Part shown: positions 1 to 64,000 of the stretch, in pieces
Numbering within the stretch: the first letter of the stretch is position 1
How the letters are laid out: the number at the start of each line of letters is the position of its first letter
DNA from: Branchipolynoe longqiensis
Lineage: Eukaryota > Annelida > Polychaeta > Phyllodocida > Polynoidae
Length of the DNA: 64,000 bases
NCBI GenBank assembly: GCA_030323885.1
Contig: CM059186.1
Coordinates: 169,183,230-169,247,229 of the forward strand
Direction: 5' to 3'
Made by a program: the position numbers and the translations under genes
Notes under the pieces: model-generated
What the model was told of the DNA's origin: nothing
Seen by the model: only the letters and a program-made list of their open reading frames with translations
The model's database searches: none

Positions 1-192
1 ATCGGTTAGAACGCAGGCTTCCTGTGTGGAAGGTCAGGAGTTATGTCGGTCAAGTCGAACCAATGACTTAGAAAATTTATACTTGTCGCTACCCATCCTG
101 GCGCTTGGCATTACTAGGATGGGGAAAGAACTGTTTAGCTCAGTATCAGGATAATGTGACTGAGTGGGAAATCGGGTCATGGTGGTCGGCAC
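1..192 (+). mobile_element. SINE-A copy, 5' end cut by window edge
   Basis: Sequence matches the tRNA-derived SINE seen complete at 29979-30317: the caatgactta block (60-70), the cttggcattactaggatgggg block (106-127), the cagtatcaggataatgtgac block and gtcggcactataaag. The tRNA-like head is degenerate and the last third of the SINE is missing: at about 193 the sequence switches abruptly into another repeat. Confidence 0.75.
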
Positions 193-352
193 TATAAAGA
201 TCTCTGCGATTTCGCGGATTTCGCGGATTCTTCCTGTAGCTATAAGTGTATACTAACACGTTGCGCCCGTCCTGATATGACCTTAGATGTTGCCAGGACA
301 TAAAACTCCAACAACCAACCAACCAATACGCTGTTTCAGGCTGCAGCACCAT
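193..352 (+). mobile_element. Fragment of CAGGGATGA-type MITE carrying a SINE-A tail
   Basis: The atctctgcgatttcgcgg start, the gtagctataagtgtatacta block and the following SINE-A tail (cgtcctgatatgacc to caaccaaccaacc) are the same, in the same order, as inside the complete MITE at 17678-18168. The left TIR is missing because the fragment is fused to the SINE-A body at about 193, so this is a recombinant or partly deleted copy. Confidence 0.6.
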
Positions 353-1014
353 CAGCCTATACTAATATTAGGTATCACAATAGGTGCTCCAATCACACTT
401 GAGTGCATGGCTGAATGCTATAAAAATGTTCTTTTTAAAAAGCCGTAGCACCACAAATAGTGCGTTCACAAACACAATAAAAGTACTGAATGAAAGCTTG
501 TGAAAAGATCTGTTCAATGGTCGTGTTGTTTTTTATTTGGCCCAAAAATATTATAATGCATTGCAAGATTGAAAAGACAATGTTTTTGTGATTTTGACAC
601 ATTTGTATCACACCAGTGCGGCATTGAAATTGACATCCGGTGCCTAAATTTCTCCTGCGCACTCCGCCATAATTCCAAAGCACTGTAAACATTGTTCATT
701 TGATAGAACATATTCTTAGCTTTAGTTTAGTATAAAATACAACATAGTTCTTTGAAAAATAATATATGATCATATCAATCCAAAATTCAAGCATTTCGCA
801 AAATAATATTCTAATATGAATTTTAAGAAAAGGATTATATGCCAATAAACCTCAATTTATGTATTTTTACATCGGAATATTGGTTTAATAACTATATGTA
901 TGGTGCAGCGCGCAATTCAAATTGAAAGGTGGCTAGCTCTGCATGATTTGGAAAGGAGAGAACCGGGACACCGACGCCATTTTGTCAATTCGAGCGATCA
1001 GAAAACTGGTGAAT
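353..1014. other. No gene recognised; AT-rich upstream region
   Basis: I see no conserved coding sequence here. From about 720 to 900 the DNA is AT-rich and lies directly upstream of the first exon of the transposase-like gene, so it may hold that gene's promoter and the transposon terminus. I could not find a matching inverted copy downstream of 5496. Confidence 0.4.
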
Positions 1015-2160
1015 ATGGATGAAATTGACACACTTATGGATGATGTATTCAAAGAAATAGGTATGTAAACGTTTTATTAGTATATATTGTAACAAACTAT
1101 GTCTTAACAAGCTTGAACCATGTATAATATATTCAGAAAACAAGTTAAGATGCCCATGTTATTTGTGCTACGCGCTGCGGAATGGGCAATGGCCGTATTT
1201 GGATTTCCAAGTCAGCCACTTGGCAAATTTTAGGATCGGATGGATGGATATCTGCGCCCCAAAAATAAGCCAAATAAATTCAGATGATAGTGTAATGTGT
1301 TGTAAAAGTTACTATCTATGTTTTATTGAGGTATTAAGTGAATTTTGGACATTATATGCTTCAGCGGGAAAAATCGCTGCGTACGATCGCATCAAAATGA
1401 AAGATAGTGGCCCCTGTCAAATCGATGTATCATCGCCCACCACGATCGTAGTTTCAAGTATAGCATTTCTTTTTTATCACTTGAAAATGGTAACTGGCAC
1501 TGGAAAGTTTATTTCTAATGACTTTTATCATTTTCCTTTGGTGGTAATCATCATAATTATTCTTTATTCTGTGCAGATGATGCCCGATATAGACTGCTAC
1601 AGAGCATCGTTTGTGCACAAGGCAGAGGCAGACGTCCAAATGTACCAAAGTTGGGCCATGATGTCACAAACACATTGCTTCTGCAGCTGTACCACATAAA
1701 GATCCATACACAAGCTTCCTGGGAGAAAGTTGGGACTTGGATGAGTCATATTTACCCGATATTTCCACAAAGAAAGACCAGACACCTCATTGAAAAGACA
1801 TTGCTGTCATTGAAAGCCACAAAAGTGGAAGAGTGGAAGAATTTTCTACAATTTACAAATTTCCACCAATTTGAAGAGTATAGGTAAGTCCAGTATTTTA
1901 AACAATGATAGTTGAACTATTGTTAATGTTAGAACAGGATGCTACTCTTTGTATTTTTTAAACTAACATTTTGTTTATGATCCTTGTTTTTATGTGTATG
2001 TTTTGAATATAGAAATTCTGTAGTTGATGTTAATTATTGATCATATTCTGATATTAACTAAGTTGATATTAACTGGTGTAGGGGGTAGTTTAATACCATA
2101 ACAGGAAATTCAAGGTACATATTACTATAATTAATGGCCTGTTTTTTGTTGTTGGTTCAG

Positions 2161-3440
2161 GGCCCTTTTGTGACAAACTTGAGATTCTGCGGACAACAGT
2201 CAGTGACCCACTCAATGCTACTCTCCCTCAGAATTTACCTACAAATGGGTGCCTGTTGGAATTGGCAGAAGAGTATACAGCCAACATTTTTCCAGTTGTA
2301 AATTCTTTGTGGCCAGGGAAGTTCACTGCAGCATCTTTGCGTAAATGTCTGAAGTCCATACAGAGCAGGTTCAATGTTGTTAGGAAAAAAAAGAAAGGTC
2401 CCTTAACTGTATCATTTAAAAAGCAAACCATTGTTCTGTGTGTTCAACCTGCAAAAGATAACACAACCTCTCCTCATGATTACTGTGGCAGTGACCGAGA
2501 CAAGGATCTTGTGCAGACACTTAGACAAACTGTGAAGGAAAATGAGAAACTACACAAGGAGTGTAACCAATTAAATGATAAAGTGAATAACCATCAGGAT
2601 GAACTGGATCAAATGAAATTGAAAGTAGCAACATTGAAAGAAAGTTGCAAAACACAGTATGATAACATTCAGGAACTTGACAAATATGTTGTAACTTTAG
2701 AAAAAAAGTGTGATGTCAGTGAAACAGCAATTGACAGGCAACAAAGAGAACTGAATGCATGTAATACAAATTTGATAGAAAAGACCTCTGAACTGAACAA
2801 AATAAAATCTAGTGCGCAGTACCAAGCAATACGTAGAAAGAAAATCTATCTAGAGTCCAAAGAGGCTTGTCTACATGCCCTGGTAAAACAAAGTGTGAAA
2901 GAAGAAATCTCCAGTCTAAAACAAAAAATTAGAAGCCTGCAAACTCAACTAACGGAACAGAGACTAAAGGTCAAATCTGTCACTGCCGAAAAAACAAAAG
3001 CAAAGAATATGGCACATGCAGCACAACAAGACTACATTGGACTGCAGGCTGAGTGTTCTTTATTCTTGACAGAAGAAATTGCTGTAAAAACAGATGCCCC
3101 AGGGAAGCCATACACAGAGGAGATTAAAAAGTGTATAATGGAACTGTGTTGTGAATATGACATTCCAACAAATAAAGCTGGTGATGTAGTGAACACTGTG
3201 TTCAAATGGGTTTTTGGCAAAAAAGTGTCAGACACTGTGTCAGCCACCTCAGCTATAAACTTTGTAGATCATGCCCATGTGTTGAGTAAGCTGCAACTTG
3301 CAGAAGAAATGCTAAAGTCAGATAGATGGGACTTGCATGTCGATGGTACCACCAGGGATGGGAAAAAAATTTGTGTGTCATCAAGTGACCCTGAATTCTG
3401 GGCAGACACTTTCTGCTGGGTTTCATACTGTATCTGTTGA
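2161..3440 (+). CDS. Exon 3, upstream reading frame: coiled-coil half of transposase-like protein
   Basis: The frame is open from the acceptor at 2161 to a stop at 3438-3440. The first ATG-independent residues (PFCDKLEILRTTVSDP) run without a break into the rest, which is why I start at the splice site rather than at an internal Met. Residues encoded by about 2500-3060 are rich in Glu, Lys, Gln and Leu in heptads, a typical long coiled coil. Then comes a compact segment (EEIKKCIMELCCEYDIPTN) and the VDGTTRDGKK motif at about 3340-3370. The last 24 or so codons after the A7 run are out of frame: the conserved continuation is in the overlapping frame that starts at 3337. Confidence 0.6.
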
Positions 3441-5496
3441 GAACAGCTGTACATTGTTGGACAATGTAATATGTATGTTACAAGAGCTGACTCAAATATG
3501 TAGTGAGGAAAACAAGGATGGCATGTACAAATCTTTTCTGAGTAAAATGTTTGCTACCATGACGGATAGAGCCAGTGTTAATAAAGCACTTTTTAATAAA
3601 CTTGCTGAGTACAGAAAAGAACAGTTGGATGAAACTGACAGTGATAACTTGGATTTTTACTTCCTGAACTGTAATGCACATTTTTTGCTCGGCTTATCAA
3701 CTGCGTGTGAAACCACACTCAAACAAATTGAAAAAGATATAGAATTTCAATGTGGGACTCGTTTGGGGAGGGGTGCACATGCCAAATTTGCAAGGTTCAA
3801 TTCATCCGGGGAGTCTTCAGTCGGCAGATTCATCAGAACGGCATGTGATGTACTCGGTCCCCGTGGCGATGCAAAGAGTGGCTGCAAGAGTGACTGGGAT
3901 GCATTTTGTTCCGAGATCATAAATGACACCTCATTTGTAACAAGCTTCCGGATGAACAGGTTCAACAATTTTTTTGAAGGAGCTGGTAGTCTGTTTTATC
4001 ATAGAAATCACATTAAAAACTTTTTGACTAATTATATGGCACCACCATTAAACCTGAAACTGGATAGTGTACGCCTTGACAATGAGAGTATAGAGATAGG
4101 GGCACTTGTAAGGGCACTTGGGCTCGTATACTTTTGTATTAGTGGTCCATTCTGGAATATGTTGAAAGGGGGAGTAGAATATGTGGACCAATACAAATAT
4201 ATCCAGTCAATGTTGGATCAGATGAAAGAGTGGGCAGAGGACAGTCGTGTATTGCTAAATGAACCCATAAGTGTCTTCCCAGATTTTTCTGTACCTCCGA
4301 GCAAAGTTTCCGATGCTCTGACAGAAGAAAACTTAAGTTTGGCTGAAAATGAAGCAATGAAAGAAATCACAAAATCAGCCCTGGAGAGAATTATGGCAAA
4401 ATTTGTCATTGTCACTGAAAGGCAGTTATGTGATTTTTTGCCTGGAGGAAAATTTGGTGAAGAGGTGTCCCCAGAGTTAAGGCAAAAGATGAAACATTGT
4501 CATGTGACAAACTTAGTCTCTGAGTATGAGTTTGGAGACTTGGATTTTAGCCAGTTTCGAAGACGTCATGCTTCTGCCCATTTCCATTCGAGTGTCCAGA
4601 TGGTTAAGAAAAATAAAACAATTTCTTCCTGGCTATCATCCAAATCTCCACAGGAACAGGCTAACCTAATGAAAGTTGCTGCAGAAAAAAGTGAGAAGCT
4701 GAGGGAAAATCACAGAAATGTTGAAAAAGAGGTACAAAAACAAATAAAAGCTAAGTTGGAGGAAACACGACGAAAAAAACTTGAGAAAGAAAGTGTGCAA
4801 AGGGAAATTTCTCAGAAGCTAATTGATAGTGTGTATAGCCATGGGGGACCTTGTAAAGCACCAAGGGATGTAGATAATTTGATGAAAAGCTGTGACCAAA
4901 ACAAAGAAAACAACAAAGTAAGATTGGAAATGGTCAAAAATGAAATGAGATATCTGAAAATAGTATTGGAGGTCAAGGATAAACGGTTGATGTTTGGCCA
5001 AAAAGAATTAATCGATCTGTTGTCAGACTTAAAATTGGTGCTTGCAGTTGCAGAGTCTCATCCAGAAAATCTTGAAAATGTTTTTACTAGGCCTACTGCT
5101 ACTACCAGTACAGTCATGGTAAATGGAAAGAGGAAAAGTGTATCTTGTGATGCTGACAGTGACACTAACACTACCAAGCGAAGAAAGAAAGAACTTGGAG
5201 CCTCAAGCAAAGAAAATTGTATAGAAATAGAACCTACTCAGTTACATGATCCAAGTTCCCAAATAAAGCATGTGTTCAGATTTGAACGACAAGGTATATG
5301 GGTGTGTGTAGCTTATGAAACTGAATGGTATATTGGAATGGTGATCAATGTAGACTCTCCTACTGTTGCAACCATTCAATTTTTAAAGTGTGGTCCAAAC
5401 AACATATTTTGTTGGCCACAGGTGGACGACATTGACAACGTCCATGCTAAATATGTGATTGCTTCTGATGTGGAGATGAATCCTCTGAACGTATGA
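3337..5496 (+). CDS. Exon 3, downstream frame: catalytic-like and C-terminal domains
   Basis: This frame takes over at GGAAAAAAATT (about 3360-3370). Removing one A would fuse it to the upstream frame. It encodes HQVTLNSGQTLSAGF, then MTDRASVNKAL, FLNCNAHFLLGLSTACETTL, RFIRTACDVLGPRGD and FRMNRFNNFFEGA, a strongly patterned region that looks like the catalytic core. Charged helices follow (codons around 4600-4830), then a KRKSVSC...KRRKK basic patch that could be a nuclear localisation signal, and a C-terminal WVCVAYETEWYIGMV...FCWPQVDD segment with a Tudor/PWWP-like look. It ends at a TGA at 5494-5496. I cannot name the family. Which acidic residues are catalytic is inference. Confidence 0.6.
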   Translation: MSMVPPGMGKKFVCHQVTLNSGQTLSAGFHTVSVENSCTLLDNVICMLQELTQICSEENKDGMYKSFLSKMFATMTDRASVNKALFNKLAEYRKEQLDETDSDNLDFYFLNCNAHFLLGLSTACETTLKQIEKDIEFQCGTRLGRGAHAKFARFNSSGESSVGRFIRTACDVLGPRGDAKSGCKSDWDAFCSEIINDTSFVTSFRMNRFNNFFEGAGSLFYHRNHIKNFLTNYMAPPLNLKLDSVRLDNESIEIGALVRALGLVYFCISGPFWNMLKGGVEYVDQYKYIQSMLDQMKEWAEDSRVLLNEPISVFPDFSVPPSKVSDALTEENLSLAENEAMKEITKSALERIMAKFVIVTERQLCDFLPGGKFGEEVSPELRQKMKHCHVTNLVSEYEFGDLDFSQFRRRHASAHFHSSVQMVKKNKTISSWLSSKSPQEQANLMKVAAEKSEKLRENHRNVEKEVQKQIKAKLEETRRKKLEKESVQREISQKLIDSVYSHGGPCKAPRDVDNLMKSCDQNKENNKVRLEMVKNEMRYLKIVLEVKDKRLMFGQKELIDLLSDLKLVLAVAESHPENLENVFTRPTATTSTVMVNGKRKSVSCDADSDTNTTKRRKKELGASSKENCIEIEPTQLHDPSSQIKHVFRFERQGIWVCVAYETEWYIGMVINVDSPTVATIQFLKCGPNNIFCWPQVDDIDNVHAKYVIASDVEMNPLNV

Positions 5497-6739
5497 GGAC
5501 AGGCGTGGTCAGTAGTTGAACTTAATTACATCAAAGAATTGTACATACAGTACCATGATATTCACTTCACCGTGTCGGATGAATTTGAAGTTTAGAATGT
5601 CTTAAATTGAGAAAGATGATCGCCATCTTTGCTCATTTTAATGCACAATACTTGATATACTTTTCTACTATTTTATGTTCTAAACATAGACAATGGAGTA
5701 CTAGTAGCATTACTGCCAAGTCTTAGGCCTGTATCTTTGATAGTTGTGAAGATATTGTAATGGCCCACGGCCCTCCGACTCACCCTTTCTCACACGAAAG
5801 AACACCAAGATTCAATTCAGTGTACGCTTCACCTGGTTTATTGAACCCTCTGCTCTCCGCGGCATCAGTAGTTGTCTCACCCGCCCCCTGACTCGCCAGA
5901 TCCCACATCGACTCTATAGGTGTGTGTGGGGGGGGGGGGTGGGTCAACCACACGCAGTAGAGGTCAGCCCAGTTGGGGTCTGACCGGTGGTGACCCGTGC
6001 CGCCACCTAGCGCAGTGTAGTGGAACTGCGCTGGTGGCGTCGTAGTCTCCGCTGCTACCGCGTGATAGTAGAGCTCATGTTCAGACTACTACAATATGAT
6101 GGAAAAGGTTTCCCCCTACCCCTGAATTCAGCCAGTATTTGAGTCCAAAATTGCAGTATTAGCTGATGTTAATGCATAGAACTTGAAAAAAAAAGAGGTT
6201 TTTGTAGTATTTTACTATCTAACTGTGGACAAGGCAGTATCAGTAGTAATACTGCCAAGTTTTGGGCCTCTATCTTTGATAATTCGGAAGTTATGTTGAA
6301 AAAGTCTTCTCTGTTCCCATAATTTTGAACTTTTAGTTACTTTTACAATTCTGAAATTGCTGTCTGAGCCAAGTTTGGTGCATAATTATCGAAAAATTAA
6401 TTATGTAACAGGTATGAAAAAAAATAGGCTTGATGTGTGTATAGTACTGAATGAATATCATGAATTTCAAACATATGAGACTTCAAATATTTAAGTTAGA
6501 GACCCCTTAACTTTGGTTCAGAGCTAAAGTTGAAAAACAACACTTTTATGGTCAATTTAATTACATTATAAAGTCTCATAACTTTTGAACTAATAAAGGT
6601 ATCTTAATAAAATTTGTATTTATTTGCTTCTCTTGCCATCCTTTATTAAAAGCAACAACAAAAATGCAATAAAAATCACTGTTATTTTTATCCATTGTGA
6701 TACCTACTAATATGTAGCACTAGCAGCGTATACTACTTA
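5497..6739 (+). repeat. 3' region with duplicated block, split by a solo LTR
   Basis: A block at about 5580-5755 (ending in tactgccaagtcttaggcctgtatctttgatag) recurs diverged at about 6094-6300 (tactgccaagttttgggcc, tatctttgataatt). The two are tandem relatives separated only by the solo LTR at 5756-6093. The rest is AT-rich with no coding sequence that I can support, and may be the transposon 3' untranslated or terminal region. Confidence 0.5.
5756..6093 (-). mobile_element. Solo LTR, family LTR-1 (338 bp), minus orientation
   Basis: Read on the minus strand it begins TGTAGTAGTCTGAAC and ends GGGCCATTACA, the TG...CA ends of an LTR. An AATAAA-type poly(A) signal appears as tttattg on the plus strand near 5838. 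It is flanked by ATAT on both sides (5752-5755 and 6094-6097), a 4-bp target duplication. Relatives are at 9367-9704 and 38065-38404. No internal retrotransposon region is attached. Confidence 0.75.
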
Positions 6740-6954
6740 TGGCTCCCCATATTTAGGTGGAACAGAGCGTGGAAGGCTACCGATATACTGGTCCCTACCC
6801 CTCGTTTGGTTTTGGTGTTAAACGATAACCCTACGACACTTACATGAGATATTTTTCTCACGCCTGTGTTGGAACGGTGTAAATACGTTCTCCAATACCA
6901 GTGAATGCACAAACTGAAGTTTCTTAACATGTTGTGACAGTTTGTTGACACCAC

Positions 6955-7195
6955 ACCGGATGGCCGATTGAGTTAGAGCGTCGTCTCCCATGATTGGTAG
7001 ATCATGAGGTTGTGGGTTTGAACCCTAGTAGAGTCAAACCAATCACTTACAAATTGTTACTGGCTGCATTTTATGTACTGGCGGCCTGTTTTCTAGTGGG
7101 CTACCACTAAAAAGTTGCCATGAGTGCGCACTGTCACAAGTCGGTATCCATCCTGATATAATCTTAGATGTTCTAGGATGTAAACAACAAGCAGT
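6955..7195 (+). mobile_element. SINE-A inside the DIRS leader
   Basis: It has the tRNA-like head ggatggccgattgagttag, a B-box-like gggtttgaaccc (about 7015-7026) and the tail tcctgatataatcttagatg ending taaacaacaagcag. A shorter relic with the same flank (agttggttgg) occurs in the other gag-less DIRS near 60555-60605, so this SINE was probably present before the DIRS subfamily spread. Confidence 0.7.
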
Positions 7196-7274
7196 TGGTT
7201 GGGCGCACTCAAACTTTCAGTTGATCGTTACAGGTTTCTAGCCTGAGGGGTACGTTGGCAAACCAATCAGGTCA

Positions 7275-7415
7275 TGGTGCTGGCGGCCTGGTTTTCCGGT
7301 GGGGCAACACCATAAAGTAGCCATGGGTATGCACTGTTACAAGCGTTACCCGTCTTGATATGACTAGATTTTTCTAGGACGTTAAACAACAACAAACAAA
7401 CAGTTGGTTGAGCAC
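7275..7415 (+). mobile_element. Second, 5'-truncated SINE-A segment in the DIRS leader
   Basis: It holds SINE-A body and tail (aggtcatggtgctggcggcc to ttaaacaacaacaaacaaac). It is bounded by two copies of a DIRS leader block (agttggttgg...gatcgttacag), one at 7190-7235 and one at 7410-7450. The same arrangement is found at 60600-60800, which indicates an old leader duplication shared by both DIRS copies. Confidence 0.6.
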
Positions 7416-7785
7416 ACTCTAATTTTGATTGATCGTTACAGATTTCTGATTTGAGGTGTAGTATGGCTACAAAGTGCAGTAAGCCGAGTCTCCCATATCT
7501 GATGATAAGGACTCGTCACCGGTGGTGATGGTTTAAGCCTCCCCGGTACACCCATTGTTGGGGGAGGAAAGCAGGCCAGACGCCGGCCCTGCTGGGCTAG
7601 AGGAGCGGCTCATGAATGATGAAGCTGGAGCAGATGCTCCCGGCTAGATTTCAGAAGAGAACAAGTAGAGGTTGCAATGCAAACTCAGATGGCCCCAGAA
7701 ACAGGTTTTTCCAGGCAGGAAATATAACTAATTGTTGAGAGGAGTAGCAAATTTATTTTCTACACCTAAAAACCTAATGGTGATA

Positions 7786-8820
7786 TTAAATTAATTCGGG
7801 ATTTAACTACGTTAAACAAAATGGTTCAATTTAGACATTTTAAAAATGGTTTCACTAGAAACGGCGAGGGATTTAGTTACGCAACATTTTTGTTTTGCAA
7901 GTGTTGATTTAAGGGATGCTTATTACACCATACCTATTTTTAAACTAGATAGGAAATTACTACGGTTTATGTGGGATGACATGTATGCCAAATGAACTAG
8001 TTTGTGCACCGAGACTATTTACAAAATGGTTAAAACCAATTTGGTCACTTATGGCCCGCGAAGCACATATTGTGTTCCCTTACATTGATGACTCTTTCAT
8101 AGTTGCTCACACACAACAAGGTTGTTAACAAGCATTAAATGATCGTTGTCAAACATTTACAAAAAATTGAGATTTTTTATTCATGATACAAAATCGGTTT
8201 TTAAACCAACAAAGAATTTAAAGTGTTTACGATTCGTTATTGACATGGTTAAGATGACCATAACACTTACACAACAAAAGATAGATAAGTTTTAAAACCA
8301 CAGCAGAATAACTGCTTTGGTTGCATAAACCAAAAATTAGACAAGTTGCATTTTTGATAGGTTTAATGACAGCTTACGCACCACTTATTTATATTGCAAG
8401 GCTCATATTAAGTCTCTAAAAATGATAAGTATCTAGCATTAGCTCATACCAAAGGGACAGAAGACATTATGGGGTGATAACACGTTTACATAATTCACCA
8501 AATCCTAGTAGAATACATCATTAGAAGGATGGGGAGCTCACAGAGATTATCAAGCAACGGGAGGATGTTGGCTTGAAGATGAGATTCTCGATCACATTAA
8601 TGTGTGGGAATTAATAGCTATTGATTTAGGCTTGTAAAGTTGGTATGAGTCCCCAAGTTCCATGTGAGAGTGTTAACAGACAACACAACAGAGATGGCCT
8701 ATATTAGAAATATAGGTGGGACCCGCTCAAAGGCGTGTAACCACATGGCCAAACTCATTTGGAATTGGGCGCAAGAACACCGGATATAGTTTACCGTAGC
8801 ATGTGAAATGGCCTAAAAAT
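7786..8820 (+). pseudogene. DIRS RT-RNase H relic
   Basis: In several frames the sequence encodes recognisable pieces of the protein intact at 12662-14518: a YKHFKM-like stretch, VDLRDAYYTIPI (about 7900), the RT catalytic FPYIDDSFIVAH at about 8075-8110, a GWGAH RNase H start near 8530, and LTDNTTEMAYIRN near 8680. Multiple indels and stops break the frame, so no functional protein can be made. Confidence 0.75.
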
Positions 8821-8830
8821 GTCAAGCTTT

Positions 8831-9227
8831 GTGTGGAAAATATTAGATTTTTGAGTCCGATTGGTTTCCATGCTATACTGCTTTTATTGGGTGTGAGCAT
8901 CATTTGACCTATTTAAAAATGTCAGAATATGTTTATTTTCAATTTTTCAGATGCAAAAGGACATACATTGAGGAAGCTTGTATATATAGGACTTTGACAG
9001 TATTTTGATTTTGTGGTACTGATGTCACAGTTTTGGTCCACAACTTCTGAGAACGACCCGTATGTAATATGGCACAATTGGTGGAAACTGAATAGATTGT
9101 GGGCAGTAAATTCTATAGACAGGGGCCAAGGCTGGAAATGGCGCTCAGTTTATTTCCAAGTAGGTCATGGACGTGAACAATGACATTACCCTGAGTAATC
9201 CAGCCGGCTCCTCTATTAACCACACAG
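8831..9227. other. No gene recognised
   Basis: This is AT-rich sequence after the DIRS relic. I see no motif, repeat or open frame worth naming. Confidence 0.4.
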
Positions 9228-9320
9228 GGATGAAAGATCTCTGCGATTTCACGGATTTCCGGGATTTTTCCTGTAGTTAATACGTTGTTCGAAGGCCGCA
9301 GCACTATAAGTGTTAGATAA
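9228..9320 (+). mobile_element. CAGGGATGA MITE fragment without the SINE insertion
   Basis: It starts cagggatgaaagatctctg and continues gatttttcctgtagttaatacg, then directly into ttgttcgaaggccgcagcac. In the copies at 193-352 and 17678-18168 a SINE-A tail interrupts this same spot. This fragment therefore represents the pre-insertion arrangement. The right part of the MITE is missing. Confidence 0.55.
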
Positions 9321-9366
9321 AGGATTCACATATACTATAATATAATCATTATATAATCATTATATC

Positions 9367-9704
9367 TGATAGGCCACGTACGGCCGGTTCCTCCCGTCTC
9401 TCTTGTAGCCGCTCTTGGAAGAACGACAATAAGACAGAAACGTACACTTCCCACGTTTATTCTTACTCTCTGCCCACCACAGTGTCACAAGACCAAGTGA
9501 CCTGCCCCCTGACCAGCCAGGTCGCAGGTGACTTCTCATGGTAGGGGGAGCCGCTAGCCAGACGCAGTAAGGGCAGTCCACTCAGTCCACACAGACCTGC
9601 CCATCGGCTGGCGTGCGACCATCTGACGCAGAAGAACTGCGACAATAGATGGTGTAGTCCCTGCAGCCACTGTGTGGTGGTGGAGCTCATGTACAGACTA
9701 CTAC
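9367..9704 (-). mobile_element. Solo LTR, family LTR-1 (338 bp)
   Basis: It has the same length and block order as the LTR at 5756-6093, including ctgccccctgaccagcc, a gtttattc poly(A) signal on the minus strand, and the end ggagctcatgtacagactactaca. The minus-strand ends are TGTAGTAGTC...CTATCA. I see no convincing target duplication, probably because the right side is an AT microsatellite. Confidence 0.65.
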
Positions 9705-9717
9705 ATGTGTGTATATA

Positions 9718-9760
<43 letters not shown>

Positions 9761-9769
9761 ATATATACA
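9705..9769. repeat. AT microsatellite between inverted LTR pieces
   Basis: About 65 bp of alternating TA with a tgtgtgtatatatg start. It forms the loop between the 3'-most 85 bp of the left LTR-1 and its inverted copy at 9770-9854. Confidence 0.8.
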
Positions 9770-9854
9770 TGTAGTAGTCTGTACATGAGCTCCACCACCA
9801 CACAGTGCTGCAGGGACTACACCATCTATTGTCGCAGTTCTTCTGCGTCAGATA
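9770..9854 (+). mobile_element. Inverted 85-bp LTR-1 fragment
   Basis: This is the near-exact reverse complement of 9620-9704 (tgtagtagtctgtacatgag through gttcttctgcgtcaga). Together with the left LTR it makes a head-to-head pair around a TA loop, a large potential hairpin. Confidence 0.85.
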
Positions 9855-10307
9855 TGTATATATTATATATTTATATATGTATGTACATGTATGTATATGT
9901 ATGTATATGTATGTATATGTATGTATATATTATGTATATATATGTATATATATGTATATATATGTATATATATGTATATATATGTATTATATATGTATAT
10001 ATATGTATATATATGTATATATATGTATATATATGTATATATATGTATATATATGTATATATATGTATATATATGTATATATGTGTATATATGTGTTATA
10101 TGTGTATATATGTGTATATATGTGTATATATGTGTATATATGTGTATATATGTGTATATATGTGTATATATGTGTATATATGTGTATATATGTGTATAAT
10201 GTGTATAAATGTGTATATATGTGTATATATGTGTATATATGTGTATATATGTATATATATGTATATATGTATATATATGTGTATATATGTATATATGTAT
10301 ATATGTA

Positions 10308-10345
<38 letters not shown>
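9855..10345. repeat. AT-rich 8-bp satellite block
   Basis: Three successive zones with slightly different 8-mers: ATGTATAT (about 9890-10080), GTGTATAT (about 10080-10255), then ATGTATAT grading into pure TA up to 10345. The DIRS element at 10346 begins at its right edge, and TA repeats resume immediately after that element at 15926. Confidence 0.9.
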
Positions 10346-10350
<5 letters not shown>

Positions 10351-10420
10351 ACCTCGGTACTAAGCCTCTGGCTGCTCGAGGTCGAGGGAGAAGGAAGCAA
10401 CATCCGGGTACAACAATTAG
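10346..10420 (+). repeat. DIRS left inverted terminal repeat
   Basis: The outer 44 bp (10346-10389, ATTTTACCTCGGTACTAAGC onward) is the reverse complement of 15573-15616. The inner part gggagaaggaagcaacatcc (about 10385-10415) is the reverse complement of the right ITR near 15814-15844. Confidence 0.9.
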
Positions 10421-11097
10421 CATAATCCGCTTAATACGACAACACGTTTAAGCTTTCACCAATTCTAATTACCGAGGATTTACTGATTTCTACAGTAAGT
10501 ACCTATACAGAAGTGAGATATATTGTGTTTAAAGCTTTGTAGCACAATTTGTCACAGATACTAGAGTAGTATTCACTATTTTACGTAGTTAAATGTATCT
10601 TTGGTGCCGTAGAGATTGAGGCATCCATGTTATTTTTGCCGCCCGTTGCCGAACGGAGAGACAGGTTGGCGGGAGCCATTGCGTCGCTTAGTGTTAGATT
10701 GCCGCCCGTTGCTGAACAGAGAGACATGTTGGCTGGTGCCATTTCGTCGTTAGATAGTTTTTTCTGAGGCGTACCTCCGAGTGACATAATATTTTCTCCG
10801 TTTCGTTGATGTAGAAATCACGGGAAGGAGAAGTGTATGTCACGGAGAGCGTGGGCGGGTTCCTACACTGGTCCCGACCCCTCGATCGGTTTTCGTCTCG
10901 GGGCACCGAGCGATGCACGGTCGATATGCCATTAGCTTCTCACGCCTGGTTTAATCGGTGTAAATACGGTTTAAACCCAAATTTAGTAGTGCGGCAGGCA
11001 CGGTATATGTGCTGCAAGCACGTTTGCACTGTTCTACGTGTTCTAGTGCTCCTTGAGTGCGTTCTAATTCATTTGTTTGGATTTCAGACGACTCGAG
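10421..11097 (+). promoter_or_regulatory. DIRS leader with two repeat units
   Basis: This is non-coding sequence between the ITR and gag. It holds two copies of a GCCGCCCGTTGC(C/T)GAAC block (about 10641 and 10702, 62 bp apart) followed by gagagaca(g/t)gttggc. The same block is expanded to a 53-bp minisatellite in the DIRS at 47596-63477 (59686-60560). The 10820-10970 part matches the leaders of the other two DIRS copies. Leader and promoter function is inferred from position. Confidence 0.6.
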
Positions 11098-12635
11098 ATG
11101 GCTACGAGGCGGAGTAGTAAAGGTGCATCACACGCTTCAAGTGACGGTGACACGACCCCTGCACGCGAGTCGGCTCCATCACGGGACCGCTCGCCTGAGG
11201 CAGGGCTCTCCCAGGGCGATGGCTTATCGCGGGACCGGTCGCCGGAGGCGGGGCGTCTCGGGTCGGTGCCTCGGAGCAGATGGTGAGGCTCATACGGGAA
11301 CAGCTACAGGAGCTTCTCCCGTTACCGCGGCATAAGGCTCCCACAAAGGAATATTCTACGGAGCAGTCTGAGTGGGAGGACTTGTCGGATGATCAAACTA
11401 CCGACTCGGAGGTGGTTTTGGGTAAAAAGCGTGTAGTGGTCTGCACTGACCTCTCAGGCAAGTAACCACATAGACAGGTAGGCGTGGGGAGTGTATTGAT
11501 ATCAGGGAGCCTAGGTGGTGTAATGGTTAGCACACTGGCCCGGAATGCAAAGAGATGTGGGTTCGAGTCCCGCTCTAGGCGCAGTATTTCCCATTTTCAT
11601 CACCCCCACGACAAGCGTAAGCGGGCCAAGAAAGATTCCTCAGGGGATGAGTATTATAGGGCAAGGAATAAGAGTAAGAAGGTCAAGAGAACGAAGAAGA
11701 AGTCGAAATCCAAGAAAAAGAGGGCTAAATCTTCTTCGTCGGACTCATCCAATGATTCCACCCCTACGGAGTCGGAGTCAGATGAACCGCATGCTGGTGC
11801 ATTTGCGGACATCACGGAGCGGGTTAAGAAAAAGATCAAGGCGGTCAAAAAGAGAAGAATTAACACTTGCTCCCTTATGCGTCAGAATTTGAGGGGACAT
11901 TTTGATTCCTTCAAACCTATTGAGACGCTCACTAAGCTCGCACCCAAGTATACGGGTATTAAAGGGATCCCGCAGGCTACTATCAAGGAGATGGACGAGG
12001 ATGTTATTATGAGCGAGGAACGTAAGAAGTGGGAGACATGTCTTCACAACGCCCATAAGGGGGTGTTGATTGCGCTTGCCGCCATCATGCCGGTGGCTAA
12101 CCGTATGATGGTGGGGAATAAGTTTACCACGGTCACCCCTGATATGAACTCGGCTATTGCCGCTCTTACCGCGACAAGTAATTACCTCTCCTACCGTAGG
12201 TTCGAGAATGTGTTTAAGTCAGTTACTACTGATGCTGGGAAACAGGTGGAATGATCTAAGAAGGTTGTCGACAATGACGGAAAAGAATACACCCTCTTCT
12301 TGCCGCCTAAACCGGTCAAAGGCAAGCCTCTGGACCAAAACAAGATGTTTGGTGGTCAGCTGCAATACCTCTTCAAACAAGTAGAAACGGCGGCGAAACA
12401 GTCAAAGCATCTGGACGGGAAGAAGGATTTGAACCTGGCCAAGTTTAAGAAATCCAGGGCGGATTTTCGAGGGCGGCGGTCCGGACTACCGGGCAGCCGT
12501 TTCATGAACAGAAACCAAGGCTACCAGCCGAGGGGAAGAGGCCAGAGGAACCAGTACGGCTGGAACGATGGGAATCGACCCTTCAAGCGGGACACTCCCT
12601 CACAGAGGCCGTTCCCCAAGCCAGGGAACAAGTAG
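11098..12635 (+). pseudogene. DIRS gag-like ORF, disrupted
   Basis: The start MATRRSSKGASHASSDGD is at ATG 11098. The protein would be a nucleic-acid-binding structural protein: a Ser/Arg-rich N-terminus, a very basic KKSKSKKKRAKSSSSDSS stretch, a conserved-looking middle (KLAPKYTGIKGIPQATIKEM, NVFKSVTTDAGKQVE), and an Arg/Gly/Asn-rich C-terminus (RGRGQRNQYGWNDGNRPFKR) before the stop at 12633-12635. Three lesions are visible: a frameshift around 11255-11280 (the first frame stops at 11284-11286 while the EQMVRLIREQ frame continues), a SINE-B insertion at about 11505-11612, and an in-frame TGA at 12252-12254 between KQVE and SKKVV. The identity comes from position and composition, since DIRS gag is poorly conserved. 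Confidence 0.75.
11505..11612 (+). mobile_element. SINE-B (tRNA-derived) inside DIRS gag
   Basis: The head ggagcctaggtggtgtaatg (A box) and gggttcgagtccc (B box, about 11560-11572) look like a tRNA gene. The body atttcccattttcatcaccc is shared with the copies at 39303-39415 and, in the head, at 21755-21850. The non-coding SINE separates gag frames, so it post-dates the functional gag. Confidence 0.8.
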
Positions 12636-12661
12636 AGCCTGCAACACAGACCAGTGTAAGC

Positions 12662-14518
12662 ATGTTTAGAGCTGGCAATATTGCTTACAATGTTAGTGAG
12701 TGGGAACAGTTAACTACTGACCGGACGGTTCTGGAGATAGTTACAGGGCTTAGAATTCCCTTTATAGAAATCCCAGTGCAGACAAAAGTTCCCTTTCCTT
12801 ACCGTTTTGCTTTAGATGAACAAGTAGCGTTAGATCGAGAAGTTATGAAATTTATAGCTAAGGGTATTGTTATGACAGCACAGCATACTGACGGAGAATA
12901 TATTTCGAATATATTCTCCAGACCAAAGCCAAATGGCGAAGTCAGGATAATTCTGGACTTAACCATACTTAATGAGTTGGTGGTTTATAAACATTTTAAA
13001 ATGTTTTCGTTAGAGACAGCACGCGATCTGGTTATGCAGGATGCTTGGTTGGCAAGTGTGGACCTAAAAGATGCCTATTACACTGTCCCAATTTGTGAGG
13101 GACACCGACAATTTCTTCGTTTCTTTTGGCGGAATCAATTGTTCCAATTTACTTGTTTACCCAATGGTCTAGCTTGTGCGCCAAGGTTTTTCACAAAATT
13201 GTTGAAACCCGTCTTTGCTGAGATGGCAAAGAAAGGACACGTTATGTTCCCTTACATTGATGATTCATTTATAGTAGCACGCACAGCAATTGACTGCCAA
13301 TTGGCAATTAATGATTTGTGTAATTCTCTAACCGATTTGGGGTTTTATGTCCACAATATTAAGTCGATTCTCACTCCTACCAAAAATCTAAAATTTCTGG
13401 GGTTTTTCATTAACACGAAAGATATGACTATCACCCTGACGTCGGACAAGGTTGATAAGTTTAAAACCACAGCGGGTAATTTGTTGAAAATAAAAAGACC
13501 TAAGATACGACAAGTAGCAGTTTTAGTCGGGCTGATGGTGGCTTATGCACCAGCTGTTTTGTATGGCAAAGCGCATATTAAGTCCCTTGAAATAGATAAA
13601 AATGTCGCTCTGGCTAAATCGGTTGGCAATTTCGAAAGGCTCATGACCATTTCCAAGGAAGGGCACGAGAATATTCTTTGGTGGTTGCGACATATCACTC
13701 ACGCCACGAATCCCATACGTATGGATGAACCTAACACTTTAGTAACTACAGACGCCTCCCTAGAGGGTTGGGGTGCGCATAGGGATAACGAAGCGACAGG
13801 GGGCCGTTGGTTAGAAGATGAGATAGATGACCACATTAATGTTTTAGAGCTACGGGCTGTTTATCTGGGTTTAACAAGTTTAGTTAAGGTCCCTAGACTT
13901 AATGTCCGAGTGTTAACTGATAACACTACTGCAATGGCCTATATAAGGAATATGGGGGGTTCAAGGTCCTCAGCTTGCAACACTGTTGCCAAGCTCATTT
14001 GGAACTGGGCTGAGAAACAAAACGTGTGGATCACGGTTGCACACATTCCAGGCAGCAAAAATACATTAGCGGACAAAAAGAGCAGACATTTTCACGATCA
14101 TTTGGAATGGTCCCTCAGTGCAAACATTTTTCAAACTATTTGTCTTAAATGGGGAAAGCCAGAGATAGATCTTTTTGCTTCTCGGAGGAACAAAAAACTT
14201 GATAAATATGTGTCTTGGCATCCTGAGCCACAAGCTTGGCGAGTGGATGCTTTCTCTATGATCTGGAATGATGCTTTTTACTATATTTTTCCCCCATTCA
14301 GCCTAATCAGCAGAGTAGCCAGAAAGATCAGGCTAGACCAGACACATGCAGTGTTGGTAGTGCCGGACTGGAACACTCAGCCATGGCGGGCGGCAGTGGA
14401 ATGGGAAATGAAGGATTGTTTAAAATTCCCAAGAGGCCCAGTCAATTTAGAACATCAAGGCAGAGTGACAAGCCAAGGGGATGTGGCCACAACACCGTTA
14501 TTGGCATTCCTTTTCTAA
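12662..14518 (+). CDS. DIRS reverse transcriptase-RNase H-methyltransferase (618 aa)
   Basis: The polyprotein copies the element RNA into DNA. RT spans about residues 60-260, with SNIFSRPKPNGEVR, VDLKDAYYTVPI, FTCLPNGLACAPRFF and the catalytic FPYIDDSF at about 198-205. RNase H spans about 355-480, with TTDASLEGWGAH, NVLELRAVY, LTDNTTAMAYIRN and HIPGSKNTLADKKSR. A C-terminal region with KPEIDLFASRRN and a FPPF motif followed by VVPDWNTQPW (about 535-580) matches the Dam-like methyltransferase domain known from DIRS elements. The ORF is uninterrupted and starts 26 bp after the gag stop. Its 3' end overlaps the recombinase ORF by 136 bp in another frame, typical of the group. I chose the first ATG; an earlier non-ATG or reinitiation start is possible. 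Confidence 0.93.
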   Translation: MFRAGNIAYNVSEWEQLTTDRTVLEIVTGLRIPFIEIPVQTKVPFPYRFALDEQVALDREVMKFIAKGIVMTAQHTDGEYISNIFSRPKPNGEVRIILDLTILNELVVYKHFKMFSLETARDLVMQDAWLASVDLKDAYYTVPICEGHRQFLRFFWRNQLFQFTCLPNGLACAPRFFTKLLKPVFAEMAKKGHVMFPYIDDSFIVARTAIDCQLAINDLCNSLTDLGFYVHNIKSILTPTKNLKFLGFFINTKDMTITLTSDKVDKFKTTAGNLLKIKRPKIRQVAVLVGLMVAYAPAVLYGKAHIKSLEIDKNVALAKSVGNFERLMTISKEGHENILWWLRHITHATNPIRMDEPNTLVTTDASLEGWGAHRDNEATGGRWLEDEIDDHINVLELRAVYLGLTSLVKVPRLNVRVLTDNTTAMAYIRNMGGSRSSACNTVAKLIWNWAEKQNVWITVAHIPGSKNTLADKKSRHFHDHLEWSLSANIFQTICLKWGKPEIDLFASRRNKKLDKYVSWHPEPQAWRVDAFSMIWNDAFYYIFPPFSLISRVARKIRLDQTHAVLVVPDWNTQPWRAAVEWEMKDCLKFPRGPVNLEHQGRVTSQGDVATTPLLAFLF

Positions 14519-15477
14519 GTTCTTATTTAAAACAGTTTGGGTTGGACAAAATTACCCAGGCTAGGCTGATTTCGGACGCATGGAGGCCTGGTACCGTTAA
14601 GCTGTACTCTTGTTATTTGAAGAAATGGGGACTTTACTGTTTATTGCATAAAGTTAAGCCGATGCAACCATCCATCGCCCAGGTAGGACGGTTTTTACGT
14701 ATGATGGAGGATGATGGACTGGGTTATGGTGCTATTAATGCGGCTCGTTGCGCACTTTCAGTCATTCTGCCTAGAATTGACGGACAAACTATAGGTAAGC
14801 ACGAGGTTATTCGTTGGATAGTAAGGTCGATATATGTGAGGAATCCGCCGAAACCAAAATATAATCGGTTCTGGGATGTTTCGACAGTATTCAAGCTTTT
14901 TCGGGATTGGCCGGAAAACAACTTACTTTCTATCCAACATTTAGGTTATAAGTTAGCAGTGCTATTACTTTTAGTAACTGGACATAGAGGACAGACAATT
15001 GTGGCTCTTTCGTTACAAGGGCTTGATATCGATAAAAGAGAGGCCACCTTCGATTTGGATAAGTTGCTAAAATCGAATAGGACAGGAGACCCCCTTTCCT
15101 CCATTCATTTAACTAGCTTCCCGCATAATAGGAAATTATGTGTTGTGTCAGCCATTAGGGCCTACATTTCCAAGACTAAGGGAATACGGAATTCTAATCA
15201 GCTTTTGGTGAGTTTTATTAGGCCACATAAAGCGATTTCAAGAGACACACTCGCCAGATGGACGATTATTGTGCTCAAGTTAGCGGGCATTGACACGGGT
15301 CGCTATGCTTCGCATTCTACAAGAGGTGCGATGGCCTCGAAGGCAAGGACGCTGGGAATTTCAGTAAGGAGAATCCTGGCTCATGCCGGCTGGAAGACGG
15401 CCAAGTCGTTTGCTAAACATTACAACAAACGGCTAGAAAAGACAAGTGGGGTGGCAACCCGACTACTCAACGACTAA
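14383..15477 (+). CDS. DIRS tyrosine recombinase (364 aa)
   Basis: This is the integrating enzyme of DIRS elements, replacing a DDE integrase: it recombines a circular cDNA into the target without duplicating it. A phage-integrase-like N-terminal DNA-binding part (AWRPGTVKLYSCYLKKWGLYC, about residues 67-87) precedes the catalytic half. The tetrad is visible: Arg in LVTGHRGQTIVAL, His and Arg in ASHSTRGAMASKA, a His/Trp box in LAHAGWKTAKSF, and the nucleophile Tyr in AKHYNKRLEK. The frame is intact to TAA at 15475-15477. The first 45 or so residues overlap the RT-MT ORF and are Arg/Gly rich, so the true start could lie further in. Confidence 0.93.
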   Translation: MAGGSGMGNEGLFKIPKRPSQFRTSRQSDKPRGCGHNTVIGIPFLSSYLKQFGLDKITQARLISDAWRPGTVKLYSCYLKKWGLYCLLHKVKPMQPSIAQVGRFLRMMEDDGLGYGAINAARCALSVILPRIDGQTIGKHEVIRWIVRSIYVRNPPKPKYNRFWDVSTVFKLFRDWPENNLLSIQHLGYKLAVLLLLVTGHRGQTIVALSLQGLDIDKREATFDLDKLLKSNRTGDPLSSIHLTSFPHNRKLCVVSAIRAYISKTKGIRNSNQLLVSFIRPHKAISRDTLARWTIIVLKLAGIDTGRYASHSTRGAMASKARTLGISVRRILAHAGWKTAKSFAKHYNKRLEKTSGVATRLLND

Positions 15478-15572
15478 CAGCATTGGGTGAGATGTACAAA
15501 GTTTAATTTTACTACTGACTCATTGTTATGTTCATTTATGATTGAGGATAAAATTGAGGCTACGTAAAGGTC

Positions 15573-15704
15573 TCCCTCGACCTCGAGCAGCCAGAGGCTT
15601 AGTACCGAGGTAAAATAGTATAGTTATACGAATCTTACCTGGTACAGATGATGGATAACTCTTGTTTTCCCGAGGTATAAGCCTCGGGTGGTCGTGGACT
15701 AGGG
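15573..15704. promoter_or_regulatory. DIRS internal complementary region (ICR)
   Basis: 15573-15616 is the reverse complement of the left tip (10346-10389). 15617-15704 is the reverse complement of the right tip (about 15838-15925). The two are fused at 15616/15617 (gaggtaaaat/agtatag). In DIRS-1 such a region templates circle closure, and the same role is inferred here. Confidence 0.9.
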
Positions 15705-15809
15705 CCCACCCACCACACCCTGCCACGACCACTACGTTCGCTTGTGCCAAACGAAAACATCAGATTTCCATCATAAAGCTCAATTTTATCCTGATTAATT
15801 AGGTGAAGA

Positions 15810-15924
15810 TTGTTGTACCCGGATGTTGCTTCCTTCTCCCTAGCCCATGACCACCCGAGGCTTATACCTCGGGAAAACAAGAGTTATCCATCATCTGTAC
15901 CAGGTAAGATTCGTATAACTATAC

Positions 15925-15925
<1 letters not shown>
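15810..15925 (+). repeat. DIRS right inverted terminal repeat
   Basis: It starts tgttgtacccggatgttgcttcc, the inverse of the left ITR inner part, and ends in the tip TTCGTATAACTATACT that is mirrored in the ICR. TA repeats of the target resume at 15926. Confidence 0.9.
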
Positions 15926-15959
<34 letters not shown>

Positions 15960-15966
15960 GTATATA

Positions 15967-16020
<54 letters not shown>

Positions 16021-16022
16021 TA
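15926..16022. repeat. TA microsatellite, right flank of the DIRS insertion
   Basis: Alternating TA with a few ATGTATAT units, the same type as the block left of the element at 10300-10345. This suggests that the DIRS inserted into one long array. Confidence 0.9.
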
Positions 16023-16148
16023 GGAAGGCAGCCAGGAGTGTGTGTGTGCACGAATACAATGTAACTCACATGTTTCAGGAAATAATGAGGAGAGCGGGTG
16101 TTTTTTTTTTAGATTCTCTTTAATGAGACCATTTAGCTGGGTAACTGC

Positions 16149-16569
16149 TAGAAAAAAGATTCACCCGGTACTTGTAGTACACGGGTGAAGACCAACCTTA
16201 TATAAAAACGGTCGAAAAATCGGGCTAATGAATTGAGTCGTTATGAGAGCCTAATTTCACAATCTAAGAAGCAACATTTATTCTTTGTATATGTCTTCAT
16301 GTTTACCCGCTACTTTTGAGTTGAAAAATATAATAAAACATATATACTTCTAATGCAATTTAAAAGTCAAATCGACGGCGTTCTCTGGCCGCCATCTTGT
16401 CTTTTTGCATTCTCTCCCATTTCACCAAATCTGTGCTAATATATGTAGCCATTTGATCATGGAACCACAGTTTCTACTTCATGTTCCATACTAAAGCTAT
16501 TTTCGCCCGTATTTAGACTACGTTGTCGTTCACCCATGTATTACAAGTTCTGGGTGAATCTTTTATCTA
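16149..16569 (-). mobile_element. MITE-9 copy 1 (421 bp) with 9-bp target duplication
   Basis: Terminal inverted repeats are TAGAAAAAAGATTCACCC on the left and its near-inverse GGGTGAATCTTTTATCTA on the right. The flanking direct repeat GGTAACTGC (16140-16148 and 16570-16578) is perfect. The interior is homologous, in inverse orientation, to 46858-47271. There is no coding capacity. A 9-bp duplication fits Mutator-like elements, but the superfamily is inference. Confidence 0.9.
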
Positions 16570-16578
16570 GGTAACTGC

Positions 16579-16944
16579 TCGCCTACAAAAACACCTAAAC
16601 AAAGTCGCACAGGTGTGGTAGCTCTGGCTCGAGGGGCGTTCTGAAAGATCTAAGCCGGCAACAGAGAATGGCAGGAAACCGGATCGAATCCCCGGGTCAT
16701 TGGTGAGGGGCCAAGGGTCACGGGTCACGGTGTTTTCCTAGCATGATCGTTTTTGGAAATGTAAGAAATGTAAGAAATGTGGTAAGAAAGGCTACAGGGC
16801 CGGACGCCGCGTCTAACAACTTCCGCTTACATCTTGATGAGGCTAATCACAATTTCTCCCATTTGTCTTGTTTACCATGACATTCTCTCGAAATTAGAAC
16901 CGGCAATTTTTGTTAACAAGTATGGTAAAGTGCACTGTCCTCCC
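16579..16944. other. No gene recognised
   Basis: Unremarkable sequence with a cgggtcacgggtcacgg direct repeat near 16715 and two aagaaatgt units near 16760. Nothing here can be supported as a gene. Confidence 0.4.
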
Positions 16945-17278
16945 GATTTGATTGGTTGGTTGTTGGAGTTTTCCGTCCTGGCAACATCTAAGGTCATATC
17001 AGGACGAGTACCAACTTGTGACAGTGCACACTCATGGTGACTTTATAGTGCTGCCACACTGGGAAATCAATGGCTGGCACTATGACCCAATATCCCACTC
17101 AGTCAAATTATCCTGACACTGAGCTAACCAGTCCTTTCCCTATCCTCTTAATGCCGAGCGCCAGGCTAGGAAGTGACAAGTATAAGTCATTGGTTTGACT
17201 CGACCGGGAACCGAACTCCCGATCTCCCGCATGCAAGGCTCGCGCTCTACCGATATTCGGCCACCGCGCTGGGTGCCT
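16945..17278 (-). mobile_element. SINE-A, near full length, minus strand
   Basis: It reads ggttggttgttggagttttc...cctggcaacatctaaggtca from the tail end. The tRNA-like head is on the right (cgaactcccgatctcccgca, ccgatattcggccaccgcgc), with a B-box-like element in inverse orientation near 17210. Confidence 0.8.
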
Positions 17279-17334
17279 CCTCATTTGAAATGCCACCTAC
17301 ACAGGGAGGGTAATTGCATCAGGGAACATAGTAG

Positions 17335-17615
17335 TATCATCATTATCATCGTCATCATCAAACCCTTGCCCATGAGGGTAGTTGGGGCACCAAAGATGCC
17401 TTTGCAATCAGTTTCCGCATTTTTCACTATTCTTCACTGCCCTCTGGGACTTGCCAGTCGCCCAGCTTGTCCATTCCTTATGACGTTGTCTTCCCACCTC
17501 TTCCTTTGTCCGCGTTTGCTTCTTCCCCTTTGGGGGGAGAGGAGGGAGGTGGTGAGGCGGCTGAGGCAGGGTTTGGGGGCGGGTGATCTGGCTATATGTA
17601 AAATCCTCTTTTAGT
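17335..17615 (-). mobile_element. Possible LINE 3' end with trinucleotide tail
   Basis: It begins with atcatcattatcatcgtcatc, the kind of (ATG)n tail that ends LINE-2 copies at 27090 and 40765, followed by about 250 bp of moderately GC-rich sequence. I see no coding match, so this is a tentative call from the tail only. Confidence 0.3.
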
Positions 17616-17677
17616 TAAAATGTGCATGCCTTGGCGGAAGGTGTAATTTAGCATGCGCCTCGCTCCTCACCAATTAC

Positions 17678-18168
17678 CAGGGATGAAAGATCTCCGCGAT
17701 TTCGCGGATTTCGCGGATTTTTCCTGTAGCTATAAGTGTATACTAATACTTTGCGTCCTTCCTGATATGACCTTAGATGTTGCCAGGTCGTAAAACTCCA
17801 ACAACCAACCAACAATTACGTTATTTCACGATGCAGCACCATCAGTGTAAACTAATATGTGGTGCAAAGCCGCAGCACTAGCAGCGTATACTACTAATGT
17901 CTTCAAACGCCGCAGCAGTGTCAGCATATACCGATATGTGGTGCAAACGCCGCAGCACTAGCAGCGTATACTACTAACATGTGCTTCTAATGCCGCAGCA
18001 CTATCAGCGTATACCGATATGTGGTGCAAATGGCACAGCACTATCAGCGTATACCAATATGTATGAAATCCGACTTTGGGGAATTTTCAGCGATTCCCTG
18101 ACAATGCTAAGCCTATGGGAGAATATCAGCATTTCCGCTTTTTTTCCCGGAGACCACTTTCATCCCTG
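17678..18168 (+). mobile_element. CAGGGATGA MITE (491 bp) with internal minisatellite and SINE tail
   Basis: Termini are CAGGGATGAAAG and CTTTCATCCCTG, with AATTAC on both sides (17672-17677 and 18169-18174). The interior holds a SINE-A tail (about 17757-17815) and about five copies of a 39-bp unit (gcagcactatcagcgtatac, cgatatgtggtgcaaacgcc). It has no coding capacity. Confidence 0.8.
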
Positions 18169-18286
18169 AATTACGTGCATTATGACTGTTAACATGGCCG
18201 CGTATTGCGCCCCACCTGGTGGCTGGTAGGATATGACTAGACAATTGCACTCACTAATCGTATCTGGAGGCGAACAATTAGTCTAC

Positions 18287-18680
18287 GCCCAGGGAGCCCG
18301 CCCCAGCAGTCTGCGCCCAGGGAGCCCGCCCCAGCAGTCTGCGCCCAGGGAGCCCACCCCAGCAGTCTGCACCCAGGGAGCCCGCCCCAGCAGTCTGCAC
18401 CCAGGGAGCCCGCCCCAGCAGTCTGCACCCAGGGAGCCCGCCCCAGCAGTCTGCGCCCAGGGAGCCTGCCCCAGCAGTCTGCGCCCAGGGAGCCCTCCCC
18501 AGCAGTCTGCGCCCAGGGAGCCCGCCCCAGCAGTCTGCGCCCAGGGAGCCCACCCCAGCAGTATGCGCCCAGGGAGCCTGCCCCAGCAGTCTGCACCCAG
18601 GGAGCCAGCCCCAGCAGTCAGCACCCTGGGAGCCCGCCCCAGCAGTCTGCACCCAGGGAGCCAGCCCCAGCAGTCTGCGC
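18287..18680. repeat. 28-bp GC-rich minisatellite, about 14 copies
   Basis: Unit: cccagggagcccgccccagc plus agtctgcg, with single-base variants (cac for cgc, cct for cccg). Because the unit is 28 bp, three units read through all three frames, and open frames on both strands are an artefact. No other copy is in the window. Confidence 0.95.
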
Positions 18681-18771
18681 TACGAAAGCAATCTGAGAAG
18701 GGCTTCTGGGAAGCACCACATACACCTAGCACAACTTCCGCCTGCTACACCACGTGACGGTCTCGTATAGT

Positions 18772-19057
18772 CAGGGTCCGTACAGGGCATGGCAGGCCTT
18801 GAAACGTCTTGAACTTCATTTGTCCCGTTTTAAGGCATTAAAAAGCCTTGAATTTAACCTATTTTGGGTAATTTGTCTTGAAAAGCCTTGATTTCCATTA
18901 AACTGTCCACACTGATCTAAATTAGTCTGAAATCGCAATTTGTCATTGTTGTTTTCCTGAAATCCAAGTGAAAATAGTCTTCAATTCCTATCAAAAAAGG
19001 CCTTGAAAAGCCTTAAAATAGCCTTGAATTGCATATCTTCACATGTGTACGGACCCT
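18772..19057. mobile_element. hAT-like MITE (286 bp)
   Basis: Termini are AGGGTCCGTACA and TGTACGGACCCT. The interior is full of gccttgaa words, a feature I associate with hAT-family MITEs in animals. Flanks gtatagtc/atatagtg are a mutated candidate 8-bp target duplication, which fits hAT. Non-coding. Confidence 0.7.
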
Positions 19058-19084
19058 ATATAGTGGAAGCTACATTCGCCTTGT

Positions 19085-19537
19085 TAAGGGGCTGTCACAT
19101 TAGGGTTTTTTGCGGAAGCGTATGGCGGCGTAAGCGCGTTACGTCATATACGTCGGCATACGCCGTATACGCTACTCATACGCTACGCATACGCTACTCA
19201 TACGCTACTCATACGCCGCCAGATGCCGCCAGATGCCGGCGTATGTGAAGCGTATGAGGCATACGCCGCCATACGCTTTCATAAATCCGTCCGTCCAAAT
19301 TTTGTTGTGCATGCTCAAAAAAACCCGACCTATGAGGGCGTATGGCCCATACTGTCAAAAAATGTCACAGCACGCTCCCATACGCTCCTCATACGCTCCT
19401 CGTACGCTCCTCGTAGGTTCCAGATACGCTCAAAACCACCCGAAAGGTCACCAAATGTCATCATAGGCCGGCACGCGCAGGACCTACGTAGGTTTTCAAT
19501 ACGCTCCCGCCATACGCCGTAATGTGACAGGGCCTTT
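19085..19537. mobile_element. Word-filled foldback element A (word CATACGC)
   Basis: The ends aaggggctgtcacatta and taatgtgacagggcctt are inverted repeats. The left half has many copies of catacgctac/ggcgtatg, and the right half has the same word with variants (catacgctcc, cgtacgctcc). A central core tttgttgtgcatgctcaaaa lies at about 19300-19320. A TTA sits at each edge. No ORF is meaningful. Confidence 0.8.
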
Positions 19538-19925
19538 ACTCGCTGAGGTGAGCAGTCACAGGGTCTGTGAGCTTTAATTTTACTTTTGGCCTTCACCGAT
19601 GAACCTTATAGGACACTGACTATATTCATAGATTAGTGTATTCATTTATACATCAGGTGTATTGATCCTGCAGGCTTATCAGCAGTGAGCAGCAATGACA
19701 TTCGTCACCTTGGCTTATGAATGGACCAAGTCACTTTGGTGCCGGGTGGTCACTCAAGGGAGGTGTTGGGCAATAACAACCCAATGAAATAGGGTGGCTA
19801 TCCGGGCCTCAATGTGCAACCCTCTTTTAGTGCTAAATGTTCGGTACTTTGGAATGGCATAATCTATCCATTGCTGAACGGCAAACTGAATATTGAGGCC
19901 AGGATGGCCGCTCTATTTACACCCT

Positions 19926-20750
19926 AAAGGCCCTGTCACACTACGACGTTTCTCCCCAGCGCGCTTCGACGCGTGCCGACGGGTTGGGTTTTTGTTCAAC
20001 ACGTCGGTACACGTCCGGTTCGTTACCGCCGCGTTGCCGGCGCGTTACCGGCGCGTTACCGGCGCGTCGGTACATAGCAACGTGTGAATGGACACGTCGG
20101 CGCGCGTCGGGGCGCGTCGAGGTTTTGTGCATGCACAAAACTTTGGACGCGCGGCGACGCGCGCCAACGGGTTGTAGGGCGCGTTACGAACGCGTTAGCA
20201 ACACGTCGACACGCGTTGGCGGCGCGCCGGCGGAACGCTGGCAGGACGTTGATCAATGTTGGTTAACGTTGGCTCTTTTTCCCCAAAATTGGGAGCGTTC
20301 CGTCGGCGCGTCGGGAACGTCCCATCGACGTGTTGTGGGCATGCCATTGGCGTTGCTCCAGCGTTTCTCGGCGCGTTGGACGTGTTGCCGGCGCGCCTGG
20401 ATGCGTTGGCCGCGCGCTGTGGACGCGCTGCGGGCGCGTCCTAACGTGTTGCTGGCGGGTATGTACGGGTTGACGCAATACTAACACGATACCAACGCGC
20501 TCCCTCCACGCTGTAAACGCGCCGATAGCGCGCCACCAGGGCGCCGACAACGCGCCAATAACACGCTACTAACGCGCCAATAACGCGCCAATAACGCGCC
20601 ATAACGCGCCTCCAACACGCCACTAACACGCTGCGCCGCGTCAAACTTTCTCCCAAAGCGCCGAAAAGTTCGACGTTTCTCGACGGGTTGCAAATATTTT
20701 GCGCGTTGCCGGCGCGCCGGCAGAAGCGTCGTAATGTGACAGGGCCTTTA
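19926..20750. mobile_element. Word-filled foldback element B (word GGCGCGTT)
   Basis: The ends taaaggccctgtcacactac and gtaatgtgacagggccttta match inversely. The interior consists almost entirely of GGCGCGTT, GACGCG and ACGCGCC words. The left half is mostly in one orientation and the right half in the other (about 20500-20640 is a run of aacgcgccaat). The core gttttgtgcatgcacaaaac is at 20123-20142. Not coding. Confidence 0.85.
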
Positions 20751-21044
20751 GCAGTGGGTTGATATTACCGCGACAGCTCCTCGCTTGAGTAATTAAGTGA
20801 CACCAATGTGGCATGATTGATTGTCCAATAATAAGCCAAGGTCACAAGCACCGTTGCCTTATTGCTGCTTACTGCACATTTACCTGCATGATCAATAGAC
20901 CTACGCCTGATGTATAAAATACACCGATGTATGAATATTGTCAAGTGTCCAACAAGATTCATCGACACCATCAGTGTTCATTCAGTAACTGGACGCACTG
21001 CAAGAGTACATGGCTGTTTTGTTTGTTTGTTATTTTATATCCTA
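20751..21044. other. No gene recognised
   Basis: Short spacer between foldback element B and a SINE, with no recognisable content. Confidence 0.4.
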
Positions 21045-21312
21045 GCAACATCTAACGTCATATTAAGATGGATACCGACTTGTGACAGTGTGCAATCATG
21101 GTGACTTCAAAGTGCTGCCCCACTGGGAGACCATGATCCAATATCCCACTCTGCCACATTATCCTGATACTGTGCTAACCAGTCCTTGTCTTATCCTATT
21201 TATTAATGCCAAGTGCCAGGCTGGGTAACGACAAATATCAGTTTCATTAGTCATCGATTTGACTCAGCTGGGATTTGAACTCTAGACCTTCCCACATGGC
21301 TGGTGCTGGTTC
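21045..21312 (-). mobile_element. SINE-A, minus strand
   Basis: It has the inverted tail cctagcaacatctaacgtca, the body gtgctgccccactgggagac and atgccaagtgccaggctggg, and a head-side fragment with a degenerate B box (gggatttgaactct). The outer tRNA half is partly missing. Confidence 0.75.
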
Positions 21313-21754
21313 TCAGGATACAGTTATGTGTGGGATGATTGGCCATGTCGAACCCTGCGCTTGACTTTCATATCTTGTGAGAGAAACGCTGTTCCGACCA
21401 AGTTTAATGAGGAACTAGCGACCTGCGTTCTAGCTATATCTAAGACATCAATACAAACCTCATCCCCAAGTGAATATAGTGTCAACACCCACTCGCACTC
21501 AACTCGTAAAACTTCCCAAGAAAATAACACTCCGCTATATAATAGGCACGCTCCAAAATGGTTCTAATGTAATTAAAAAAATAAAATGATCACAAAATAC
21601 TTGCCAGAAAAGATTGCCTAAAAAGGTGGGCCGGGGGGACGGATTAATCCAATGGGTGGGGGGGGGGGGGGTAGAAAATTGGTAAAGTCCACGTGAATGA
21701 GAGGATGGATTTAAATATTTTAATTGTCATGCCTGGGTAGGGTGATCGCATTAG
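21313..21754. other. No gene recognised; G-run
   Basis: There is a small reading frame around 21328-21567 with no recognisable motif. A poly-G run of about 20 bases, broken once, lies near 21655-21672. Confidence 0.35.
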
Positions 21755-21850
21755 GGAGTCTTGATACATTATGGTTAGGACACTCGCCAGGAATGGCAGT
21801 GGTGTGGGTTCGAGTCCCGCATTGGGCACGAAGTTCACTTTGTTTTCAAC
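21755..21850 (+). mobile_element. SINE-B copy (tRNA-like head)
   Basis: It has gggagtcttgatacattatggttagg (A-box region) and gtgggttcgagtcccgca (B box at about 21806-21823), aligned with the SINE-B copies at 11505 and 39303. The tail differs, so this may be a related family. Confidence 0.6.
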
Positions 21851-21889
21851 ATCCCACACGGCATCCTACTAGTATGTATACGGCTTATA

Positions 21890-22342
21890 CAGTAAAACCT
21901 CTCTAAATCGACCGACTATGGGAGCGACTTTCAATGGTACATTTAGCAGGGATGAGAAATTTCCGCTTTTCGGCGGATTTCCAATTTTTGTCACAGTCTG
22001 GGGACATTTTTGATATAGGTGTAAATTTGAGGAGAAATAAAATGATGGGGGCTACTTTGTCATGTAGTACTCTCCAAGCATACGGTTTGCACAATGCATA
22101 TGACCAGGTCTGCCTAGAGAACATTCTGCTGTCATTAATGGGACTGTATTACTATTATGGTCCACCTCACCGTCAATTTGCGATTTGTTCCTCCCACACC
22201 ACTATCATCCCTGACTTAGGGAGGTGGTCGGTATAGGGAGTTTTTTTTATCGTTACAATGGGCGATCGTTTGGGACCCAAATAAAGCGATCGATATAGGC
22301 GAGTGGTCGAAATGTGGAGGTGGTCGGTTAGAGGTTTTACTG
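21890..22342. mobile_element. Pogo/Tigger-like MITE, split by another MITE
   Basis: The ends CAGTAAAACCTCTCTAAATC and its inverse GGTTAGAGGTTTTACTG are flanked by TA on both sides (21888-21889, 22343-22344), the classic Tc1/mariner-type duplication with a pogo/Tigger-like terminus. gtcggtatag and gtcgaaatg words recur in the right half. A second MITE (21947-22213) is inserted inside it. Confidence 0.8.
21947..22213. mobile_element. CAGGGATGA-type MITE nested in the pogo-like MITE (267 bp)
   Basis: The termini are CAGGGATGAG and TATCATCCCTG, with atttag/acttag at the edges as a mutated 6-bp duplication. They match those of the MITE at 17678-18168, but the interior differs, so it belongs to the same terminal family with another body. 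Confidence 0.7.
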
Positions 22343-22599
22343 TATATTAAAAAAAAAACGCACGCGCAATAAAACTGGCACCTATGCGAGGCATGTCTTA
22401 TTTTGGAGGTGGGCACATGGTGAGGCGTTTACTGTAGTGCACAGTTGATGGGGCTTCTACAATTGCTTCTGGGGGAGTACTCCCCGGACGCTGCAGACAG
22501 AGGTCTGCCACATCCAGTATGGCACGAAGCCGTCAGGGCCGTCGTCTTGCAGTGTCTTACATCCGTCTGACCATCTCACCTCCTCCCCACCTGTCTCCC

Positions 22600-22735
22600 A
22601 TCTCCCCCCCCCCCCCTCCCCCACTGCAGGGTTGCCAACCCTTACGGTTTCGCCGTAAGGTGTACAATATTTTATGTCCCATCATCAATTTACACCCATC
22701 TTCCGGTTTTTCATTTGGCAACCTTGCAATACCAT
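22600..22735. mobile_element. Possible short MITE after a C-run
   Basis: A run of C with sparse T (22600-22620) is followed by gcagggttgccaaccc (22625-22640) and, 90 bp later, ttggcaaccttgca, a candidate inverted terminal pair. Weak evidence: only about 10 bases pair. Confidence 0.35.
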
Positions 22736-22850
22736 TAATATAGTAATATTATAATTTATATAAATCTTACAGATTATTTGAAAAAAAAGTTATTGTGGGT
22801 TAACCCCCGTCCCCCCACACCCACACCCACACCCCAATATAGCATCCCTT

Positions 22851-23088
22851 AAGGCCCAGTCACACCTTACCGGACTTGGGAACCGGACATGAACCGGACA
22901 CTGTCCGGTGATATACAGCGATGTCCGGTTCTCGTCCGGTGCTTGCCCGGTGGTGTCCGGTACAAGTTTTGAACATGCACAAAACTTCTACCGGACACCG
23001 CCGGACTGGGCCGTTGGTGTCCGGTGCCAATCCGTTGCGTGTCCGGCTTGCTTCCGGAATTGCCCGGTGGTGATATACAATGTATGTG
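22851..23088. mobile_element. Word-filled foldback element C, right end lost (word ACCGGACA)
   Basis: The left end aaggcccagtcacacc is like elements A, B and D. The interior is filled with CCGGACA/TGTCCGGT words in both orientations. The core aagttttgaacatgcacaaa is at about 22963-22982. The expected right terminus is absent: after 23088 the sequence runs into an unrelated repeat (about 23100-23200) also seen at 33315-33385. Confidence 0.75.
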
Positions 23089-23189
23089 GACACTTTGATT
23101 GTTTTTTATGTGTATATATATTTTTTGTTATTGATACAGTATTTATTCTGCCCATAGCATGTAAGCTCCCGCGAGGGTGCTTGTTTTCA

Positions 23190-23935
23190 ATGCTGGACAT
23201 CCCCTCTCCCCATCCCCTCTTCTCTCCCCTCCCCTCTCCCCCTCCCTCTCCCCCTCCCTCTCCCCTCTCCCCCTCCCCTCTCCCTTCTCCCCTCCCCTCC
23301 TCTCTCCCCCTCCCGTCTCCCCCTCCCTTCTCCCCTCTCCCTCCTCCCCTCTCCTCTCCCCTCCCTCCCCTCTCCCCTTCCCTCTCCCGTCTCCCCCTCA
23401 CCCTCCCTCCCCCCCTCCCCTATGGCTGCCCCTCCCCTCTCCCCCTCCTCTCTCTTCCCCCTCCTCTCCCCCTCCTCTCCCCCTCCTCTCTCCCCCTCCC
23501 GTCTCCACCTCCTCTCTCCACCTCCTGTCTCCTCCCTTCCCTCTCCACCTCCTCTCTCCACCTCCTGTCTCCTCCCTTCTCTCTCCACCTCCTCTCTCCA
23601 CCTCCTCTGTCCACCTCCTGTCTGCTCCCTTCTCTTCCTCCCCTCCCTCTGCCCCTCCCTCTGCCCCTCCCCTCCTCCCCCCTACCTCTCCCCCTACCTC
23701 TCCACCTACCTCTCCCCCTACCTCTCCCGCTACCTCTCCTCCCCCGCTACCTCCCTCCCCCCCTACCTCTCCCCCCTACCTCTCCTCCTACCTCTCCCAC
23801 CCCCTACCTCTAACCCCTACCTCTCCTCCTCCGCTCTCCCTCCCTCCCTCCCCCCCTCCCCTCTCCCTCCCTCCTCCCCCTCCCCTCTCACTCCCTCCTC
23901 CCCTACTTCCCCCCTCCCTCTCCTTCCCCCTGCCT
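23190..23935. repeat. Polypyrimidine tract of about 745 bp
   Basis: It is almost pure C/T on this strand (cccctctcc, cctcctctctccacc and ctacctctccccc units), with a few A and G. It is an unusually long mirror-type polypyrimidine/polypurine tract. Apparent proline/serine-rich reading frames here are compositional. Confidence 0.95.
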
Positions 23936-24784
23936 TCTTTGGGTACTCTTCCTCCGCCTTCTGTATATGTATTGAGTCAGACTCGTTAACGCTGACATAA
24001 GAATGTGAAATACGCCTGGCAAATCTTCCTGTTCAAAAGCACCAACTAACTGAATCTATGCAAGTAAGACTAACCCAACTGGCACCAACTCCGCATCCAC
24101 AGGCCCAAATTGATAACTACCCACCACCTACGTCAACCAAAACCCACTCAGAACCCGCAATGGCTAAAGCTAAGATTCCGTATCGCCCGCGGTATGCGGC
24201 ATCCAAAGGCATGCGGCATGCCATTTTCGGTTGTTCTTGCTTTAAATATGTGAAGGAAAGTTTCCTGTTTGCTCTATGGAAAATTTACCAGCATTCGCAT
24301 TCGTATTCGCATTCGCATTCACACTGATCGATCCACTTGCCGCATTTGTATTTGCATCTGGACATATGGAATCACGACACTGCATTTACATGCTTTTTCA
24401 TTTTTTGTACCATTCACATTTGAATTCACTTACTGCATACCGCGTATATGGAATCTTAGCTTAATTCTCTCTTGGCGCCTGGGAATTACTGGTCACGCTT
24501 TCAAGACTCACTTGTAGAAAAATGAGTTGTGCATTTAGTTTAATTTTACATATTTTCAGGGGCTTTTTAAAAATGTTTTCCCAGTCTATAGCTAACGTAG
24601 TGTATATTGTAATGCAAAACAAGTTTAATGTGTTCGTTTTATATTCAGCTCTTATTTCACTGCGTCTCAAAGATGTGGTTTGACATTTGACCCGAGTTTC
24701 TGAGTCATTGAGAACCCTGCAATTTATTTTGCAACAATACCCACCCTCCACTACACCTACCCTAACACTATCACCCTATAATGA
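23936..24784. other. No gene recognised
   Basis: It contains short attcgcattcg repeats (about 24290-24325) and aagtatgcggc/gcatgcggcatgcc words (about 24190-24225). No coding or mobile feature can be supported. Confidence 0.4.
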
Positions 24785-25145
24785 ACGCGGTGACCGAACC
24801 GGTAGAGCGCAGGCTTCCCGCGCGGTAGCTTGCTAGTTCTAAAAACCAGCCGAGTCAATACCAATGACTTATAGAATCGATACCTGTCGCTACCTCGCCT
24901 GGCGCTCAGCATTAATAGGATAGTATAAGGACTGGTTAGTACTGTATCAGGATAATTAATGTGACTGTGTGGGACATGGGATCATGGTGTGGGCGGCCTG
25001 GTCTCCCAGTGGGGCAGCCGTCCTGATATGACCTTAGATGTTGATAGGATGTAAAACAATCCTAGTGGGGCAGCACTATAAAGTCACCACGCGTGTGCCG
25101 TCCTGATATGACCTAAGATATTGCTAGGATGTAAACCAACAAACA
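24785..25145 (+). mobile_element. SINE-A with duplicated tail
   Basis: The head cgcggtgaccgaaccggtag is followed by the body gtcgctacctcgcctggcgc and ggactggttagtactgtatc. It then carries two successive 3' modules (gccgtcctgatatgacc at about 25018 and again at about 25108), each followed by a gtaaa(a/c)c end, so the 3' module is duplicated. Confidence 0.8.
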
Positions 25146-25464
25146 AAACAAACTATGACCCTATTAGGAAGCTTCTGCAACTCCTCCTCCACCTTCGAAT
25201 TGATTCCAACCGCCAGACTAGCACAGATCCTGACCCTGGGATGCGCACAATAAGGAAGTGTGGGCTGGCCACTAGACACAGGGCACATAATGCTGCTGAT
25301 AAGGTTATAGGGCACGTGTAATGGCTGGCTGTGACTGACAAGACAGCCCTATGAGAGAGTCGGCTGGTAACTGCTGTGTAAGTCTGGCTAGTGTGTGACT
25401 GCGAGCGATGCCTGACTGCTTTATCCCAGGTGATTTAATTAAATGAAATGGGCCACAATAGTCT
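25146..25464. other. No gene recognised
   Basis: Open frames of about 60 codons with no recognisable motif. Nothing else seen. Confidence 0.35.
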
Positions 25465-25689
25465 TCTTAAAGTTGATAGTCTGACGGTTTTGAGTTTGTC
25501 ATTTTCTGAGATAAAAGTAATAAGCTGATCTTTATAATCTACCTTACCTTAGTTTGAAGTAACTTTTATTTTAAAGCGCTAACTTTTGAGATATTTGAAG
25601 TGCGAACATGCAACATTAATTTAGGCAAGTATGCCAAAAGTCTGACACTATAGGTATCTGTAGTAACAGGTTCTTGAAGATTTATACTG

Positions 25690-26325
25690 CCTGTCATGGA
25701 TAAGTCTGAAGACTTGTTTTCACCATTAGACAGTTTGTCGATAGAAAGCCCGAGCCTACACTTTTACCGACCCAAGGGATTTTTAACCTCCTACACCACA
25801 TACCCTGATGATGAAAATATCATGGACAAAGATCACCAACAAAGAAGTTCTCAGAAAAATTAAAAATAAGAAAAGCTTGTTTGCCACTATACAGACAAAG
25901 AAACTTATTTATTTTGGCCACATCATTCGTCAGAGTTCAATATACCATACATTGTTGGAAGGGAAGGTGAATGGCAGCAGAGGGAGAGGGAGACCAAGAA
26001 CATCATGGTTTACAAATATTTCACAGTGGACAGGCTTGAATTATTCACAGTCTATCAGAACAGCACACCATCGGGACAAGTGGAGAACCATTGCATCCAA
26101 CCCTCGACTAGAGGACGGAACTATTGATTGATTGACACCACATAGACATGGCATGACAGCAACTAGCCTTTGATGGCGCTGTAAGTTATACACAGCGGTG
26201 GAAATCCAAATTGGCAGAGGCGGGGGCACGGGGAATTGAACCTCCAACCTTCAGATTAGGAATCCTACCTAGAAAAGAAGTCAGACACTCTAACCACTCC
26301 GCCACAGAGAACACCAGAATTCTAT
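25690..26325 (-). mobile_element. SINE-C (tRNA-derived, minus strand), split by a LINE
   Basis: An inverted tRNA-like head lies at about 26225-26313 (gggaattgaacctccaacct as the inverse B box, ctctaaccactccgccacag as the inverse A box). The body cagcggtggaaatccaaatt and gagcctacacttttaccga is shared with the copy at 58596-58922. The LINE at 25803-26134 interrupts it. Confidence 0.75.
25803..26134 (+). mobile_element. LINE-1 fragment: 5'-truncated, flanked by 10-bp TSD
   Basis: Perfect direct repeats ACACCACATA (25793-25802 and 26135-26144) flank a 332-bp insert that ends in ttgattgattg. It encodes the C-terminus of a non-LTR retrotransposon protein (WTKITNKEVLRKIKNKKSLF, GRGRPRTSWFTNISQW). 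The same family on the minus strand is at 36490-37412. The name LINE-1 here is local and does not mean the L1 clade; an RTE-like type is likely. Confidence 0.88.
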
Positions 26326-26479
26326 TAAATTGACTCCATATTCCCTTCTATTTGGCAACAAATGCTTATTAAGTGGATCGGTATCTAAGCTAGATATGTA
26401 GAATCAAATCTAGATAATTGTTTTGGTTTTGAAAATTTGATGCTTCATCAGAGTATGCAACTTTAATGAAATCAAATGG

Positions 26480-26758
26480 ACCACAAGTCTGGCATCTTAA
26501 AGCGGTGCATTACGTAATGACTATAGAGGGCACCACCTACATCTACGGTTGTTGTCGTGCATGCAGATGGGAGGGGGTAGGGTCAGCCAACAAGGGACAA
26601 TTCGGTGAGGCACTGGGCAGATGCAGGACGATGGCAGCAGCACCTGGAGGGAGAAGTGGAAAACAGAAGGGTTACTGCCTAGTAGCAGACCAGTTCTCCC
26701 CCAGGTCGCTCACTGCCTCCCTCAAGAACCTGAAATAGCAATTGGATTGGAGAAACCA
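26480..26758. other. No gene recognised
   Basis: No homology within the window and no identifiable motif. Confidence 0.35.
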
Positions 26759-26880
26759 CCCACTCGTCGTGGTCACCAGTTTGTAGAATCTAATGCTCGT
26801 ATCTGTGGCTATGTACGTAGGCTATGAGGAAAACAATACAGACAAAGAGAAAGGAAGAGAGCAAAGAATAATAGGATCTG
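26759..26880 (-). mobile_element. LTR-2 fragment plus leader
   Basis: Shared with 29142-29260: cccactcgtcgtggtcacc, tttgtagaatctaatgctc, then gtacgtaggctatgagg and caatacagacaaagag. On the minus strand this is an LTR end (...GAGCA) followed by tggtgaccacgacgag, a leader/primer-binding-like sequence of Gypsy-type elements. A 92-codon minus-strand frame (26790-27068, Glu/Arg-rich) runs out of unrelated DNA into this LTR and is probably not a gene. Confidence 0.55.
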
Positions 26881-27089
26881 CATCGTGCCTCTCTCTGCCT
26901 GTGCTCAACCTGTAAAAGTTCCCGTGCCTCCCTGCATTCTTCTCTATCCTCCCGTAATTCCGTCCTATCTCTTATTTCTGACAAACGCCCTTCCTGCTCT
27001 TCTTTAAGAATATCTAACCTAAGTGCCATAAACTTAGACCATGCTTCAATCTCTCCCGTTTCAGCCAAATAATTGCCTAGTGTACATCA

Positions 27090-28640
27090 TCATCATGCTG
27101 TCAGTCGCGATGCGACAAAGACTGCTTTCATTACTTGACTGCCGCTCTCCATTTAGCTCTCTGCTGTGAGAGTTGCGTCCATGAGTCGGTCTTAATGTCT
27201 CTCAGCTTCAGGTTTCTCTTGATGGTATCTTTGAACCGGAGACGGGGGCGCCCTCTCTTTCTGTAGCCAGAAGACAGTTGAGAATAGAGGATCTGCTTTG
27301 GTAGCCTGTTTGATGACATCCTCATGAGGTGTCCAGTCCACCAGAGATTCTTTTTGATCAGAAGATCTTCCATAGAGGGCAGCCCCATCCGTTCGAGTAT
27401 TTCCTTATTCGTCACTTTGTCCTTCCAGGTTAGCCTCATGATTGAACGCAGATGTCGCATCATGAAGGCATGCAGCTTTTTCACCTGCTGTCTGTACACT
27501 GTCCAGGCCTCGGCTCCGTATAGTAGGGTGGATAGCACGATTGCACGGTAGATCTTACCTTTGACCCGAATGGACACATGGTGGTTGTTCCAGAGTCTCT
27601 GGCGTAGTCGGCCGAAAGATGCGCTAGCCTTGGCCATCCTCCTCTGTATCTCAGCATCAATGCGTCCATCACTTGATATAGTGCTTCCGAGATAGGTGAA
27701 TTCCGGAACAGAGTTCAGCTTGTTTCCGTCAACCATGATCTCCTCCTCTCGGGTTCTTGTAGAGTTGGGTTGGTACAGAACCTCCGTCTTCTTGATGTTA
27801 ATTTTCAGGCCAAACTTCTTTGATGCATCGGAGAACGTGTCCACTATTTTCTGGGTCTCTTCAGCAGAGTGGGCAACCAGTGCACTGTCATCTGCGAATA
27901 GTAGCTCTCTCACCAGTACCCGTCCTGATATGACCTTAGATGTTGCTAGGACGTAAAACAACAACAAACAAACAAACTCTCACCAGTATCTGAGTAGTCT
28001 TGGTCTTCGCTCTGAAGTGTGCGACATTGAATAGGTCAGCGCTCTGTCTGGACTGTATAGATGCCATCCCCCATGTCTCGGAAAGCCTCGTCTAGCATTG
28101 CTGATAGGAAGATGGAGAAGAGCGTGGGGGCCAGTACACAACCTTGCTTGACCCCATTGGTAACCCCGAATGATTCCGAGACTTCCCCTCCAGCACTAAC
28201 GTTCGCCATCATTCCTGTATGTAGAGCCTCGATCATAGTTGTGAACTTCTCTGGGCATCCGTACTTCCTCACTTCCTCAGTAGCTGTATCAAATGCCTTA
28301 GTGAAATTGACAAATACCATGTACAGTGGTCGGTCCTGCTCAATGCACTTTTCTTGTAGCTGTCGGAGACAAAATATCATATCCACAGTGCTCCGGTTAC
28401 CTCTGAAGCCACACTGTGACTCCGGAACTACACCAGGTGTTATGTGAATAGATAGTCTGTTGAGTAGGATCCTGGCGAAGATCTTCCCTGCTATGGAAAG
28501 AAGAGAGATTCCTCTATAGTTCCCACAGTCTGTTCGATCACCTTTCTTGTAGATGGTTACAATGCTGGCATCCTTCCATGCTTGGGGTACAGAACCCTCC
28601 TCCCAAGGTAGTGTACACTGACCTTAGAACCATTGTTGAA
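27090..28640 (-). pseudogene. LINE-2 reverse transcriptase, 5'-truncated, split by a SINE tail
   Basis: On the minus strand this encodes the RT and C-terminal part of a non-LTR retrotransposon. Motifs in order are FRGNRSTVDMIFCLRQLQEK (about 28390), FVNFTKAFDTA, NGVKQGCVLAPTLFSIFL, the catalytic FADDSALV (about 27890), YLGSTISSDGRIDAE, LLYGAEAWTVYR and GRPRLRFKDTIKRNL, then a stop near 27131. The 3' end runs into catcatcatcat, an (ATG)n tail. No endonuclease is present, so the copy is 5'-truncated. A 58-bp SINE-A tail (27919-27976) with a 12-bp duplication interrupts the frame next to FADD. A second, internally deleted copy is at 40765-41600. RTE-like is my best guess from the short tandem tail. 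Confidence 0.85.
27919..27976 (+). mobile_element. 58-bp SINE-A 3' fragment inside LINE-2
   Basis: It contains cccgtcctgatatgacctta through aacaacaacaaacaaacaaa, flanked by perfect 12-bp repeats CTCTCACCAGTA (27907-27918, 27977-27988). Extreme 5' truncation with a real target duplication shows SINE mobilisation from the 3' end. Confidence 0.9.
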
Positions 28641-29141
28641 ACTCGTCATGCAACAACTCCTCCCTTGCGCATGTGAGCGGCATCTTCAAGCTGCTGTTAT
28701 ATGCGGTGGTAGAAAAGATTTAGCAGAATTGAATCCAGGTATAGAAATATCTGTAAAGTAAAAGAAATAGTAAAAGAACCGACGTAGTGTACTACTCACC
28801 CCCCCCCCCCCCTCTGTGTTAAGGTTAAAGAAAAGCCGAAAGTAGTTCCATATGAAACAAATATTTCAGCAGTGACGCGAGGCTTCAATGACGGCACATT
28901 AGAGACATACCATAAATAAAGTCTAGCGGACCTTCCAAAATAGTGGTATTGTCGGAACAAAATCGCCGACAACCCAAATTCCGAAGAAATTCAAACCACC
29001 CTCCCCCCCACTGAGTAAAAAAATAGAAGGAAAAACACTACCTACACAGCGCACCAAAGTAGCATCAGCCCAGCAAGTTTCGACTAGTCTTATCAACACC
29101 GTGTGTCAATAACCGTTGTGGTCACCAGTTTGTAGAAATCA
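28641..29141. other. No gene recognised; C-run
   Basis: A run of C near 28798-28812 and otherwise AT-rich sequence. No feature supported. Confidence 0.4.
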
Positions 29142-29935
29142 CCCACTCGTCGTGGTCACCAGTTTGTAGAATCTAATGCTCAGATCTGTGGCTGTGTACG
29201 TAGGCTATGAGGGAAAACAATACAGACAAAGAGAAAGAAGAGAGCAAAGAATAATAGGAGAGGAGAGAGTCCAGCCCTCTGGTTTATTGCTTGTATAGTT
29301 ACATGGGTTCATTGTAGAGTATCTCCCTACCTCCTTCCCCCAATGGGAATTGAGCATTCTTGGCCCTACCAATAGGGATCCAGCATTCCTGGTCTCCATG
29401 GATACTAGTGGTCTGCCCACCACCAGTAGCTGCATGGCCCCATGGCCACCACCAACCTTGACCTTTTGAGTGTGGTGACCTCTACCCCAGCAGAAGGGCT
29501 AGGCCCTGAGTGCAATCACACCCAAACCTGCCAGCACCACTATGTCTATTTACATCCCACTCAGGCACCACAAACCCATATATATTCAATGGCCCCATGA
29601 GAGGGCAGCGGCATAGGTCAAATCCAAATCAAGAAAATCCGGTGGTACAGTGTGTGTATGTAGGGGGGGGGGGCAGTGGTGTGTGCACAGACGTGTCGCC
29701 CCCCAACGGATCTGAATGTGAGTAAGATGGAAGTTTGTAGGTTAAGCAGGCTCCTCCAGTCGATGACTGGGGGAGTAGATAGGGCTAGGGAGCAGATGGA
29801 AGCTTCCGGCCTTATTATACTCATATAATGGCTTATACAGCATATACATGCGCCTGGTCACGTACACGATCAGTAATAGAACATTTGCACCCCCCCCCCC
29901 AATACTGAGTAGCGGAATATTTTACAGGATGTCAT
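29142..29935 (-). mobile_element. Solo LTR-2 with leader remnant and about 250 bp of extra sequence
   Basis: On the minus strand it runs TGTAAAATATTCCG (right edge) to ...CTGAGCA (about 29178), with a gcaataaacc poly(A) signal (plus-strand ggtttattgc at 29279). Past the CA end comes the tggtgaccacgacgag leader (29142-29165), duplicated once at 29120-29140. Compared with 35233-35737, about 250 bp between 29590 and 29840 is additional, with a G-run near 29662-29670. Confidence 0.65.
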
Positions 29936-29978
29936 AGTAGTTAACTGACATATATCAACACAATTACAAATAGAGTAG

Positions 29979-30317
29979 ACCAGACGGGGTGGCCGAATGA
30001 GTTAGAGCGCCCGTCTCCCGTGCTGGTAGATCGTGGGGTCGTGGGTTCGAACCATGGTCGTGTCAAACCAATGACTTAAAAATTTATACTTGTTGCTTCC
30101 TAGCCAGGTGCTCGGCATTATTAGGAGAGGGCAAGGACTGGTGTGCTCAGTGTCAGGATAATGTGACTGATTGGGGTACCAGGTCATGGTGCCGGCGGTC
30201 TGTTTTCCCAGTGGGACAGCACTATAAAGTCGCCATGAGTGCGCACTCACAAGTCGGTACTCGTCCTGATATGACCTTAGATGTTGCTGGGACGTTAAAT
30301 AACAAGAAACAAACAAA
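29979..30317 (+). mobile_element. SINE-A, full-length reference copy (339 bp)
   Basis: Flanked by perfect 13-bp repeats ACAAATAGAGTAG (29966-29978, 30318-30330). The head is Leu/Ser-tRNA-like, with the A box TGGCCGAATGAG (29990-30001), a long variable-arm region and the B box GGTTCGAACC (30044-30053). The body is about 170 bp. The 3' domain tcgtcctgatatgaccttag plus atgttgctgggacgttaaat resembles the conserved SINE domain called Nin-DC. The tail is aacaagaaacaaacaaa. It is Pol III transcribed by family analogy and depends on a LINE for copying. Confidence 0.92.
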
Positions 30318-30330
30318 ACAAATAGAGTAG

Positions 30331-30965
30331 GTAATGGTTACAATTACAAGACAATTGCATAATTAATATTTGTATAATAAATTGATGCAGTCCATGTAGA
30401 GATAGCAACTACCAGGGCTCGCTTGTGTAGGGAGGGTTACTTAACCTGTGGGAGGGTGTACCGGGAGCATTTTGTTTAGCAAATTTGGATTTGCAACAAT
30501 TGCTAATTAATTTGGAAATTGATTAGCAATTGTTCCTTTTGTGCAGTCATTCTTTTTAAGGCAAGTAAGATATAATGGGGAGCATTTTGTTTTGAAAATA
30601 TTTGATTAGCAACAATCGGTATATTTGGTTCGCGATTTTACGCGATACATTTTATGCATTGCATAGCGATCTGCATAACTTGTATCGTGATTCACGACAC
30701 GATACTGAACAAAATGTTCTCAGGTGTAGACATCACTGAGAGTGGGAGCTAATGGAGGCTTGGGTTAGGTGGAAGCATTGCCAATCTAAACTGTGGGGCG
30801 TGGCTTAGAGCAGTGATTTAACTATTTCAGTGTCATTCATCTTTGGGTCTTTGTCACACAATTTCATTCACCCTCAACTCAATTTTATTTGGTTTTTGGT
30901 GATTTTGTCTTATTAACCCTATTCCCTTTTAGTTTCACTCACCTCAAAATAATTTCATTCATTCA
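30331..30965. other. No gene recognised
   Basis: A partial inverted motif (gcaacaattgctaattaatt / aattgattagcaattgttcc at about 30492-30536) forms a small palindrome. Otherwise AT-rich and unassigned. Confidence 0.4.
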
Positions 30966-32142
30966 TGGGCATTACAAGATGTGCTAAGTGTGTCGGTTGG
31001 CTACCACAACAAGAACCGAGCCCTGTCTCATGAAATCGGCCCTGTTAGACTGAGGCATTACAAGATGTGCTAAGTGTGTATGTGTGTCGGTCGGCTACCT
31101 CAACAAGAATCGAGCCCTGTCTCATGTATTCAGCCCTGTTAGACCGAGGCATTACAAGATGTGCTAAGTGTGTCGGTCGGCTACCACAACAAGAATCGAG
31201 CCCTGTCTCATGTAATCGGTCCTGTTAGACCGAGGCATTACAAGATGTGCTAAGTGTGTCGGTTGGCTACCACAACAAGAATCGAGCCCTGTCTCATGTA
31301 ATCGGCCCTGTTAGACCGAGGCATTACAAGATGTGCTAAGTGTGTCGGTTGGCTACCACAACAAGAATCGAGCCCTGTCTCATGTAATCGGTCCCGTTAG
31401 ACCGAGGCATTACAAGATGTGCTAAGTGTGTAAGTGTGTTAGTTGGCTACCGCAACAAGAATCGAGCCCTGTCTCATGTAATCGGCCTTGTTAGACCGAG
31501 GCATTACAAGATGTGCTAAGTGTGTCGGTTGGCTACCACAACAAGAATCGAGCCCTGTCTCATGTAATCGGCCCTGTTAGACCGAGGCATTACAAGATGT
31601 GCTAAGTGTCTAAGTATGTCGGTCCGGCTACCACAACAAGAATCGAGCCCTGTCTCATGTAATCGGCCCTGTTAGACCGAGGCATTACAAGATGTGCTAA
31701 GTGTATCGGTCGGCTACCACAACAAGAATCGAGCCCTGTCTCATGTAATCGGCCTTGTTAGACCGAGGCATTACAAGATGTGCTAAGTGTGTCGGTTGGC
31801 TACCACAACAAGAATCGAGCCCTGTCTCATGTAATCGGCCCTGTTAGACCGAGGCATTACAAGATGTGCTAAGTGTCTAAGTATGTCAGTCGGCTACCAC
31901 AACAAGAATCGAGCCCTGTCTCATGTAATCGGCCCTGTTAGACCGAGGCATTACAAGATGTGCTAAGTGTATCGGTCGGCTACCACAACAAGAATCGAGC
32001 CCTGTCTCATGTAATCGGCCCTGTTAGACCGAGGCATTACAAGATGTGCTAAGTGTGTCGGTTGGCTACCACAACAAGAATCGATCCCTGTCTGTATAAA
32101 CAGATCTGTTTGAGTAGGGCCTTACAAGATGCGCTAAATATG
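30966..32142. repeat. 86-bp satellite, about 14 tandem copies
   Basis: Unit: gaggcattacaagatgtgct, aagtgtgtcggttggctacc, acaacaagaatcgagccctg, tctcatgtaatcggccctgt, tagacc. Some units carry an 8- to 10-bp extension (taagtgtg) after aagtgtg, at about 31073, 31423, 31610 and 31872, so a two-unit-type higher-order pattern is visible. First and last units are degenerate. Not coding and not a CRISPR: there are no unique spacers. Confidence 0.95.
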
Positions 32143-33018
32143 TCGGGAGGGTCTGACGCAGAGCTGCTCGCGAGTTGACCCAATTAGATATGTTATCTGG
32201 AATCGATTAGGGGGTGCGGGCCAGCCCGCTAGGTGATGGACGGGCTGAGATGCGGGGGTGGTGGTGGTGGACGTCAGCGGCGGGGGTGGTGTGGGGAGGG
32301 CGGTAAGCCCAAAAAGAGAAATATTCAGGTTTCCGGTTGCTGGGGAAAATATTTTTGGGTCGGACGACAGGGTTTAACAAATTAAAAAAAAATATTGTCA
32401 CTGTTATCATATCAGTGCTATTAGTATCACTAGGCCATGCTGGCACATTAAAGCAAGCAGAACATTATTCAGTTCAGTGTTCCAACGATAGGTGTGTCCT
32501 CTGTCAAACTATCGATACTACTATCAGATCTGAGTTCAACGGGACCACGTAAGATTGCAATTTAGTTTTTTTCTTCTCGGAGCAGGACAAAAAGTCGAGT
32601 TGGGCGGGGGAGGTTCTAACAGGGTCGGTCAGCACTCGGAAACATCCGATTTTCTTTTACACCTGAGGGGGAGTATTGCGGAAATGTAGGCGCCTCTGGC
32701 AGAGAAATTAGTCGGGGAAGTAAGAAGGCGCTTGAGTGGTGTGGGCGGGCGGGTTCGGAGGTCAACGCATATATTGCATCCAAACCCATCAAATCTATAG
32801 CATTCAAGCCCCTCAAATTACCTCAGACTACAAACAGTCTGCAGTGTGCCCAATATCTCACTGCTGCACCAATGGGATTGTCTTGTTATTGATCTGATAG
32901 TCTGTAACAGGTGTTTCTGTCACAAAAGGCTCGAAAGGGTGCCAGCTTATGACAGCGTGTGCTTCTGGTGGCTATATAGTGCTGCCTCACTTGGCAACTG
33001 CGCTGCCAGCAGTATACG
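32143..33018. other. No gene recognised
   Basis: It includes a GC-rich tgcgggggtggtggtggtgg stretch (about 32250). A 71-codon frame (32337-32552) with a hydrophobic segment (VTVIISVLLVSLGHAG) looks like a signal peptide but lacks any other support. Confidence 0.35.
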
Positions 33019-33245
33019 CTGGACACGGTGACCGAATCGGTAGAGAGCAGGCTTCCCATGTGGAAGGTTGGGAGTTTGAAACCTGGTCGAGTCAAACCAT
33101 TGACTTAGAAAATGTATACTTTTCGCTACCTAGCCTGGCGCTCACCATTACTATGATAGGGCAAGGACTGGTTAGCTCAGTATCAGGATAATGTGACTCA
33201 GGGGGAAATTGGATCATAGTGCCAGTGGCCTGATCTCCCATTTGG
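33019..33245 (+). mobile_element. SINE-A, 3'-incomplete
   Basis: The head ggacacggtgaccgaatcgg, a B-box region gggagtttgaaacctgg (about 33069) and the body through aatgtgactcagggggaaat. It stops before the 3' tail. Confidence 0.75.
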
Positions 33246-34184
33246 CTTGGTAAATAATTGAGGCCAGCAACCATCTGTGGTTGGACCGTGCTAACTTGTT
33301 TTCCTTCTTTTTTTTGTGACAAGTTATTTATTCTGTTCATAATGTATATGCTCCCGTGAGGATGCCTGTTTTCAACACTGGGCAGCTGTGATACTGATTT
33401 GGTCTGGTCCCGCACTCAGGAGTGTTTACCTGGTCTTCTCAGACCAACAGTTTGCAGCTCTGGGTGTTAGTAATTTCTATATTAGTTTCTTTGTATTTTT
33501 CACAGTTTTTTTCCTAATCTGAGTATGATACCATAGCCTAATATGTATATCTACCCGGATGACATACAGGCCTGCGGGAGAGGATCCCGTCCCTTTTGTG
33601 CTTTGTTACAGCATCCTTTCACCCACGCCCTGGTCCTAGTGCACCAGTGTGCCAGAACACACCCGGACCTTCAGGATTGCGGCTAGGTGGGATGGTTGTA
33701 TTGTATGCTTAGCCATTTTGTATTTCAGGGTGAATCCGATGCATGACCGTGGCCTGCCCAGTTCTGCTTTTGTTTGTGCCAGTACACATACCCAGACAGA
33801 CTGTGCCATATGGTGATAGTCATTCTGATTTCCTTAGTACTTAGGAGGGCTAGTTTCCGTATTTGTAATAACTACCATCTTTTCTGGCCTGTCTTTTGCT
33901 TTTTGTGCCAGAACACAGCAAGCAGTGACTGTGCCCCGACATTCAGGTGAGATATTGTTCCTTCAGTAGATGGTTGTGTACTGGCTTGTTTCCTTTAAGA
34001 AATCTTGACTGTAGTTCCAATGTTTACCACTGAAGGCGCCACTATCAATATGCGGGTCTCAGGCAGGATGACGGGGGGGGGGGGGGGGGGGGAAGCCCCC
34101 TAGCCTTAAAGCAGATCACTTTTACACCGGCTCAGTGTGAATGCTCTCAGAGAGGCTGCCGCCAGGTGGCTGTGGCAAATGTTG
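33246..34184. repeat. Unassigned region with one shared repeat and a poly-G run
   Basis: 33315-33385 (tgacaagttatttattctgt, tatgctcccgtgaggatgcc) is homologous to 23110-23200. A poly-G run of more than 20 lies at 34072-34094. Several tgtgccagaacacac-like words recur around 33650, 33780 and 33905. No coding call. Confidence 0.4.
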
Positions 34185-34505
34185 TTTGTTTTTTGTTGGA
34201 GTTTTACATCCTGGCAACATCTAAGGTCTTATCAGGACGGGTAACTACTTGTGACTTTATAGTGCTTCCCCACTGGGACACCAGGCCACCAGCATCATGA
34301 CCTGATATCCCACTCCGTCACATTATCCTGACATTGAGCGAACCAGTCGTTGCCCTATCCTAATAATGCCGAGTGCCTGGCTAGGAAGCAACAAGTATCA
34401 ATTTTTAACATCATTGGTTTGAGTCGACCAGGGTTCGAAGACATGGCTTCGAATCCCACGATCTACCAAAACGGGAGACGGGAGATCAACCCATCTGGTC
34501 GGTTG
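34185..34505 (-). mobile_element. SINE-A, minus strand
   Basis: It has the inverted tail gttggagttttacatcctgg, the 3' domain caacatctaaggtcttatca, the body gcttccccactgggacacca and tcctaataatgccgagtgcc, and a head region with tttgagtcgaccagggttcg. The head is rearranged near 34430-34500. Confidence 0.8.
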
Positions 34506-34879
34506 TAGGAGAGCTGGACATGCATGGACGCCTGTGCATAGCACTACCAGCAGAAAGGACAAACATTCTCTATAAAATGTAACACATTCATGATACATGT
34601 AACTGCAAGGGCCATTTATTCCTGACATGTGCATGTGTGTGTGATACAGTCTACCTTAGAGCGGACAGAATACCAACATTCACACAGAACGCGACATATT
34701 GCCGACCCATATCACCATTCCGCACAGACCTGCTACACCCAGCCTCCTTCACTCGGGATGCCAACTAAGGGGTCAACCAAAGTTTTTCAACATTTTCACG
34801 ATCGTACAAAGCATACTACTTTTACAGGCCCTCCACACTTCCCCTTCCTACCCGGAAGATAGTACATTTTACTACAGAA

Positions 34880-35120
34880 CCAATCAGTGGTCCACAACTG
34901 GTTCATCAAAGGCTGTGGTATGTGCTGTCCTATCTGTGGGAAAGTGCAGATAAAACACCCCTTGCTGCTTATCGGAAGGAGTAGCCTATGTGGCGGCAGC
35001 GGTTTTCCTCCAAAGAAATGTCAGAATGACCATATGTTTGACATCCAATAGCCGATGATGAAAATAAATGTGCTCTAGAGGCATCGTTAAATAAAACAAA
35101 CTTTTTTTTTTTTTTTTACT
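34880..35120 (+). mobile_element. SINE-D fragment with poly-T tail
   Basis: The words ggctgtggtatgtgctgtcc, gtagcctatgtggcggcagc, ccatatgtttgacatccaat and ggcatcgttaaataaaacaaac followed by 18 T are those of a SINE I know to be very widespread in molluscs and related invertebrates. The tRNA-like head is not clear. This is the best phylogenetic clue in the window. Confidence 0.7.
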
Positions 35121-35232
35121 ACAGAACATGACAACAAGAATATGAACGATTTAAATTTCAACATTTTATGAAATGATAAAAGTTGTACATGACTGACACC
35201 CCACACCCTCATCCCATCATACTGAGGAGGCT

Positions 35233-35737
35233 ATGCTCGGATCTGTGGCTGTGTATGTAGGCTATGAGGAAAACAATACAGACAAAGAGAAAGTAAGAGT
35301 AAAGTGTAAGAGTCAAGCCCTCTGGTTTATTGTTATATAGTTACATGGGTTCATGGTAGAGTATCATACCACCTCCTTCCACCAATAGGAATCTAGCATT
35401 CCTGGTCTCACCAATAGGAATCCAGCATTCCTGGTCTCCATGGACACCGATGGTCTGCCCACCCCCAGTAGCCGTCTGGCCCCCTGGCCACCACTAACCT
35501 TGACCATTTGAGTGTAGTGACCCCTACCCCAGCAGAAGGGCCAGGCTCTGAGTGCAATCACCCCCAGACCTGCCAGCACCACTATGTCTATTTACATCCA
35601 ACTCATGCACAAACCAACCCATATATATACACATACATACATACATACATATATATACACACGCACCTAGTCAAGCACACTGATCAGTAATAGAACAATT
35701 GCATCTCGCCCCTGCTGAATATCGGAATATTTTACTC
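35233..35737 (-). mobile_element. Solo LTR-2 (about 505 bp)
   Basis: Minus-strand poly(A) signal as in the 29142 copy (tggtttattg at 35322). Blocks ccaccaataggaatctagca, agcattcctggtctccatgg, ccccagcagaagggccaggc and gatcagtaatagaacaattg are shared in order. The left boundary tgctcggatctg reads CAGATCCGAGCA on the minus strand. Confidence 0.65.
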
Positions 35738-36146
35738 TACGACTGTGAAAATATTGAAAACGTTGGACGGCCCCTAACAGAAGGTCTCATGCTTCTCAAC
35801 CTTTCAATACTGCAGGTTGTCATTTCCTTAATAAGTGTGAAGCTTGTTTTTTGGGGCGTGGTCCCTTTTTAAGCTATTTCTTTACCGTTATACTGCCATC
35901 CTGTCTAGAGAGTTATAATTACATGTCTGTCGTCCAGGACTCCCTGCCAGTCACCTTTTTTAATGACTGCTTTTTTTCCACCGGGGGAGGATTCCTGCTA
36001 ATGCATAGTGCACGGTGCTGTCGACAATTTTAAACAGAACAATGCAGACATGACTATTTATTCCCTAGCCAGCTGCATCTACCATATTATATACAACTAC
36101 TATTGCATTTGTGAAATGAAAAAGAAGAAATTAAAATATTCATTTA
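35738..36146. other. No gene recognised
   Basis: AT-rich, with a 60-codon frame that has no recognisable features. Confidence 0.35.
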
Positions 36147-36489
36147 TTAAAGCTGAATAGTCCGATGAGGCATCAAATTAAAAAAACCAAAACAATCATC
36201 TAGAATTGATTCTACATATCTAACTTAGATACTGCTGCACTTATTAAGCATTTGCTGTTACATATAAAGGAATAGTGGGGCAATTTAATAGAACCTGTTA
36301 ATGTTAAAGTCTATGGTGTCAGAGCTTTGGCGTGCTGCCAAAATTAATTTGACATGTTTACACCTCAAATTTCTCCAAACGTGTCCCTTTAAAATAAACA
36401 GTATTTGAAGTTAAAGTAGTGTAGATTATAAGTCAGTTTAATATATTTATCTCAGAACAATGACAGAAACCATCGGACTATGCAGCTTT
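36147..36489. mobile_element. TTAAAG-type MITE, one tip hit by a LINE
   Basis: Ends are attaaagctgaatagtccgatg and catcggactatgcagcttt, and the final ttaaag of the right terminus lies beyond the LINE at 37419-37426. Inverse homologue of the interrupted copy at 25465-26470, with which it shares aggcatcaaatt, gattctacatatctaactta and ttgaagttaaagta. Confidence 0.75.
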
Positions 36490-37412
36490 CAATCAATAGT
36501 TCCGTCCTCTAGTCGAGGGTTGGATGCAATGGTTCTCCACTTGTCCCGATGTTGTGCTGTTCTGATAGACTGAATAATTCAAGCCTGTCCACTGTGAAAT
36601 ATTTGTAAACCATGATGTTCTTGGTCTCCCTCTCCCTCTGCTGCCATTCACCTTCCCTTCCAACAATGTACGGTATATTGAACTCTGACGAATGATGTGG
36701 CCAAAATAAATAAGTTTCTTTGTCTGTATAGTGGCAAACAAGCTTTTCTTATTTTTAATTTTTCTAAGAACTTCTTTGTTGGTGATCTTCTTTGTCCATG
36801 ATATTTTCATCATCCTTCGATAAGTCCACATCTCAAATGCTGCTAAACGTTTGTACATTTTCTTAGAGATTGTCCATGTCTCTGCCCCATACATTAGAGT
36901 AAACCACACATAACACTGAAGAATACGCTTCCTTGTTTGTATTAATATCTTACTTGATGTTAACACTCTATACATTTTGGAGAATGTTGTTCGGGCTATT
37001 GTTATCCTTCTCTTAATTTCTTCCTCACATCTCCCATCATTTGTAATCTTTTGTCCGAGATATATTAATTCGGATACTTGTTCTATGTTTATATTGATAT
37101 TTGGTTGATCTGTCTTTTTACTTATAACCATTGTTTTGGTCTTCCTGGCATTCATCTTCATGTTGAATAGTATTCCAGCTTTATTGATTCTATTCACTAT
37201 ATCTTGTAGGTTTTTCTCACTGTCTGCTAGTAATTACACTGTCATCGGCATATCTAAGATTGTTGACGTTCATGCCACCTATTGTCACTCCCTTGCAATC
37301 TTCAATGTGTCTGAAGATCATCTCTGTGTACAGGTTAAATAGACATGGTGACAATACACACCCCTGTCGAACTCCCCGTTTAATCATAACTTCATCCGAT
37401 AGGCCCTGCTCC
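36490..37412 (-). pseudogene. LINE-1 reverse transcriptase fragment, 10-bp TSD
   Basis: Perfect direct repeats ATGCAGCTTT lie at 36480-36489 and 37413-37422. On the minus strand the insert begins within the RT domain. It encodes GVRQGCVLSPCLFNLYTEM and the catalytic LRYADDSV (about 37235), then breaks at about 37210 (stop, with the frame continuing as MNRINKAGILFNMKMNARKT). It goes on through YLGQKITNDGRCEEEIKRRI, LMYGAETWTISKK, GRGRPRTSWFTNISQW and stops near 36493, with a ttgattga end. It is therefore 5'-truncated with at least one frame break. The protein would copy LINE RNA, and this copy cannot. It is the same family as 25803-26134. An RTE-like affiliation is inference. Confidence 0.88.
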
Positions 37413-37526
37413 ATGCAGCTTTAAAGAAGGGAAATTTCAATTGTGCCAAACTGCTCTTCCTTCTTTGCTACTCCTTGCACGGGTAAATCTGGTTTGAATT
37501 ACTTTTTCTTTTTCTTTTTGATAGAT

Positions 37527-37865
37527 TGGATAGGGTGACTGCACCAGTAAGACCGCTGGCTGACTTCCCATGCAGAAGGTGGTGGGTTCAAACCCCGACT
37601 GAGTTAAACCAATGTCTTTCAAAATTGATACTTGTCGGTACCTAGCCTGGCACTGGGCATTAAGGTGATGTAGAAGGTACTTATGCGAATATGGTGTTTG
37701 GTTAGTTTGTTGGTGTTTTACCTCCTCGCAATATATAAGGTAAAATATTGTTGTGAAAGTAATTATCCTGCTTCTGTTGATTATTATTAATAATATGATA
37801 GGGTAAGGATTGGTCTGCTCAGGATCAGGATAAGCTGCCTGAGTGGGATATTGGGTACAGCCCTA
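37527..37865 (+). mobile_element. SINE-A with an internal insertion
   Basis: The head ggatagggtgactgcaccag and the B box gggttcaaaccccgactgag (37584-37603) are followed by the body tcggtacctagcctggcact. About 125 bp (37670-37795) interrupts it, containing an inverted SINE-A-like tail (gttggtgttttacctcctcg). The body then resumes at gatagggtaaggattggtc. Confidence 0.7.
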
Positions 37866-38064
37866 TTATATAATTGTGGGTACTTGGAACTGTTATGTAC
37901 ATATACACATACATAGATATGCATAAGACAAGGAACTAAAAGGGTTCAAGATGGGTCGCTATAACTGTCCGCCCCCAACCTCTCAGCACAAGCTTCGGGG
38001 TGGCGGGTTCGACTCCATAGTACAATAGACACAAATAGAAAGGTTCCATAATAATGTGATAATC

Positions 38065-38404
38065 TGGGGCGACCGGACAGCGACCTATCTCTCATACAGA
38101 CACGCTGGATGAACTAGAATGAGCATGTGCGCTTCAACCATTTATTGTTCGACCCACCCACCGCAGCGTCCACATCCAAGTAATCCGCCCCTTGACCAGC
38201 TAAGTACCACATCGCCTCGATTGGAAGGTATGTGTGGGGAGGGGGGGGTGGGGGTGGAGGCTAGCCACGCGCTGTAATGGGCAGCCCAATCAGGGCATTG
38301 CCGTGTGGCTAGCGTGCTGCCACCTGGCGCATTAGAACTGTGTCAGTGTGCAGCGTAGTTCCTGCACCCACCGCGTGGTGCAGGAGCTCATGTACGGACT
38401 ACTA
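38065..38404 (-). mobile_element. Solo LTR-1, diverged
   Basis: Blocks shared with 5756-6093: ccgccccttgaccagcta, gtatgtgtggggagggg, gccacctggcgcat and ggagctcatgtacggactac. The minus-strand poly(A) signal appears as catttattgttcg near 38138. The last CA is mutated to GT-like sequence, and no clear target duplication is visible. Confidence 0.6.
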
Positions 38405-39302
38405 GTACTCCAATAATATTTCTGGCCACCCGATTGGTTAGTTACATTTCGCTTATTAATTCACGTAGTATTTCAAATAACTCGGACAACGGGATTCAAA
38501 CCCGATATTTTCTCTACGCAATTTATACACATATATAACGTTTATATCTGCCATAAATGCACTATACCACACATAAATATGCACATAATACATTGTATTA
38601 AACAAGAAACCTGCCATCCCAGTTCTAAGCCCCTGTCTATCCTACTAGATATTATCGAACTACAGTAAAACCTCTAAATCGACCGGACATGGGACCGACT
38701 TTGTTATAATTACGGGTCTATTTCCCTCTCTCTCCGATAGTGGCGCCACTCGCGTGTGGAAATAACCACCATTAACAGGTACAGCGGATTTTAGGTTGGA
38801 CAACTAGGATGCAAACTGAGTGGAACATCCATCCCATTAACAGATTGGGGTTGGTGGGTGGCCACTAGACAACCCCTATGATTATGGGCGATAATAGGGA
38901 TTAGAACTATACATATAAATCAAACAAAATTCAGAAGATTTGAATCAAATTGGACTAGTGCTGCCCAGCAGTGAAAACAAGTGTTAACACACTTATCCGC
39001 TATGAGCATGGTAAATAAATTCATCATAACAACAACAACAAAAGAATCAGGGACATATAAGGCATGTACTCCAGGAGCTACACACAAATTAACCTTTCCA
39101 CAAATACCTCGTGCATTCTATAGTAACACGAGTAGTCTTTCTGGTATTTTCTTTCTTGCCTTTATTTTTTAGACCCACAATGCCACAGTGGTGAGGACGC
39201 TGTCATGTCTTACTCAGATAACTGTAAGAATGCCTGTGCACGCGCTGTAGTCATTAGGGATGCTCCATTAGATACTACATGGGGATGGGGGGGGGGGTGT
39301 TA
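38405..39302. other. No gene; contains one end of a pogo-like MITE
   Basis: 38663-38711 (acagtaaaacctctaaatcg, accggacatgggaccgactt) is the left end of the pogo/Tigger-like MITE seen at 21890-22342, without its right end. The rest is unassigned. Confidence 0.5.
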
Positions 39303-39415
39303 GCGGGGAGCATAGTTAGCTTAATGGTTAGCACCATATCCCCGGGATGGCAAAAAGTGTCGGTTTGAATCCTGCTCTGTGCGCGATATTTCCCATTTTC
39401 ATTACCCCCGCAACA
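39303..39415 (+). mobile_element. SINE-B copy
   Basis: tRNA-like head gggagcatagttagcttaatgg, a B-box region tcggtttgaatcctgctctg (39360-39379), and the body atttcccattttcattaccc matching the gag-inserted copy at 11505-11612. Preceded by a G-run (39280-39297) and followed by TA/TG microsatellite (39419-39480). Confidence 0.75.
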
Positions 39416-39423
39416 ATATGTAA

Positions 39424-39455
<32 letters not shown>

Positions 39456-39480
39456 ATACGTGATATGTGTATATATGTGA

Positions 39481-40426
39481 TGTATAACACATTATGCGAG
39501 TATAAAGGCGCAGAAGGGAATTAACCCCTCTTGATTATTATTATGTGCTAATTATTCTTAATATTACACTATGTACTGTATTGCCTCCTCCATCTCGCGA
39601 CTAGTGGCGCCACCCCCGGCTGCGTCCGGTACCTGCCTACCCTGAATACATCACTCGCGTCGGGGATCAGTGATAGAAATAAGCAAATATTTGTACTTGT
39701 ACATAGGACAAGTCTTGTGTGATATTTAGTTGTCCGCCTGAATCTTCACTTTTCCACATTTTATATCTTTGATTATCATGATTATTATTAGTTCCTAAAC
39801 TCTTACGCTGGTTAATGGTAAATTAATTCTAGTGTATAAGTATTGTTACATAAATGCTCAGTCTTATATGTACCTGGTTAACTTTAAATATGATTTTCAG
39901 CCCAATATTTTTACTTGTCAGATGGGAAAAAAGCTCAAGCCATATTCTGCTTGTCTATGCCTAATCTCACTTGGCTCGGACAAGCGAACATGCCTTATTT
40001 CGAATGCTGATATATATATATATGTATCTGCGTCTCCTTGTCTTCATCACGTCTGAAGCGCATCGTGTCTCCTGTCACTGATGGTCAGGGACGCTATATA
40101 AAAAATACTCGCACCTTTCAAAACCACCTCCATAATGCCTGACAGCCCCTCCCACGCCGCCCCCTAGTGGATTGGTCTCATTATAAACCTAAAATATTCC
40201 GATAAAACGCATTGGTGGGGAATGTGAAATGGTCTATAAAGGAGTACAAATGGTCTATTAATGTAAATGGTGTATAGGGCCAGGTGCATGAATGTATTTA
40301 TGTAGTTGCTGGTGACTCTTTACTTGTAGTCAATAGTCATTGTGTATTAGATAGATAGTGTGAAGGGGCACTACTGTTAGTGTGTAAGGAGCTCAAGAAC
40401 TCTACTCACTACCCCCTCCCCCCAAC
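39481..40426. other. No gene recognised
   Basis: AT-rich. A gatcagtgat...tcactgatgg pair about 400 bp apart (39664 and 40075) is too short to call an element. Confidence 0.35.
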
Positions 40427-40763
40427 TGTTAGTCACGGATCACCACACACACACACAGCAGGCAGCTGCAGGCCAAGCAACCACACCGCATGGTGGTCGT
40501 GGGTAGATCACAGTAGCCATGGTGATACAGGAATGCTTACTGTTCATTGGTGGAACTAGAAATGCTTGTTGCTGATTGGAAATAATGGTCAGGTGGTATG
40601 CCATACCAGATACATGTACCACTATATAATAATAAACCTGAGTATGCAAGCTCTCACTCTACTTTCACTCTACTTTCACTCTTTATACTCTTGCTTTCTC
40701 TCCTTGCCTGTATTGATTTCATATAGCCTGCCTACACAAACTACAGTTGCCAGCCGACGACTT
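40427..40763 (+). mobile_element. Possible solo LTR, plus orientation
   Basis: It starts TGTTAGTCACGGATC, carries aataataaacctgagtatgc (poly(A)-like, about 40628) and ends ...gacgactttCA just before the LINE-2 tail. TG...CA ends and a poly(A) signal fit an LTR, but there is no second copy in the window. Confidence 0.35.
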
Positions 40764-40764
40764 T

Positions 40765-41600
40765 CATCATCATCATCATGCTGTCGGTCGCGATGCGACA
40801 AAGACTGCTTTCATTACTTGACTGCCACTCTCCATTTAGCTTTCTGCTGTGAGAGTGATGTCCATGAGTTGGTAATAATGTCTCTCAGCTTCAGGTTTCT
40901 CTTGATGGTATCCTTGAACCAGAGACTAGGGTGCCCTCTTTCTGTAACCAGAAGACAGTTGAGAGTAGAGGATCTGCTTTGATAGCTTGTCTGATGACAT
41001 CCTCATGAGGTGTCCAGTCCACCGGAGATTCATTTTGATCAGAAGATCTTCTATAGAAGGCAGCCCCATCCATTCGAGTATTTTCTTATTTGTCACTTTG
41101 TCCTTCCAGGTTAGCCTCATGATTGAACGCAGATGTCGCATCATGAAGGCATGCAGCTTTTTCACCTGTTGTCTGTACACTGTCCAGGCCTTGGCTCCGT
41201 ATAGTAGGGTGGATAGCACGATTGCGCAGTAGATCTTGCCTTTGACCCGCATGGACACATGGTGGTTGTTCCAGAGTCTCTGGCGTAGTCTCTCTGCTGC
41301 TCCTCTGCCTTCATTTCCCCCCCAGTTTGACTTCAGTGCACATGTGCAGTTTTGTAGCAATCTGCAGGCATCTTTGTATGCTGCAGTGGTGGATCTAGTG
41401 CTCGTGGTAACACTCTCTGGTGGGCTTGGTCTCTTCTGCTCATAAGATTCTGTAGCTCCTGATTGTTGGGATCGAACCAGTCCTGGTATTTTCTGTCTGG
41501 CTTGCCGAGATATGTTTTCATTTCATGAAAGATGCCTGCAAAAGTGTTGAAGTGCTGCTGGCTTTTGCAAGTTACCAGTGGCACTCTCTCAGGGAGCAAA
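40765..41600 (-). pseudogene. LINE-2 fragment with large internal deletion
   Basis: On the minus strand, 41600-41310 encodes a linker typical of the stretch between endonuclease and RT in non-LTR elements (YLGKPDRKYQDWFDPNNQEL, NLMSRRDQAHQRVL). It is joined directly, at about 41300, to the post-RT segment LRQRLWNNHHVSMRVKGKIY...HLMRMSSDKLSKQ. The whole RT catalytic core that is present at 27090-28640 is missing. The 3' end is the (CAT)n tail at 40765-40778. It could be an internally deleted but mobile derivative or a simple relic. Confidence 0.8.
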
Positions 41601-42125
41601 TAGAGTTTTCACACCGGCAAGAACATGTCCAGACAAGCGCAAGACTATTTGTCCCTGCAGTGGCTAGTCGGGAGATTTGGGGAGCTCCATACATCAACCG
41701 CCCTTGATGCTGCCACAGTGACATGGTTTTCTGTTCAGGGTTTGCTCCCTTAACCTTCGGTTCTGTCAAGAACCTGTACCACAAGGCAGTGGTTTACAAC
41801 TCTGCAGGGCAGGGGCGTCAAACTCCCTGAGGTATTGCAATACCTGCATACTGCCGATGACTTTACACTGTTATTTACATTAATACTTGAGTGCATTATG
41901 TAAGGTGATACGACATGCCCATGAGAAGGAAACTGGTTATCATCACCACTATCCCAGCATTAAGGATGGTGATGAATGGAACTCCCAATATCTCCCGGCC
42001 AGCCACTGCAGGCACAAATAGTTCATGCCTGTCTTGACGTATTCTTGCCGGTCTGAGACCTTGATTTGCTCTCCGAGAGAGTGCTGCTCGTAACTTGCAA
42101 AAGCCAGCAGCACTTCAACACTTTC
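41535..42125. repeat. Imperfect inverted repeat with arms of about 155 bp
   Basis: The arm gttgaagtgctgctggcttttgc...cactctctcagggagc...ttgtccctgcagtggctag at 41540-41690 returns inverted at 41970-42125 (gccactgcaggcacaaatag, ctctccgagagagtgctgct, aaagccagcagcacttcaac). The 270-bp spacer has no coding content. Confidence 0.75.
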
Positions 42126-42155
42126 CAAGCAGCTTTTATGAAATGCACAACCGCA

Positions 42156-42232
42156 CCACCAAGTGAGGGCGTCTAAAAACATCACAAGCAGCATGATGGG
42201 GCGCCAAGTGGGGGCATCTAAAAACCTGCTGT
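42156..42232 (-). repeat. 45-bp minisatellite, inverted outpost
   Basis: About 1.7 units of the array at 42676-43398, in the opposite orientation (ccaagtgagggcgtctaaaa, catcacaagcagcatgatgg), on the far side of a SINE-A. Confidence 0.85.
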
Positions 42233-42237
42233 TTAGA

Positions 42238-42480
42238 CATGATAAAACCAATGACTTAAAAATTGATAATTGTTGCTTCCTAGCCTGGCGCTCGGCATTA
42301 TTAGGATAGGGCAAGGACCGGTTGGCTCAGTGTCAGGATAATGTGACTGAGTGGGATATCAGGTCATGATGCTGGTGGCCTGGTCTTCCAGTGGGGCAGC
42401 ACTATAAAGTTGCCACGAGTGCGCACTGTCACATGTTGGTACCCGTCCTGATATGGTCTTAGATGTTGCTAGGATGTAAA
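42238..42480 (+). mobile_element. SINE-A, 5'-truncated
   Basis: It lacks the tRNA head and starts at ataaaaccaatgacttaaaa. The body and the 3' domain (acccgtcctgatatggtctt, agatgttgctaggatgtaaa) are intact. Confidence 0.8.
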
Positions 42481-42675
42481 AAAGCGACAAAAAACAATAC
42501 CACATGAACCACATATTCCAGGATACACCTAGCTAAAGCCAGCAGATTCAAACTCATTACTACACATGACAAAACTGAACAGAACATCCTCACCACATGC
42601 TGTGAGCCCTGATGGTGGAGTCTCCGACTTGGCCTGAGCATATAGCTCAAACACTCTAACCTAATCTAACAAGGT

Positions 42676-43398
42676 GCTGCTTGTGATGTTTTTAGACGCC
42701 CCCACTTGCCGCCCGATGGTGCTGCTTGTCAGGTTTTTAGATGCCTGCACTTGGCGCCCCATCATGCTGCTTGTGATGTTTTTAGACGCCCTCACTTGGC
42801 GCCCCATGGTGCTGCTTGTGATGTTTTTAGACGCCCCCACTTGCCACCCATGGTGCTGCCTGTCATGTTTTTAGAGGCCCCCCACTTGGCACCCCATGGT
42901 GCTGCTTGTGATGTTTTTGGACAATCCCACTTGCCACCCCATGGTGCTGCTTGTGATGTTTTTAGATGTCCCCAGTTGGTGCCACATAGTGCTGCTTGTG
43001 ATGTTTTTAGATGCCCCCACTTGGCGCCCCATGGTGCTGCTTGTGATGTTTTTAGACGCCCTCACTTGGTGCCCCCTGGTGGTGCTTGTGATGATTCTAG
43101 ACGCCCCCACTTGCCGCCTCATGGTGCTGCTTGTGATGTTTTTAGATGCCCCCACTTGGCGCCTCATGGTGCTGCTTGTGATGTTTTTAGACGCCCCCAC
43201 TTGGCACCCCATGGTGCTGCTTGTGATGTCTTTAGACGCCCCCACTTGCCGCCCGATGGTGCTGCTTGTCATTTTTTAGATGCCCCCACTTGCTGCTCCA
43301 TGGTACTGCTTGTGATGTTTTTAAACGCGCCCACTTGGCGCCCCATGGTGCTGCTTGTGATGGTTTTAGACGCGCCCACTTGGCGCCCCATGGTGCTG
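42676..43398 (+). repeat. 45-bp minisatellite, about 16 copies
   Basis: Unit: tggtgctgcttgtgatgttt plus ttagacgcccccacttggcgcccca. The period is a multiple of three, so a 15-codon repeat stays open in several frames. Units alternate between cgcc and tgcc, and between ttggcg and ttgccg, at scattered sites. No start, stop or codon signal argues for a protein. Confidence 0.93.
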
Positions 43399-43479
43399 TG
43401 GGATGTGGCTGGTGACCCGCAGACAGCCATCTATCAACGAGCTGCTCGTCAGGTGCCATCAGAGACCGCCATCAGCGCG

Positions 43480-43831
43480 CTACCCCCCCCCCCCCCTCAT
43501 ACCCCATCCCTCCACTCCTCCCCTCCTCTCACACAACCCCCTCCCCTCCCCTCCCCCCCACTCCCCTCCCCTCCACTCCCCTCCCCTCCACTCCCCTCCC
43601 CTCCACTCCGCTCCCCTCCCCTCCGCTCCCCTCCCCTCCGCTCCCCGCCCCTCCCCTCCCCTCCCCTCCCCTCTCCGATCCGCCTTTCCTCTTCCTCTTT
43701 CCCCTCTCTCTCTCCATCTCCCCTCCCCATTCCTTTCCCCTCCCCCATTCCTTTCCCATTCCTTTCGCCGCCCTTCGCCCGCTCCCTTCCCATTCATTTC
43801 CTCCCCTCCCCTCCCCTCCTCTAGCTCCACT
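43480..43831. repeat. C/T-rich tract (ctcccctcccctcc)
   Basis: 350 bp of C-rich polypyrimidine, partly a regular 10- to 15-bp ctcccctcccctcca unit with occasional G (ctccgctcccctcc). It continues the compositional block begun by the minisatellite. Confidence 0.9.
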
Positions 43832-44170
43832 ACCACCACAACCACTACCACCACCACTACCACTACCACCACCACTACCACTACCACCACTATCAACAAC
43901 ACCAGCACTACTACCACCACTACCACTACCACCACTACCACTACCACCACCACTACCACCACCACCACCACCACCTCTACCAACACTACCACCACCACTA
44001 CCACCACCACCACCACTACCACCGACATCACCACCACTACCATCACCACCACCACTACCCCACTACCCCCACTACCACTACCACTACCCCCACCACCACT
44101 ACCACTACCCCCACCACCACTACCACTATCCCCACCACCACTACCAGTACCCCCACCATCACCACCACCA
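43832..44170. repeat. ACC/ACT trinucleotide microsatellite
   Basis: About 340 bp of ccaccactaccac. It translates as poly-Thr or as poly-Val on the other strand. Purely repetitive, grading at its right edge into ccccaccaccactaccacta. Confidence 0.95.
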
Positions 44171-44438
44171 CTGTGGGTGACACTGTAGGTATGTTAAGTG
44201 TTAGCACACCTCACTCATCTGGAGTCGGGTCCATGCTTCCATTCATCATAATCAACGAACAGTTATGTCTCCTGGGAAGTTATTGCTACTATACAAGTAA
44301 TTACTGAGTTTTCAGAACGAGCCGACGCGCGTGCCAGCATCGTCTCCATGTTCACCTACGACCTGTACTTTCCCCCACAACATAGACGATACTCCATAGT
44401 GTTGTGTGTTTGGCACAGCCTCTGCAACTTCTACTTTT

Positions 44439-44767
44439 AAGCCCCTGTCACACGTCACCGGATTGAGCAACGGACAGAATTGTCTAGTATGGGCGTCATA
44501 AGTATCAAAATGTATTAAAATGTGTCAAAATGTTGCGATATCCGGTCAAAGGCCGCTGGACGAACGGACATGAAACGGATATGAACGGATAGCCAACGGA
44601 CGGTAAGCAGACTCAAACCAGACAAGAAACCTAGACATCAATCTGGCGGCATCCGTTCCAAGTTTTGTGCATGTTCAAAACTTGTACGGACACAAACCGG
44701 ACTATCAACAGACTTTGTTCGGTTTCTTTCCGTTTCCTCCAATTCGGTGATGTGTGACAGGGGCCTT
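44439..44767. mobile_element. Word-filled foldback element D (word ACGGACA)
   Basis: The ends aagcccctgtcacacgtcacc and ggtgatgtgtgacaggggcctt are inverse. The interior has ACGGACA, ACGGAT and CCGGAC words, and the core aagttttgtgcatgttcaaaa is at 44660-44680. Non-coding. Confidence 0.85.
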
Positions 44768-45024
44768 ACAGTTCCCAACTCCTATTTTAAAAGTTTGTGA
44801 AAGCACTGAATTAGTTGTAATAGGGGTTACCGCTAAATTAGGGCTCTCAAACACTTGGGGAGTTCGGGTGAAACCTACATGAAACCACGTATCAAAGTAG
44901 TATCAAAGGGCGGAGTCTCAGTGATGTATCAAATACACTGAAATGTATACACTGGTAGATTGAAAAACAGGTAGAAAAGTCCCGGCAAGATATGTCAAAT
45001 AGAGCCCACGATTCAGTTTTCTAG
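44768..45024. other. No gene recognised
   Basis: A gtatcaaagtagtatcaaag direct repeat near 44890 is the only structure noted. Confidence 0.35.
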
Positions 45025-45655
45025 ATGTGACCAGAGAGCTTGTATATACAGATGAGAGGGACAACTCCTGCGAAAATCGGTAACACAGGCTACAGTAGCG
45101 CCTCTCGCGGTCATTGTTGAACAAGCCAAAACGAATGACATTGGTATTGTCAATGGCCGAGCAATCTTCTTCCAGAAAAAGTTAAATATCTCTAAAGCCA
45201 CACCACCTAGAAGCAAACCACTTGGCAGACAAACAAATAACATGCCTAACAACCAGATTATATTCAATTTATAAGGTTAGGGTTCTGAATTTCTATTAAT
45301 TTTGAATAAAACTGACGTTTTGCACTGTGCATACCGGCAAACTCAATGCATTGTCAATGGCAGAGAGCAATCTTTATACAGAAAAAGTGAAATATCTCTA
45401 AAACCAGAACACCTAGAAACAAACTGATTGGAATACACATAGAAAACATGTTTACCAACAAGATTATATTAAATTGATACGGTTAGGGTTCTGGATTTCT
45501 ATTAGTTTTGAATAAAACTGACATTTTGCCGGTACGCGTACAGCTGTGTCATAAACTGTTCAACAACCACCACTTGGAGCGCCACAGTCGGCAGCTGTTA
45601 CACGGTCTGGTATGAGAGTCGTCCCTCTCATCTATACACACTCTCTGATGTGACC
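45025..45655. mobile_element. Foldback/MITE with tandemly duplicated interior
   Basis: The left arm gtgaccagagagcttgtatatacagatgagagggac and right arm gtccctctcatctatacacactctctgatgtgac pair with a few mismatches. The interior has two diverged tandem copies (about 45130-45310 and 45345-45535), each ending ggttagggttctg(a/g)atttc and ttgaataaaactgac. That module also occurs inside the elements at 56457-56959 and 57351-57479. Confidence 0.75.
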
Positions 45656-45676
45656 CACGAAGAAATGACCGATATA

Positions 45677-46151
45677 ATACCCCAGTCACACGAGGTCTGC
45701 GTTCGCTAACGATCGATTCGCGACGTCAAAACATCCTCCTTGTGCCCTCCTTACGCCCTGATTGAGTGCTGTCGCCGCGAGGACGCCAACCTCCTGGCGT
45801 CCATTTCGGGAATTTTGGACGCAAGCAGGTTGCTGCTGCTGCACGTGCAACCTTACGCCCTGTTCTGGCGGCGCCATTCAAAATGGTTGGCACCCTGGCG
45901 CCGCCCTGGTGCCGCCCTGGCACTGCCCTGGGTTGGTACTAACACATGCGATGCTGCAGTCACCATGTGGTCGGCCCCGACCTGGTGCCGACCTGGTGCC
46001 GACCTGGCGCCGACATGGCGCCGACATGGCGCCGACATTGGCGACTACAATGTATTTGAATCAGTGTATCGAATGGAACGCTGGGTGGTTGGCGTCCTTT
46101 TGGGCGTAGGGAGGTTGGCGGCGAACACTGCCTCTCGTGTGACTGGGGTAT
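45677..46151. mobile_element. Word-filled foldback element E (word GGCGCCGACCTGG)
   Basis: The ends ataccccagtcacacgagg and cctctcgtgtgactggggtat are perfect inverse repeats of about 18 bp. The interior has runs of tggcgccgacatggcgccga, ctggtgccgccctgg and ggacgcca words. The GTGCATG core of the other elements is replaced by gctgctgcacgtgcaac (about 45833). Non-coding. Confidence 0.8.
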
Positions 46152-46189
46152 AAGTCACTGACACTCACCAAGACTTTCTCATTTAGTCT

Positions 46190-46505
46190 TCAGTGTAATT
46201 ATAGTAGTGGCTACAGTTATGATATCGACTACAAATGTAATAGTTGCTACAATTATAATAGTGAATCATTATTATAGTGATTGCAATTATAATAGTGATT
46301 AGAATTCTAATGAATGCAATTATAATAACGAATACAATTATAATGGTGATTTCAATTATATTATTGATTTCAGTTATATTAGTGATTGCAATTGTAATAG
46401 TGATTGCAATTGTAATAATGACTACATTTTTCATAGTGGCTACAATTATATCAGTAATCACCGTTGTGGTAGTATCACTGCTGTCATAGTATTCACAGTT
46501 ATGAT
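46190..46505. repeat. Degenerate 18-bp AT-rich repeat
   Basis: Unit of the form aattataatagtgattgc, degenerate, about 16 copies. The array continues on the far side of the inserted SINE and MITE (47281-47315: atgatcaccggtgtgatag). Confidence 0.85.
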
Positions 46506-46850
46506 GTTTGTTGTTTTTCGTCCAAGCAACATCTAAGGTCATATCAGGATGGGTACCGACTTGTGACAGTGCGCACTCATGGCAACTTTATAGTGCTGCC
46601 CCACTGGGAGACCAGCCTGCCAGCACCATGACCTGATATCCCACTCAGTCACATTATCCTGACACTGAGCCAACCAGTCCATGTCCTATCTTAATAGTGC
46701 CAAGCGCCTGGCTAGGAAGCGATAAGTATACATTTTTATGTCATTGGTTTGACTCGACCAGAGTTCAAACACACAAACCGATGGGTTCGGATCCCCCGAT
46801 CTCCTAAAACAGGAGACGGACGCTCAACTCATTCGACCATCCCGTCTGGT
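46506..46850 (-). mobile_element. SINE-A, minus strand, TSD later split by a MITE
   Basis: Full SINE-A in inverse orientation (tail gtttgttgtttttcgtccaa, head ctcattcgaccatcccgtct). The target duplication CACAGTTATGAT is at 46494-46505. Its second copy is split: cacagtt at 46851-46857 and atgatc resuming at 47281. Confidence 0.88.
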
Positions 46851-46857
46851 CACAGTT

Positions 46858-47271
46858 TAGATAAAAGATTCACCCGATACTTGTAGTACAAGGGTGAACG
46901 ACAACGTAGTCTAAATACGGGTGAAAATAGCATTAGTTTGCAACAAGTAGAATGCTTGGCACCAGTGTCAAATGGTTACTTATATCAGCACAGAGTTGGT
47001 GAAATGGGAGAAAATACAAAAAGACGAGATGGCGGCCAGAGAACGACGTCGATTTCACTTTTAAATTGCATTAAAGTAAATGTTTTATTATATTTTCCAA
47101 CTCAAAAGTAGCGGGTAAATATGAAGACATATACAAAGAATAAATATTGCTTCTTAGATTGTGAAATTAGGCTCTCATAAAGACTCAATTCATTAGCCCG
47201 ATTTTTCGACCATTTTTATATAAGGCTGGTCTTCACCCCTGTCCTGGAAGTACGGGTGAATCTTTTATCTA
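46858..47271 (+). mobile_element. MITE-9 copy 2 (414 bp), 9-bp TSD
   Basis: The ends TAGATAAAAGATTCACCCG and CGGGTGAATCTTTTATCTA are perfect inverse repeats of 19 bp. Flanks GTCACAGTT (46849-46857, 47272-47280) are identical. Homologous in inverse orientation to 16149-16569. Confidence 0.95.
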
Positions 47272-47317
47272 GTCACAGTTATGATCACCGGTGTGATAGT
47301 AACTACTTGTGACAGTA

Positions 47318-47595
47318 CCGACTATGATGGATGAGTGGACCCGCGTTATTGATGACTTCGGAGATCTGGATGCTATTTATCTAGATTTCCAAAAAGCATT
47401 CGACACTGTTCCACACCAGCGACTGCTAAAAAAACTGCACGGCTATGGCATAAGAGGAGATGTCCTACACTGGATAAAGGATTTTCTGAGCAACAGAAGA
47501 CAGCGAGTCATTGTAAATGGCAAACCATCAGGATGGTGCCCGGTGAAAAGCGTAATACCTCAGAGCAGCGTGCTTGGACCGGTCTTATTTGTGAT
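47318..47595 (+). pseudogene. CR1-like LINE RT, left part, interrupted by the DIRS
   Basis: It encodes MMDEWTRVIDDFGDLDAIYL, the RT motif DFQKAFDTVPHQRLLKKL, GIRGDVLHWIKDFLSNRRQR and IPQSSVLGPVLFVI, all RT fingers/palm of the CR1/Jockey branch (the usual PQGSVLGP has Ser for Gly). The start is a 5' truncation at about 47318. Exactly after LFVI the DIRS begins. The continuation YINDLPEVV is 15.9 kb away at 63478. Both halves are in frame once the insert is ignored. The Ser change suggests that the copy was not pristine before the insertion. Confidence 0.9.
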
Positions 47596-47690
47596 ATTTT
47601 ACCTCGGTACAACGCCTCGGCTACTCGAGGCCGAGGGAGAAGGAAGCAACATCCGCTACAGCAATTAGCATATTCCACTCATGAACGGTG
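47596..47690 (+). repeat. DIRS-2 left inverted terminal repeat and start of leader
   Basis: tttacctcggtacaacgcct, tcgaggccgagggagaagga and agcaacatccgctacagcaa align with 10346-10420 of the first DIRS, and inversely with 63112-63163 and 63360-63390. Confidence 0.88.
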
Positions 47691-47866
47691 GACGTTTGCG
47701 AGAAAGCAGCAGTCTTTTTTATGCAATAAGTGCAGAATTCGCAGTGAGTTTATGGTTATTTTTTCCACATTTCATTATGAACATATGAAGATTAGTTTGT
47801 ATGATTTTGTCGATTATGGCAACTGTATTTAAAGAAATATAAGTTTAGAACCGACTTGTGTGCCGG

Positions 47867-47936
47867 TGTCATGGTATAAAACCCCGGCGAGATCGCGCAC
47901 CCTGCTGTGTGCTTCTGCGCATGCGCGGATTTTCGG
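47867..47936 (+). repeat. Ginger1 left TIR (70 bp)
   Basis: Contains tgctgtgtgcttctgcgcatgcgcggattttcgg at its inner end. It pairs with 56158-56227 with one mismatch (gatcgcgcacc versus gatcgagcacc). Confidence 0.95.
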
Positions 47937-48115
47937 CGCGTCGTCTGCGCATGCGCCAATTTCTCCCCAGTTTCAAACAACCGTGGATGAAGACAGTTGA
48001 CTACTAACACCCGTGGATGAAGACAGTTGACTAAGATATTCACTACAAGTATAAGTACAATCAACCACAGTTGACTTTAGACATACTTGGATATTCACTA
48101 CAAGTAAAATCAACC

Positions 48116-51100
48116 ATGACGCTCCAACTGACACCCCAAATGATAAGATTGCAGGCCTATGCTGAGAAGACAGACATCCTGATCAAATATCTGAGTACTC
48201 GGACGAGGCCGATTGGAGGAACCCAAGCTATCCGAAATCTAAAGGACCAACTCTCACACCACTACTGGGATGCAGGAAGTAAGTGCTAGCCATCTATATT
48301 GTATCTTATCAGTTTTCAATATGCTGTGATCATTTCAGTCTGTAGTAGCTATGTGTGAAAACCGCTGAAGCGGTTCGTCAATGACGGTAACGCTAGCTTC
48401 ATTCTGCTGCGCTTACTTTTCTCCACAAAATCTTCATCAAATCACTCAAAGTTGATTCAAATGTCCAATCAAAATATGCACATATTGTTCCTTTATTAGT
48501 TGTGTACATGTTGTGAAATTTTAAGGATGTTTGATAGAGGGCCAAGAGAGTTATTTAATCCGCAGCACTTGCTTACAATCATAACAATGACCACTCTGTC
48601 TCACACAAACTGGCAGTTGGCATTCATGCCTCAGCCTTTGGGTGCCAACGTTTAAGGTCTCTTCAAGCTCTTTCCATTGGAATAGGTTCCATTGAGATAA
48701 AAATGCTTTTAAAATAAATACTCACATAGCTACATACTATGGGTGAAAACCGCCGATCGCCGCGAATTAGGCATAGTTTTCAACTTCACAGTGATGTAAC
48801 TTTCTTGATATTTACATTCGAAAAATTATATGACACTCTGTCTCACACAAACTGGCAGTTGGCATTCATGCCTCAGCCTTTGGGTGCCAACGTTTAAGGT
48901 CTCTTCAAGCTCTTTCCATTGGAATAGGTTCCATTGAGATAAAAAATGCTTTTAAAATAAATACTCACATAGCTACATACTATGGGTGAAAACCGCCGAT
49001 CGCCGCGAATTAGGCATAGTTTTCAACTTCACAGTGATGTAACTTTCTTGATATTTACATTCGAAAAATTATATGACACTCTGTCTCACACAAACTGGCA
49101 GTTGGCATTCATGCCTCAGCCTTTGGGTGCCAACGTTTAAGGTCTCTTCAAGCTCTTTCCATTGGAATACGTTCCATTGAGATAAAAATGCTTTTAAAAT
49201 AAATACTCACATAGCTACATACTATGTGTGAAAACCACCGATCGCCGCGAATTAGGCATAGTTTTCAACTTCACAGTGATGTAACTTTCTTGATATTTAC
49301 ATTAGAAAAAATATATGACTACCACGTTTAAGGTCTCTTCAAGCTCTTTCCATTGGAATAGGTTCCATTGAGATAAAATGCTTTTAAAATAAATACTCAC
49401 ATAGCTATCTTTAGTTAGTGTATACTTAAAAATGACGTCGAATCGCGACATTTATTTGTAAATCATTTGTGGGATGCAGAAAGTAAGTGCTAACCATCTA
49501 TATTGTATCTTATCAGTTTTCAATATGCAGTGATTGTTTCATTCTTTAGTTTAGACCTTAAACTTAGTAGTCATATAATTTGTTTAATGATTTGCTTTTG
49601 AAAAATATGCCTAATTATGGGCCCTTTGTTCTATAGTAAACCAGCCAAAAGTTGTGACCCATATTACTGGTTTTATGAGCAAGGCCTAGGTGTGAAAGCC
49701 AACTGCCAAATTAATCCGCAGCACTTGCTTACAGTGTCCCCTCTGTCTCACACAAATTGGCACTTGGCATTCACACCTCAGCCTGGCTGGTTTACTATAG
49801 AACAAAGGGCACAGTTTAAGGTCTCTTCAACCTCTTTCCATTGGAATATGTTCAATAATAAGTATAACTAAAATCATCTATTGCTTGACAATAAACTCTG
49901 TTATTTTTTTTTTTACAGAAAAAGAACTTTACTTTGTCGGAGGAAAGAGGGCAGTTAAGCAGAAGGTCTTAACATCTTTGACCGAGGTCCAAGATGTACT
50001 TGCTCTGTACCATTCCAGTGCACTGGGTGGGCATAGTGGTGTCAACACGACATTGGCCAAGATATCGGCCAACTACCGATGGCATGGGGTAAGAGAAGAT
50101 GTTATCAGCTACATAAAGTCATGTAACAGATGCCAGCAACATGAGAACTTGAAAACCCAGACCCCTGAATTGCAGCCCATCAAAGTAACAGAGCCTTTAG
50201 AGCTAGTTGGAATGGATTTGATAGGTAAGTACAAATTTGTCATGAGTGAATAATATTGTAGGTATGTGCGCAAACTGCGACCTTTTGTTTTATTATTGAA
50301 TGTGTTTGAAATTTTTTGGCACATACCTAAATATGGTTAAATTAATATTAGGTACTCCAAAGTGATTTTTTAAATGGCTGAGTAAATGTCATATTCTAGA
50401 GATAATGGTCTCATAGTTTCAAAAATAAATCAAATACCTTGCTGATATTTATCTACTGAAATTTATAAACAAGAACTTAAAATAAATTCAAATTGATCTC
50501 CAACTGCTGAGTGTTAGAGGTATTCAGTTGAATCGAACCCGGAACTTTGAGTGTGTGTTTTAATAACATAGCCTGTGTGTTCTTATAGATATGACTAAAA
50601 CTGACATGTGGTATAATACTTATGTATACTTACAAATGAATGATTGTACGAACCTATACTGCTACGAATAATCTGCTACGAATAAGTCTGCTTTAACTGT
50701 ATTTGCAGGACCGTTGCCTACGACTGAGGATGGGCATAAATATGTCTTGACCTTCACAGACTATTACACCAAGTTTGTGGACTTCTTTCCCCTCAAGTCC
50801 AAAGCAGCCGAGGGTGTAGCTTGGGGGATCAAGACATTCATATGCAGGTATGTTTTAGTACAGGCCAACTTTGTATTACAGTGCAGTCAGTCTATTTGGA
50901 ATAATCTTTTGTCCGACAAAGCAGACATTTTCCATGCATTTCATTTTAATAGAAAATTGTTGTGTCATTTCTTTTAACCAAGTACAATTTCTATTTTGCA
51001 GATGGGGAGCTCCCAAGAGACTCCTTTCCGATTAGGGCCGTGAATTTGTAGCAGAGGTAGCTTAAGATAATAACTACAGATATATATCTATTCTAAGCAT

Positions 51101-54100
51101 GACAGTTAACCAGCTGACATAGCATAAGATAATAACTTAATTATGTACCTTTCTATTCTAAGATAATAACTTAATTATGTACCAGCTCACAGACACAACG
51201 CATGCATCGTGACAGGTATATTTCTATTCTAAGATAGCGGTATTTTAAGTTTTACTAGGCACACATCATGATCAGTAAGCTGTTTGTTGTTGGTTTACTA
51301 CATCATTTTCATTAAGCTGTTTGTTGTTCTATGTCCTAGCAACATCCTTGCCCTATTCTAATAATTCCTTCCGTTTGTTTGAATAATAGATGCTTAAGTA
51401 ATACTAGGCACACATCATTATCATTAAGCTGTTTGTTGTAGGACATCCTTGCCCTATTCTAATAATGCCTTCCGCTTGTTTGAATAATAGATGTATAGTA
51501 TTATATGCCTGCTTACCAATGCTTAAGTAATATTAGGCCCACATTATCATTAAGCTGTTTGTTGTTTTATGTCCTAGCAACATCCTTGCCCTATTCTAAT
51601 AATGCCTGCCACTTGTTTGAATAATAGATGTATAGTATTATATGCCTGCTTACCAATGCTTAATTAATACTAGGCACACATCATTATCATTAAGCTGTTT
51701 GTTGTTTTATGTCCTAGCACCATCCTTGCCCTATTCTAATAATGCCTGCCACTTGTTTGAATAATAGATGTATAGTATTATATGGCTGCTTACCAATGCT
51801 TAATTAATACTAGGCACACATCATTATCATTAAGCTGTTTGTTGTTTTATGTCCTAGCACCAATGCTATGTATGCAGGCTCACACACCAAAAGACCTCAG
51901 GACTATGTCACTTCTAAATTGATATACTCTGCTATGTTTACAAAATTCATGTTTTTATGTGATTTTAGATAAACAATGCAGTGTGCCGGAAATTCAACAT
52001 CACTAGATCAGTAACAAGCGCCTACCACCCTCAGACGAATGGATTGGACGAACGGACAAACCAGACGCTGAAGACACGACTAAGCAAACTGATGAATGAA
52101 AATCAGACCGACTGGGACACGCATCTGGAGGAAGTGGCCTACTCAATCCGGACAGCGCCACAGAGCACCACCAAGGTAATTTAATCCTCTCTTATTTTAT
52201 AGATACGATACAAAAATATATTCAATCTTTACCAATGAACACAGTACATTATTATTATGTTTAGTTTCCAGCCATCAAACTGTTTCCACCAAACATACTT
52301 AAAACTAGAATATGGCCATACTGTAGTAAATGATTTCTATCCTTGTATTTTTTAGTTCACACCATTCTTTCTGATGTTTGGCCGTCACCCACGGCCACTT
52401 CTGGAGATGGATGCAGTTGATGACACTCCTCCCCCATCTGAACCAATCGTGTTGGAGGAGATGGTCTCCCATCGTGAGGCGGCCATGGATGAGGTTAGTA
52501 TTAAGGTGCTGGCCAACATGGAGGTAGCTCAGAGTAAGATGAAGGCTGTATATGCGAAGCGATGCAGCAAGGGTGTCAAGACCTTCAAATTTTCCCCGGG
52601 GGATCTCGTCATGAGGAGAAACATGCGGAATGTCGGTCGGAAAGGCGGAAAGATGGATGCAAAGTGGACAGGCCCTTATAGGTGTGTATAGGATTATGCA
52701 TATATAATATTAATTATTTACATGTCTTTCATTGCCATTATTTTGCATCTATAATATTCATTGCAGGGTGCTGAGCATTGACAGCTGCCAGCGGGTGGAA
52801 CTGCAAGAAATAAAGAAGGGAAATGCGACACTGCAGAGGAAGGTGCCGTACTGCCAATTGAAGCCCTACCAAAGCAGTCATCTCTACTCGGTCCCTGGCT
52901 CTGCAGCCACAGACGTTGAGGTGGCTGGCAGCATATCCGATTTTGCAGCCACAGACACTGCGGTCCGCAACGTGTTGGGTGACGTCTGCTTCGCCACAAA
53001 CGTTGACGTGGCCGAGGAGATCATAAGCGAGTCGATGTCGAGTGAGTCTATTAGTCACCAATTTCTGTCACAGAAATGTTTTGTTTCAGGTCACTTTACT
53101 TTTGTGTCAGGTCACTTAATTTGGTTTCAAATGTCACTATATTGAATTATATAAATAGAACATGTCTTTTAACTTGCAATGTACCTGTGGGAGTGTCCAT
53201 CTCTGCAGCTATTAAACTGTTATGATTATATGAACTATTATTCATTTATTCAGTCTTGTTGCAGTTTTCATCGAAAATACCACGCAATTTAATTGCTGTT
53301 ATGAATATGTGATATGGGTCTTTCAGATGCTGTTGGGAGTTCATTCCAAGTTCCTTTGTCAAATGGAGCTCTGCTTAATTAATATGTATCAGGGTTGGGT
53401 AAGATTATTTGTATTAGGGTCAGGATGACACTCCTCCCAAGAAGAATCTTGTTATATCTATGTATTTTAACCGTTGCAGGCACACACGTTGAGAAAGACG
53501 TTGAGGTGGCTGGCAGCATATCCGACTTTGCAGCCACAGACACTCCAGTCCGCAACGTGTTGGGTGACGTCTGCTTCGCCACAGACGTTGACGTGGCCGA
53601 GGAGATCATAAGCGAGTCGATGTCGAGTGAGTCTATTAGTCACCAATTTCTGTCACAGAAATGTTTTGTTTCAGGTCACTTTACTTTTGTGTCAGGTCAC
53701 TTAATTTGGTTTCAAATGTCACTATATTGAATTATATAAATAGAACATGTCTTTTAACTTGCAATGTACCTGTGGGAGTGTCCATCTCTGCAGCTATTAA
53801 ACTGTTATGAATATATGAACTATTTTTCATTTATTCAGTCTTGTTGCAGTTTTCATCGAAAATACCACACAATTTAATTACTGTTATGAATATGTGATAT
53901 GGGTCTTTCAGATGCTGTTGGGAGTTCATTCCAAGTTCCTTTGTCAAATGGAGCTCTGCTTAATTAATATGTATCAGGGTTGGGTAAGATTATTCGATGA
54001 CACTCCTCCCAAGTAGAATCTTGTTATATCTATGTATTTTAACCGTTGCAGGCACACACGTTGAGATGGACGTTGAGAAGGAGGTTGAGGTGGTTGAGGT

Positions 54101-54875
54101 GGTGTGTGCTCCAGAGCGTTACACTGGAAACGGTTGGGTGCAACCACCCACACTCCTGACGGCACCAGTCGCTGCCGCCCGGGATATGGTGGATAATGCT
54201 AAGTGGCTGGATGATGGCATTATCGACCATGTCCAGGGGTTGTTGCGGTTGCAGTTCCCATGTATATCGGGGCTGTATGCGACAGCCAGCATGGCACAGC
54301 TAGGCTGTCCGAACAACAACAACAATGAAGCCATGGTACAGATTCTGCATCATGGTGGCAATCATTGGCTCACCATCACCAATATCGGGTGCGACAAGGC
54401 TACCATGAAGATTTATGATTCTCTGTCCTCAGTAACCACCCTACTGTCTTTCCAGGTGGCCTCATTCTTAATGTCGAAGGCATCGGAAATAAAGATTGAG
54501 TGGCCAGCTGTGCAGAGACAGTCGGGTGTTTCTGATTGTGGTTTGTTTGCAATTGCAAATGCTGTGGCTCTGTGCCAGGGACATGATCCCACACAAATTA
54601 AATTAGACCAGGACAAAATGCGTGAGCATTTGGTTACATGTTTTGTAAATGGCTCCATGTCGTCGTTTCCAGGTGGAAGTAAACGGTCACCTAAGATATC
54701 AGTTAGATGTGACCTAGTCGCAATCTACTGTTATTGTAGACGCCCCTACAATTGCCGGACCCAAGAAATGGTGCAATGCAAGAAGTGCAAAGAATGGTTC
54801 CACGAGAAGTGTGCCAGTGTCTGTGTTGAAAGTTTTAGTGGTAAAGATAGTGTGTTCGTATGTAAACCCTGTTAA
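48116..54875 (+). CDS. Ginger1 transposase gene, nine exons, 813 codons, one TAG
   Basis: Exons are 48116-48278, 49919-50224, 50709-50847, 51002-51056, 51969-52175, 52356-52681, 52767-53041, 53480-53626 and 54052-54875. All introns are GT...AG and all eight junctions keep phase, giving one chain from ATG 48116 to TAA 54873-54875. The enzyme is a cut-and-paste integrase-type transposase. In order it has an N-terminal helical part, an HHCC zinc finger, a DDE core, a GPY/F module, a repeat linker encoded by duplicated exons, a Ulp1-like cysteine protease and a PHD finger. The start is the ATG giving MTLQLTPQMIRLQ; an upstream in-frame ATG exists at 48071 but lies in direct repeats. TAG at 51033-51035 (exon 4) interrupts the chain inside the motif SD[stop]GREF, where Gln is usual. 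Confidence 0.9.
48590..49420. repeat. 242-bp tandem repeat in Ginger1 intron 1
   Basis: Three nearly identical units begin at actctgtctcacacaaactg (48593, 48835, 49078), and a fourth, partial unit lies at about 49323-49410. The last part of exon 1 with its donor is also echoed at 49467-49500 (gggatgcagaaagtaagtgc), so the duplication history reaches across the splice site. A related block with an inverted pair (gggccctttgttctatagta / actatagaacaaagggc) lies at 49619-49810. Confidence 0.92.
49919..52681 (+). CDS. Ginger1 integrase domains (exons 2-6)
   Basis: Exon 2 encodes the zinc-binding H...H...C-x2-C unit (ALYHSSALGGHSGVNTTLAK, then SCNRCQQHE) and the first catalytic Asp in VGMDLIG. Exon 3 starts PLPTTEDGHKYVLTFTDYYT, the strand with TDYYTKF. 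Exon 4 encodes WGAPKRLLSD-stop-GREFVAE, the second catalytic Asp. Exon 5 has SAYHPQTNGLDERTNQTLK, with the catalytic Glu. Exon 6 has KFTPFFLMFGRHPRPLLEM, then FSPGDLVMRRN and KWTGPYR, the GPY/F hallmark. This is the full Gypsy-type integrase set. In a host-gene reading it would resemble GIN1, but the TIRs and CCGG duplication make it a transposon. Apart from the TAG, no catalytic residue is missing. Confidence 0.92.
51284..51862. repeat. Tandem repeat of about 145 bp in Ginger1 intron 4
   Basis: Four units of cattatcattaagctgtttg, ttttatgtcctagcaacatc, ccttgccctattctaataat and ttgtttgaataatagatgta. The phrase gtcctagcaacatccttgccc echoes SINE-A words in inverse order, so the array may have started from a SINE-A piece. 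Confidence 0.85.
52767..53626 (+). CDS. Ginger1 linker exons 7 and 8, tandemly duplicated
   Basis: Exon 7 ends and exon 8 consists of nearly the same coding block (VEVAGSISDFAATDT, then VRNVLGDVCFAT and DVDVAEEIISESMS). The following intron sequences are also near-identical: 53041-53400 versus 53627-53990. A segment of about 585 bp containing an exon and an intron was duplicated in place. Because the block is flanked by phase-1 introns, the reading frame is kept and the linker gains 49 residues. The extension is acidic and low in complexity, with no known domain. Exon 9 starts with the same THVE words, so the duplication unit probably began as exon 9 material. Confidence 0.85.
54052..54875 (+). 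CDS. Ginger1 exon 9: Ulp1-like protease and PHD finger
   Basis: After an acidic linker comes KWLDDGIIDHVQGLLRLQFP, the start of a Ulp1/SENP-type C48 fold. The catalytic set is visible: His in GGNHWLTITN, Asp in KIYDSLSS, Gln in VQRQSGVSDC and Cys in SDCGLFAIAN. Then, at residues about 240-275 of the exon, IYCYCRRPYNCRTQEMVQC-KKCKEWFHEKC...FVCKPC gives the Cys4-His-Cys3 pattern of a PHD finger. Ulp1 or OTU proteases at this position are described for Ginger1. Their role in transposition is unknown, and the PHD may target chromatin (inference). The stop codon TAA is intact. Confidence 0.92.
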
Positions 54876-56157
54876 CATGCACTGACACCATGTCTTTATG
54901 ACTGAAACTTTAAGCATAGACACCTTGCACTGAGTCATTTGGGGGCTCTGGTGATTGTAGGGCTGACGCTTAGGACTCTTTGGTGAACATTTGCTTCCAC
55001 TTGCGTATAGTTTTAATATGTCTATGTTTTTAAATGATTTTATCGAAAAAAGCTTCAAATTGATAGGTGTTTTGAACCTGGCATTTTTGTCTTTGTCACT
55101 GTGAAATTAAAAGTTTTTTTGTGTCTTTTTGGCATATTTGTTTACAATTTATATATATATGTAAGTATCACCTCTGTATTATTCATTGCAGCTATATATA
55201 CACAGCATTTGCTACAATCCACAATCAGAGGAGGCAGGGATTGAGGTACCATGGCTTTATTCGGGTGTTGCGGTTTAATTTCTCGGCAGGTTTAAATCCT
55301 ACTCTTTCACCAGATTCAGTAAACATGAGTATGGTGAAATCTTAGGATTTAAACGTGCAGAGAATTAAAACCGCCGTGACTGTCCGAGGGATTTATCAGT
55401 CTTATTAAAAAATATGAAATATGAATTCTGCTGTATCATGTTTGTGTGAGTGTGGTGAATTTTGTTCCCGAGATAGTCAAAATATAATAAAAGAAGGCCC
55501 CCCCCAATAATTAAATAATCCTCCCCCCCCCAGCCAGCCAAGAAAAGATAAATGTACCCCTGAGATATTTGAATTAATAATTAAAATGTAAAAACACCCC
55601 CCCCCCTCCCAAGAAACCGATTTGTTCAGTCTTATTAAAAAATATGAAATATGAATTCTGCTGTGTCATGTTTGTGTGAGTGTGGTGAATTTTGTTCCCG
55701 AGATAGTCAAAATATAATAAAAGAAGCCCCCCCCCAATAATTAAATAATCCTCCCCCCCCCCCAGCCAGCCAAGAAAAGATAAATGTATCCCTGAGATAT
55801 TTGAATTAATAATTAAAATGTAAAAACACCCCCCCCCTCCCAAGAAACCAAGCCAACCAAAGTACCCCCCCCCCCTCCCAATAATTAAATAATCCTTCAG
55901 TAGGAAATAGCACAAATATAAAAAGACTGATTAAAACAACTACAAATACACAAAGACTAATTAAAACAACCCCTCCCCCAGCCAGCCAAGAAAAGATAAA
56001 CATACCCCGAGATATTTGAATTAATAATTAAAATAATGTAAAAACACCCCCCCCCCTCCCAAGAAACCAAGCCAACCAAAGTAATCTCCCTGACTGATTA
56101 ATGGGGTGCGATCTCGCAGGGGTTTTATACCACGACATGCTGCAGTTTGCAGGCCCT
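54876..56157 (+). repeat. Ginger1 3' region with C-rich tandem units
   Basis: After the stop comes an AT-rich 3' UTR. From about 55395 to 56085, two and a half units of about 225 bp each contain cccccccaataattaaataa, cccagccagccaagaaaagataa and taaaaacacccccccccctc. A small inner duplicate of the transposon terminus lies at 56101-56136. Confidence 0.8.
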
Positions 56158-56227
56158 CCGAAAATCCGCGCATGCGCAGAAGCACACAGCAGGGTGCTCG
56201 ATCTCGCCGGGGTTTTATACCATGACA
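56158..56227 (-). repeat. Ginger1 right TIR
   Basis: Inverse of 47867-47936. The terminus ...GTTTTATACCATGACA is followed by the CCGG duplication. Confidence 0.95.
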
Positions 56228-56456
56228 CCGGTACGCTACTATCATTACGGTAGAGTTGACATCGCCGTGTTGTTTACTGCTGGTCGGTGGCTCGACCTGA
56301 TTATCGCTATTTGTTTTTTAGCGGTTATTCTTTTGAGTTTAAACCCAAGAATACAGGAGAATACGTATTGCTTGTGGAGAACAATATTCTATGAATTTTA
56401 GAATATTGACGCATATATTAAAGAATTTATTGGCGAAAAACCGACTCGGATGCCGG

Positions 56457-56959
56457 TGTCATGGTATACAACCCCTGCCTGATCGCAGCCCCTGTCGTGG
56501 CTTCTGCGCATGCGCAGAGGTTGTAAACAAGCTCAGCTCGGCTGCAGAACGACTACACACTGCCAGTGTCTATTAAAGATTAATATAAATGCACAACCCT
56601 AACCATATAAATTTAATATAATCTGTTCGTTGGATATGTTTTCTATATATGTTCCAGGGGGTTTGTTTCTAGGTGGTGTAAGTTTCATAGATATTTCACT
56701 TTTTCTGTATGAAGATTGCACTGACACTCAGAATATCCCAACTTTCACTATTTAGTCTATTATCTCTGTTTTTAATACTTTCAGCATAAATTGCTCTTAG
56801 GTTACATTAAATACTTCAGATCTTCCTCTTCAATCGCGCATTAAGATATTTTTAATCGATCCACTGAAAGTTTTTAAATTTATTTTACAAAAATAAATGC
56901 TTAGTCAACTGTCTTCACGACAGGGGCTGCGATCAGGCAGGGGTTGTATACCATGACAC
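56457..56959. mobile_element. Ginger1-derived MITE (503 bp)
   Basis: Starts TGTCATGGTATACAACCCCT and ends in the inverse (ggggttgtataccatgaca), with CCGG at 56453-56456 and 56960-56963. The right subterminal tagtcaactgtcttca equals, inversely, the Ginger1 5' sequence gaagacagttgacta (48001-48035). The interior holds the aaccctaaccatataaattt module also found in two foldback elements. No coding capacity; presumably moved by Ginger1 transposase. Confidence 0.92.
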
Positions 56960-57350
56960 CGGTACGGTCCCAGACAGCACACAGTCGTCGGCCCGACGGC
57001 GGCCCGACGCCGGCGCCGGTGGAAAACGCCGTCGGGCCGACGTTGTTTTGTCCAACCTCCCGCCGCCGCGGGCGACGGCGGCTGTCGCCGTTGGGCCGAC
57101 GGCAGCATCGCCGTCGCCCCGACGCCGTCGGGGCGATGGCGGCTGCTGCCGTCGGCCCAACGGCGACAAAAGCCGTCGGGCCGACGTTGTTTTGTCCAAC
57201 CATTCACCGTCGACTCGACGGCGGCTGCCGCCGTCGGGGCGACGGCGACAAACGCCGTCGGGCCGACGTTATTTTGTCCAACCATCCACCGTCGACTCGA
57301 CGGCGGCTGCCGCCGTCGAGTCGACGGCGACAAACGCCGTCGGGCCTACA

Positions 57351-57479
57351 AGCCGAGAAGACACTGTCACTGTAAAAATATTAGTTTTATTCAAAATTAA
57401 TAGAAATCGAGATCCCATACCATATAAATTTAATATAGTCTGTACGTATTGACACTATAGTGACAGTGTCTTCTCGGAA
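57351..57479. mobile_element. Small foldback inside element F
   Basis: The arms ccgagaagacactgtcact and agtgacagtgtcttctcgg are perfect inverse repeats. The 85-bp centre contains ttattcaaaattaatagaaa and ccatataaatttaatatagt, the module shared with 45025-45655 and 56457-56959. Confidence 0.85.
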
Positions 57480-57519
57480 AAAAACAAGATGGCGGTCCTT
57501 CGTCAAAATTCCGTTCAGG

Positions 57520-57940
57520 GTAATTCAAATCGTATTAACACGAATAATTCCATTAATACTTCGTAATAAATTACAAAACTTTTACAAAATAATCTAAACA
57601 TATTAATAAACAAACCTGGTAAATGATTCCTTAAAATTCCTGGGATTTCTGGAGTTACTGGTAGAAAAAGAACACTGATCAACAATCGCACGTGTTCCGG
57701 TGGCGATTCGAAGTAAACAAACCGTATCGGATAATTCAAATCGAATTAACACGAATAATTCCATTAATAATTCGTAATAAATTACAAAACTTTTACAAAA
57801 TAATCTAAGCATATTAATAAACAAACCTGGTAAATGATTCCTTAAAATTCCTGGTATTTTTGGAGTTATTGGTAGAAAAAGAACACTGATCAGCAATCGC
57901 ACGTGGTCCGCGGGCGACTCGAGCCGGAAAGCAAATCTAA
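57520..57940. repeat. 216-bp tandem duplication inside element F
   Basis: aattcaaatcgtattaacac...agcaatcgcacgtg(t/g)tccg occurs twice in a row (57523 and 57737) with few differences, ending near 57725 and 57925. AT-rich, in sharp contrast to the GC-rich words around it. Confidence 0.88.
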
Positions 57941-58595
57941 AGAACTGCGCATGCGCGGCCCACCACCGTCGGCTCGACGGTGGCTCGACGGTGGACCAGA
58001 CGTGGAAAATGAATGCAAACCTGCGGCGGCCCACCACCGTCGAGCCGACGATGGCCCGACGGTGAATCAAAAGTGGAAAGGGATTGAACCCTAACGTCGG
58101 AACACCACCGTCGGGCCGACGGTGGCCCGACGGTGGCTCACAAGTGGAAAAGGATTGAAACCTAAGGTCGGGACACCACCGTCGGGCCGACGATGGCCCG
58201 ACGGTATACCAAGTGTGGAAAATGAATGCAAACTTGCGGCGGCCCACCACCGTCGGGCCGACGGAGGCCCGACGGAGGCCCGACGGCTCAAAAGTTTAAC
58301 CCTAACGTCGGAACACCGCCGTCGGGCCGACGATGGCCCGACGGTGAATCAAAAGTGGAAAGGGATTGATTCCCAACGTCGGAACACCGCCGGCGGCCCG
58401 ACGGTGGCCCGACGGTGGCTCAGAAGTGGAAATGGATTGATTCCCAACGTCGGAACACCACCGTCGGGCCGACGGTGGCCCGACGGTGGAAAGTCGGTGC
58501 CGACGGACCGACCAATAGCCGACGTCGGGCCGACGGCTGTGTGCTGTCTGGGGTAGAGTTGACATCGCCGTGTTGTTTACTGTTGGTCGGATGCT

Positions 58596-58922
58596 CGCCT
58601 TTTTTTTGTTTTTTTTTGTTGGTCCATTAGTTGTTTAAGCAGGGGAAATTTCAGTCATAGACGACTGGTCTCCCTCATTCCACTGCTGGTCGATAGAAAG
58701 CCTGAGCCTACACTTTTACCGATGCAAGGGATTTTTAACCTCCCACACCACATAGACATGGTATGAGAGCAACCGGCCTTTGATGATGCTGTAAGTTATA
58801 CACAGCGGTGGAAATCCAAATTGGCAGAGCTGGGGGCACGGGGAATCGAACCGCCGACCCTCAGATTAGGAGTCTGACCTAGAAAAAAGTCAGACACTCT
58901 AACCACTCCACCACAGAGAACG
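58596..58922 (-). mobile_element. SINE-C, minus strand
   Basis: Inverted tRNA-like head (gggaatcgaaccgccgaccc, ctctaaccactccaccacag), the body cagcggtggaaatccaaatt and gcctgagcctacacttttac, and a poly-T at its 3'-like edge. Matches the split copy at 25690-26325. Confidence 0.82.
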
Positions 58923-59685
58923 CCTGATTATCGCTTTTGTGTTAGTTGGTATTCTGATGAGTTTAAACCCAAGAATACAGGAGGATACATATTTCTTGTG
59001 GAGAACAATATTCTCTATGAATATTAGAATATTGGCGAGAATATTAAGCAATTTGTTGGCTTTAAACCGATTCGGGAGTCGGTACGGTAGATTGACATCG
59101 CCGTGTTTGTTTACTTCCGGTCGGAGGCTTGACTCGATTATTGCTATTTGTTTTTAGCGGTTTTTCTTAGGACCCAAAAATACAGAGGAGATATGTTTAT
59201 TACATGAATATTAATTGAATTAATGGTGCATTTAGTGGCGTTTTTCGATTTTTATGGAATTAATTTATAATTAAAATTATGTATGTAGATGTTGGTGGTT
59301 GCCACATCACAGGTAAAGTTTTTGGTTCAACAAGCCGCCCGTTGCCGAACGGAGAGCGATGTTGGCTGGAGCCTCATCTCGTTTGGATTTTTCCTCGGTT
59401 TCTTTTATGGATTCACATTGGAAATTAATCCTGGGTTTCTTTTATGGATTCCCCACTTTTTTAAGGCGTACCTCCGAGTTTTGTAGCATTTTCTCCAACT
59501 TGCTGGCGCAGTAGCCGCAGGAGGGAGAAGTGTACGGAACAGAGAGTGTGGGAGGGTACCGATATACTGGTCCCTACCCCTCGTTTGGTTTCGGCTTCCA
59601 TACCGTTACCCTACGACATTACACATTAGCTTACACGCCTGTGTTGGAACGGTGTGAATACGTTCTCCAACACCAGTAATTGCCG

Positions 59686-60560
59686 CCCGTGACCGAACGG
59701 AGAGCGATGTTGGCGAAAGCCACATCACGTTAAGCCGCCCGTTGCCCAACAGTGAGCGGTGATGGCTGGAGCAGTATTACGGTTATGCCGTCCATTGCGA
59801 AATGAAGTGCGATGTTGGCTGAAGCCTCATCACGGAAACCTGCCCATGACCGAGCGGGAAGCGATGATGGTTGCGACCACATTAGGTTATGTAGCCCGTT
59901 AAAAACGGGGAGCGATGTTGGCTGAAGCCACATCCCATTTTGGCGCCTACTACCAAACGGAGAGCGATGTTGGCTGAATCCACATCCCGTTTAGGTCGTC
60001 CGTTACTAAATAGAGGGCGATGTTGGCTGAAGCCACATCCCATTTTGGCACCTGCTACCAAACGGAGAGCGATGTTGGCTGAATCCAGATCGCATTTAGG
60101 CCGTCCGTTACTAAATGGAGGGCGATGTTGGCTGAAGCCTCATCATGGTAGCCCGCCCGTGACCGAGCGGAGAGCGATGATGGTTGCGACTACATCAGTT
60201 TATATAGCCCATTAAGAACGGGGAGTGATCTGGGTTGGAGTTACATCCGATTAGGCCGCCCGTTACCAAACGGAGGGCGATGTTGGCTGATGCCACATAC
60301 CGGTTAGGCCGCCTGTTACCAAACAGAGAGCGATGTTGGCTGAAGCCACATCCCGTTTAGGCTGTCCGTTACCAAACGGAGGGTGATGTTGGCTGTAGCC
60401 ACATCACGTTTAAGCCGAGCGGAGAGTGATGTTGGCTGAATCCACATCACGTTATGCCGCTCGTTGAAATACGAAGAGCATTGTTGGCTGAAGCCACTTT
60501 AAGTTTAACCCGCCTGTGGCCGAGCGGAGACAGATGTTGGCTGAAGCCACATCATGTCCA
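59686..60560 (+). repeat. 53-bp minisatellite in the DIRS-2 leader, about 16 units
   Basis: Unit: gccgcccgttaccaaacgga, gagcgatgttggctgaagcc, acatcccgtttag. It corresponds to the two-unit block in the first DIRS (10641-10745) and to a single unit at 59333-59390, hence a local expansion of a leader motif. Confidence 0.9.
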
Positions 60561-61070
60561 TCCTGATATGAGCTTAGATGTTCTAGGATGTAAATAAAAA
60601 CAATTAGTTGGTTGGCCACACTCAAACTTTCAGTTGATGGTTATAGGGTGTCTGGACTGAGAGGTACTTTGGCCATTATTAGCTATGGGTAGGTACTGGT
60701 ACAAACGGTACCTGTGTGGATATGATTATAGATTTTCTAGGGTGAAAAACAACAAACAAATAGTTGGTTGAGCACTCTAATTTTCATTGATCGTTACAGA
60801 GCTTGGATTTAAGGGTTAGTTGCCTATGAAGTGCAGTAAGACCGAGGCTCCCATTTCTGATGATAATTACTCGTCACCGGGGGTGAGGGTTTAAGCCTCC
60901 CTGGTACACACAGTGTTAAGGGAGGAAAGCATTCCGGATTCCGGCTCTGCTGGGCTAGAAAAGTGGCTCATGAAGCTGGAGCAAATGCCCTCAGCTAAAT
61001 CTCAGAAGAGAACAAGTAGAGGTTGCAATGCAAACTCAGATGGCCACGGAAACAGTTTTTCCAGGAGGAA
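60561..61070 (+). repeat. DIRS-2 leader end with SINE relics, gag absent
   Basis: SINE-A tail relics (catcctgatatgagcttaga to gtaaataaaaacaattagtt; gtgtggatatgattatagat to gaaaaacaacaaacaaatag) sit in the same context as at 7130-7415. 60826-61070 aligns with 7480-7720 (gtgcagtaag, gggtttaagcctccctggta, agaacaagtagaggttgcaa). Gag is missing, as in that copy. A poly-T/AAAT stretch follows at 61073-61125. Confidence 0.7.
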
Positions 61071-61126
61071 CATTTTTTTTTTTTTTTAAATAAAATAAAA
61101 ATAATTAAATAAATAAATAACTGTAT

Positions 61127-61970
61127 TGTTTCCATACATTGATGATTCATTCATTATGGCCCAGTCACAGTCGAGCTGCTCACAGGCAGTTACCGATCAA
61201 TTTATGAAGCAGACCAAACTTTTGTAAGGTTTATTTCGAATGAACAACTATATGAATTTACTTGTTTACCAAGTGGTTTAGCTTGTGCTTCTCCCTTCTT
61301 TACAAACTGTTATTTTTCGCTCATGAAGAGTGAGGGACAGGTATGTTCCCGGACAGTGATGATTCATGTTTTGGTGGGCAGACAAAAGTAGCTAGTCAAA
61401 ATGTAGTAAATGGTTTAGGTACCACATTTACGAAGTTAGGAGTTGCTGGAAATGGATAAGAAGTTAGCATACAACAGAACTAAAATGGATTTTGGAAGGC
61501 CGTTGGCTTGATGAAGAACTTAGATCATATTACGGTTCTAGAGTTGAGAAGCAGTGTATTTAGGGTTAGGTGTTTAGCCGGCTTGCCCTAATGCTATGTC
61601 AGGATGTTGACAGATAGTACTACAGTAATGGCTTTCATTCGCAACATGGGAGGGACATTGTCCAACTCATATAATAAGAGAGCCAAATTAAATTGGAATT
61701 GGTGAAGCCACATAATTTGTTGGCATCATGAAATAATAACATTTTATGAAGTTGTTCATGGCATCCAGAGCACAAATTTTGGCAAGTGGATGTTGTCTCT
61801 TTGATTTGGGGGGAAAATAAATTTTATTACAACATTCAGCCTAATCGGCAGAGTAGCAAGGAGGGGATAGTCCCTGATTGGGACATGCAGCCATGGTTGG
61901 AAGTATTAGCCCTAGCAGCTAAGGACTTTATATTTTTTCCTACACGTAAAGGAAAGATTTTTAAGCATTA
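61127..61970 (+). pseudogene. DIRS-2 RT-RNase H-MT relic, rearranged
   Basis: Fragments of the protein at 12662-14518 appear: FPYIDDSF near 61135, then EFTCLPSGLACASPFFT near 61252, a degraded FPDSDDS copy of the catalytic box near 61350, the RNase H LTDSTTVMAFIRNMGG near 61605, and the MT-like VVSLIWGENKFYYNIQPN and VPDWDMQPW near 61790-61900. The catalytic box precedes the TCLP motif, the reverse of normal order, so the relic is duplicated or mosaic. Many stops and indels. Confidence 0.75.
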
Positions 61971-62199
61971 ATGATGCGTGGGGATGTGTTACAACACCTC
62001 TTCTGGCATTCCTTTTGGAACACATATTTACGACACTTTGGTTTAGAGAAAGTTACTCAGCATGATTATTTGGACTGGTCATTAAATGATGATATGGGTT
62101 CAATAAATTGATTTGTTGAAATCAAGAAAGAATAACAAGTTACATAAATAAGTTTTATGCCATCCACAAAATAAGGCATTTTTTGTTTAAATACATAAA

Positions 62200-63026
62200 G
62201 TTAAGCCAGTGGAACCATCCCATGACCAGGTAGTCCGCCTCTTACGAATGATGCAGGATGATGGATTAGGTTATAGAGCCATTAATGCAGCTCGATGAGC
62301 TCTTTCGGTCATCTTACCAAGGATTGACTGAGAATTAATTGGGAAACACAAAGTTCTTCAGTGTTTCAGGAGGTCATTATATGAAAGAAACCCTCCTAAG
62401 CCATAGTATAATAGGTTTTGGGATCTCTCAGGGGTATTTCAGTTTTCTTGAAAATGCTCTAGTTATGGACATCTATCGATTAAACAGCTAGGCTAAAAAT
62501 TAGCTGTATTGTTATTTTGGATAACCGGTCATAGGGCCCAAGTAATTGTTGACCTTATTACTTACTGGCCTAGACATTGATGACAAGGAGGCCACGTTTG
62601 ATTTGGAAATGCTTAAAATCAAACAGTACAGGAGATCCCCCCTCTCCTTGATTCATGTTTAATGGGTTCCCACAACAGAGGAAACTGTGTGTAGTGTCAG
62701 CCATTCGGGCTTATATATCCAAGATAAAAGGAATACATAATTCCAGACAGCTTTTGGTAAGCTTCATAAAGCCACATAAGGCTTTATCCAGAGACACGAT
62801 CGCCAGTTGGGTGATTCACGTGCTCAAGTCAGCAGGCTTTGACATAGGACGCTACGCTTTTCACTTTACAAGAGGTGCTATGGTCTCGAAGACGAGACAA
62901 TTGGGAATCTCAGTGAAGAGAATCCTAGCATATGCCGGCTGCAAGACGGCAAGGTCGTTGGCTAAATATGGCAACAAACGACTAGAAAAGACGGGCGGGG
63001 TTGTAACCCACCTACTCACCAACTAA
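62200..63026 (+). pseudogene. DIRS-2 tyrosine recombinase relic
   Basis: Homologous to 14383-15477. The N-terminal half is broken (MMQDDGLGYRAINAAR then TGA at about 62297). The C-terminal 120 codons are open (62655-63026): KLCVVSAIRAYISKIKGIHN, then FHFTRGAMVSKTR with His and Arg kept, then LAYAGCKTARSLAKYGNKRL, where the intact copy has LAHAGWKTAKSFAKHYNKRL. The catalytic Tyr position is Gly here, with a Tyr one residue earlier, and the Arg of GHRGQ appears as GHRAQ in a shifted frame (about 62528). Non-functional. Confidence 0.85.
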
Positions 63027-63111
63027 GAAGATGTGTGAGAATTTAGAAAATTGGAATTTACAACTGAAAAATTACTATGTTTATCAGATAATAGAGGATA
63101 AAAATGAGGCT

Positions 63112-63477
63112 ACGTATAGTCTCCCTCGGCCTCGAGTAGCCGAGGCGTTGTACCGAGGTAAAATAGTATAGTTAGACGAATCTTACCTTGGTACAGATGA
63201 TGGATAACTCTTGTTTTCCCGAGGTAAAAGCCTCGGATAGTCGTGGACTAGGGCCCGCCCACCACACCCTGCCACGACTATTATGTTTGCTTGTGCCAAA
63301 AAGAAAACATGAGGAATTCCAATCATTAAGCTCATTTTTATCCTGAATAATTAGGTGAAGATTGCTGTACCGGATGTTGCTTCCTTCTCCCTAGTCCACG
63401 ACTATCCAAGGCTTGTACCTCGGGAAAACAAGAGTTATCCATCATCTGTACCAAGGTAAGATTTGTCTAACTATACT
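63112..63477. promoter_or_regulatory. DIRS-2 internal complementary region and right ITR
   Basis: tccctcggcctcgagtagcc...gtaccgaggtaaaat (63120-63168) is the inverse of the left tip 47596-47643. agtatagttagacgaatctt onward is the inverse of the right tip ending at 63477. Layout identical to 15573-15925. Confidence 0.9.
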
Positions 63478-64000
63478 ATATATCAATGACTTACCAGAGG
63501 TTGTACATTCTATGGTCCAAATGTTTGCTGACGATACCAAAGTATTCCGCCGTATGGAGAAAGGTAGTGACTCACGGGACTTGCAGAAGGACCTCAACAA
63601 CATGCAGAAGTGGTCAAGTGATTGGCAGCTGAAGTTTAATGCTTCAAAATGCAAAGTGATGCCTTTAGGGGTCAAAAACAGCAAGCACATCTATGTAATG
63701 AACGATGGTGTGAATAATGTTCCGCTCTCCGAAACAATGATAGAAAAGGACTTGGGTGTCAAGGTGGACAACAAACTGACATTCAGCGACCACATCCGGG
63801 AAGCCGCCAAAAGAGGTAATGGAATACTGGCTATCATTCGAAGATTGTACACATACCTAGACGAGGATGTTGTACGCAGACTGTACACATCCCTTGCACG
63901 TCCACTTTTGGAATATGGAAATGTTGTATGGTCACCACTCTACAGGAAGGATGCTGAGTCAATTGAGAGGATCCAAAGAAGGGCAACGAAGCTTGTACAT
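63478..64000 (+). pseudogene. CR1-like LINE RT, right part
   Basis: It continues the frame left at 47595: YINDLPEVVHSMVQMFADDT with the catalytic FADD (about 63525), WSSDWQLKFNASKCKVM, the thumb-like EKDLGVKVDNKLTFSDH, and RRLYTSLARPLLEYGNVVW, open to the window edge. The typical CR1/Jockey order is preserved. The LINE is cut by the DIRS but otherwise in good shape over this part. The other DIRS and Ginger1 pieces are younger than it. Confidence 0.9.

Follow-up and report, generated by a model that had tools for sequence, protein, structure and literature searches.

The question raised by this locus was how two neighbouring elements can share their ends and their centre and yet be filled with different repeated words. 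The window (the whole stretch of DNA analysed, 64,000 nucleotides) belongs to contig C1, the assembly amounts to 1.85 Gb, and all counts given here come from this one genome. The two elements, A and B, are separated by a gap of 392 bp and were delimited as follows, the arm arrays being those detected by TRF.

19087..19535, no strand assigned: element A, CATACGC family, non-autonomous, with TTA on both flanks; copies up to 99% identical.
19167..19216, + strand: left-arm array of A, 11-bp units ATACGCTACTC.
19304..19320, no strand assigned: core of A, GTTGTGCATGCTCAAAA, an imperfect palindrome.
19372..19431, + strand: right-arm array of A, 11-bp units ACGCTCCTCAT.
19928..20747, no strand assigned: element B, GGCGCG family, flanked by TAA and TTA.
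20021..20067, + strand: left-arm array of B, 11-bp units CGTTACCGGCG.
20119..20146, no strand assigned: core of B, GAGGTTTTGTGCATGCACAAAACTTTGG.
20516..20610, + strand: right-arm array of B, 11-bp units AACGCGCCAAT.

Element A runs from AGGGGCTGTCACA to TGTGACAGGGCCT between two TTA triplets, and B from AGGCCCTGTCACA to TGTGACAGGGCCT between TAA and TTA. A 13-bp terminus is common to both, and AGG(C/G)(C/G)CTGTCACA forms a short terminal inverted repeat at both ends of each. The GTGCATGC core is present in A and in B, where the palindrome is perfect (TTTTGTGCATGCACAAAA). Arms of this type are long, self-complementary and internally repetitive. The ATACGCTACTC run in A is a fresh tandem of 4.5 units. 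In the right arm of B, rows with periods of 22 and 33 are longer and extend to 20631. Element B overlaps a single reading frame of 166 aa. CATACGC and GCGTATG were counted 10 and 4 times in A, and neither was present in B or in the remaining window. GGCGCG was counted 12 times in B, once elsewhere in the window and never in A. The first-pass annotation had claimed common termini, a common GTGCATG core and a different interior word in each element. The termini and core were seen in both elements, together with the TWA flanks, and the word difference was confirmed by the window counts.

Other elements were recorded in the same window.

22851..23065, + strand: related element with a AAGGCCCAGTCACACC terminus, the word TCCGGAC and a core at 22964; end approximate.
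44440..44765, no strand assigned: element C, terminus and core as in A and B, word ACGGAC at 10-11 bp spacing, core at 44660.
45676..46150, no strand assigned: element X, CCCCAGTCACACGAGG termini, 11-bp word TGGCGCCGACC.
56969..58553, no strand assigned: element Y, (C)CCCAGACAGCACACAG termini, 11-bp word CCGACGGTGGC in 57960-58550.

The terminus of the element at 22851 can also be written CCCAGTCACACC and its core is the same as that of A and B; no right terminus was found for it. No AAGTTTTG core was seen in element X (45676-46150). In the first part of element Y (56970-57345) lag 3 ranked top and lag 11 was weak. Since X (CCCCAGTCACACGAGG) and Y (CCCAGACAGCACACAG) also hold 11-bp words, the architecture may extend past the CTGTCACA group.

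The exact terminus AAGGCCCTGTCACA was found at 23,501 sites of the genome (11,831 + 11,670), against 242 (125 + 117) for a reversed-pattern control. The strict core palindrome AAGTTTTGNNCNNGNNCAAAACTT was found at 17,132 sites and its control at 0. The cores of A and B are variants just outside this strict pattern, which is matched by two other elements of the window. CTGTCACA followed by GTGCATG 200-230 bp further on occurred at 2370 + 2457 sites, compared with 34 + 38 for the control. Thirty-one distinct paired elements were then taken from 45 loci and the window; they are 271-1421 bp long, with nested inserts in some. The group has the traits of MITEs: short length, high copy number and terminal inverted repeats. 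One locus (L015), a tandem array of ~38-bp units holding AAGGCGCTGTCACACAC, which resembles the terminus, was left out of this set as a satellite.

Interiors were compared by pairwise alignment. Identity reached 0.99 among copies of family A (lowest value 0.71, against a longer variant), 0.68-0.77 in B, 0.83-0.90 in C and 0.89 in D; in family E it reached 0.92, with 0.61 for the lowest pair. Between families, with one representative for each of five, it was 0.44-0.55. Interiors thus align within families and not between them, so the word changes between families and not between copies. The earlier proposal that the bulk is rewritten element by element was contradicted by these alignments, and rewriting copy by copy is ruled out. 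What was found was largely a set of ordinary families with alignable interiors, distinct from one another at the level of the five representatives. The companion claim limited the common features to ends and core and overlooked one: a 10-11-bp word spacing is common to them too. A core sample (the first 20 listed of the 17,132 core sites, all on C1, and four window cores) was divided by BLAST into nine groups, a count that depends on the threshold chosen; L078 in particular may belong with L079 as a diverged relative. CpG observed/expected was 1.61 in the arms and 0.60 in the remaining window. Five loci (L040-L044) considered as long autonomous elements instead contain nested or adjoining MITEs; no transposase was noticed in them, reading frames being listed for L040 and L042 only.

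It is hardly credible that A and B are unrelated and that their short termini are alike by chance or convergence. Their interiors do fail to align (0.45 identity, with aligned columns covering 0.52 of the longer one), as unrelated elements would. However, the two have in common the 13-bp terminus, the type of core found at thousands of strict sites and at no control site, the TWA flanks and the word spacing.

TWA was present on both flanks of 25 of the 31 elements. The two triplets were identical in 14 of these and different in 11, and the differing triplets differ in the central base. A 3-bp duplication should yield identical triplets, so simple target duplication does not explain 11/25. For A-type elements, one mixed combination, TAA on the left and TTA on the right, was found 275 times in the genome.

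Word spacing was measured by autocorrelation over lags 5-20. The best lag was 11 in 22 of the 31 elements, 10 in eight and 15 in one. At 20 core loci (first listed, all on C1), using 130 bp on either side of the core, it was 10 in 10, 11 in nine and 20 in one. A best lag of 10 or 11 was thus obtained at 19/20 core loci, compared with 6/39 control pieces from the window. Mean identity at the core loci had maxima at lags 10 and 11, 20 and 22, 31-33, 42 and 52-53. The pooled period was 10.50 bp (bootstrap 10.40-10.60), with a periodicity power of 0.267 against a maximum of 0.106 among 200 mononucleotide shuffles. Six of the nine groups had a significant period of their own, always within 10.35-10.75 and reached by at most 3/100 shuffles. 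The period was not significant in the other three (L090, 91/100 shuffles; L094, 48; L078, 13). One turn of B-DNA is 10.5 bp. Distances between successive copies of the top 5-mer of each element (n=123) were 10 or 11 in 49 cases and 20-22 in 19; there were none at 7-9 or 12, three at 13 and nine overlaps at distance 2, and the rest were mostly longer. A rigid 11-bp satellite is ruled out as the whole story, lags 10 and 11 being equally strong.

The range of this regularity was examined in the array of family E. Uniform placement matched the observed phase coherence in 0/2000 trials. When a random walk was built from the 9-13-bp steps observed, it equalled or exceeded this coherence in 0.547 of 2000 trials. 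As this second null is not rejected, the data support near-constant spacing of neighbours and not long-range locking, and slippage that maintains inherited units of 10-11 bp would serve as well.

A transposase partner of family E was reached by a search in which the query was the N-terminal exon of a Harbinger transposase from the same genome. Its 5' half, at C13:12121339, consists, from 5' to 3', of TTA, the terminus TACCCCTGTCACACTACGACGTAACGAG, the core GAGGTTTTGAACCTGTTCAAAACTTTCGAC, an ACGT array, a TATA box GGAGTATATAAAG and an ORF. The E-family MITE at L042 is 97.6% identical to it over the 337 bp that separate the terminus from the 5' end of the gene. The frame is stop-free over 462 aa, and a 414-aa part of it (L107) matched DDE_Tnp_4 at 6.2e-28. 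The array holds 33 ACGT sites with a best period of 10.55; it starts at the terminus, continues beyond the core as far as the TATA box and stops there; no peak near this period was present in the ORF or in the upstream flank. Seven more places scored within 0.1 bit of the partner with the same query, at an equal 37% identity, which suggests recent copies. The sequence read for this partner contained neither its 3' end nor a MADF gene, and A and B yielded no transposase. The first-pass annotation had considered an undescribed element class. A class of unknown origin was not supported, as the arm of one family continues into a transposase of PIF/Harbinger type, and the group most likely consists of PIF/Harbinger elements and their MITEs, directly so for E and through the shared frame for A and B. 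TATA-like sequences, GAGTATATAA or CGTATATAAAC, were also noted inside B-type and CCGGAC-type elements (L043, offset ~2750; L096 and L097, reverse strand). They are perhaps relics of a promoter such as that of the E partner.

A second Harbinger is present at L060 and L063, with 98.7% identity along 4934 bp. It matched DDE_Tnp_4, MADF and BESS, the second-gene domains being MADF at 2.3e-07 (L101) and BESS at 3.6e-08 (L063). An AAGG terminus follows TTA or TAA at the one end reached. Among the shared boundaries listed for PF13359 loci, a recognisable terminus was found in this pair only, and the CCCTGTCACACTA terminus lay near 2/30 of the loci (L054 and L066). The Harbinger gene at L066, 45 bp from an E element, was set aside as a partner because it is probably a chance neighbour. 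In the subterminal 115 bp of L063, lags 35 and 28 exceeded 11 and the 11-bp periodicity was weak. Upstream of other Harbinger genes, lag 11 was weak at L103 (z 2.1, fourth in rank), no lag of 10-11 was found at L104, and a 7-bp period of CATGCGG words adjoined the TATA box at L105. As these four have no clear 10.5-bp period, helical spacing belongs to the present group and not to all Harbingers.

The reading that we prefer, with a probability of roughly 0.6, is that A and B are MITE families of the PIF/Harbinger group and that the word of each family would be the binding site of its own protein. A foldback (FB) or Galileo-type origin, in which a transposase of the MULE or P superfamily would move long inverted repeats that are internally repetitive, is very unlikely. 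FB makes target duplications of 9 bp and Galileo of 7 bp; the flanks here are TWA, and no longer duplication was noticed in the flanks examined. The one partner gene that was found encodes a PIF/Harbinger protein with DDE_Tnp_4, which disfavours such an origin for family E. The likeness that speaks for it lies in the arms, which are long, self-complementary and internally repetitive, as is described for Galileo (PMC3573991).

In the preferred reading, the group has three constants: a terminus AGG..CTGTCACA next to TWA, with close variants; a palindromic core, usually placed 70-220 bp inside the nearer end; and a word repeated about once per helical turn. The arm word is short, mostly CpG-containing and different in each family, and may be the recognition site of a Myb/MADF protein or of the N-terminal domain of the transposase. 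Spacing by one turn would align numerous protein monomers along a single face of the helix, which would help the ends to pair and might perhaps contribute to promoter control. Arrays would gain and lose whole 10-11-bp units. Units may also move between arms, so that a changed word would spread through the element, and separate transposon lineages would then fix different words.

The sharing of words between arms was assessed by 6-mer Jaccard similarity. It was 0.092 between left and right arms within elements (n=24), compared with 0.043 between groups. In 6/24 elements no right arm of another group was as similar to the left arm as its own. In three (L078, L079 and L095), at least 12 right arms of other groups were as similar. 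The prediction that one dominant word occupies both arms therefore holds as a rule, with these 3/24 as clear exceptions.

Array change was followed in families A and E. Lengths were obtained for the first 100 listed of the 275 A-type elements, with a pattern gap that confines them to 430-460. They form three clusters ~11 bp apart: 27 elements at 430-434, peaking at 434; 38 at 440-447, peaking at 445; and 35 at 449-457, peaking at 455. Lengths of 435-439, 448 and 453 were absent. A few amplified source copies could underlie these classes, which therefore count events poorly. Among nine E copies, 13 of the 17 distinct alignment gaps of at least 9 bp were 10, 11, 20, 22, 32, 33 or 44 bp long and so correspond to entire helical units (P 1.3e-4 against a uniform choice of 9-44), gap placement being dependent on the aligner. 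Arm units were compared in 12 A copies with at least three exact CATACGCT units. The right arm held only CCT, CCC and CAA types in seven, and also ACT, ACG or ACA in five (L001, L002, L010, L036 and L099). In three of these five the right-arm variant also occurs in the left arm of the same copy (ACG in L001 and L002, ACT in L036), and L002 is the clearest case, with ACG four times on the left and twice on the right. The ACT/ACG/ACA-type units in the right arms of L010 and L099 had no match in their own left arms. Copying of units between the arms of A copies is thus hinted at. The homogenising process that had been postulated (slippage, conversion or template switching) was retained in part: unit-sized changes are found, in limited form and at the level of families, and transfer between arms goes no further than this hint.

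The same observations bear on a purely mutational origin, in which minisatellite-like 10-11-bp arrays, with their spacing, were inherited from a common ancestor and homogenised by slippage, unequal exchange and hairpin template switching, the words having no binding function. We consider this rather unlikely. Indels and length classes of unit size, the occurrence of left-type units to the right of the core in certain A copies and fresh tandem runs such as that of ATACGCTACTC are all expected from it. So are the random-walk null that is not rejected and the bases between neighbouring units, whose identity of 0.51 is what duplication would leave. It accounts less well for six of nine groups with different words having significant periods all within 10.35-10.75, and for neighbour distances of 10 or 11 with none at 7-9 or 12 and three at 13. 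The mixture of 10 and 11 centred on 10.5, in place of one fixed unit, and the end of the E partner array at the TATA box also argue against it.

A further step beyond protein binding is possible but tentative, with the odds against it. Termini and palindrome would act as fixed cassettes and the arms as a platform of helically phased sites, and the letters of the site would turn over with the protein of each family while the 10.5-bp geometry is kept, the new word being swept through the element by copying of units between arms. If so, recognition sites would have been replaced wholesale within a DNA transposon superfamily, with their geometry conserved.

Several known systems resemble these elements in part. 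CACTA (En/Spm) and hAT (Ac) elements likewise carry many short motifs inside their ends, as subterminal arrays bound by proteins; their termini and transposases are different and the arrays are not known to fill the whole element. Drosophila FB repeats are 10, 20 and 31 bp long, and if these values are right they are near multiples of 10.5. PIF/Harbinger elements and their Tourist-like MITEs (mPing/Ping, Harbinger3_DR) agree with the present group in DDE_Tnp_4 (family E), TWA-type flanks, short terminal inverted repeats and high-copy MITEs. PIF/Harbinger terminal inverted repeats are ~15 bp long, and in Harbinger3_DR a subterminal motif of 9 bp is the recognition site of a Myb-like protein (PMC9710019). 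Both ORF1 and the transposase are required in this two-protein system (PMC2836001). Tens of word copies per arm, one-turn spacing, a family-specific word and a conserved central palindrome set the present group apart from these relatives as far as the source texts at hand describe them. Galileo and Drosophila Foldback also have long, internally repetitive inverted arms, and the tandem repeats of the Galileo TIRs have been proposed to expand and contract and to hold secondary transposase-binding sites; the internal tandem repeats of Galileo F measure ~210 bp, unlike the 10-11 bp found here (PMC3573991). The transposase superfamily also differs, being the P superfamily in Galileo. Helical-turn word arrays in transposon arms were not found described in the open-access literature searched, within the portions of text available.

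The elements are thus ordinary in being non-autonomous families of a known superfamily, directly for E and by the shared frame for A and B. They are unusual in their near-constant helical spacing with a changing word, in the fixed palindrome and in the array that reaches the transposase promoter. At issue is how a transposon changes the site of its own protein, when many copies must change together. One genome here offers some nine word solutions on a constant frame and so allows a direct comparison of word, spacing and protein. Should the words be binding sites, they form a natural experiment on the evolution of DNA-binding specificity and on one-turn spacing of sites. The comparison also bears on how MITE families become independent of one another's transposases.

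Three minor observations were made elsewhere in the window. A reverse transcriptase ORF is followed by a tyrosine-recombinase-like ORF at 12662-15474, an order which we take to be that of DIRS/Ngaro retroelements. An ORF at 53997-54872 matched Ulp1-type peptidase C48 and a PHD finger, the latter just below the cut-off. Inverted-repeat pairs at 15615-15927 and 63163-63479 have arms of 90-91 nt that are 97-98% complementary and are separated by 133-135 nt.
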